The notes under the pieces: generated by a model
What the model was told of the DNA's origin: nothing
What the model saw: only the letters and a program-made list of their open reading frames with translations
Database searches by the model: none
Part shown: positions 1 through 26,406 of the stretch, piece after piece
How the letters are laid out: every line of letters starts with the position of its first letter
Numbering within the stretch: position 1 is the stretch's first letter
Translations under genes and position numbers: made by a program
Source: a virus
Virus record (IMG/VR): IMGVR_UViG_3300029319_000418
Location: 1-26,406 of that record
DNA: 26,406 nt
Reading direction: 5' to 3' (one strand)

Positions 1-59
1 CTCAAGCGCAAAACCAGCACAAAAAATTTGCTGACAGGACCCGTTGCATTGCTGGTCAT
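1..59 (-). CDS. Start of an unidentified protein (partial)
   Basis: Only the first 19 codons lie in the window, beginning MTSNATGPVSKFF. The ATG overlaps the TGA stop of the upstream gpZ-like gene (CGATGA), and a good ribosome-binding site (GAGGAG, about 3 bases before the ATG) precedes it, so translational coupling is likely. Too little is visible to name a family. If the genome is circular, this gene lies between the gpZ-like gene and the terminase that runs off the other edge of the window. Confidence 0.45.
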   Translation of the reverse strand, partial: MTSNATGPVSKFFVLVLRL

Positions 60-706
60 CGTCTCCTCGGTTGAACTGCTTTGACGAATTCACGTTTAAA
101 TGCAGAATTGAACTTCTTTTTCACTTCTGTCTCGACCACCTTCTTGAATGGAAACTGAGGACTGTATTGAGTTCGATCGACGTACTTGATTCTTCTGACA
201 ATGTTCGTGTTTCCGTTGACTCTTTCCCAGAGAGCAAACCCCCAGCTTGGTTTGTATCTTGGTGTACCAATGAAGAATCGCTTCTTATCTGCCAGGAGTC
301 TTTTGGCTAGATTTCTTTTGAGGTTCCCGTACTTGTCCAGATCTGAATCTCTAGTCGGGATTGCAATCTTGTCGTGATAAGGTTTCCGAGTTCCTCCCTT
401 GATGAGTCGCTGCATATATTCTCCAGCAGGGATTGAAGCTCTGGACTTCTTTCCGAACTTCGGACTCTTGGAATAGAAACCAACCTTCGAGACCAGTCGG
501 GTCTTGTGGCTTTTCTCAAACTGGACGGAGCTGGTCGTGTATTTTTTGGGACGGTCTAGGAATTTCGGGAGTGCTTTACGGGTTGCCATCATCCCATCGA
601 AAGCGACGGAATTGAGAGCCCGAGAAACGACAAAAGGGATCTGCCGTTTAAACTTTTGGTCTATCTGTCTGGAAAGTTTCCGAACGTCTGACGTAACGGA
701 GAGCAC
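56..706 (-). CDS. gpZ-like minor tail / tail-completion protein
   Basis: This basic 216-residue protein resembles the lambda gpZ minor tail family, which helps complete the tail at the head-tail junction. The family-like signs are an N-terminal helix with AlN and a following 'FLDRP.KYTTSSV' segment (about residues 30-65), a central 'SFALWER'-like segment (WGFALWERV, about residues 158-166) and a helical tail ending in VQPRRR. The start is GTG, directly behind a purine run (GGGAGGAGGA). In lambda-like phages gpZ lies between the head-tail joining protein and the tail terminator (gpU). Here it sits after the early operon, and glycosylation-type genes occupy its usual place. The assignment rests on motif memory and not on a search. 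Confidence 0.6.
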   Translation of the reverse strand: MLSVTSDVRKLSRQIDQKFKRQIPFVVSRALNSVAFDGMMATRKALPKFLDRPKKYTTSSVQFEKSHKTRLVSKVGFYSKSPKFGKKSRASIPAGEYMQRLIKGGTRKPYHDKIAIPTRDSDLDKYGNLKRNLAKRLLADKKRFFIGTPRYKPSWGFALWERVNGNTNIVRRIKYVDRTQYSPQFPFKKVVETEVKKKFNSAFKREFVKAVQPRRR

Positions 707-741
707 TCCTCCTCCCTGGAAGAATTGATCGATCGTGTAGG

Positions 742-770
742 ATGATCTTGCGCTCTCCGTATCCTGTCAA
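742..770 (-). promoter_or_regulatory. Candidate sigma70-type promoter for the gpZ-like gene
   Basis: On the minus strand a perfect -35 box TTGACA (770-765) is followed after 17 bases by GATCAT (747-742), which matches the TATAAT consensus at 4 of 6 positions. The GTG of the gpZ-like gene lies about 36 bases downstream. The paired TGATCAA sites lie just upstream of the -35 box. This could be where late transcription starts. Confidence 0.45.
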
Positions 771-784
771 ATATTTTTTCTCAG

Positions 785-815
785 ATATTGATCAATATTG
801 TCCAATCGTGATCAA
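785..815. promoter_or_regulatory. Paired TGATCAA sites, one within a 14-bp palindrome
   Basis: Positions 785-798 form the perfect palindrome ATATTGATCAATAT. The core TGATCAA (789-795) recurs at 809-815, exactly 20 bp or about two helical turns away. Both lie upstream of the -35 box at 770-765 with respect to the minus strand. They fit activator or repressor sites on one DNA face. No binding protein can be named. Confidence 0.4.
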
Positions 816-840
816 TCTCCAAGAATGTCCTGAAAAAAGT

Positions 841-1083
841 TTATCCTTTGATTATTTTCTGGTATTCAGAATCGTCCAGTTTTGCATGAAGAGTCTCTCT
901 TTTTTTTCTGTGAATTGACTCATCAAGCCAAGTATCTAAATGCACATGAAAATCATCTTCAGCATTTGTCATCACGTCCGATAAAATTTTCAGTCTTTGG
1001 ATGTCTTCACACTCTGTAAGAAACTTTTCATCCCAGACAATTCTCCCTTCTTCTTCGTTGTAGATTATTTTTCCGATGATCAT
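841..1083 (-). CDS. Small acidic phage protein, unknown function
   Basis: This 80-residue protein is not recognised. It begins MIIGKIIYNEEEGRIVWDEK and is rich in Glu and Asp, with a probable beta-strand start and a helical remainder. The ATG follows a strong ribosome-binding site (AGAGGAGAAGA). It is the last gene of the early minus-strand set before the candidate promoter at 742-770. The 116-base gap upstream of it holds the hairpin and operator-like repeats at 1130-1200. Confidence 0.6.
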   Translation of the reverse strand: MIIGKIIYNEEEGRIVWDEKFLTECEDIQRLKILSDVMTNAEDDFHVHLDTWLDESIHRKKRETLHAKLDDSEYQKIIKG

Positions 1084-1129
1084 TCTTCTCCTCTGCTAAT
1101 TTGCTAATTTTGCTATAAGCGCACAAATG

Positions 1130-1144
1130 GTCGGAGGGTCCGAC
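1130..1144. repeat. Short GC-rich hairpin
   Basis: GTCGGA, a three-base loop and TCCGAC form a perfect 6-bp stem. On the minus strand no T-run follows it, so it is not a standard terminator for the early operon. On the plus strand it is followed by TAAAAG. It may affect expression of the 80-residue gene or cap the leader of that transcript. Confidence 0.35.
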
Positions 1145-1155
1145 TAAAAGTGCGA

Positions 1156-1200
1156 ACATACACAAAAACATACACATCCGGTGTATGTGATCGTGTACTT
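1156..1200. promoter_or_regulatory. Operator-like cluster of four ACATACAC half-sites
   Basis: Two direct ACATACAC copies (1156-1163 and 1168-1175) face an inverted GTGTATGT (1181-1188) and a partial inverted copy GTGTACTT (1193-1200). The steps are 12, 13 and 12 bp. The whole is a near-palindrome centred at about 1178. It starts right at the stop codon of the HTH gene (1200-1406), so that protein is a natural candidate ligand as excisionase or regulator. A bound protein would control the downstream 80-residue gene and beyond. Confidence 0.5.
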
Positions 1201-1406
1201 CATCCTCCGAGTTTTTTCTCCATGAATCGCTTGAGGGTCGACTCCGGAATCAGAATCGGTGACGATCCTCGGTCGGATAGTCTGCTGACCGGATAAATGA
1301 TTTTCTTCTGGACGAGCTTCCGGACGTATTCCTGAGAGAACGGGAGTCCGTGCTCCTGGAGGGTTCGGTGAGCGTCCTTCAACGTGTAGAATTTTTCACT
1401 GAGCAT
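1200..1406 (-). CDS. Excisionase-like / MerR-type small DNA-binding protein
   Basis: This 68-residue protein has the look of a winged-helix excisionase-type domain. It has 'YTLKDAHRTLQEHG' as a first helix-turn, 'SQEYVRKLVQKKIIYPV' as a recognition helix plus wing, and a final 'SSPILIPESTLKRFMEKK' segment. This is typical of HTH_17 proteins that act as recombination directionality factors or small regulators. I chose the ATG at 1406 because AAGGA lies about 8 bases upstream; a TTG two codons earlier is the alternative. The gene overlaps the upstream gene by 11 bases and is followed directly by the four-site operator cluster, which suggests autoregulation. Confidence 0.5.
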   Translation of the reverse strand: MLSEKFYTLKDAHRTLQEHGLPFSQEYVRKLVQKKIIYPVSRLSDRGSSPILIPESTLKRFMEKKLGG

Positions 1407-1932
1407 TTGCAATTTCCTTGTAGAAGATTTCGTTCATCTCCGCTTCGGTCATCCTCGAGGTCCGAGGAGTGACCTGCCTGACGGATGGTTTTGAATAGTT
1501 TTCTTTTCGTCGGGTTGCACGATCCTTCCTCTCGAGTGCTGCTTTCACCTTCGGATCTTTCTTCGCTTCAGTCATCAAGCGATTGAAGATCTCTTTTGCT
1601 TTGGGACTCATTCCCTTCGGATTGGATGATTCTGGCGCAGGGAGTGCTGGAGTCTTGTTCCACTCGTCTGCGACGGTTCGTCCGTTTCGGTAGAGATGAT
1701 TGGCGTTCCGGATATCGGAGACGGTCGGGAAGAACTTCGAGTTCTGGATGTGGAGATGAAACCCTTTAGCGATCTCCCGAGCGGAGAGGTCGCAGAGCTG
1801 AACTTGCCAGAAGGAGAGTTCAGTTTCGGTAATACCTCCGTCCTTCGTCGAGTATCGGTAATTGATCTGGCTCGCTTTCAAGCCTTGGAGGAGAGCTTCC
1901 TGCTGCTCCGGATTCATCGTGAACTGTTCCAT
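1396..1932 (-). CDS. Probable phage replication protein (helicase-loader type)
   Basis: The product is about 178 residues from the ATG at 1932, which is preceded by AAAAGGAC. A TTG at 1971 and an ATG at 1917 are alternatives. The 'FWQVQLCDLSAREIAKG' helix followed by 'SKFFPTVSDIRNAN' is a pattern seen in small phage proteins encoded right after the initiator and thought to load the replicative helicase, like lambda P. The C-terminal half is charged, low in complexity and basic. Its 5' end overlaps the initiator gene by about 113 bases in another frame. The role is inferred mainly from position and the 'FPT.SDIR' motif. Confidence 0.5.
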   Translation of the reverse strand: MEQFTMNPEQQEALLQGLKASQINYRYSTKDGGITETELSFWQVQLCDLSAREIAKGFHLHIQNSKFFPTVSDIRNANHLYRNGRTVADEWNKTPALPAPESSNPKGMSPKAKEIFNRLMTEAKKDPKVKAALERKDRATRRKENYSKPSVRQVTPRTSRMTEAEMNEIFYKEIANAQ

Positions 1933-2692
1933 GTCCTTTTGCCGATTGGAGTTTTTGCCATTGCTGATCAAGGAACGAGAACTCTGGGTTCGGTCCTTGA
2001 CTCTGCTTGATAGGGAAAAGTCCCTTCCATCCGTTGAGGATCGATTGATTGATCACCTCGACCGGATCGTGTCCCTGCTCTCGGAGTTTTTTCAGCTCCG
2101 TCAGGGCAAGTTTTTGAGCTTGGAGATTGAATGGAACTCGAGGGATCGATTTCCTGAATTCGATGAAGTCGGACCATGCGCTTTCGGGAAGCCATTCTGG
2201 AAGGATCAGAATTTCCTTCGGTCGTTTTTTCTTCGATCCGACTGGCGCAGTTTTCTGCGCCTTATATTGTTTCAAATTGTTTAAAGTTGTTTCTTCTATA
2301 TATAGGAGAGTTTCCTGAGAGGAAACTTTTGTTTCCTGTGGGGAAACTTTTGTTTCCTGAGAGGAAACTTTTTTAACGTCCAGAGTTTCCTGAGAGGAAA
2401 CTTTCTCCTCCGCAATAGTTTCCTGAGAGGAAACTTTTTCACCGATCAAAAGACGGATCGGAGACTCCTTGGAAACCGATTTCGGGAAGTCCAAAAGACC
2501 CTCGTCGATGAGCTTCTTTTTGGCTTTGGAAAAATGCGCTTTTTTGAAGTCCAGATCCTTCATCAGAGTCTTGGGAGAAATCCATGTCTCCGGACCTTTC
2601 ACGCAATGAAGATAAACATTGATTGCCATCTTCAGCGCATATCCTGGGAGATCCCTCTGGGAGACCTCTTTGAGCCATTCATGCCGTTTCAT
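1820..2692 (-). CDS. Replication initiator, lambda O-like, carrying the origin iterons
   Basis: This 290-residue protein has an N-terminal winged-helix region (about residues 14-75, including 'WISPKTLMKDLDFKKAHFSK' and 'KKLIDEGLLDFPKS'), as found in phage initiators. A central segment (about 85-130) repeats the peptide K-VSSQET, because the DNA iterons of the origin are read through in frame. The C-terminal part (about 160-235) has 'LPEWLPESAWSDFIEFRK' and 'INQSILNGWKGLFPI', a domain common in phage replication proteins that contact the helicase or its loader. The domain-iteron-domain layout copies lambda O, which binds iterons within its own gene to open the origin. It overlaps the upstream gene by 4 bases (ATGA). 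Confidence 0.75.
   Translation of the reverse strand: MKRHEWLKEVSQRDLPGYALKMAINVYLHCVKGPETWISPKTLMKDLDFKKAHFSKAKKKLIDEGLLDFPKSVSKESPIRLLIGEKVSSQETIAEEKVSSQETLDVKKVSSQETKVSPQETKVSSQETLLYIEETTLNNLKQYKAQKTAPVGSKKKRPKEILILPEWLPESAWSDFIEFRKSIPRVPFNLQAQKLALTELKKLREQGHDPVEVINQSILNGWKGLFPIKQSQGPNPEFSFLDQQWQKLQSAKGHGTVHDESGAAGSSPPRLESEPDQLPILDEGRRYYRN
2262..2434. other. Phage replication origin: five iterons plus AT-rich decamers
   Basis: Five iterons have the form GTTTCC-N5-GGAAAC, each an inverted repeat. They lie at 2310-2326, 2331-2347, 2352-2368, 2385-2401 and 2418-2434. Four have the spacer TGAGA; the second has TGTGG. Start-to-start steps are 21, 21, 33 and 33 bp. Next to them lies an AT-rich stretch (2262-2305) with TTGTTT at 2267, 2277 and 2287, exactly 10 bp apart, a likely unwinding element. 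A 7-bp stem hairpin (GGCGCAG, loop TTTT, CTGCGCC) lies just beyond at 2244-2261. As in lambda, the origin lies inside the initiator gene. Confidence 0.75.
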
Positions 2693-2871
2693 TCATACTT
2701 CTCGATGAACTTTTCTGCATTCTGGAAGTTCGTCCAGGTCTCCGGTCCTTTGTCGATTGCTCCTCCCTTTTGGAGAAACTCTTCGACGGCTTTGTCCAGT
2801 TCTTCCTGAGTCGGAGGTTTGGCCCGTTTCGCTCGCTTTGGAACGATCAGAGGTTTGACTTTCTCGGTCAT
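2689..2871 (-). CDS. Small phage protein of unknown function
   Basis: This 60-residue protein starts MTEKVKPLIVPKRAKRAKPP, a basic Pro-rich N-terminus followed by the acidic helix 'TQEELDKAVEEFLQKGG'. Its ATG overlaps the SSB stop (ATGA) and its own end overlaps the initiator start (ATGA), so it is translated as part of the tightly packed replication operon. I recognise no family. The position suggests an accessory role in replication. Confidence 0.65.
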   Translation of the reverse strand: MTEKVKPLIVPKRAKRAKPPTQEELDKAVEEFLQKGGAIDKGPETWTNFQNAEKFIEKYE

Positions 2872-3269
2872 GCTTTGAATGGGACTGCCGTGTCAGATTG
2901 ATGCTCGGGTTGAGCTTGGCCCCCTGGAGTCCCTTGATCCTTCGACCCGAGGAAAAGGAACTGGCTCACATTGATCTCGGTTCGGTATTTCTTCTGTCCG
3001 TCGTTCCCGTCCCAGGAGCGTGTCCGGATGGTTCCCTCGACGTAGAGTTGTTGACCTTTGAATGCGTATTGCTCGATGATTTCTGCTTTTCGGTCGAAGA
3101 AGACCAGATCATGCCATTCGGTTCGTTCCTTCTTCTGACCTGACGGATCGGTCCAGACCTCCGAGGTTGCAAGCACCACGTTTGCGACGGGTTTGTTCGA
3201 CTGAGTCATTCGGATCTCAGGATCTTTCCCGATGTTTCCGATCAGCATCGCTTTGTTCAAATCACTCAT
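2868..3269 (-). CDS. ssb: Single-stranded DNA-binding protein
   Basis: This 133-residue OB-fold SSB binds and protects single-stranded DNA during phage replication and recombination. The family signature is clear: 'LNKAMLIGNIGKDPEIR' at the start, 'VANVVLATSE', 'TEWHDLVFFDRKAEI', 'KGQQLYVEGTIRTRSW' and 'YRTEINVSQFLFLG'. A short flexible tail (from about residue 110) ends in AVPFKA. This is a weak version of the acidic DxPF tip that recruits partner proteins, with two extra residues after PF. It overlaps the ERF stop by 4 bases, matching their likely joint role in strand annealing. Confidence 0.93.
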   Translation of the reverse strand: MSDLNKAMLIGNIGKDPEIRMTQSNKPVANVVLATSEVWTDPSGQKKERTEWHDLVFFDRKAEIIEQYAFKGQQLYVEGTIRTRSWDGNDGQKKYRTEINVSQFLFLGSKDQGTPGGQAQPEHQSDTAVPFKA

Positions 3270-3976
3270 TTCAGTTTCTCCTTTCCTTCAAACGAGTTTT
3301 CCATTTCTTCCTTCCAGTCCATCTCGAAGGGTTTTTCATCTTTGTCGAGGGTATCTGCGAGTTTGAGATATTCATCTGCTAACCATTGCCGATCCGGAGC
3401 AGGAAGAGCTGAGATCTTCTTCTGGTCGTCTCCTGCGATCTGATGCAGTTTCGGCTGAGTGTCTCCCTTCTTTCTCCAGTTCGAGAGGATCGCTTCTGCT
3501 TCCTCGGAGGGTTTGTGCTTTGGAGCTGGAGGAGGAGGTTTCGGTGCAGGAGCTTGCTTCGTCTGCTTCCCTGCTGCTTGATTTCCATCGTCGTCTGCAT
3601 CGGATTCTGCAACATTGAAGAAGGACTCGAGGGAGTCTCTCTTTGCGTAGGTATGAGCGGATTTGATCGATTGAGGATCGGACGGGTCTTTGACTGCGAT
3701 GGGGTATCGAAAGAGCTTCCACTGACCGGAGGAAACGTGAGTGATCCTCGTCGTCATGGAATCCTGGTCTCGAAACTGCTCGACGATCGATCCGTTCTTC
3801 AGGAGGATGGGTTTGAGCTTCGAGAGCAGTCCTGCCAGAGATGCATACTGATGCTTCTTGCCGTTTGCTTTCTTGAAGAACTGATTCTCGGAATCGGTTT
3901 CGATGATCGGCCCGAGCTCTTCATGAATCTTCAGGAGTGCTTTGTCGAGCTGGTCTGTTTTTTCTGTCTGTTCCAT
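3266..3976 (-). CDS. erf: ERF-family single-strand annealing recombinase
   Basis: This 236-residue protein promotes annealing of complementary single strands, for genome circularisation or recombination-dependent repair. The ERF core is visible: 'KKHQYASLAGLLSKLKPILLKNG' (near residues 35-60), a beta-rich 'TTRITHVSSGQWKLF', and the hallmark 'SAHTYAKRDSLESFFNVAE' plus 'DADDDGN' (near 108-135). After it come a Pro/Lys linker (APKPPPPAPK) and a charged helical C-terminus that may bind the SSB next door. The ATG at 3976 is preferred over the adjacent TTG. No ribosome-binding site is evident, so it is probably coupled to the Mom-like gene that stops 4 bases upstream. Confidence 0.88.
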   Translation of the reverse strand: MEQTEKTDQLDKALLKIHEELGPIIETDSENQFFKKANGKKHQYASLAGLLSKLKPILLKNGSIVEQFRDQDSMTTRITHVSSGQWKLFRYPIAVKDPSDPQSIKSAHTYAKRDSLESFFNVAESDADDDGNQAAGKQTKQAPAPKPPPPAPKHKPSEEAEAILSNWRKKGDTQPKLHQIAGDDQKKISALPAPDRQWLADEYLKLADTLDKDEKPFEMDWKEEMENSFEGKEKLK

Positions 3977-3979
3977 CAA

Positions 3980-4651
3980 TTAAAAAAGAGATATTTGTTC
4001 AAGTTGTTTACTATTCAAATTACTTTTATTTGAAAAATTTATTGGATTTTGAGAAATTCTTTTTTCCCATCTGATTTTATCTGAGGATGATTGCATCTCA
4101 TTTCTTCGTCTTGTGTTCCATCCTTTGCCAATATTTCTTTTTTGACCTCCAACTTCCCATCCACTTGCTTTGTAGATTGTCCCGCTGTGAACACTTGTAT
4201 CTTGATAAGAGATCAACATTGAAATATCTGGAAATCTTTTTTTAATCGTTTTTGTCATTAAAGAAATCATTCTTGTCGCAGTGTTTTTTGGCGCATATTC
4301 GCTTATGGCAAATCTTCTTAGTTCAAGTCTTCCAGTTCCGTTGTAAGCTCTTGCAATTGGGTCGGTCCAAATAGCGGAAGCAAAAAAACAATTTTTAAAA
4401 ATTGCTCCAAAACAGATGCTATGTCCCATATTAGGGTTAGTAATTTTTGGAAGACGTGAATGCCATTTTTCGTTCAACATAACTGCTTCATCAATAGAAA
4501 TTTCTTCGATTTCTAATTGGAGCGGAGACACAGGAATCGAACCTTGACCTTCCACTTGGAACAGTGGTTGTGCTGCCACTACACTATCTCCGCTTAAAAA
4601 ATTGATCGTCTCTGAATTAAGATTAATTTTTTCTGTCTCGTATTTTTCCAT
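3980..4651 (-). CDS. Mom-like GNAT DNA-modification protein
   Basis: This 223-residue protein resembles the Mu Mom family, GNAT-fold enzymes that modify adenine in phage DNA and protect it from host restriction. The core runs from about residue 46: 'EIEEISIDEAVMLNEKWHSR', then 'GHSICFGAIFKNCFFASAIW', 'GRLELRRFAISEYAPKNTAT' and 'LISYQDTSVHSGTIYKASGW'. The ATG at 4651 has a good ribosome-binding site (AAAGGAAA) and is my choice; an in-frame ATG at 4480 is the only later Met that keeps the conserved block, but it would lose the first strand of the fold. Residues about 20-45 are encoded by DNA that also folds as a tRNA-Gly. The gene is more AT-rich than its neighbours, hinting at separate acquisition. 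It starts inside the end of the zinc-ribbon gene (29-base overlap). Confidence 0.65.
   Translation of the reverse strand: MEKYETEKINLNSETINFLSGDSVVAAQPLFQVEGQGSIPVSPLQLEIEEISIDEAVMLNEKWHSRLPKITNPNMGHSICFGAIFKNCFFASAIWTDPIARAYNGTGRLELRRFAISEYAPKNTATRMISLMTKTIKKRFPDISMLISYQDTSVHSGTIYKASGWEVGGQKRNIGKGWNTRRRNEMQSSSDKIRWEKRISQNPINFSNKSNLNSKQLEQISLF
4518..4593 (-). tRNA. tRNA-Gly-like gene (probable anticodon TCC), atypical, inside a CDS
   Basis: The minus strand reads GCGGAGA at 4593-4587 and TCTCCGC at 4528-4522, a perfect 7-bp acceptor. Discriminator T and an encoded CCA (4520-4518) follow. The D-arm is GTGT/GCAC with GG in its loop. The anticodon arm contains TTCCAA, as in tRNA-Gly(TCC), and the T-loop is TTCGATT. 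Two departures are visible: the anticodon loop is 8 bases with a 4-bp stem (or 6 bases with a 5-bp stem), and the T-stem lacks one base relative to a CACAGG/CCTGTG pairing. The whole element lies in the same strand and frame as the Mom-like gene. It may be a functional phage tRNA, a frameshift-suppressor-like tRNA or a decayed one. Confidence 0.6.
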
Positions 4652-4835
4652 TGATTTCCTTTACATAGCACTCAAAGCAGTTCCTGAACGGATGAGACTG
4701 ATTGACTTGTTGAGTGAACGATTTGCCACAAGTTCGGCATTTGCTTTCTTGATTAGCGTTTTTTTGAAGTCGGCAGATGCATCTTTGTCCCTCTGGAGCT
4801 TCCAAACATGGATGAGTCAGATCTTCTTTAAACAT
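4623..4835 (-). CDS. Small zinc-ribbon-like protein
   Basis: This 70-residue protein has Cys pairs spaced like a zinc ribbon: CIC near residues 19-21, CRTC near 33-36 (followed by GKSF) and CFEC near 53-56. The rest is polar and basic, ending KIRDRKN. Such small Cys4-type proteins in phage early operons often bind nucleic acid or protein, but no specific function is seen. Its ATG directly follows the TAA of the upstream gene, and its 3' end overlaps the start of the Mom-like gene by 29 bases. Confidence 0.6.
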   Translation of the reverse strand: MFKEDLTHPCLEAPEGQRCICRLQKNANQESKCRTCGKSFTQQVNQSHPFRNCFECYVKEINGKIRDRKN

Positions 4836-5048
4836 TTAGTCTTCTATTTTTGTCCATTCGACGATTCTCGGACGGTCATCCCAGCAATCGTCTTGATAAA
4901 CATTTTCGATAAATTCTGAATCGTCGCTCGCAAAGATTGCATCCGGTGTAGCATTGTCTAAATCGAGCTTGTGTCCGTCTGGGACGTGTATTTCCCAGAC
5001 CGCTCCGACGAGCATCTTTCTTTCAATCGTCACGCTATACTTTGCCAT
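4836..5048 (-). CDS. Small acidic early protein, unknown function
   Basis: This 70-residue protein begins MAKYSVTIERKMLVGAVWEI, likely two beta strands, and then becomes strongly acidic ('ASDDSEFIENVYQDDCWDD'). The ATG follows an excellent ribosome-binding site (AAAGGAGACGA). No family is recognised. Small acidic early phage proteins are sometimes host-takeover or anti-defence factors, but nothing here proves that. Confidence 0.6.
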   Translation of the reverse strand: MAKYSVTIERKMLVGAVWEIHVPDGHKLDLDNATPDAIFASDDSEFIENVYQDDCWDDRPRIVEWTKIED

Positions 5049-5186
5049 TCGTCTCCTTTGTGGTCTGGGACGGCAGGATCATCCGGAAGGGTTTGGATCT
5101 GTCCTTAAGCCAGAGTCATGATCCGGTTGTTTTGCCGAACGTGAAGGCAAGGAATCCGGACTGGCATTTGACCGTCCCGTTTTCGT

Positions 5187-5303
5187 TTATTTCTTGGAAA
5201 CCGATTTCCGGAGGAAGTCTTTCCAGAGCTTGATCCGGATTTGACGGTTTCGTTTCTGTTTCTGCTCTTGGCAGATCTCAAAGATTTCAGGGTTGATTCT
5301 CAT
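5187..5303 (-). CDS. Possible 38-residue basic ORF
   Basis: This short ORF begins MRINPEIFEICQEQ and is rich in Lys and Arg ('KQKRNRQIRIKLWKDFLRK'). Its ATG lies inside the end of the methyltransferase gene, with GGAG 7 bases upstream. The 5049-5186 stretch below it has no clear gene. A different frame across 5110-5270 also reads like protein but lacks a usual start, so a frameshifted or decayed gene is possible. The call is uncertain. Confidence 0.35.
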   Translation of the reverse strand: MRINPEIFEICQEQKQKRNRQIRIKLWKDFLRKSVSKK

Positions 5304-6135
5304 GTTGTTCTCCGATGAATTGTTCTTCTGCTTCGATCATGGTTCTGATGATCTGGTATGCGACTTGAGGGACGATTGCGTTTCCGAGTCCTTTAAGTCG
5401 GTCCACCCGATTGGGTATCCCATGAGCCACTCGACCCACGTCGGGTTCAGCGAGCCAGAGCCTTCCATCTCTTTGACTTTCGATGTTAGGGTCGGGAAAC
5501 GATTTTGTTTTGGATTCACATTCTTGGCATCGTCGGCTATCGGAGTTGGCAAAAGCGATCGTGCCACTTGAGTTTCTAAGTTTGGAAATTTGTAATTTGC
5601 GGTTTTCATAACGTCTGCTGCTCCACTCATTGCAGCTCCGGCTCTTGGAGTTCCCCACAATCCAGACTCGGTCTCTTCGGTGTCTCGCATCGACGGCCTG
5701 AGCTGGAATAACAAACGACTGGACGGAGTATTCTTCACCTTCCAGATCAGAGATGACTTCGTCGAGACCCATCGTGATGTGACCAGCAACATTTTCACAA
5801 AGCACCCAAACTGGCCTTGATGATCGGATAATTCTGAACATCTCAGGCCAGAGGTGACGGTCGTCTTCTGTTCCTCTGCGCTTCCCAGCTTGGGAGAAAG
5901 GCTGGCACGGGTATCCTCCGGTAATGAGCCAAGGCTGGCGAAATTGAGCTGCTGGGAATGACCGAACGTCTTCGAGTATCCGAATTTCAGGGAAGTTTTT
6001 TCTGAGGACTCGTTGAGCGTATTTTTCGATTTCGCAGAAAGCGACGGTTTCGACTCCTGCCCATCTTGCTGCGAGTGCGAATCCTCCGATTCCTGAGAAG
6101 AGATCGATATGAGTTCGAGTTGTTCCATTGATCAT
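5287..6135 (-). CDS. DNA (cytosine-5) methyltransferase
   Basis: This 282-residue C5-methyltransferase transfers a methyl group from S-adenosylmethionine to cytosine. Motif I is 'DLFSGIGGFALA' (about 11-22). The catalytic Cys lies in 'GGYPCQPFSQAGKRRG' (Cys77), followed by ENV (114-116) and 'QAVDARHRRDRVWIVG' (motif VIII). The final 'RLKGLGNAIVPQVAYQI' is motifs IX-X. The target-recognition region between them is short, so specificity cannot be read. I chose the ATG at 6135 because it overlaps the previous stop (ATGA) and follows TTAGGAAA; a GTG 14 codons earlier is possible. No cognate restriction endonuclease is evident, so it probably protects phage DNA or marks it for regulation. Confidence 0.92.
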   Translation of the reverse strand: MINGTTRTHIDLFSGIGGFALAARWAGVETVAFCEIEKYAQRVLRKNFPEIRILEDVRSFPAAQFRQPWLITGGYPCQPFSQAGKRRGTEDDRHLWPEMFRIIRSSRPVWVLCENVAGHITMGLDEVISDLEGEEYSVQSFVIPAQAVDARHRRDRVWIVGNSKSRSCNEWSSRRYENRKLQISKLRNSSGTIAFANSDSRRCQECESKTKSFPDPNIESQRDGRLWLAEPDVGRVAHGIPNRVDRLKGLGNAIVPQVAYQIIRTMIEAEEQFIGEQHENQP

Positions 6136-6332
6136 TTTCCTAACGTCAGAGGAGTGAGTTCGCACCACTTCTCCCACTGTTCCAAGAATCGCTTCCAGGC
6201 TTTTTCCTCATCCGCTCTCGGAAGCATTCTGAGCTCCGGATGAGATCCTTCGTAATCGGTGTCCGTGTTATCGGGACCGACCCATGAGTTGATCCGTCTG
6301 CTGATTGGATAGTCATCAAACTCAGTTGGCAT
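6132..6332 (-). CDS. Small early protein, unknown function
   Basis: This 66-residue ORF starts MPTEFDDYPISRRINSWVG and ends in a Trp-rich helix ('KAWKRFLEQWEKWCEL'). Its ATG lies 11 bases inside the end of the nuclease gene, and its stop overlaps the methyltransferase ATG as ATGA. This dense overlap on both sides supports it as a translated gene, although no strong ribosome-binding site is visible. No family is recognised. Confidence 0.55.
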   Translation of the reverse strand: MPTEFDDYPISRRINSWVGPDNTDTDYEGSHPELRMLPRADEEKAWKRFLEQWEKWCELTPLTLGK

Positions 6333-6672
6333 GGACCGGAACGGAGAGTCGGGTTGTTTCTCGGATGAGCTCGACCATCTGAATGATCTCGTCGAGGGAT
6401 CTTGCTTCCATTGCGAAACCTCCTGCGATCTGGACTCGCTCCAGAAAGAACTTCTGATCCTCGGAGAGTCGTCCACGGTCGGACTTCAGCTCGATGGCGA
6501 GGAATCTTCCTTTGATGCAAGCGAGGATATCTGCGACTCCTCTCATGGGAGATGGTCGGTATCCTTCACGACCGTGCAGAGGGACTCCCTGAGTGTTGAT
6601 CCGAATTGCGAAACAATCTCTCTGAAGAGAGAACCATTCAAGGGTCTGCTTCTGGAGATCCGCTTCTCTCAT
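6322..6672 (-). CDS. VRR-NUC domain nuclease
   Basis: This 116-residue protein is a stand-alone VRR-NUC nuclease of the PD-(D/E)xK fold, common in phage replication operons and thought to cut branched DNA such as flaps or junctions. The active-site pattern is present: Asp in 'GVADIL' (residue 48), Glu-x-Lys in 'FLAIELK' (61 and 63) and Gln in 'LSEDQKFF' (73). 'QIAGGFAMEARSLDE' completes the domain. The length is normal for the stand-alone type. It overlaps the upstream gene by 4 bases (ATGA). It may process replication or packaging intermediates made with ERF and SSB. Confidence 0.85.
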   Translation of the reverse strand: MREADLQKQTLEWFSLQRDCFAIRINTQGVPLHGREGYRPSPMRGVADILACIKGRFLAIELKSDRGRLSEDQKFFLERVQIAGGFAMEARSLDEIIQMVELIRETTRLSVPVHAN

Positions 6673-6929
6673 AGTCCCATCTCGGAAAGGAGCTCCCTTG
6701 CTTCAGACTTAACTGCTTTCTGGGTCTTGGAGAGTCGTTTGACGGTCTCGGTCTTTTGCACCTCTGGCAGAACTTGCCGAAGGAGTTCTTCTTGTCTTAG
6801 AGTCGCTTCGGTCAGTCGGTCCATTGACTCTCGAAGCGACCTGAGAACGTCCAATGTCTCAGAGTGCCGATCTTGCTCCATTCTGCTTGATTTATTTTTT
6901 GTTGACTTATTCAGCTTAGTCCTTATCAT
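6669..6929 (-). CDS. Small coiled-coil protein, first gene of the early operon
   Basis: This 86-residue, highly charged protein has a long predicted helix with heptad-like spacing ('ETLDVLRSLRESMDRLTEAT' through 'LRQEELLRQVLPEV') between two basic segments. No family is recognised. The ATG at 6929 is preceded by only a weak AAAAAAGA. An ATG at 6881 is possible but has no ribosome-binding site. As the first gene behind the candidate promoter at 6987-7015, it could be an early regulator, but that is inference. Confidence 0.55.
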   Translation of the reverse strand: MIRTKLNKSTKNKSSRMEQDRHSETLDVLRSLRESMDRLTEATLRQEELLRQVLPEVQKTETVKRLSKTQKAVKSEARELLSEMGL

Positions 6930-6986
6930 TGATCTTTTTTGATGGACATTGCAGGACTTTGCTATGCGTGTTCTGCAATATTGAGC

Positions 6987-7015
6987 ATCATTCCCAATTA
7001 TTGATTTTTTGTCAA
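6987..7015 (-). promoter_or_regulatory. Candidate early promoter, minus strand
   Basis: On the minus strand TTGACA (7015-7010) is followed after a 17-base spacer by AATGAT (6992-6987). The region between the divergent integrase and early operon (6930-7037) is AT-rich. It holds several short inverted ATTGA/TCAAT elements that may be repressor sites. This promoter would drive the whole 6929-841 gene set. Confidence 0.5.
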
Positions 7016-7037
7016 CAATTTTTTTTAGGGTCGATTT

Positions 7038-8225
7038 TTGTCAGGAGCAGGAAAGGTCGGTCGGAGATTCCGGAAAAGGTCTCGAACCTATAAAGGAGAG
7101 ATCAAAGTCAAGATCATAGGGTTCTTCCGGTACGACGGAATCGAACTTCCTCTCTGCCCTGGACGACGGGCCGAGGAGAAGACCCTCTGCACCGAAGAAG
7201 CGATTCAACGATTCCCAAGAGGAAAAGCTCGAACGGCAGAACTGGATCGACTCTGGTTCTTGAAGCTTCAGGAGCTTCAGGATCAAGGCTATGGAAAAGA
7301 GATCCCTCCGGAGGTCTTTACCCTTGAGAGACTATTGAATCGATTCAGGGAGGAGCGTCTGAAGAAGATGAAAGACCCGTCCTTCAGTCAGCGTTTGGAT
7401 TATTGGCAGGAAAAGCTCGGAGACAAACCGATTGAATGGATGAGAGACGGACGGTCCCTCTGGCCTTCGGAAATCATTAAGCATCGGGAGAAGCTCTCGA
7501 AACGTCTGAATCGATACGGAGAGAGGATTTCTCCTGCAACCGTGAATCGATACCTAGAATGCTTGTCCATTGCGTTCTCGTATGCTCAAACCCTTGGCTG
7601 GACCGATATCAATCCAATGAAACGACCCGAGATGAAGTTCTCCATCCAGAATGATCGGGTTCGCTATCTTGGACAGTTCGACGAGGGAGATTCGGAAGGA
7701 GAGAAAGAGAGACTGATCCGAGCGATCCGTGATTCTGAATCCCCGGATCTCTGGGAAGGGTTTCTCTTCAGCATCCATACCGGATGCCGACAGGGAGAGA
7801 TGTACAAACTCACCTGGAAGAATGTGAACCTGAAGTCCGGAGTCATCCGATTCGTCGATCGGAAGAATGAAGAAGACATCGAGGTCGACGTTTCCGGTTC
7901 CGTCCAGGTCATGCAGATTCTCAGGGAGCGGAAGATTCGTTCCAACACGGAGAAAGTTTTTCCGGTGAACTTCACCAAAACCGCATGGAATAACGCACGG
8001 AGAAAAGCAGGACTCGGCCCAGAGCAGGGTCGGCAGACCTTTCGCTGGCATGATCTCCGTCATACTTTTGCCTCCGTCTTGAGGCAGAATGGAGTCCCTC
8101 TGGAGGATATTCAGAGAGGACTCGGTCACAAAGATCCGAAGTCGACCAGACGATACAGTCACTCGGATTCTTCAGTCACGAAACGAAACGTCAGCATCGT
8201 CTCTGATGTTCTCAATATAGGATGA
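7038..8225 (+). CDS. int: Tyrosine recombinase (phage integrase)
   Basis: This 395-residue integrase catalyses site-specific recombination between attP and the host tRNA gene. The catalytic set is complete: Arg251 in 'HTGCRQGEMYKLTW', Lys276 in 'DRKNEED', His338 and Arg341 in 'WHDLRHTFAS', His364 in 'GLGHKDPKS' and the nucleophile Tyr373 in 'RRYSHS'. The N-terminal part (about 1-50) has a short basic, beta-rich segment fitting an arm-binding domain. A SAM-like core-binding domain lies at about 95-200. The start is TTG at 7038, with AGGG about 8 bases before; no ATG lies nearby. It runs opposite to the early operon. A weak AT-rich stem (8224-8242) follows its stop. Confidence 0.93.
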   Translation: MSGAGKVGRRFRKRSRTYKGEIKVKIIGFFRYDGIELPLCPGRRAEEKTLCTEEAIQRFPRGKARTAELDRLWFLKLQELQDQGYGKEIPPEVFTLERLLNRFREERLKKMKDPSFSQRLDYWQEKLGDKPIEWMRDGRSLWPSEIIKHREKLSKRLNRYGERISPATVNRYLECLSIAFSYAQTLGWTDINPMKRPEMKFSIQNDRVRYLGQFDEGDSEGEKERLIRAIRDSESPDLWEGFLFSIHTGCRQGEMYKLTWKNVNLKSGVIRFVDRKNEEDIEVDVSGSVQVMQILRERKIRSNTEKVFPVNFTKTAWNNARRKAGLGPEQGRQTFRWHDLRHTFASVLRQNGVPLEDIQRGLGHKDPKSTRRYSHSDSSVTKRNVSIVSDVLNIG

Positions 8226-8346
8226 TCTTATGAAGAAAGATCTTTGTAATGGAGCAGAATGGTCTCGGAAGGCCAATCAGTTATTTTTTGGAATCTATTC
8301 CCCAGGAGAGTGATGAGCTTAAAATATCCGTCAGCAAGAGGAGGGT

Positions 8347-8375
8347 TTGTTAAATTCCATCCTCCACCCTATGAA
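8347..8375 (+). promoter_or_regulatory. Candidate repressor promoter
   Basis: TTGTTA (8347-8352) and TATGAA (8370-8375) are separated by a 17-base spacer; each matches its consensus at 4 of 6 positions. It lies about 110 bases before the repressor start, in the 259-base gap after the integrase. I see no convincing gene in that gap. Confidence 0.4.
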
Positions 8376-8386
8376 AAAAATACAGC

Positions 8387-8399
8387 ACTCCTTTGGAGT
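8387..8399. promoter_or_regulatory. Inverted repeat near the repressor promoter
   Basis: ACTCC-TTT-GGAGT is a perfect 5-bp inverted repeat placed just downstream of the candidate -10 box at 8370-8375. That is where an autoregulating repressor could block its own transcription. The size is on the short side for an XRE operator, and no second copy was noticed. Confidence 0.3.
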
Positions 8400-8484
8400 A
8401 AAGTGTATGTGAGCATTTTAAAAATCAACATACCACCACCTAAATACGGCAGTCCTCTATCCTGCCAAAACAAAAAGACATCGA

Positions 8485-8820
8485 ATGAAAGAAGAAAACA
8501 TCATCGGCAAACGACTGAAACAAGTCCGATTCAATTCTGGACTCGATCAGCTTGATTTTGCGACTCGTCTGGATTGTTCACGTCAGTTGATCTCCAGATA
8601 TGAAACTGGACGGCAGCATATTAGTCCGACTGTCATAGTAGCCTTGGCGCAGGAGTTTAAAGTCTCCCCTGCATGGCTGCTCGGAATTGAAGAAATTGAT
8701 CACGGGACTTCACTCCGAGATCTTGAGTCGACGAAAACGGAAAATGAATTCCTTAGAAAAGAGAATGAGATGCTGAAGGAGCATCTCAAGACGGCTCAAA
8801 AATTGATTGACCGCTTATAG
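8485..8820 (+). CDS. XRE-family transcriptional repressor with coiled-coil tail
   Basis: This 111-residue protein has an N-terminal Cro/C1-type helix-turn-helix (about residues 7-65): 'IGKRLKQVRFNSGLDQLDFA', 'LDCSRQLISRYETGRQHISP' and 'IVALAQEFKVSPAWLLGIEE'. The C-terminus (about 75-111) is a leucine-zipper-like coiled coil ('TENEFLRKENEMLKEHLKTA'), probably for dimerisation in place of a peptidase-type domain. It lacks the Ser-Lys autocleavage domain of lambda CI, so SOS-driven self-cleavage is not expected and induction must work another way. It is the likely lysogeny repressor. It lies on the plus strand with the integrase and is followed 11 bases later by a coiled-coil mini-gene. Confidence 0.85.
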   Translation: MKEENIIGKRLKQVRFNSGLDQLDFATRLDCSRQLISRYETGRQHISPTVIVALAQEFKVSPAWLLGIEEIDHGTSLRDLESTKTENEFLRKENEMLKEHLKTAQKLIDRL

Positions 8821-8831
8821 GAGTTTTAGAA

Positions 8832-8984
8832 ATGAAGAAAAAGGATCTGGAAGAAAAAAACAAAATCCTTGAGAGAAGAGTTCGAGAATTAGAAACCAAG
8901 CTCAAGGTCAAGGCTGAGTGTCTTGATCACTTGGAGACTGCTTTCGGACTCTGCAAAGTCATCAAGGAGAAAGAGATTGCATAG
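8832..8984 (+). CDS. 50-residue coiled-coil protein downstream of the repressor
   Basis: This short ORF begins MKKKDLEEKNKILERRVREL and is helical almost throughout, with heptad-like Leu/Ile spacing up to 'CLDHLETAFGL'. The ATG has GGAG 8 bases upstream, and the gene starts 11 bases after the repressor stop, so the two are probably co-transcribed. Because the repressor also ends in a coiled coil, this peptide could pair with it and modulate it. That is a hypothesis. Its stop codon touches the first attP arm repeat. Confidence 0.5.
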   Translation: MKKKDLEEKNKILERRVRELETKLKVKAECLDHLETAFGLCKVIKEKEIA

Positions 8985-9036
8985 TTTTTCCGCAGTTTTT
9001 TCCGCAGTTTTTTTCTCTATCCGCATTTTTCCGCAG
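8985..9036. repeat. Left attP arm: direct repeats TTTTTCCGCAG
   Basis: TTTTTCCGCAG occurs at 8985-8995, 8997-9007 and 9026-9036, with a degenerate copy (CTATCCGCAT) near 9017-9026. The first two are 12 bp apart. The same repeat pair lies on the other side of the att core, as expected for arm-type sites bound by the N-terminal domain of a tyrosine integrase. Confidence 0.7.
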
Positions 9037-9080
9037 AGATTTTGTAGGCTGGAGCATTGAAAACACTGAGGTCCGATTTC

Positions 9081-9125
9081 TTTTGATCCCGTGATACGAA
9101 GGTTCGATCCCTTCCGCCCCAGCCA
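9081..9125 (+). other. attP core: 3' part of tRNA-Gln(TTG)
   Basis: These 45 bases match a bacterial tRNA-Gln from the anticodon loop onward. They contain TTTTGAT (loop), CCCGT, the variable loop, GAAGG-TTCGATC-CCTTC (T-arm), CGCCCCA (acceptor), G and CCA (9123-9125). The 5' half is absent: no TGGGGCG lies upstream and the left anticodon-stem strand does not pair. This is the usual shape of a phage attachment site whose crossover lies in the anticodon loop and that rebuilds the host tRNA 3' end on integration. Confidence 0.8.
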
Positions 9126-9169
9126 GTCATAGCAAAGGGTCACGGTCATCTCAAGCAGTCGGGTCTCAG

Positions 9170-9192
9170 TTTTTCCGCAGTTTTTTCCGCAG
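9170..9192. repeat. Right attP arm: two TTTTTCCGCAG repeats
   Basis: The 11-bp repeat lies at 9170-9180 and 9182-9192, in the same orientation and with the same 12-bp step as the first pair on the left arm. It sits directly after the endolysin stop (9195-9197). With the left arm it brackets the att core. Confidence 0.7.
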
Positions 9193-9194
9193 TT

Positions 9195-9683
9195 TTATGT
9201 CAGATCCCACGGTTCGTAGACGATCTTCCCCTTCTTCCGATACGCTCTCAAGATCTGTTTTCGGTTCTCTCCAAGACGATTAAACGAAAGGTGAATCCAT
9301 CCGGTCTCTTTCCGGATCTCTGGGTTCGGTTCGGTCTCGTCGTACATCTCCAGGATCATCTGATCAAAAACCGGAATGATCTTCGGGACTTCTTGAGCAA
9401 GTTCTTTATTATCCAGACCGACGATTTCCCAATCCATCGCTTCCCCTCGGCAATGCTGGCTTTTTGAGCTGCTTCCGACCGCTTCCGAGATCGCAGGAGA
9501 TCTCCAAGCAGAGTTCACTCGGACGGATCGATCGAAGTGATCTCTCAAGGGTTGCATACAATGAGTGACGAGTGCCGTGAGAGCGATCAGTCCTTCCTGG
9601 GAGATCTCATTCTTCAGGCCGAGTCTCTGACCCGTGTCGGACTTCAGGCATTCTCCAAGACTAAAATTTTTGCTGATTTTCAT
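9195..9683 (-). CDS. Endolysin, peptidase M15 family
   Basis: This 162-residue protein is a zinc-dependent D-Ala-D-Ala carboxypeptidase-like lysin that cleaves peptidoglycan cross-links. The metal site is visible: 'SSKSQHCRGEAMDWEI' gives His77 and Asp84, and 'TGWIHLSFN' gives His131. 'KNFSLGECLKSDTGQRLG' and 'RVNSAWRSPAISEAVG' are the standard flanking segments of the M15_3 type. No signal peptide is present, so release depends on the holin-like proteins just upstream. Its start lies 23 bases inside the preceding small gene. It is the last late gene before attP. Confidence 0.9.
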   Translation of the reverse strand: MKISKNFSLGECLKSDTGQRLGLKNEISQEGLIALTALVTHCMQPLRDHFDRSVRVNSAWRSPAISEAVGSSSKSQHCRGEAMDWEIVGLDNKELAQEVPKIIPVFDQMILEMYDETEPNPEIRKETGWIHLSFNRLGENRKQILRAYRKKGKIVYEPWDLT

Positions 9684-9879
9684 AGAATTTGACGTAGCGG
9701 TTTCCTCTCATCCTGACTTGGATTCGTTTCTTTTTTCTTTTCTTTCCATAACTTAAAACTCGGTTTCCCCATCGATCGTCGTGTCTTATTGATCGAAGTG
9801 CTTCCACGGTCAGACCCAAATAAGAAGCTTCTTCATCCTCGTCATCGATCTCGGACCAACATCGGGAGCAGAGTCTCAT
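9661..9879 (-). CDS. Small basic protein with N-terminal CxxC
   Basis: This 72-residue protein starts MRLCSRCWSEIDDEDEEASY and ends very basic ('YGKKRKKKRIQVRMRGNRYVKF'). The middle 'LGLTVEALRSIRHDDRWG' resembles a helix-turn-helix. It may bind nucleic acid and could be a late regulator, but no family is recognised. The ATG overlaps the stop of the holin-like gene (ATGA). Confidence 0.55.
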   Translation of the reverse strand: MRLCSRCWSEIDDEDEEASYLGLTVEALRSIRHDDRWGNRVLSYGKKRKKKRIQVRMRGNRYVKFYENQQKF

Positions 9880-10352
9880 TTCTTCATCTTCGGCATTGCT
9901 CTTGAGCCAAACCAGAAAGACATCACTGCTGCGAAAAGAGCTTCAGTCTCGTCGTCCCATGCGACCTCGATCGCTTGCATCAGATCACCTCCAGATCCAA
10001 CGGTATGCCAGACGACGACGACTTTGACTCCGATGAATGCTGAGAAGAAGACGTATGTGATGAAAGGCCGAACGAATGCTCTCAAGGAGTTGATAAAACC
10101 TCCCTGCTGACCGAGCTTCATGTCGTGCTCGAGGAGTCTCTGTTGCTCCTCCCTGGAAGACTTCCGATCCTCCAGATCCGCTTGAGCGTTCATCATGCGG
10201 ATGTCGAGGTCGACTCCTTTTTCCTTTGCTTCGATCTGAAGCTTGGCAAGCTCGAGCTGCTTTTGCCGTTCCGACTTTTCTTTGAAGAGATCGATCACCG
10301 ACGGGACTGCTGAACCAGCAAACCCCATCAGCGACCCGAGAAGTGTCAGCAT
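9876..10352 (-). CDS. Holin-like membrane protein
   Basis: This 158-residue protein has a small hydrophobic N-terminus, a long charged helix (about residues 22-85, 'KEKSERQKQLELAKLQIEAK') and two strongly hydrophobic segments near 92-115 and 133-148. It ends 'SFWFGSRAMPKMKK'. This arrangement, with the 'FGSRA' ending, is common in phage proteins annotated as three-segment holins encoded beside the endolysin. It probably forms lesions in the inner membrane. Its start overlaps the previous stop (TAATG). Confidence 0.6.
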   Translation of the reverse strand: MLTLLGSLMGFAGSAVPSVIDLFKEKSERQKQLELAKLQIEAKEKGVDLDIRMMNAQADLEDRKSSREEQQRLLEHDMKLGQQGGFINSLRAFVRPFITYVFFSAFIGVKVVVVWHTVGSGGDLMQAIEVAWDDETEALFAAVMSFWFGSRAMPKMKK

Positions 10353-10711
10353 TATTCTTCTGCCGTCTTCAGTTCGACTTTCTGTTCAAACGTCTTCGGC
10401 CCGTCATCTTTGGGTTTGACGATTTGCTCGTGATCGCTCTCAAACCAATGCTTCCCAAGCATGCCGAGGAGCGGGAGGAAGCTCCCAAGTGCTAAATTGA
10501 TCAGGTCTCGCGAGGACGAAGTTAGCTCATCCGGCTTGTCTACCATCTTGATGACGAGGAATCCAAACAGGAAAAAAGCGAGCATCGATATCAGCAGTCT
10601 TGCCCAGAATCTCAGCTTCGCAATCTGAACGTCAGGATCTACCGGAGGAGGAAGAACCTTCTCCGGAGGATCTGGAGTTTCTTTGACGGTCGTTGTCGTT
10701 TCTTTTGCCAT
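10352..10711 (-). CDS. Membrane protein of the lysis module
   Basis: This 119-residue protein has a Pro-rich polar N-terminus, two hydrophobic segments ('LLISMLAFFLFGFLVI' at about 37-52 and 'LINLALGSFLPLLGMLG' at about 70-86) and a polar C-terminus. It is likely an inner-membrane protein with both ends on one side, and may be a holin or antiholin. The start follows GGAAAG and overlaps the upstream stop (TAATG). Confidence 0.5.
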   Translation of the reverse strand: MAKETTTTVKETPDPPEKVLPPPVDPDVQIAKLRFWARLLISMLAFFLFGFLVIKMVDKPDELTSSSRDLINLALGSFLPLLGMLGKHWFESDHEQIVKPKDDGPKTFEQKVELKTAEE

Positions 10712-11076
10712 TATGCTTTCCGAAGTGTAGTGAAGAGAAAGTCTTTCTGGGATTCAATCTCCCTCTCAATATTATCCAGACGAGCTGACATTGAGCTCAG
10801 ATCGGATGCCATGCGAACCGTCTCGTCCTGAGTCCGGATGATCAGATTCTCAAACTTCTCCTGGTTCCGAGCTCTCTCCTGTTTTGCAGAGGTCTCCGAC
10901 TTATGAATGAAAAGTCCGAGAGAGACGATCATCCCAACCAAGACCAGCTCAAGCAGTGAAGCTTGATTGAAGAGTTGATCCGCAAAGCGCAGAGGAATAT
11001 CCATCAGACCATCCGAAGGAGGAGGTTTTTCATAAATCCTCGGATCATAAGTCGCAGGAGGGAAATGATGATCCAT
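10711..11076 (-). CDS. Single-pass membrane protein with coiled coil, lysis region
   Basis: This 121-residue protein has a Pro-rich N-terminus, one transmembrane segment ('LLELVLVGMIVSLGLFI', about 41-57) and a long helical C-terminus with coiled-coil character ('ARLDNIEREIESQKDFL'). The topology fits an inner-membrane spanin subunit or a lysis regulator, but no partner lipoprotein gene is seen. There is no clear ribosome-binding site before the ATG. Confidence 0.45.
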   Translation of the reverse strand: MDHHFPPATYDPRIYEKPPPSDGLMDIPLRFADQLFNQASLLELVLVGMIVSLGLFIHKSETSAKQERARNQEKFENLIIRTQDETVRMASDLSSMSARLDNIEREIESQKDFLFTTLRKA

Positions 11077-11091
11077 TATTAATTTTTTTTA

Positions 11092-11829
11092 TTAGATGCT
11101 TTCACCTATTTTCACAAATTGAAAATAACTTAGTAAAACATTATCTGACAAAATGGACATATCATTAGTTGAAGTTGCTCCATGTGGTAATAATTTAATA
11201 TTTGTTGAATTAATATTGAAAATATTACTTCCGGATAGAAAAAATTTAGTTGGGCTTGAGCCACCTACATCAGAAGTAAATGTCTGACTAAGTAGAATAC
11301 CTGAACTACTGGTTGTTGGCGTTGTACCATCAGTTGTGTGAGCCATTTGAAATGATATTGCCCTTGAAGGTTCATCATCAGATAAGTTGATAACATAATT
11401 AAATATGTAAACCCCAGTTTGACTAAATGAGAAAACATCACTGCCTACTGTAACAATTCCACTTACAGGAGTATAAAAGGTGTTTGAATATGCTATGCTT
11501 GTTATTGCTACTCCAGCCGTTGTAAGGGCTGATTCAGTAATTTTAAAAGTGTCAATCGAAGAAACAATTTTGCTGGTCTGATCAATTTTTGTATTTTTCA
11601 AAGAAACTTCACCACTGGATTCCGTTAAAATCTCCGTTGATCCGTTTGATTCATAGATTCCACCACCGGACGGAAGCTTTACTTTTGCATCAGTATTCTG
11701 AGTGAAATCGACATCTCCATTTGAATCGATCGACGGACCTGAAACTCCGGACCCCCCAGAGTCCCCCTGAAGAACTAGAGAGTTCCCTGACGTAATAGGT
11801 TTGAGCGTATTTGCTCTGAGCGTACTCAT
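11092..11829 (-). CDS. Tail fibre / receptor-binding protein
   Basis: This 245-residue protein begins MSTLRANTLKPITSGNSLVL, an attachment-type N-terminus common in fibres of marine phages. Repetitive Ser/Gly/Asp-rich beta segments follow ('GPSIDSNGDVDFTQNTDAKV'). The C-terminal half (about 95-245) is beta-rich and resembles a C1q/TNF-like jelly roll ('TGVYIFNYVINLSDDEPSRA'), the usual receptor-binding head. That half is clearly more AT-rich than the rest of the window, suggesting exchange of the receptor domain. The ATG overlaps the previous stop (ATGA), with AAGAGG upstream. Confidence 0.65.
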   Translation of the reverse strand: MSTLRANTLKPITSGNSLVLQGDSGGSGVSGPSIDSNGDVDFTQNTDAKVKLPSGGGIYESNGSTEILTESSGEVSLKNTKIDQTSKIVSSIDTFKITESALTTAGVAITSIAYSNTFYTPVSGIVTVGSDVFSFSQTGVYIFNYVINLSDDEPSRAISFQMAHTTDGTTPTTSSSGILLSQTFTSDVGGSSPTKFFLSGSNIFNINSTNIKLLPHGATSTNDMSILSDNVLLSYFQFVKIGESI

Positions 11830-12815
11830 AAGACCTCTTGGATTAAATATTCGAGATTTCGATGAGATCCTCCCATCGTTGCGTAGGATTCAGCAGGAAT
11901 CGAGATAGCTCCGAAGACTGAGAAAAGATCTCTTTCTGCCGTCATGGATTCCAACATCAAAACCGGAACGGGTTGCTCTCGTTGTGCGGTTGCAATCCCG
12001 ACCAGATTGTCGGCTTGTGCCAGAGAATAGATTCCTGTCACTTCTATCGTTTCAGCGACTCCTCTTTTTGAAACCAGACGGAATCCTGCTGGTCCGGTTC
12101 TAATCGTTGAGAAATTCTGGTAAGTCCGATTGACTGCTTGTGGATTGGCAAGATCGGTCGAGGTTCCTGCTTTCAGGATGCCGAGCTGAACTGGAAGAGT
12201 CAGAGCAGTGATCGATCCCGATGCAACTGAACTGCTGAGAGTGATGTCTCCTGCTTTGGTTCCGTCTCCCTTGATTCCGGTGATCTGGTAGTCTGACCCT
12301 CCAATCGTTGCAAATCCTCCGATTAAAACCTGACCATTCTCGACTGCATTGATGTTTGAACTTCCGTCGGTGAAGTTCCCATCTGCTCCGGAAGATTGGA
12401 CCCAATTGGTGATGGAGTTCCCCTGGATCGGAGATCCTTTCCGGTCGGTTGAAGTCACCAGAGTCAGATCAATGGTCGATGATGCCGAGAGTCCAGAGAT
12501 GTAGAGAGGTTTCTTCCGTTTGACAAGATTCTGGCCCCAAGGCTTGAAACCGAATCGATCCTCGAGCTGAGTGCTGGAAAGATTCGTCGCAGCTCCTCCG
12601 TCGAGTGAATATGAACCCGAATCGGCAAGCCATCCATCGAGGAAAAGAGAATCGGTCGATCCGGAAACAGAGACCCGAATCGTGATGGTTTTTGCTGATC
12701 CGATTGCTCTTTCTTGAGGTTGATCCGTCTCTACGTTTGCCAGAGGATAAGCTGACAAGACGGTCCCTGCCGTGAGAGATAAGGATGAGACGGTTGAGGT
12801 TGCTAGAATCTTCAT
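11826..12815 (-). CDS. Tail-tip protein, unknown function
   Basis: This 329-residue protein starts MKILATSTVSSLSLTAGTVL. I chose the ATG at 12815 because it overlaps the upstream stop (ATGA); a longer frame to 12878 would overlap the hub gene without reason. It is beta-rich and Gly/Ser/Thr-rich over residues 40-230. It ends with a more conserved-looking segment ('QPVPVLMLESMTAERDLFSV'). The position between the hub and the fibre suggests a distal tail or baseplate component. Confidence 0.55.
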   Translation of the reverse strand: MKILATSTVSSLSLTAGTVLSAYPLANVETDQPQERAIGSAKTITIRVSVSGSTDSLFLDGWLADSGSYSLDGGAATNLSSTQLEDRFGFKPWGQNLVKRKKPLYISGLSASSTIDLTLVTSTDRKGSPIQGNSITNWVQSSGADGNFTDGSSNINAVENGQVLIGGFATIGGSDYQITGIKGDGTKAGDITLSSSVASGSITALTLPVQLGILKAGTSTDLANPQAVNRTYQNFSTIRTGPAGFRLVSKRGVAETIEVTGIYSLAQADNLVGIATAQREQPVPVLMLESMTAERDLFSVFGAISIPAESYATMGGSHRNLEYLIQEVL

Positions 12816-14689
12816 ATTAAAAGAGGAGTGATGACGGAGTCTCCGCAGAAAGTCGTTGTCTCTGCTGCAAAGTCCCAAGTTCTTTTTCTCACCATCAGAT
12901 ATCCGGTTGCGCCAAGGGTTTGAGAATTGAAATCAATCCGAGCACCTGGAAGAGTATCGAGATCGATCCCCTTGATCGTCAGTTCCACCCGAGGTCTGAT
13001 CTTAATGTCCTTGATTGCATCCAAGACCTCTGAAGCGAGCTCGATCGACGGAGAAAAAGTCGTGATGTTTTGATCCCGACCCGTGTCGATGTTTGCGATT
13101 CTGATCCCTCGATTGATCTTCAGAAGCTTGAAAGCATTCGCTGCGGTTCCTGCCCCCGATGCGATGTTGTATTCTCGCTGAGAGACCAGTCCGGAGAGCG
13201 GAGGAGGAAGATAGATTTGAGAATTGATGATCTCATAATCCTCCAGAGTCAGATCTGCCGTTCCAGGAGTGTTCCCTCGGTCGATCAAATAAATCTCGTC
13301 ATTGATGTCATCAAGCCAGAACTGCATGTTCAATCCTCGAGCGACTTGATCTGCAAAATCCAGCATCCGGATTTGGGTCGTTACATAGATTGAAACCTGA
13401 CGATTGTCATCATCGGCATTGGAAGCATCGGTCGTGTCGTATCCGTATCCGAGCTGATTCGATAACCATCCGAAGAAATCGTATGCGGTTCTGTCTCCGT
13501 TTGACGTGTCGAAGTGAATGGTCCGACCAGAGACGGAAGCTTCTCCTGCGACTGATCCGGAGTTCAAAGTCAGTCTCGGAATCTCACCTGAAGGGACGGT
13601 ATAAAAATCATAGCTCTGTCCCGTGTTTAGGGTTTCTGCTTGTCCATCATCTTCAACCGATGCAGACGAGACTTGGAGATTCGGATTCCCGACTTCGGTT
13701 TTTGCAGTATTGAGAACGATCACCGGAGTCTGAAGATCGACCTGACCGAATGCAAAAGGGAGCTGAGTGTCGGTCGCAGATGCAGATCCGATATCGTAAG
13801 CATTCAAGCCTGTAACATCGACGACTGATCCCTCCGAAATGGAAACCGTGTCTCCGACCCTGACATCGTAGGTATTAGGGAGCTGATTCGAGGTCTCGAC
13901 GGAAAGCACAACCTCTGAAGCGACTGAGACCGTGACTCCTTCCTGGATTGATACAATCGATTCAACCGACTCAGAGATGGAAAAGGTTCGGTCGGTTGTG
14001 AAATTTGTTCCGAAGGTGAAGGTATAATCTCCCTTTGATGGATTCTCAAATGCTATGTCGGAGATGTTGAAATCGATATCGAATGTCGTGTCCGTCACTG
14101 CGGTGATGGTATATTGGGTGTCGGTGTTCGACGGATTATATTCGAGCTCCTCTCCGACGATGCTCATTCCCGTGAAAAATGCTTGTTCTCCTGCCGAGAA
14201 TGGATGGAGCGACTGAGTCGTGATTCTGACCTTTCCCGATCCATTGTCACCGACTCCGATCACTTCCGACTGCGAGCTCGTCTCTGCAACGATCAACCGG
14301 AGGAGATTCGTCTTCTGGACTTTTGCTTCAATCTGGAAACGTAGGAAATCGGTGTTGAACTGATTCAGGATTGCAGATCCCTCGAAGATCGGTCTCCCGT
14401 TGTGACGGAAGGTCACCGGAATTGCCGTCATCGGGTTTGCAATCAAAGCAGAATAATTTGCTCCGGAGAACGGATGCCTGGAGTCACTTGGTCGATTGAC
14501 AAGCTGAAGCGATCCGACAACGACAGTCAACCATCCGGAATCATAGTCTCCGAGCTGGATCCTTGGAGGTTCAGAAATAAACGGTTGATAGAACTGGCTT
14601 GTCGTATGTGATCCAGGTTCATCTGCGACGTAATAGGTCGCATCTGAGAACGGACTGGATGAAAGATCAATATCTGCCTGAAAAGCCAT
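12812..14689 (-). CDS. Putative tail-tip / baseplate hub protein
   Basis: This 625-residue protein lies directly after the tape measure, where lambda-like phages encode tail-tip proteins. The first about 140 residues resemble a tail-hub scaffold ('PFISEPPRIQLGDYDSGWLT', 'HNGRPIFEGSAIL'). A Ser/Thr/Val-rich, repetitive beta region (about 230-310, 'SISESVESIVSIQEG') follows, then a large domain with 'GWLSNQLGYGYDT', 'GLNMQFWLDDINDEIYLIDR' and 'RVELTIKGIDLDTLPGARID', recalling hub domains. No family can be named with certainty. Confidence 0.5.
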   Translation of the reverse strand: MAFQADIDLSSSPFSDATYYVADEPGSHTTSQFYQPFISEPPRIQLGDYDSGWLTVVVGSLQLVNRPSDSRHPFSGANYSALIANPMTAIPVTFRHNGRPIFEGSAILNQFNTDFLRFQIEAKVQKTNLLRLIVAETSSQSEVIGVGDNGSGKVRITTQSLHPFSAGEQAFFTGMSIVGEELEYNPSNTDTQYTITAVTDTTFDIDFNISDIAFENPSKGDYTFTFGTNFTTDRTFSISESVESIVSIQEGVTVSVASEVVLSVETSNQLPNTYDVRVGDTVSISEGSVVDVTGLNAYDIGSASATDTQLPFAFGQVDLQTPVIVLNTAKTEVGNPNLQVSSASVEDDGQAETLNTGQSYDFYTVPSGEIPRLTLNSGSVAGEASVSGRTIHFDTSNGDRTAYDFFGWLSNQLGYGYDTTDASNADDDNRQVSIYVTTQIRMLDFADQVARGLNMQFWLDDINDEIYLIDRGNTPGTADLTLEDYEIINSQIYLPPPLSGLVSQREYNIASGAGTAANAFKLLKINRGIRIANIDTGRDQNITTFSPSIELASEVLDAIKDIKIRPRVELTIKGIDLDTLPGARIDFNSQTLGATGYLMVRKRTWDFAAETTTFCGDSVITPLLI

Positions 14690-14690
14690 T

Positions 14691-16580
14691 TTAAGCGAGT
14701 GCGCTGAATTCGTTGTTCCGTGCTGCTCGTTCCTTCACCTCGATCCTAAGAGCAGAATCATACTGAGAGATCTTTTGACCCGTTCCGTCGAAAATATTGA
14801 CGACGATGGAATTCTGGGACGTGTTATCAAGCGAAGCAGATGCAGATCGATATGATGAAGTCGAACTTCTTCCAGAGGATCTTCCTGAACTGTTGTCAAT
14901 GAGATCCGCTCCCGTGTAGACGTTTTCAAGTCCGGAAGGATAGTGCATGTCAAGAACTTGACCCGATGCGACTCGAATGTTCCCGTATCTTCGGAAAGTC
15001 CTCTGAGATTCACTCTGATTGACGACAGAGAGTCCATTGATCTGATTGACTAAAGAATCGATCTTTCCTGCTGATTGTATAACTGCTGAAAAATCGAAGA
15101 TCTCTCCAGGGACTCTTGCAAAAGTATTCCTGAAGTCAAATGCGGATTCTGGAACGTCGATCTTGATGTTACTCACCTCGATTGATGCATCTTCGAGCTC
15201 TTGTTTGAAATCGTTGATGATATCTGCAAAAGCATTCGAGATATCGTTTCGCTGAAAGATGAGCTGATTCTCCAATCCTTGAACCGTCTCTCGGAAAAGG
15301 TTGCTGATCGAGGAGAGTTTGCTCCTGACGACTCCTTCGGTGTTTGTTAAATAATCGAGAGCCAGAGTTTGAATGTTTGCGAAAAACTCGACGAAAGCCT
15401 GAGTCAATCCTCCAAGTCCTTCCTTACCTCGGATCGATTTGAACTGGATGTCTGTTTTCTTGAGTGCTTTCTCCAGCTTGCCGAGGTTCGGGACTACGTC
15501 CTTCTTCGTCGTCTTGGCAAAAGATTCAGCAGTCTTTGTCCGTATCTTTTCATTCTTGGAAACATCGACGAGAATCTTTGCCGTCTTCTCGAGTTTTGTG
15601 TTCGTCTTGGAGATTTTTTCTGGTTCGTCTGCGAATCCAAAAAACTCTGAGATTTCGTCCTTGTATGCGAATGCTGCCGTCCCGAGAGCAGTGACTCCGA
15701 CTGCAAGAGCTCCGATTGGGTTTGCTGCTATGGCTGCCGTGAGAGCGGTCACTCCTCCGGTGATTGCTGCAAGGAGAGCTGGGATCTTTGCTGCTATGAA
15801 TGCGGTCGCTGCAATTCCTGCAAATTTTGCAATATGATCGAGGTTTTCTGCTAATGCAGTGAGAGCTGGAATGACTGCAACGAGGACCGGAGCGAGCTTT
15901 CCTTTCATGGATCGCTGGAGAAGATCGATTTGATCATTGAACGTCGAGAATGCATTTGCTGCATCAGTCCCGACGATTCCTCCTGCATCACGGAGCTTCT
16001 GTCCGAACTGGTCGATCCCGATTGCTCCGGAGTTCAAGAGAGGAAGAAGCTCGATCCCTGCTCGTCCAAAAAGATCGGTCGCAATCGCTGCTTTTTGTGC
16101 AGGAGATTCGATCCCTGAGATCGATTGAGCGACCTCTGTAAAGAGCTCTGACGTGCCTTTCAGATTTCCCTGAGAGTCGCTGATCGAGACTCCGAGAGCT
16201 TCAAATGCTTCCTTCTGAGCTGCGGTTCCTTGCTCTGCTTCTCCGACGTTCCTGGTGAACTTCTGGAGTGCCGTATTGAGCTGGTCGGTTGAGACTCCCG
16301 ACTGAGATGCTGCGAACTGGAGAATCTCCAATTCCTCGACCGTGACTCCGAGCTGAAGAGAGACTTTCTGGAGACGGTCTCCAAGTTGAAGCATATCTTT
16401 TGAGAATGCTCCCAGAGCTCCGACTCCGACCAATCCTGCAAAAGAGGTCGCCAGTCCTGAGACGGATGCCGAGAGACCAGAGAACGATCGCTCAAGGTTT
16501 TTCGCTCGGTTGTTCACTGAACGAAAAGCAGCAGCAGTCTTGTCCTCTCCTCGGATCTGAACGGTCGTTTGAACTGCCAT
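14691..16580 (-). CDS. Tape measure protein
   Basis: This 629-residue tail-length protein is largely helical. The N-terminal region ('VQIRGEDKTAAAFRSVNNRA', 'LSASVSGLATSFAGLVGVG') and the segment 'LGVTVEELEILQFAASQSGV' are typical of tape measure proteins. Ala/Gly-rich hydrophobic stretches lie near residues 255-305. The short C-terminal part has Ser-rich repeats (about 575-592). By the usual 1.5 angstrom per residue, the tail would be roughly 95 nm. The ATG overlaps the stop of the GT frame (TAATG), giving coupling to the frameshift product. Confidence 0.85.
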   Translation of the reverse strand: MAVQTTVQIRGEDKTAAAFRSVNNRAKNLERSFSGLSASVSGLATSFAGLVGVGALGAFSKDMLQLGDRLQKVSLQLGVTVEELEILQFAASQSGVSTDQLNTALQKFTRNVGEAEQGTAAQKEAFEALGVSISDSQGNLKGTSELFTEVAQSISGIESPAQKAAIATDLFGRAGIELLPLLNSGAIGIDQFGQKLRDAGGIVGTDAANAFSTFNDQIDLLQRSMKGKLAPVLVAVIPALTALAENLDHIAKFAGIAATAFIAAKIPALLAAITGGVTALTAAIAANPIGALAVGVTALGTAAFAYKDEISEFFGFADEPEKISKTNTKLEKTAKILVDVSKNEKIRTKTAESFAKTTKKDVVPNLGKLEKALKKTDIQFKSIRGKEGLGGLTQAFVEFFANIQTLALDYLTNTEGVVRSKLSSISNLFRETVQGLENQLIFQRNDISNAFADIINDFKQELEDASIEVSNIKIDVPESAFDFRNTFARVPGEIFDFSAVIQSAGKIDSLVNQINGLSVVNQSESQRTFRRYGNIRVASGQVLDMHYPSGLENVYTGADLIDNSSGRSSGRSSTSSYRSASASLDNTSQNSIVVNIFDGTGQKISQYDSALRIEVKERAARNNEFSALA

Positions 16581-17088
16581 TATCGTTTTTTGAGTCTCTC
16601 TTTTTTTTCTTTAATCTTGAAGTATGCGACCCATCCTTTGAGCTCTGCCTCGTTCATCTCGAAGATCTCCTCGACGGTTCGATGAAGATGCTCTGCGAGC
16701 TGAAAAAAGAAATAGAGCTCTGGGTCGCTCTCTAGTTTCCCTCAAGCGTATCTGCTTCTACGGCAGAATATTCATTGATTTCACGGACGACTCGGATCAG
16801 AACATCCACGTCGCACTCGTTCATCAATTCTTGTTTGTGAGCATTGTTAAACATCGGAGACCCGTCCTCGTTCAATGCTCGGATGAGCAGAGTCTCGACT
16901 GCTGCTTCAACAAACTTCTGCTGAGTCGAGAGCTTTGCTATTCGTTCCTGAATCCTGGGATTCGTTGCCGATTTGAAGAAGATCCGGAATGGTTTTTTAC
17001 TATCTCCCCATTCCGGAACGTCAATCGATGCTAATCCCCCTGAGAGTTTTTCTCGGTAGTGTCTGGTGATATTATCGATCGCACTCAT
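16580..17088 (-). CDS. Tail assembly chaperone G and its -1 frameshift product GT
   Basis: The zero-frame product (17088-16732, 118 residues, MSAIDNITRHYREKL) is a gpG-like tail chaperone ending at TAG 16734-16732. A -1 shift at GGGAAAC (16741-16735) extends it to 169 residues, ending at TAA 16582-16580. The extension reads LESDPELYFFFQLAEH, then a helix with 'EIFEMNEAELKGWVAYFKI' and a Lys-rich end, the typical T-domain pattern. In lambda, G and GT bind the tape measure and tube proteins during tail assembly, and the ratio matters. The coordinates span both products. Confidence 0.85.
16735..16741 (-). promoter_or_regulatory. -1 ribosomal frameshift heptamer (G GGA AAC)
   Basis: The minus strand reads GAG GGA AAC TAG. 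The heptamer G GGA AAC lies directly before the zero-frame stop and is in the correct phase. Slipping back one base gives GGG AAA CTA GAG and enters the T frame. It has the X XXY YYZ form and closely resembles the GGGAAAG of lambda G/GT. Confidence 0.85.
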
Positions 17089-17089
17089 T

Positions 17090-17509
17090 TTATGCGTTGT
17101 TCAGGGTCAGAGTTCCGGTTCCTTGGAAAGTGAAACTGAAACCGACAGGACTGTTCAAGGATGCAGTGAAACTGATCCCCGTGATGATGATTCCTCCGGA
17201 CCAGTAATCGCCTGAAGAGGTTCCGACTGGATAGAGCTTGACCGTGAAGGAATTGTCCTGACCATCAAGAGCAGTCTGGATCGCCTCCTGCGCTGCATCG
17301 TCATCATTCCAGAGAGCATCTGCTGAACCTGAGAATCCCGTTTGACCGGAGATATAGGTTCGAGTTGCGCTCGTTCCCATTGCAGAGGTTTCAATCACCT
17401 CGGAGGACTTGTCTAAAGTCCACGAAGTTAAAGATGCCACTGCTGAGAATAGAGTCGTCCCTCCTGCTGAGACTTGGAGGACTCCTCCGTTTCCGCTGCT
17501 TGCTGCCAT
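17090..17509 (-). CDS. Major tail (tube) protein
   Basis: This 139-residue protein is probably the tail tube subunit. It is beta-rich and Gly/Ser/Thr-rich, with 'SAVASLTSWTLDKSSEVIET', 'TYISGQTGFSGSADALWNDD' and 'ISFTASLNSPVGFSFTFQGT', the standard pattern of siphovirus tube proteins. The ribosome-binding site (AAGGAGG, about 5 bases before ATG) is one of the strongest in the window, fitting a highly expressed structural gene. It lies between the tail terminator region and the chaperone genes, the normal place. No extra C-terminal immunoglobulin domain is present. Confidence 0.88.
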   Translation of the reverse strand: MAASSGNGGVLQVSAGGTTLFSAVASLTSWTLDKSSEVIETSAMGTSATRTYISGQTGFSGSADALWNDDDAAQEAIQTALDGQDNSFTVKLYPVGTSSGDYWSGGIIITGISFTASLNSPVGFSFTFQGTGTLTLNNA

Positions 17510-17694
17510 TATTCCTCCTTGGCTTGTGCGGTTGATGATTTATTCTCATCATCCTTCTTGGATTTGGACTGAACCGCTTCGGCCCGTCCTTTTTCGATGA
17601 GAATTCTGGCCGAAAGTCCAGCCACGTCTCCGATCTCTCCTGCTTCGTAAAGCCTGTCAGCGACCGTCGAGTTTCTTAAAAATTTTACTTTCAT
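17509..17694 (-). CDS. Small structural-region protein (DUF7210-like)
   Basis: This 61-residue protein starts MKVKFLRNSTVADRLYEAGE, two likely beta strands followed by 'RILIEKGRAEAVQ' and a charged tail (SKKDDENKSSTAQAKEE). The pattern 'K..fl.......G....L....ARILIEKGRAE' resembles small proteins found in phage head-tail regions. It resembles the 75-residue protein at 19765-19992, which reads 'GRLLIRMGKALP' at the same place. It has a strong ribosome-binding site (AGGAG, 7 bases before the ATG). The function is unknown. Confidence 0.55.
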   Translation of the reverse strand: MKVKFLRNSTVADRLYEAGEIGDVAGLSARILIEKGRAEAVQSKSKKDDENKSSTAQAKEE

Positions 17695-18134
17695 AATGCT
17701 GCTCCTGGATTGTTTTCAGCATGTTGATAGATAACGGTATAGATAAGAGTCACCGATCCGATCTCTTTTTCTCCCTCTCCGGAGATGGAGATGCTGGTCT
17801 CGGATAGATATGAATCTTGAGCAAGGTTGTTCAAACGAATATCTCCCTGCATTGCGATCTCGACCTCCTTGGAGATCGTGTCCAGCGTGTCGTCGACTCC
17901 CGTCGAGCTCGATGCGAATCCCTGAATCGATAGACTGAGAATCTTCTGGACGTTTCTCGGATTCCCCTGAGACTGGATTTCGCTCGTCTCCTCGTTGGTA
18001 TAAAGACAGATCCCTGGAAGAGATGCTCTTTCCAGAGGATAGGTCCGACTCTGGAAGACATTGCTTCCGGTCGTCGATAATCCGGTCAGAGTCGTTGCTG
18101 CTCTCTCTCTGATCTGCTGTCGGAGATGGCTCAA
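17691..18134 (-). CDS. Tail terminator (gpU-like)
   Basis: This 147-residue protein matches the gpU pattern: an N-terminal helix (LRQQIRERAATTLTGL), then 'VFQSRTYPLERASLPGICLY' and a beta-rich remainder ('KEIGSVTLIYTVIYQHAE'). gpU-type proteins form the ring that ends tail-tube growth and joins the tail to the head. The TTG at 18134 is chosen because it overlaps the formyltransferase stop (TTGA) and has AAGAGG about 5 bases upstream; no better ATG exists near it. Confidence 0.75.
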   Translation of the reverse strand: MSHLRQQIRERAATTLTGLSTTGSNVFQSRTYPLERASLPGICLYTNEETSEIQSQGNPRNVQKILSLSIQGFASSSTGVDDTLDTISKEVEIAMQGDIRLNNLAQDSYLSETSISISGEGEKEIGSVTLIYTVIYQHAENNPGAAL

Positions 18135-18783
18135 ATAAACCTCTTTTGCTTTCTAATCCAGAGACGTTCTTCATCTTCGGTCATCTGATGGAACAGAGTT
18201 CCTTTTCCTGCTGGATAGGTTTGGACATTCTTCTCGAGTAGTTCCAGCGACTTCATGAGTGCTCTCGGTTGTCTTGAGATGACTCTCTGGTGAATGTGGT
18301 AAATTTTATCATCCTTATATACCGGAACCTTTTCCTGGTGAATGATCTCTCCTCGGTCGATCTTCTCGTCGATGAAGTGAACGGTGATCCCTTGATCCAG
18401 GTTGTTGAATAAAGCCCATTTGATGTTGTCTAATCCTCTGTTTTCCGGAAGCAGACCTGGATGAATGTTTATGATTCCTGTTTTAAATTTATCAATAATT
18501 TTTTTTTTAAGATCCGAGCTCCTCCGATGATCCCCAGATCTCCGTTATCAATCTCGTCATGCGGTTTCACCTCGTAAGGAATCTCAAATCTCCTGCAAAT
18601 ATCTTTTGAGTGAATTGAATAACAATCCTCTGCGCTCATCTTGACGATGTCTTTTCTCAGTCCGAGATGTCTCAAAGGTGCAGCGATCACTCGATTGACT
18701 TTGTAATTATTGACGATCAGCTCCATCAAGATGTCACTGGTCTTCCGGTGTTCGGTGTCATAGGTCAGCAGACTTATTTCCAT
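18131..18783 (-). CDS. Formyltransferase, split at an A10 tract (-1 frameshift needed)
   Basis: Two frames together encode a 217-residue formyltransferase-like protein. The first (18783-18469) gives 104 residues starting MEISLLTYDTEHRKTSDILM and runs into a wrong-frame stop. The second frame, read from the poly-A tract to TGA 18133-18131, has the family core 'IINIHPGLLPENRGLDNIKW' and 'GITVHFIDEKIDRGEII'. The catalytic set is Asn106, His108 and Asp143. A -1 shift at the A10 run (18508-18499) joins them exactly, giving 654 bases when one A is read twice. The family transfers a formyl group from formyl-tetrahydrofolate, often to amino sugars. The N-terminal half lacks nothing obvious, so either recoding or a sequencing error is possible. 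It sits beside a glycosyltransferase. Confidence 0.75.
18499..18508 (-). promoter_or_regulatory. A10 slippery tract inside the formyltransferase gene
   Basis: On the minus strand the run is TT-AAAAAAAAAA-TT, read in frame as TTA AAA AAA AAA TTA. Eleven or eight A residues, or a -1 ribosomal slip on A AAA AAA, restore the downstream frame. Runs of nine or more A are classic sites of polymerase slippage, but also of sequencing error. Confidence 0.65.
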
Positions 18784-18786
18784 TAA

Positions 18787-19473
18787 TCAGATCCAGTGAC
18801 GTTTGATCCAGTCCCGATCCTGAAGATCAGACTGTTTCGGTCGTCCGTGAAAATAGACGATCGAGCATGACTCTGGATCGATTCCTTGCGGTTCGATCTC
18901 CGCTTTCCATGAGAGGATCTTTCCTGGATGAAGCTCATCGAGTCTCTCTGCTCTGCCGTTCAGATTCTTCCTCAAGAACAACATCTCTGATGGACAGTTT
19001 CCGAGATATCGGATTTCTTCGGTCCAGTAATCTTTCCGAGTGTTCCATTCGTTCCAGAGCTCTGCTGATATTTCCTCGTTAAAAAATGCGACTCCGTTGT
19101 TCAATTGGCTCGGGTTGTATGGGTCCGAGTGAAGAGCGCATTCACCTTCAAAGGATAAGATCTCATCCAGGTTTCCAGTAATAACCGTGTCGAGTGCGAC
19201 GACGAATCTTCTCCCTCCGCACTCAGGTCGGAGAGCATCAAGGATTCCAGTCCATCCGCTTGATGGGTCGAGAAATCGAATCGACTCGATAGGTTCAACA
19301 AATTCATATCCCTTATCGCAGAGACAGATGAACCTGAATTCATCTGAATAATTGCGTTTAATTGATCGATAGAGCTTTTCGACCCACTCCTCCGAGTAAT
19401 ATTTTCGGGAGTATGCTGGAGGAGGATTCTTTGCTTCATTACCGTCAAATAGTGCAGTGATGATCGAGATCAT
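18787..19473 (-). CDS. GT-A-fold glycosyltransferase
   Basis: This 228-residue protein starts MISIITALFDGNEAKNPPPA and has the general GT8/GT-A pattern: 'YSDEFRFICLCDKGYEFVE', an acidic nucleotide-sugar and metal site in 'FVVALDTVITGNLDEI' (about residues 102-117, in place of a strict DxD), 'QLNNGVAFFNEE' (the 'NxGV' strand), and 'SIVYFHGRPKQSDLQDRDWI' near the end. It probably transfers a sugar to a protein or glycan. The ATG overlaps the head-tail joining protein stop (ATGA). It and the formyltransferase lie exactly where gpZ would be expected. The acceptor is unknown. Confidence 0.7.
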   Translation of the reverse strand: MISIITALFDGNEAKNPPPAYSRKYYSEEWVEKLYRSIKRNYSDEFRFICLCDKGYEFVEPIESIRFLDPSSGWTGILDALRPECGGRRFVVALDTVITGNLDEILSFEGECALHSDPYNPSQLNNGVAFFNEEISAELWNEWNTRKDYWTEEIRYLGNCPSEMLFLRKNLNGRAERLDELHPGKILSWKAEIEPQGIDPESCSIVYFHGRPKQSDLQDRDWIKRHWI

Positions 19474-19775
19474 AATCGGAGACGAGCGGTCGTCATTCCT
19501 TCATTGTCAGGTTCAACCGACGTGACCGTGAATGTATCTGATCCGATTGCCAGCGTGTCTCCTTGAGCGATTGCTGAAACGTCGCTTGTTCTCATGATTG
19601 CGACGGGTTCTGAGCTCTCGACCTGCACTGCTGCATCGGGATCGACCCCAACATATTCCCGAGTCAATATCACCGTGATCGTGGAAGCTGACCCTGCCGA
19701 CGTATCGGTGAAGGTTGCCGACGAACCAAAATCTTGGAGGAGATCAAGTCTCAGATCGTCGTCTTCAACTGCCAC
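19470..19775 (-). CDS. Head-tail joining protein (gpFII-like)
   Basis: This 101-residue protein is beta-rich with 'VIMRTSDVSAIAQGDTLAIG'-type strands ('VAIMRTSDVSAIAQGDTLAI' here) and 'TVTSVEPDNEGMTTARLRL' at the end, the pattern of phage head-tail joining proteins of the gpFII type. These seal the portal and connect to the tail. The start is GTG, 11 bases inside the end of the upstream gene. It is followed by the glycosyltransferase and not by gpZ. Confidence 0.7.
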   Translation of the reverse strand: MAVEDDDLRLDLLQDFGSSATFTDTSAGSASTITVILTREYVGVDPDAAVQVESSEPVAIMRTSDVSAIAQGDTLAIGSDTFTVTSVEPDNEGMTTARLRL

Positions 19776-19992
19776 GTTTCACGGTTTTCTTGGTTGTCGA
19801 TTTTTTCAACTCTTGAGATCGATTCTGAGTCCGGATCTCAGGAGGATCTTCTGCTGGTCCCTTTGCTTCATAGGGAAGAGCTTTCCCCATTCGGATCAAG
19901 AGTCTTCCTTCCTCCGGAGAGCAGGAAACGACCTGACCACGTTTGACGGACTTTCCTTCGCAGACTGTCCCTCGAATCATTTCTATTTTCAT
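19765..19992 (-). CDS. Small structural-region protein (DUF7210-like, second copy)
   Basis: This 75-residue protein starts MKIEMIRGTVCEGKSVKRGQ, with 'RGQVVSCSPEEGRLLIRMGK' and a basic C-terminus ('KKSTTKKTVKRGS'). It is similar in design to the 61-residue protein at 17509-17694, so the late operon may hold two distant copies of one small family. The ribosome-binding site (AAAGGAGATATTCAA) is strong. It overlaps the upstream gene by 4 bases. Confidence 0.55.
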   Translation of the reverse strand: MKIEMIRGTVCEGKSVKRGQVVSCSPEEGRLLIRMGKALPYEAKGPAEDPPEIRTQNRSQELKKSTTKKTVKRGS

Positions 19993-20525
19993 TTGAATAT
20001 CTCCTTTAATGGATCTGAGAACGAGACGATCTCGGCCTTATCCTTGACCGCTTCAGCGATTGGAATCCAGTGATCCGCATGATCGTTCTTTGCGTGTCTC
20101 ATCCGTTCTTCTTTTCCTCCAGGGTATTGATGCCAGTAATCGGTGTCATAGTCTCCGTAGCAGTCAGCTCCAGCAAGGAAGACGGGAGAAAACCCCATGT
20201 AAGCTGCGATCCAAACTGAGTGAGCTCCAGAAAATCCAAAATCGGGGCAGATCCCTGCGAAAACATCTCCTTCGAGGAGTTCGTCTTTCTGGTGACTGAC
20301 TCTTCGAGCTGGATGCTTTCTGATTTCTGGGACCGTTCCGACGTGCCTGTCATAGTAATAGATGAACGAAATATCTGGCATCAGTATGCCGTGAATGTTT
20401 ACCGACCAGAGAGCGGACTCGAACCAGGGAGTCCGTCTCAAATCGGATGGAGTCGACGGTCCTCCACAAATGAGGACCGCAGACTTACCACGATAAGCTC
20501 CCTCAAGCTCATCAAGTTGCAGCAT
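19989..20525 (-). CDS. MptE-like / Rossmann-type protein, possible glycosyltransferase
   Basis: This 178-residue protein has 'KSAVLICGGPSTPSDLRRTP' at about residues 14-33, then 'YYYDRH' and 'GFSGAHSVWIAAYMGFSPVF' with 'LAGADCYGDYD'. This is the pattern of the MptE-like (DUF115) and sialyltransferase-like (GT42) proteins that bind a nucleotide or nucleotide sugar. Its role is not known in phages; some homologues lie in glycan loci. It starts on the last base of the capsid stop (TAATG), so it is made from the same message as the capsid. Together with the glycosyltransferase and formyltransferase it may form a surface-modification set, but this is inferred. Confidence 0.5.
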   Translation of the reverse strand: MLQLDELEGAYRGKSAVLICGGPSTPSDLRRTPWFESALWSVNIHGILMPDISFIYYYDRHVGTVPEIRKHPARRVSHQKDELLEGDVFAGICPDFGFSGAHSVWIAAYMGFSPVFLAGADCYGDYDTDYWHQYPGGKEERMRHAKNDHADHWIPIAEAVKDKAEIVSFSDPLKEIFK

Positions 20526-22549
20526 TAGGCGACGGTTACGTCTTGAGCTGCTGCGAACGACTGAGGATGAGCAACTCCGACATCCATGAACTGATAGAAG
20601 AACAAGTTCAGAGTCGCATTTCCTGCGCTGGAATATGGATCGACGAGAACGTCGAGCTCATTGAAGAATCCAACGTAGAGATCAGCAAAGTTGCCGAACA
20701 GCAGAGCATAAGGTGCGCTGCTTGGCATTTGCGTTGTCTGAACGAGGTTGTAACTCATCAGCTCATTTGGAGTCATCTGGATCATCCTTGAGTCGGTTGA
20801 AGACTGAACAAGAGTCTGCATCAGTTTCCCGACGACGGCAGGATGAGTCACCCAATGAAGGTTTCCGAGAAGCGCATTGTCCTGAGAAACTTCGGTGATG
20901 ATATCCACCACGTTTCCGAAGGTCAGATTTGCGTTTCCGGAAGTTCCACCGGACTCGACATCTCCGATTCCAGTTGTGCTCAGAATGCCTGTTGGTTCAT
21001 TGGATGACCCGCCCTTGAGAGCGACGTTATCGACCTTGGCAGCAAACAAGCGAACCATGTGATTCCGGAGAACTTGCTCCATATTGCCATTGAGTCCCTG
21101 CATCATTGCAGTTCGGGAGATGGAGATTTTGTTCGCCATCTGTTTCGGAGTCATCTGGACTCGACCGAAGTCTGGCTCGTTGTTTCCGACTGATCCGGTT
21201 TCAGCAATGAAGCTGACGGAAGCATTTGCATCGAAGCGAGGAATGTCCACGTCACCGACGAGACCGCTCAGAGTCGTAGCTCCCACGGTTCCGAGGATCG
21301 ACTGCGAAATCAGAGCATCAATGAAGCGATCGACCAGCAGATTCGTTTCGACGGTGTAGGAACCGAAACCCGTTCCTCCGGAAGTCGTATCGACCTGGAT
21401 GGTTCTTTCGGAAAGAGCTTTCTCATAATAGGGAGATCGCTTGTTTACTTGTGGAGCCCATCCGCAGTCAGGAACGAAGAATCCTCGAGCAGACTTTCCA
21501 GAGTTCCTTTCGATCTGCTTTGAAACTTCTCTCTCCATCTCTGCACCAGACCAGTCTCCACTCTCCTGAGCACGGATAGCCTTGAACATGGAGTAGGTTC
21601 GGACCTCTTTGTCGTTCATTCCGATTGCTTCCGGTGTCGAGGTTTCGACGGGAGCAGTTCGGAGCTCTTCGACCAGAGCATTGGTGAACTGAGGATAAGT
21701 CATCCCCTGACGGATGCATCTTTCTGCGAAGTCCTGCTTCTTGCAGTCTTCTCCTGCTTTCCGGATCTTCTCGTGATTCGCAATGATCTCGTTTCGGATC
21801 TCGGTTTCTGTTTTCTGAGGAAGTTCGGTTTGAACTTCGACTTTGGTTTCTTCAGTCATTGATTCCTTTCTTGTCTGAAGGTCTTTAGAATCAGACCGTC
21901 CGATCCCTACTGAATCATCTGCCGGAATTGCTATCACTGATATTTCTCTGGGTTCCCAACTCATCGCCCTATATACCGAACGTCCATCGATTTTTTCATC
22001 CGTCATCTCCATGCGGTTGACCGCATAGCCGACGGAGATATTTGCTCGTATTCCATCTTTCACGTCGTCGAATACCGATCGAGCGAGTTCAGAGTTTTTC
22101 GAGAACTGAACCAGAGCACGGGACTTCCGTCCTCCTTCGTCGACTGATACCGAGACGACCCGTCCGATCTGCTGACGAGCATCATGATCTAGGAGAAGCG
22201 GAGCTCTCCCTGAGTTGATAAAATTGAGATCGATTGAAGATCTCTGGTGATCAAGTATTTCGTAACCATACTCTCGGAGAACGGGTTGCTCTGATGAAAA
22301 AGCAAGTCTGACGGTTCGGTCATCATCCGTCTCTTCCATCTCCATCCGAGCAGATCTCTGGAAGATCTCTGCTGGAATCTCCCTTTCTTCCTCGTCGTTA
22401 TAGTGTCCCGACTCTTCGGTCATCTCCGGATCGGAGTTTCCTACCTCTGCCGATTTAGCGAATTCGACGACAAAAGAGTCGGAAGTCTCTTCGATTCCGA
22501 TGACATGACGAACGTCATGCTCCAAAAGTGTTCCTTCTTTGGTTTCCAT
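20525..22549 (-). CDS. Fused prohead protease and major capsid protein
   Basis: This 674-residue protein joins an HK97-type prohead protease to a major capsid protein. The protease part (about 1-235) has the catalytic His in 'LLLDHDARQQIGRVVSV' (His122) and the catalytic Ser in 'RANISVGYAV' (Ser172). A charged scaffold-like stretch (about 240-330) follows, then the HK97-fold capsid, with 'SYTVETNLLVDRFIDALI', 'RVQMTPKQMANKISISR' and 'NEPTGILSTTGIG'. Self-cleavage would release the mature capsid. The ATG at 22549 has AAAGGAG, overlaps the previous stop (TGATG) and is preferred over a frame open to 22669. Confidence 0.85.
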   Translation of the reverse strand: METKEGTLLEHDVRHVIGIEETSDSFVVEFAKSAEVGNSDPEMTEESGHYNDEEEREIPAEIFQRSARMEMEETDDDRTVRLAFSSEQPVLREYGYEILDHQRSSIDLNFINSGRAPLLLDHDARQQIGRVVSVSVDEGGRKSRALVQFSKNSELARSVFDDVKDGIRANISVGYAVNRMEMTDEKIDGRSVYRAMSWEPREISVIAIPADDSVGIGRSDSKDLQTRKESMTEETKVEVQTELPQKTETEIRNEIIANHEKIRKAGEDCKKQDFAERCIRQGMTYPQFTNALVEELRTAPVETSTPEAIGMNDKEVRTYSMFKAIRAQESGDWSGAEMEREVSKQIERNSGKSARGFFVPDCGWAPQVNKRSPYYEKALSERTIQVDTTSGGTGFGSYTVETNLLVDRFIDALISQSILGTVGATTLSGLVGDVDIPRFDANASVSFIAETGSVGNNEPDFGRVQMTPKQMANKISISRTAMMQGLNGNMEQVLRNHMVRLFAAKVDNVALKGGSSNEPTGILSTTGIGDVESGGTSGNANLTFGNVVDIITEVSQDNALLGNLHWVTHPAVVGKLMQTLVQSSTDSRMIQMTPNELMSYNLVQTTQMPSSAPYALLFGNFADLYVGFFNELDVLVDPYSSAGNATLNLFFYQFMDVGVAHPQSFAAAQDVTVA

Positions 22550-23592
22550 CAATCTCCTTTTGTTGATAATGGATGAGCAGCAGGGAGAAGATCGGTGTCG
22601 TGCTGACCTCTCCTGAATTTCAAATTCTTCAAGCAGTAGAGAAACGAGTTGACTCGGGCAAATGCCCATTGTTCAGCGTTTCCGACAGTCGGACGGACTG
22701 AGCTCGGGTTGCCTTTATAAGCACCGACTCCTCTCTCGAAGACTTTCCGGAGAGCTCCGATTGTCGTTCTTTTTCTTCGATCGCTCCCGACCTCGTCATT
22801 GTGTTCTTCAAGTTTGTTTTTCAGAGCAGTTTCAACTTGATCGGAAAGTTGTCTTTCCTGCCGATAATCTTCCGGAGCTGGAGCTTTTGTCAGTCTGGAA
22901 AAAGGAAAAGCGACATAGCGATCCGTCTCGACCAGATCCTCCTCGACCCTTGCGAAGACTCTGATTCTTGCGACGGGATCGTCGGGAGATGCTTCGACCT
23001 CCTCGTCTCCGACAGTCGTTGATCCCTCAAACCGGATCGAAACGACTCTGCCAAGATACTTTCCTTTTTCAGTGTTCCAGTTGACGAAGTCACCGATCTC
23101 GAGCTCGTCGGGTTCTGCTCTTTTTTCCTGACGTTCGTCGATCGCATTCATCTGAGCCACTTTCCGAGCAGACCATCTCTGACCCTCGTCTCCTCCCCAG
23201 AGATACCATGCGATCAATCCTGCTCCAGGGTATCCATCTGCATCCGGATCTTTGTTCTTCGGAGCTTCGAGGTCGACTGCATGACGGTCGAAATATGCTT
23301 TCATTCTTCTGACAACCGACGGAGAAAGTTCATCTCTTCGGACAAGCTGGTTTGCTCTTGCTACTCCGATCAAAGTCCCTCCTCTGCCAAACTCTTTTCT
23401 CCATTCGAGTCCCTTCTGAGCTCGTTTCTGCATTGCGACGGTCGGCTGAAGATCAATCTCTTCTCCCTTATATTCAGTAACTCGAACCAGCATGACGGTT
23501 TCATATCCTCTTAGAAGTCCGACAAACTTCCACAAAAGGAAACAAAGAGACGGAAACCCGACGAAAACGACGAAATAAAGAACCCATGTCAT
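22549..23592 (-). CDS. Membrane-anchored or soluble protein with Tudor-like (HVT) domain
   Basis: This protein has up to 347 residues. The N-terminus (about 3-27, 'WVLYFVVFVGFPSLCFLLWK') is a transmembrane helix. 'WRKEFGRGGTLIGVARANQL' and 'DADGYPGAGLIAWYLWGGDE' are a phage-associated domain. 'LEIGDFVNWNTEKGKYLGRV' through 'IRVFARV' is like the hypervirulence-associated Tudor domain. 'RKVFERGVGAYKGNPSSVRP' with 'WAFARVNSFLYCLKNL' and 'DLLPAAHP' closes it. A start at 23493 (ATG after AGAGGA) would remove the membrane helix; which is used is unclear. Such proteins occur beside capsid genes in tailed phages, with unknown function. Confidence 0.6.
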   Translation of the reverse strand: MTWVLYFVVFVGFPSLCFLLWKFVGLLRGYETVMLVRVTEYKGEEIDLQPTVAMQKRAQKGLEWRKEFGRGGTLIGVARANQLVRRDELSPSVVRRMKAYFDRHAVDLEAPKNKDPDADGYPGAGLIAWYLWGGDEGQRWSARKVAQMNAIDERQEKRAEPDELEIGDFVNWNTEKGKYLGRVVSIRFEGSTTVGDEEVEASPDDPVARIRVFARVEEDLVETDRYVAFPFSRLTKAPAPEDYRQERQLSDQVETALKNKLEEHNDEVGSDRRKRTTIGALRKVFERGVGAYKGNPSSVRPTVGNAEQWAFARVNSFLYCLKNLKFRRGQHDTDLLPAAHPLSTKGD

Positions 23593-23676
23593 GAAGCAGT
23601 CGAATAGGCTCCCCCAGCGACAGTGATACCCGATTGGGAAATAGATATTCAGCCAGAGTGTTTCTATATTTCATTC

Positions 23677-25194
23677 TTAGTCTATTTCTGGAAATGCTGG
23701 AGACTTGGCTCCGAGCGGTTCGAGAGCAAGCTTGATCCCGAATCTTTCTGCCATGAGTTTGTCTGCCTGGAGTTGAGCAAAGACCTCTTCAGGGTCTCTG
23801 CCGTATCTCTGCTGAATGTCCGTATAGCTCAGAAAACCGTTGTTCAATGCTTGGACGGCAGCGTTCACTTCCTTCTGAGGATCGACCCACTCGAAACCCC
23901 GTCCCGTGAAATGCGCTCCTCTAGTGAACTTCTCAATCCTCGTCATCGGATCGCTGACATTCTGGAGAAGAGGAATCGCTCGATTCAGGACTGCGACTCT
24001 CAACCATTCTCGAAAGACCGGTTCTGCGAAGTGCTCGATCAAGAATCTCTGCTGCATCTTCATGTTGTCTCTTTCCTCAATCGTTCCCTGACGGATGGAG
24101 GAATAGGAGACTCCCTCCAGATTGTTTGAGAGACTGACGTATGAGACTCCGAGACCCGATGCAATCGACCGGAGAACATTCTTGTGGAAGTCCGCAAAAG
24201 CAGAATTAGGATGATCCGGATTCCACGGAGCGAGCTTCACTCCAGGAGGAAGGGTCGTGATCGATCCTGGTTCGGTGTCCAGCATCGGAGCAAACTCATC
24301 CTCGTAAGCATCTCCGTCCATTCCCTCTCCGTCTGCGGATTCCAGAAAGAGAGACTTCGATGCTGCCAGTCTCGAAGCGACAACTTCGCTCTCCTCGTAT
24401 GCATCGAGCATGTGCATCCGTGCTGCGACGTTTGAGAAGACTGGCACTCCCCGAGTTTGTTGAGCCCTTTCGGGATGATAGAGATGGAGAATATCGTCGG
24501 CAGGAATCCGAGTCCTGACCGCTTGTCCGTATTGGCCCTCGTCGTATGGATGCTTGGACCCTGGATAAATATGATAGGCCAGAGGACGACCCTCCTTTGA
24601 GATCTCGACTCCCATGACGATCCGAGATCCGTTCGGGAGATCCTTGTTATATTCTTCATCGAGGAAATCGGCTTCGAGGAACTGGAGCTGGAAACCAAAC
24701 TTATTTGCTCCCTTTGACCGGATGAAGTGAATGAGAATCTCTCCATCTCGAATCAAAGAATCGACGACAAGCTTCTGGCAATCGATCCAGGAATGCTTTC
24801 CAGTGACTTCGCAGATCCCTCGTCTCGTCCAGTCTTTCCATTCTGATTCGATCGCTGCATTCCCGACTTGATCGAGCGTTCCTTGGTTCTCGTTTCCGGT
24901 CGGGACGTTTCGAGCTCGGACTTGGAGGGAGAGACCTTTCTCTCCGCATACCTGAGTCCGGTATATTTGCAGAGCTCGTGCAGCATACGGATTGTTTCGA
25001 CAGAGCTGACGGGATCGATTTCGGAGAGTCTTCAGAGCAGTTCTGATCTCCCGATCTGCCGAGGTTGTTCCTCCGTGAAAGTCTGAGAGGAGTCTTCCTG
25101 CTTGAGCAGATTGATAGTTCCTCCGAGGAAGTCTCGTCTTCGGAGCAGTTTCCGTCTCCGATTTATTCCAGCTCAATGGGTTATACCAAGGCAT
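23677..25194 (-). CDS. Portal protein, lambda gpB family
   Basis: This 505-residue portal forms the dodecameric ring through which DNA enters the head. Family signs are 'REIRTALKTLRNRSRQLCRN' with 'NPYAARALQIYRTQV' (about residues 48-84), 'DSLIRDGEILIHFIRSK', 'FLEADFLDEEYN', 'IPADDILHLYHPERAQQTRG' and 'SGLGVSYVSLSNNLEGVSYS'. Length is near that of lambda gpB. It starts four bases after the neck-like gene stop, with no evident ribosome-binding site. An 84-base gap follows before the next gene. Confidence 0.92.
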   Translation of the reverse strand: MPWYNPLSWNKSETETAPKTRLPRRNYQSAQAGRLLSDFHGGTTSADREIRTALKTLRNRSRQLCRNNPYAARALQIYRTQVCGEKGLSLQVRARNVPTGNENQGTLDQVGNAAIESEWKDWTRRGICEVTGKHSWIDCQKLVVDSLIRDGEILIHFIRSKGANKFGFQLQFLEADFLDEEYNKDLPNGSRIVMGVEISKEGRPLAYHIYPGSKHPYDEGQYGQAVRTRIPADDILHLYHPERAQQTRGVPVFSNVAARMHMLDAYEESEVVASRLAASKSLFLESADGEGMDGDAYEDEFAPMLDTEPGSITTLPPGVKLAPWNPDHPNSAFADFHKNVLRSIASGLGVSYVSLSNNLEGVSYSSIRQGTIEERDNMKMQQRFLIEHFAEPVFREWLRVAVLNRAIPLLQNVSDPMTRIEKFTRGAHFTGRGFEWVDPQKEVNAAVQALNNGFLSYTDIQQRYGRDPEEVFAQLQADKLMAERFGIKLALEPLGAKSPAFPEID

Positions 25195-25197
25195 AAA

Positions 25198-25827
25198 TCA
25201 AGTCACGTCGGAGATTGAGAGTGTGAACGAGCTCTTGACCGGAGAGAATCTCGTCAATTGATGCTGACCATTTGGTTGCCCGTTCAGAGCTCTTTGTTTG
25301 CGGATCTCCCTGCGATAGATTCCCAGATACTTGTCTCTCATCTGGGAGACCTCTTCCATCCTCCGGAGAGTATTAGAGCGGTCTGCAATCGAATAGCTGG
25401 AGGTCAGTCGGGTTGCCAGATCCTCGAGAGTTGCTTCGAGTTTATCGAGCATCTTCTTCGCATGGGATCGAGGGTCTGCTGAACTGGATGCACGGTTCTC
25501 CTCGATGGTCCAGATTCCAGAATCGATCTGAATCCGTTCCGAGTCCGAGCTCCGAGTGATAAATGCTGACCATTCGTAAGTCCCTGCCGTGTAGCTTGCA
25601 GTCGTTGAAGATCCTTCCTCGACGACATAGGTATCTGAGCTTTCGGATGCCGTGATGGAAAACGTCGTTGAGCCCGTTCCTTGGAGTCGAGCGTTGTAGC
25701 TGAGAGCGTATGATGCAACGGGATAATCTGTTTTGAGATCGTCTCGTTTCCATCTCCAGAAATCACCGATCACCAAGACCTCGGGCTCGACCGGAGGAAA
25801 GTTTGAACTGTCGAAAAGATTAGCCAT
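25198..25827 (-). CDS. Neck / gpW-region head protein
   Basis: This 209-residue protein lies between terminase and portal, where lambda-type phages encode the small joining protein gpW. The N-terminal half (about 10-110) is a beta-rich immunoglobulin-like region ('YALSYNARLQGTGSTTFSIT', 'SGIWTIEENRASSS'). The C-terminal half has 'DPRSHAKKMLDKLEATLEDL' and 'SMRDKYLGIYRREI'-type helices ('SQMRDKYLGIYRREIRKQ' here), a pattern frequent in phage proteins at this position. It probably belongs to the head-tail connector. The ATG has a strong GGAGATAA before it and abuts the terminase stop. Confidence 0.6.
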   Translation of the reverse strand: MANLFDSSNFPPVEPEVLVIGDFWRWKRDDLKTDYPVASYALSYNARLQGTGSTTFSITASESSDTYVVEEGSSTTASYTAGTYEWSAFITRSSDSERIQIDSGIWTIEENRASSSADPRSHAKKMLDKLEATLEDLATRLTSSYSIADRSNTLRRMEEVSQMRDKYLGIYRREIRKQRALNGQPNGQHQLTRFSPVKSSFTLSISDVT

Positions 25828-26406
25828 TTATCTCCAAGAGGTTGCAAAGTTTCGTCGAGGTCTCACCGTCCTTCTTTTGGGTTTCTCATCATGTTGATCG
25901 AGACCTTCCTCGGAGTTCATCCGGATTGCTAACTTGTCCATGTTCCGGATGTTCAAAATCATCAATGCCGCCAAAGAATAGACTCGGCAGACCAGAGGTT
26001 CGTTTCGTTGTCGGTTCGTCTTTTGCCAGCTTCGTTTCGCATAGCCTTTGCCGTACTTGGTCACGATCTTCTCTGCTAACAGTCCCAAGAAAAACTCCTT
26101 CGGTCTGGTGTCCGGAAAGTGACAAAACCCTGGTCCTGGTTCTTCTATTCTAAGCTGCGCCAAGACTTGCTCCTTGAGCGCAAAAGATCCGAGAACGTAG
26201 AGAGGAATCTTCCCGATGTTATTTCTCGACGGTCGGTTCGGGATTGCTGGTCGACCTTCCTCACCTCTGTCCTTGATCGCATAAATCTTCCGACCAGTCG
26301 TCCGCTTAACGAATGCATAAACTGCTTGAGTGAAGTGACCCCCTGAATCGATGCATGTCGCAGAAACTCCGATATTTCTTCCGTTCGGGAGAGTCCAACT
26401 CCGCAG
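25828..26406 (-). CDS. Terminase large subunit, GpA type (C-terminal part)
   Basis: The frame is open to the edge of the window; 192 residues are visible. They carry the GpA nuclease region: 'VSATCIDSGGHFTQAVYAFV' (with the conserved Asp and the 'DSGGH' motif), 'KIYAIKDRG', 'GPGFCHFPDTRPKEFFLGLL' and 'NEPLVCRVYSLAALMIL'. GpA packages DNA and cuts the concatemer at cos sites. The usual 'NE-LDC' reads 'NEPLVC' here. The N-terminal ATPase and the small subunit lie outside the window. Confidence 0.9.
   Translation of the reverse strand: MRSWTLPNGRNIGVSATCIDSGGHFTQAVYAFVKRTTGRKIYAIKDRGEEGRPAIPNRPSRNNIGKIPLYVLGSFALKEQVLAQLRIEEPGPGFCHFPDTRPKEFFLGLLAEKIVTKYGKGYAKRSWQKTNRQRNEPLVCRVYSLAALMILNIRNMDKLAIRMNSEEGLDQHDEKPKRRTVRPRRNFATSWR

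What the first reader, a model, noticed from the sequence alone, without database searches (positions are those of the whole stretch)
4518..4651. tRNA-Gly-like gene nested in frame inside a Mom-like gene
Seen: a 7-bp acceptor, D-arm, T-loop, discriminator T and an encoded CCA, all within codons 20-45 of an open Mom-like frame whose ATG has a good ribosome-binding site. The anticodon loop is 8 (or 6) bases and the T-stem lacks a base. Known: 8-base anticodon loops in tRNA-Gly occur in +1 frameshift suppressors. Inference: either the same DNA serves as coding sequence and tRNA, or the tRNA is decaying and its indels keep the frame open.
Basis: partly seen in the sequence, partly recalled or inferred. 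Interest (0 to 1): 0.7.

Follow-up and report, generated by a model that had tools for sequence, protein, structure and literature searches.

The report
Transfer RNA hidden inside DNA-modification gene
In this phage, and in well over a hundred relatives, a gene for a DNA-modifying enzyme (Mom) carries a glycine transfer RNA nested inside or overlapping its own coding sequence, which suggests that the virus brings its own glycine carrier to decorate its DNA.

Summary
A tRNA-Gly-like RNA (4518-4593, minus) lies in frame within codons 20-45 of a Mom-like gene (3980-4651, minus). It is neither chance nor decay.

Among 312 Mom-like loci, every tRNA that ARAGORN calls beside Mom has a glycine (NCC) anticodon (23/23), against 2 of 27 farther away. 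A covariance model built from these RNAs finds about 125 Mom-linked copies, most of them missed by ARAGORN. They sit 5'-nested (the window type), 3'-nested or overlapping, and twice convergent. They covary strongly and keep the elements read by bacterial glycyl-tRNA synthetase. Most share a one-base bulge in the T-stem, and some lack the D-arm; both fit a tRNA withheld from the ribosome.

In the window-type class the Mom frame is open through the RNA in all 22 relatives tested (other frames: 2 and 5). Relatives that lost the RNA keep the encoded peptide almost entirely through synonymous change. The DNA is therefore selected both as tRNA and as protein.

Best mechanism (inferred): the RNA is charged with glycine and donates it through Mom, a GNAT-fold enzyme, to adenine N6, giving the known glycinamide-adenine. 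Nothing in the held literature links Mom to a tRNA. The chemistry is untested.

The parts
3980..4651 (-). Mom-like DNA modification gene (223 aa including the tRNA-encoded N-terminus)
   Evidence: PF25680 E 1.7e-14; phrog_1384 E 1.1e-20; predicted GNAT fold from residue 42 on, best PDB match 8bv8 phage Mu Mom, E 1.7e-9
4518..4593 (-). Embedded tRNA-Gly-like RNA, in frame with Mom codons 20-45
   Evidence: ARAGORN; RF00005 43.2 bits; R2 family model 72.1 bits, E 2.8e-14
4649..4651 (-). Mom ATG start codon upstream of the tRNA, with AAGGA at about 4657-4661
   Evidence: Sequence; relatives start 1-8 codons upstream of tRNA nt 1, half of those checked by a 4-nt stop/start overlap with the gene before
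4587..4593 (-). Acceptor stem 5' strand GCGGAGA (G1, C2, G3: GlyRS elements)
   Evidence: Pairs fully with 4522-4528
4558..4560 (-). Anticodon UCC (C35, C36: GlyRS elements), doubling as part of the Phe and Gln codons of the PLFQ motif
4529..4546 (-). T-arm with the family-typical bulge in the 3' strand (G at 4531; A in the 22 relatives of the class)
4522..4528 (-). Acceptor stem 3' strand UCUCCGC
4518..4521 (-). Discriminator U73 and encoded CCA
4623..4835 (-). Small Cys-rich ORF (70 aa) whose end overlaps the Mom start by 29 nt; possible translational coupling
   Evidence: only sub-threshold family matches

Best explanation
The 76 bases are a real, selected tRNA-Gly-like RNA gene that is also the N-terminal coding sequence of a phage Mom enzyme. 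It belongs to a widespread family of RNAs that accompany Mom-like genes. Shown by computation: tight and specific linkage to Mom, conserved tRNA structure, conserved glycyl-tRNA-synthetase identity elements, and in-frame dual coding. Inferred: host GlyRS charges the RNA with glycine; the bulged T-stem (and, in other members, the altered T-loop, missing D-loop GG or missing D-arm) keeps it from EF-Tu and the ribosome; Mom, a GNAT-fold transferase, moves the glycyl group from this carrier to adenine N6 of phage DNA; the N6-glycyl product rearranges to its isomer N6-carbamoylmethyladenine (glycinamide-adenine), the known product of phage Mu Mom. Nesting the carrier in the gene ties its supply to that of the enzyme. 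Phages without the RNA, such as Mu, would use host Gly-tRNA.
For: (1) Specificity without my own model: ARAGORN on 312 Mom loci finds 23 tRNAs near Mom, all with NCC anticodons, and 27 farther away of 17 kinds, 2 of them Gly; Fisher p 2.8e-12, about 1e-10 if the near count is cut to 18 for related loci. (2) Independently annotated in isolated phages: Microbacterium phage Dropshot tRNA-Gly(ccc) 33 bp after Mom, on the other strand; Salinibacter phage B2_17 tRNA-Gly right after Mom; Arthrobacter phage Sicarius2, by ARAGORN and R2. (3) Models R1 and R2 place RNAs at the Mom gene ends: 90 downstream, 32 upstream and 2 convergent among 294 Mom proteins. There were no hits in the portal-gene loci or the two Roseobacter phage genomes used as controls. 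(4) Covariation: 96.1% paired, 248 two-sided changes, score 0.723 against at most 0.14 when slid; 5'-nested class alone 99.0%, 84 changes, 0.554 against at most 0.105. (5) GlyRS elements: G1-C72 22/23 and 89/89, C2-G71 22/23 and 89/89, U73 22/23 and 86/89, CC in the anticodon loop 23/23 and 88/89; these are the bacterial glycine identity elements in PMC9976931. (6) Dual coding: Mom frame open 22/22; pair 4:69 swaps G-C/C-G (15 and 8, no mismatch) although this changes Gly/Ala and Pro/Ala residues, and pair 5:68 covaries at two synonymous positions. (7) The peptide itself is selected: in relatives without the RNA, 7-11 of 14 codons change synonymously and 3 do not. (8) Staphylococcus aureus non-ribosomal tRNA-Gly also carries T-stem and G18G19 changes (PMC4052509); GNAT toxins act on Gly-tRNA (PMC9177977). 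(9) Mu Mom makes a glycinamide on adenine (Swinton 1983, cited in PMC3874153), isomeric with N6-glycyl-adenine (own knowledge).
Against: No RNA or enzyme data: transcription, processing, charging and use by Mom are all untested. More than half of the Mom loci sampled show no such RNA, including Mu, Listeria, Proteus and phiEf11 types, so it is not obligatory. If RNase P cuts the transcript, the mRNA of nested copies is destroyed, so one transcript may not give both products. GNAT enzymes usually use CoA donors, and glycyl-CoA has been assumed for Mom (PMC7824862). The product of this Mom subfamily is unknown.
Confidence: 0.64

Rival explanations
1. The RNA is a tRNA-like cis-element of the mom transcript: it is folded, perhaps charged or cut by RNase P, and so limits or times synthesis of a toxic enzyme, without donating glycine.
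For: In most loci the RNA lies inside the Mom ORF (70 of 90 downstream cases read through it; all 22 upstream cases). Mu mom is under strict translational control by Com (PMC6483171) and Mom is toxic when expressed artificially (PMC12707154).
Against: In L021 and L301 it is on the opposite strand, and in L159, L147 and L280 it lies wholly beyond the Mom stop, so it need not be in cis. A cis-switch would not need U73, C35-C36 and an encoded CCA, nor be only glycine.
Confidence: 0.2
2. An ordinary phage tRNA that helps to translate phage genes (glycine codons, or +1 frameshift suppression through an enlarged anticodon loop) and happens to sit near Mom.
For: Phages often carry tRNAs; some members (L087, L021, L083) have a normal unbulged T-stem.
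Against: Only glycine, only beside Mom. T-stem bulge in 23/23 of the window class, D-arm lost in one class, T54-T55-C56 changed in most of the other members. These changes would impair EF-Tu and ribosome use.
Confidence: 0.07
3. The linkage is protective: the RNA is a decoy or a resistant tRNA against host nucleases that attack tRNA-Gly, carried in the same anti-defence island as Mom.
For: Mom is an anti-restriction gene, and the anticodon loops are unusual.
Against: A decoy need not lie within tens of bases of Mom, be nested in frame, or keep GlyRS elements across phyla while losing the D-arm.
Confidence: 0.06
4. Remnant of integration or a decaying tRNA gene fused by indels to the Mom frame.
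For: The window has an integrase at 7038-8222, and the RNA has two single-base departures from a textbook tRNA.
Against: The integrase is 2.4 kb away. The departures are shared by the class with near-perfect pairing and covariation, and the arrangement recurs in many unrelated contigs.
Confidence: 0.01

Closest known systems
Phage Mu Mom (adenine N6-carbamoylmethylation; PDB 8bv8)
   Same: Homologous enzyme: Pfam Mom family, GNAT fold, best structural match.
   Different: Mu mom has no tRNA-like RNA nearby (L166: no hit); its donor is described only as an assumed acyl-CoA such as glycyl-CoA.
Non-proteinogenic tRNA-Gly of Staphylococcus aureus (peptidoglycan bridge)
   Same: A glycine tRNA kept from translation by T-stem and D-loop changes so that a Fem-type ligase can use it (PMC4052509, PMC9976931).
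   Different: There the acceptor is a cell-wall precursor and the tRNA genes are chromosomal; here the RNA is embedded in the gene of a DNA-modifying enzyme and the escape feature is a T-stem bulge or loss of the D-arm.
GNAT toxins (TacT and relatives) acting on Gly-tRNA
   Same: A GNAT fold that recognises glycyl-tRNA, through U73 and G71.
   Different: They acetylate the glycine; they do not transfer it to DNA.
Aminoacyl-tRNA-dependent transferases (FemX, L/F-transferase, MprF, PEARLs)
   Same: Use of charged tRNA as amino-acid donor outside the ribosome.
   Different: None is known to act on DNA (own knowledge), and none has its tRNA nested in its own gene (own knowledge).
+1 frameshift-suppressor tRNA-Gly
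   Same: Can have an 8-nt anticodon loop.
   Different: Here the 8-nt reading is one of two, and the other departures and the link to Mom are unexplained by suppression.

Membership tests
tRNA-Gly (bacterial) | Cloverleaf recognised by the general tRNA covariance model | tested here: met
   RF00005 43.2 bits, above the gathering score
tRNA-Gly (bacterial) | Glycine identity elements G1-C72, C2-G71, U73, C35, C36 | tested here: met
   All present in the window and in at least 95% of each class
tRNA-Gly (bacterial) | Elongator features: 7-nt anticodon loop and unbroken T-stem | tested here: not met
   6- (or 8-) nt loop and bulged T-stem in the window; bulge in 23/23 of the class
tRNA-Gly (bacterial) | Charged with glycine in the cell | not testable with these tools
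   Needs aminoacylation assay or aa-tRNA sequencing
Mom DNA-modification family (PF25680) | Profile match above the curated cut-off | tested here: met
   54.4 bits against 27.1
Mom DNA-modification family (PF25680) | GNAT fold like Mu Mom | tested here: met
   Predicted model's best match in PDB is 8bv8, E 1.7e-9; profile match E 5.9e-6
Mom DNA-modification family (PF25680) | Carbamoylmethylation of adenine in DNA | not testable with these tools
   Needs mass spectrometry of phage DNA
Non-proteinogenic tRNA-Gly | Loss of EF-Tu-favouring T-stem features and D-loop GG | tested here: inconclusive
   T-stem bulge is met; GG is present in the window but absent in many relatives; EF-Tu binding not measured
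+1 frameshift-suppressor tRNA | Extra anticodon-loop base on an otherwise functional elongator tRNA | tested here: not met
   The family carries a T-stem bulge and, in one class, no D-arm; the loop is better read as 6 nt closed by a 5-bp stem

The most novel reading that the evidence does not exclude
A DNA-modification system in which a phage enzyme takes an amino acid from a dedicated, non-ribosomal tRNA encoded inside the enzyme's own reading frame and attaches it to a DNA base: aminoacyl-tRNA-dependent DNA modification, with one stretch of DNA selected as both tRNA and protein.
Probability: 0.6. Interest if true: 0.97.

Novelty: categorically new. Interest (0 to 1): 0.93.

Why it matters
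The source of the group that Mom puts on adenine has been a guess (acyl-CoA) although the glycinamide structure was reported in 1983. A glycine-specific tRNA in or beside about 125 Mom genes makes a concrete, testable answer: glycyl-tRNA. It would be the first case, to my knowledge, of an amino acid passing from tRNA to DNA, and a rare conserved tRNA nested in frame within a protein gene, with selection visible on both products. It also shows a family of degenerate tRNAs that current annotation (ARAGORN, Rfam) mostly misses, and it gives phages with a sole tRNA-Gly a reason to carry it.

Tried and rejected
DNA-level search of phage records with the locus: no match. Exact tRNA pattern and ERF protein in viral contigs: nothing useful. 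Portal relatives are Roseobacter phages and contigs without tRNAs; used as controls. My first idea, that Mom really starts at GTG 4531 inside the tRNA (from alignment A1), was dropped when relatives showed start codons upstream of the tRNA, in L173, L206, L208 and L240 with no start codon inside it, and frequent 4-nt overlaps of the preceding gene's stop with that start. Rfam at relaxed threshold finds no tRNA or other fitting family in eight loci of divergent relatives. Integration remnant, decay and frameshift suppression were rejected for the reasons given. A single origin of the linkage is not shown: the FastTree tree needs 30 gains or losses, at least 11 forced by well-supported branches. 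I could not map Mu Ser124 safely onto the window protein and make no catalytic claim.

Full report
What was claimed. ARAGORN and Rfam both call the tRNA, and Pfam and PHROGs both call the protein Mom-like. The window is a 26.4-kb virus record from IMG/VR with terminase, portal, capsid, tail, integrase, ERF recombinase, SSB and C5-methylase genes; its portal is closest to Roseobacter phages. The Mom region is AT-rich relative to the rest.

First relative. A distant Mom locus (L001) had a tRNA-Gly overlapping the other end of its Mom gene, and Microbacterium phage Dropshot has an annotated tRNA-Gly just after Mom. I therefore collected Mom loci broadly: 80 viral contigs and 51 loci from bacterial genomes near the phiEf11/L001 type, 80 near the window type, 80 near a Chloroflexi type, and phage records.

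Specificity. Across 312 Mom loci ARAGORN alone finds 23 tRNAs close to Mom and 27 elsewhere. All 23 near ones have a glycine-type anticodon; 2 of 27 far ones are glycine (Fisher p 2.8e-12). Several of the near ones have 6- or 8-nt anticodon loops, like the window. Because loci are related the p-value is only a guide.

The RNA family. A covariance model from ten of these RNAs, refined to 44, finds copies at Mom gene ends that ARAGORN and Rfam miss. Of 294 Mom proteins, 90 have the RNA downstream, 32 upstream and 2 downstream on the other strand, 163 have none found and 7 cannot be scored. Hits away from Mom are few and mostly ordinary tRNAs. Structure: 96.1% of pairs standard, 248 two-sided changes, covariation 0.723 against at most 0.14 for slid controls. 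The alignment was fitted to the model, which inflates this, but the slid controls and the variety of pair types are clear. The first three acceptor pairs GCG:CGC are nearly invariant while pairs 4-7 vary freely and covary, which is what synthetase recognition would give. U73 and CC in the anticodon loop are kept in 86/89 and 88/89 (window class 22/23 and 23/23). These are the bacterial glycine identity elements (PMC9976931).

Departures from an elongator tRNA. The T-stem carries a one-base bulge at one site, an A in most members and a G in the window: 23/23 in the window class, 36/44 in the 44-sequence alignment. T-loops often read UGC instead of UUC, and these usually lack GG in the D-loop; in the window class 14 of 15 UUC members keep GG. 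One class has lost the D-arm. S. aureus tRNA-Gly used for peptidoglycan also has T-stem and G18G19 changes that weaken EF-Tu binding (PMC4052509).

Dual coding, window class. In relatives of the window gene the RNA starts 1-8 codons after the Mom start codon, and half of those checked share a 4-nt stop/start overlap with the preceding gene at that start. The Mom frame is open through the RNA in 22/22; the two other frames are open in 2 and 5. The encoded peptide is (S/R/C)(G/A)D...PLFQ...GGGSIPTS(P/A)LQ. RNA-level selection: pair 4:69 is G-C in 15 and C-G in 8 with no mismatch, which forces Gly with Pro or Ala with Ala in the protein; pair 5:68, at two synonymous positions, is A-U, U-A, C-G or a U-G wobble in 22 of 23. 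Protein-level selection: L188-L190 lack the RNA yet keep the peptide (MDIRIVHPLFQ...APSSPLQL), with 7-11 synonymous and 3 nonsynonymous codon changes of 14. AlphaFold2 predicts residues 1-40 as disordered and the GNAT domain as folded from residue 42, so the tail can tolerate a double duty.

Dual coding, downstream class. In 70 of 90 downstream cases Mom reads in frame through the whole RNA; in 16 Mom stops inside it, most often at the UAA/UAG of positions 13-15; in 4 it stops before. The upstream Chloroflexi loci L150-L154 are also 5'-nested. The linkage therefore recurs in distant Mom subfamilies in different geometries; the tree needs many gains or losses.

Mechanism. Mom is a GNAT-fold enzyme; the model's best PDB match is Mu Mom, 8bv8. 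Mu Mom makes a glycinamide on adenine N6 (Swinton 1983, cited in PMC3874153), and the donor is usually assumed to be an acyl-CoA such as glycyl-CoA (PMC7824862). N6-glycyl-adenine and N6-carbamoylmethyladenine are isomers (+57 Da over adenine), and the first can give the second through a five-membered Smiles-type rearrangement (own chemical reasoning). GNAT proteins that recognise Gly-tRNA exist (PMC9177977). I infer that the linked RNA is the glycine donor. The convergent and separated copies argue against a purely cis-acting element, but that rival stays open at about 0.2.

Literature. Searches for Mom with glycyl-tRNA, tRNA-Gly or aminoacyl-tRNA in the held library found nothing. Subscription papers, including any paper behind 8bv8, are not held, so a published donor assignment for Mu Mom cannot be excluded; the nested RNA family would remain new.

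Noticed in passing
window 4623-4835 (-): Cys-rich 70-aa ORF overlapping the Mom start by 29 nt; it recalls the com-mom arrangement of Mu, but only sub-threshold zinc-finger matches.
   Followed up: partly
window 3980-4010 (-): Mom C-terminus ends QLEQISLF, resembling a bacterial sliding-clamp-binding motif; the tRNA-encoded PLFQ may be a second weak one. In Arthrobacter phages (L024, L171) a sliding-clamp gene lies near Mom.
   Followed up: no
L071, L048, L059, L041, L039, L044, L057 and others, at the Mom 3' end: About 66-nt Mom-linked tRNA-like RNAs without a D-arm, like some mitochondrial tRNAs, in phage contigs.
   Followed up: partly
L108-L112 and L028-L033, within 100 bp after the Mom stop: No tRNA-like hit, but a conserved strong hairpin holding CCACGCGTGG-like sequence follows Mom; it could be a terminator or a further-derived RNA.
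   Followed up: no
L179 and L210, tRNA at 1936-2009: Members with damaged acceptor identity (pair 2 or pair 1) while the frame stays open: possible intermediates in loss of the RNA.
   Followed up: no
window 18787-19473 (-): Glycosyltransferase-like gene (phrog_1962) inside the head-tail module.
   Followed up: no
L001, L021, L022, L024, L171: A ParB-like nuclease-domain gene lies directly or one gene upstream of Mom in many of these phages.
   Followed up: no

Follow-up and report, generated by a model that had tools for sequence, protein, structure and literature searches.

Why would a phage late operon carry a formyltransferase gene whose N-terminal and catalytic halves lie in different reading frames, and does the run of ten A at which they meet serve to join them? 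The window that we analysed is a 26.4-kb virus record with a minus-strand late operon encoding terminase, portal, protease-fused capsid, head-tail attachment, tail terminator, tail tube, chaperone G/GT, and tape measure proteins. We propose, with a probability of roughly four in five, that the A10 run is a selectively maintained and conserved -1 recoding site needed for the full-length formyltransferase. The proposal starts from what the sequences contain: a split and a tract that are both conserved, a -1 frame under selection, and homologues that are intact and have the length expected of the joined protein.

A formyltransferase gene divided at ten A

The first-pass annotation had described two overlapping frames meeting at ten A, and Asn, His, and Asp in place in a joined protein of 217 residues; both descriptions hold. 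On the minus strand, the zero-frame ORF (18469..18783) encodes the N-terminal half, starting at an ATG at 18783 and running to 18469 for 104 aa (95 aa in relatives), with the ending ...GGARILKKKLLINLKQES*. The A10 tract (18499..18508, minus) is read there in the codons TTA AAA AAA AAA TTA and contains A_AAA_AAA in the -1 phase. The -1 frame (18131..18499, minus) supplies the Asn-His-Asp core (INIHPGLLP...DRGEII), running from 18499 and closing with a TGA at 18131, and a -1 shift at A10 gives the joined 217-aa formyltransferase. N106, H108, and D143 do not vary across an alignment that includes distant homologues, and each of them falls 3' of the tract in the -1 part, so the zero-frame product is without catalytic residues.

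By itself the A10 run is only mildly unusual, as a first-order Markov model of the window predicts 0.24 A/T runs of at least ten per window. What rises above chance is that the run sits at the frame junction, which codons it is built from, and that four contigs retain it. The tract codons are unusual for this phage (TTA is 6% of Leu and AAA 54% of Lys), and the codon-usage check found the only KKK run made entirely of AAA to be the one in this tract.

The joined protein matches PF00551 (Formyl_trans_N) at 9e-22, and the zero-frame product alone gives no Pfam match. Among PDB sequences, the best match of the joined protein is PseJ, a sugar N-formyltransferase (6e-17). Identity as PurN or Fmt was rejected, with scores far under the curated NCBIfam equivalog cut-offs (78.8 vs 150.1 bits for PurN and 76.4 vs 201.5 bits for fmt). 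An intact homologue, L054, stood in for the joined window protein in structure prediction; its model is of low confidence (pLDDT 56), and its 50 best PDB matches are formyltransferase-fold enzymes (best E 5e-9). A genome contig search for close cellular relatives returned only two distant matches. The gene encodes a small N10-formyl-THF-dependent formyltransferase whose most likely substrate is an amino sugar; best-match identity and cassette context suggest the PseJ-like sugar assignment. PseJ and other sugar N-formyltransferases (PDB 6ci2/6ci4; WbkC, VioF, ArnA) have PF00551 and the Asn-His-Asp in common with the proposed phage enzyme, but PseJ, WbkC, VioF, and ArnA are not known to be recoded.

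Intact homologues show what length the joined protein should have. They come from other phage contigs. L053, L054, and L055 are 61-63% identical to the window protein along its whole length and align to the joined protein without a gap at the junction, where they read GGARIL-SKE/PKE-VIDKY vs GGARIL-KKK-IIDKF in the window. More distant intact homologues are 37-39% identical over nearly full length (L131-L135) or 45% identical over the matched part (L136), and the junction carries no A-run in any of these homologues. The first-pass annotation had offered a -1 shift, one added A, or two lost A as routes to an open frame. The first two give exactly the residue count of the intact homologues; the loss of two A, or a +2 shift, leaves one residue fewer and was discarded. 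The gene directly after the intact homologue in L054 (4648-5370) has no Pfam or PHROG match.

Conservation of the tract and competing explanations

Three further virus contigs carry the gene: L002, L003, and L004 (the same record as L006). The first-pass annotation had called for a comparison with close relatives, and in every close relative found the gene is split in the same phase at exactly A10, making four of four contigs with the window. These represent three lineages only, namely the window, L002/L004, and L003. L002 and L004 are 99.8% identical outside N, differing by 11 real mismatches over 5.3 kb; at contig level they share 93-94% identity with the window, and L003 shares 83-84% with it over 1.4 kb. 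Position at the frame junction, length, and -1 direction are kept in all four contigs and all three lineages, as expected of a slippery tract.

Beyond the tract, the window and L002 differ in the -1 frame by 11 synonymous and 0 nonsynonymous changes (1e-7 under neutrality), and the window and L003 by about 16 changes, 4 of them nonsynonymous (2e-5); counted by codon, the ratio against L003 is 11 synonymous to 4 nonsynonymous. This pattern indicates strong purifying selection on the -1 frame 3' of the tract. In L002, L003, and L004 the zero frame meets TAA directly after the tract (AAA AAA AAA); the window has TTA at that codon, which leaves the amino acid of the -1 frame unchanged. No allele has an inactivating change in its catalytic half. 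Tract conservation and selection on the -1 frame together argue for the earlier reading of the split gene as recoded.

The main rival to a recoding site is phase variation, in which the tract would gain or lose bases at DNA replication, A11 and A8 being ON, A10 being OFF, and the window holding an OFF allele. Genes for enzymes that modify sugars are textbook cases of phase variation. The purifying selection is compatible with such a switch too, and a cassette with a glycosyltransferase fits it. A freely changing tract should nevertheless show other lengths across this divergence, and the four contigs of three lineages, a small sample known as consensus sequences only, show no length variation and would all be OFF. 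The tract of L004 contains no N, though that contig has N at 28 other sites. A parallel is NeuO, a known phage-encoded phase-variable acetyltransferase (PMC13001214) and likewise a cargo enzyme that modifies a surface sugar under an expression switch; the NeuO switch is a DNA-level repeat change, whereas the formyltransferase tract has one fixed length in the four contigs. We regard phase variation as disfavoured by A10 in four of four contigs, and as improbable.

Much less probable again is a homopolymer sequencing or assembly error that hides an intact gene. Homopolymers are error-prone, but the same length recurs in four contigs from separate data sets with differing flanking bases, and in 362 kb of related contigs the four A/T runs that reach ten all share this length and no other reaches it. 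Ten bases is short for present short-read consensus. Intact relatives without the tract, which the first-pass annotation would have taken as a sign of error, occur only at 61-63% identity or below, and such homologues are probably the ancestral form and not a sign of misassembly.

A pseudogene or recently broken gene has slighter odds still. Genes are often lost through the gain or loss of one base in an A-run, and intact homologues exist, yet both halves are retained across 6-17% contig divergence, no relative has a destroyed half, no allele has a further inactivating change, and the 11 synonymous against 0 nonsynonymous differences speak for a second half under purifying selection. Last, a split enzyme, whose C-terminal half starts separately and pairs with the N-terminal fragment, has a precedent in the two-chain forms of many enzymes and a Shine-Dalgarno-like GGAGGAG upstream, but an internal start was rejected and the idea is barely credible, as no ATG, GTG, or TTG occurs close to where the -1 part begins; the codons available there are limited to ATT/ATA/ATC and a CTG at codon 15, and GGAGGAG is too distant.

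Candidate slippage mechanisms

For the proposed recoding site, we envisage that RNA polymerase adds an extra A in a fraction of late messages, that ribosomes slip -1 on A_AAA_AAA, or both. A minority of products would then be full length and the rest inactive N-terminal fragments of 95-104 aa, so that the enzyme would be made at a low, fixed dose. The two processes are not exclusive. As main contributor, transcriptional slippage has in our estimate slightly better than an even chance; a tract exceeding the seven bases that ribosomes need, and the lack of a detectable downstream structure, plausibly favour it. For ribosomal slippage we would put the chance a little below even, and the A_AAA_AAA phase, GGAGGAG 10 nt upstream, the fixed -1 direction, and the same heptamer at G/GT are plausible points in its favour. 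Also on the transcriptional side, many bacteria show selection against slippage once runs reach nine (PMC1088944), and Chlorobi dnaX genes are split at 10 A (PMC3711429). On the ribosomal side, fixed direction is a criterion used in PMC3711429. Published slippage rates for A tracts of a similar kind lie at 15-25% (tssM A11, PMC4256274).

Candidate stimulators were sought around the tract. The conserved, Shine-Dalgarno-like GGAGGAG (18519..18525, minus) doubles as coding sequence for Gly-Gly-Ala, with GGA being the usual Gly codon of this phage, and its Gly-Gly pair is present in intact homologues as well; the motif may be a codon-usage by-product. No stable RNA structure was found 3' of the tract in comparison with shuffles (z +0.2 to +1.0), and a downstream stem-loop was rejected as a stimulator. 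An 8-bp hairpin just upstream of the tract was also rejected, being imperfect in L002 and not above shuffles (z about -0.8).

The phage group itself offers a point of comparison in the lambda-type tail chaperone G/GT. In the window, the G/GT -1 frameshift site is a GGGAAAC heptamer at the end of G (16735..16741, minus), and across the group the sites are GGGAAAC (the window and close kin), A_AAA_AAC, or A_AAA_AAA, the last in thirteen relatives. Judged by its letters, the heptamer in the formyltransferase tract is one that relatives retain for G/GT frameshifting. Across the 361,735 bp surveyed, which comprise the window with its relatives and two Roseobacter phages, there are only five A/T runs of at least nine: the four A10 tracts, besides which no run reaches ten, and one A9 in L034 (3636-3644), which sits exactly on the G/GT shift site with a zero-frame stop right after it. 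G/GT has the operon and the -1 direction in common with the formyltransferase, and its sites in relatives include A_AAA_AAA and A9, but it serves structural assembly and shifts close to the end of G, whereas the formyltransferase shift lies mid-gene in an enzyme.

Cellular genes provide further parallels. Chlorobi and Thermus thermophilus dnaX have an A9/A10 recoding tract in common with the phage gene (PMC3711429, PMC1088944), and in Chlorobi dnaX is split at the DNA level at 10 A in nine genes, with a zero-frame stop after the shift site as in the phage relatives (PMC3711429, PMC5009743). Unlike the phage enzyme, with its short product devoid of catalytic residues, dnaX encodes a subunit of a cellular DNA polymerase, and its short product is functional. 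Shigella spa13/mxiE and Citrobacter tssM1 (PMC5009743, PMC4256274) have an A or T tract and a minority full-length product, as proposed for the phage, and the spa13 extension overlaps the start of the next gene, as the formyltransferase -1 frame does with the tail terminator. These are secretion-system genes in which slippage is proven by RNA and protein, whereas phage slippage is deduced from sequence.

A probable sugar-modification cassette next to the tail terminator

The formyltransferase shares its cassette with a glycosyltransferase directly upstream (18787..19473, minus; phrog_1962, 2e-34), and the head-tail attachment protein gene (19470..19775, minus; PF05354) forms the upstream border. 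An LpxA-like hexapeptide acyltransferase takes the formyltransferase's slot in two close relatives (L015 3369-3959 and L021 1-813), and more distant relatives have no cassette at that site; because of this replacement and absence, the site has the look of an exchangeable slot for genes that modify sugars. By portal protein, CRP-406, CRP-831, and similar marine Roseobacter phages are the nearest named ones (47-49% identical), and the window has no DNA similarity to named phages. These Roseobacter phages have the same gene order, but their head-tail joining gene adjoins the tail terminator, with no cargo.

Other genes of the window deserve mention. A second cargo gene after the capsid gene (19989..20525, minus) possibly encodes a glycan-modifying protein; its resemblance to sialyltransferase families (phrog_4603, E = 0.0018) and to MptE-like ones is weak. 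At 5287-6177 and 5337-6128 (both minus), two long ORFs overlap in different frames. Each of them has a match to a DNA methyltransferase family (phrog_363 at 1e-78 and phrog_1008 at 2e-27), so that both frames may be coding. A tRNA-like gene (4518-4593, minus; RF00005, 43 bits; two-base anticodon call by ARAGORN) overlaps a Mom-like DNA modification gene (3980-4651), sitting within the 5' portion of its ORF.

On the downstream side, the tail terminator gene (17691..18134, minus) begins with a TTG that overlaps the -1-frame stop of the formyltransferase (TTGA). This start is TTG in all formyltransferase alleles and ATG in the other alleles checked. The overlap makes translational coupling from the formyltransferase to the tail terminator possible, and recoding may be linked to tail-terminator translation in this way. 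More doubtful is the suggestion that one A-tract both keeps a glycan-modifying enzyme scarce and tunes tail-terminator supply through the stop/TTG overlap; if true, a single tract would control how much is made both of an enzyme that modifies host or virion and of a tail component.

Frameshifting in tailed phages has been described mostly for the tail chaperone gene. Of annotated frameshift cases, 2397 of 2476 are tail chaperones (PMC10885494), and no paper on a frameshifted phage formyltransferase was found in the literature searched. Recoding of this type is known already; a cargo enzyme is an unusual gene for it. If the recoding site is real, the frameshift device also doses host- or virion-modifying functions, and each A/T run of at least nine in this phage group would lie at a recoding site, giving a simple search filter. 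Cargo of this sort may be under-counted in viral metagenomes, because gene callers report such an enzyme as truncated or broken.
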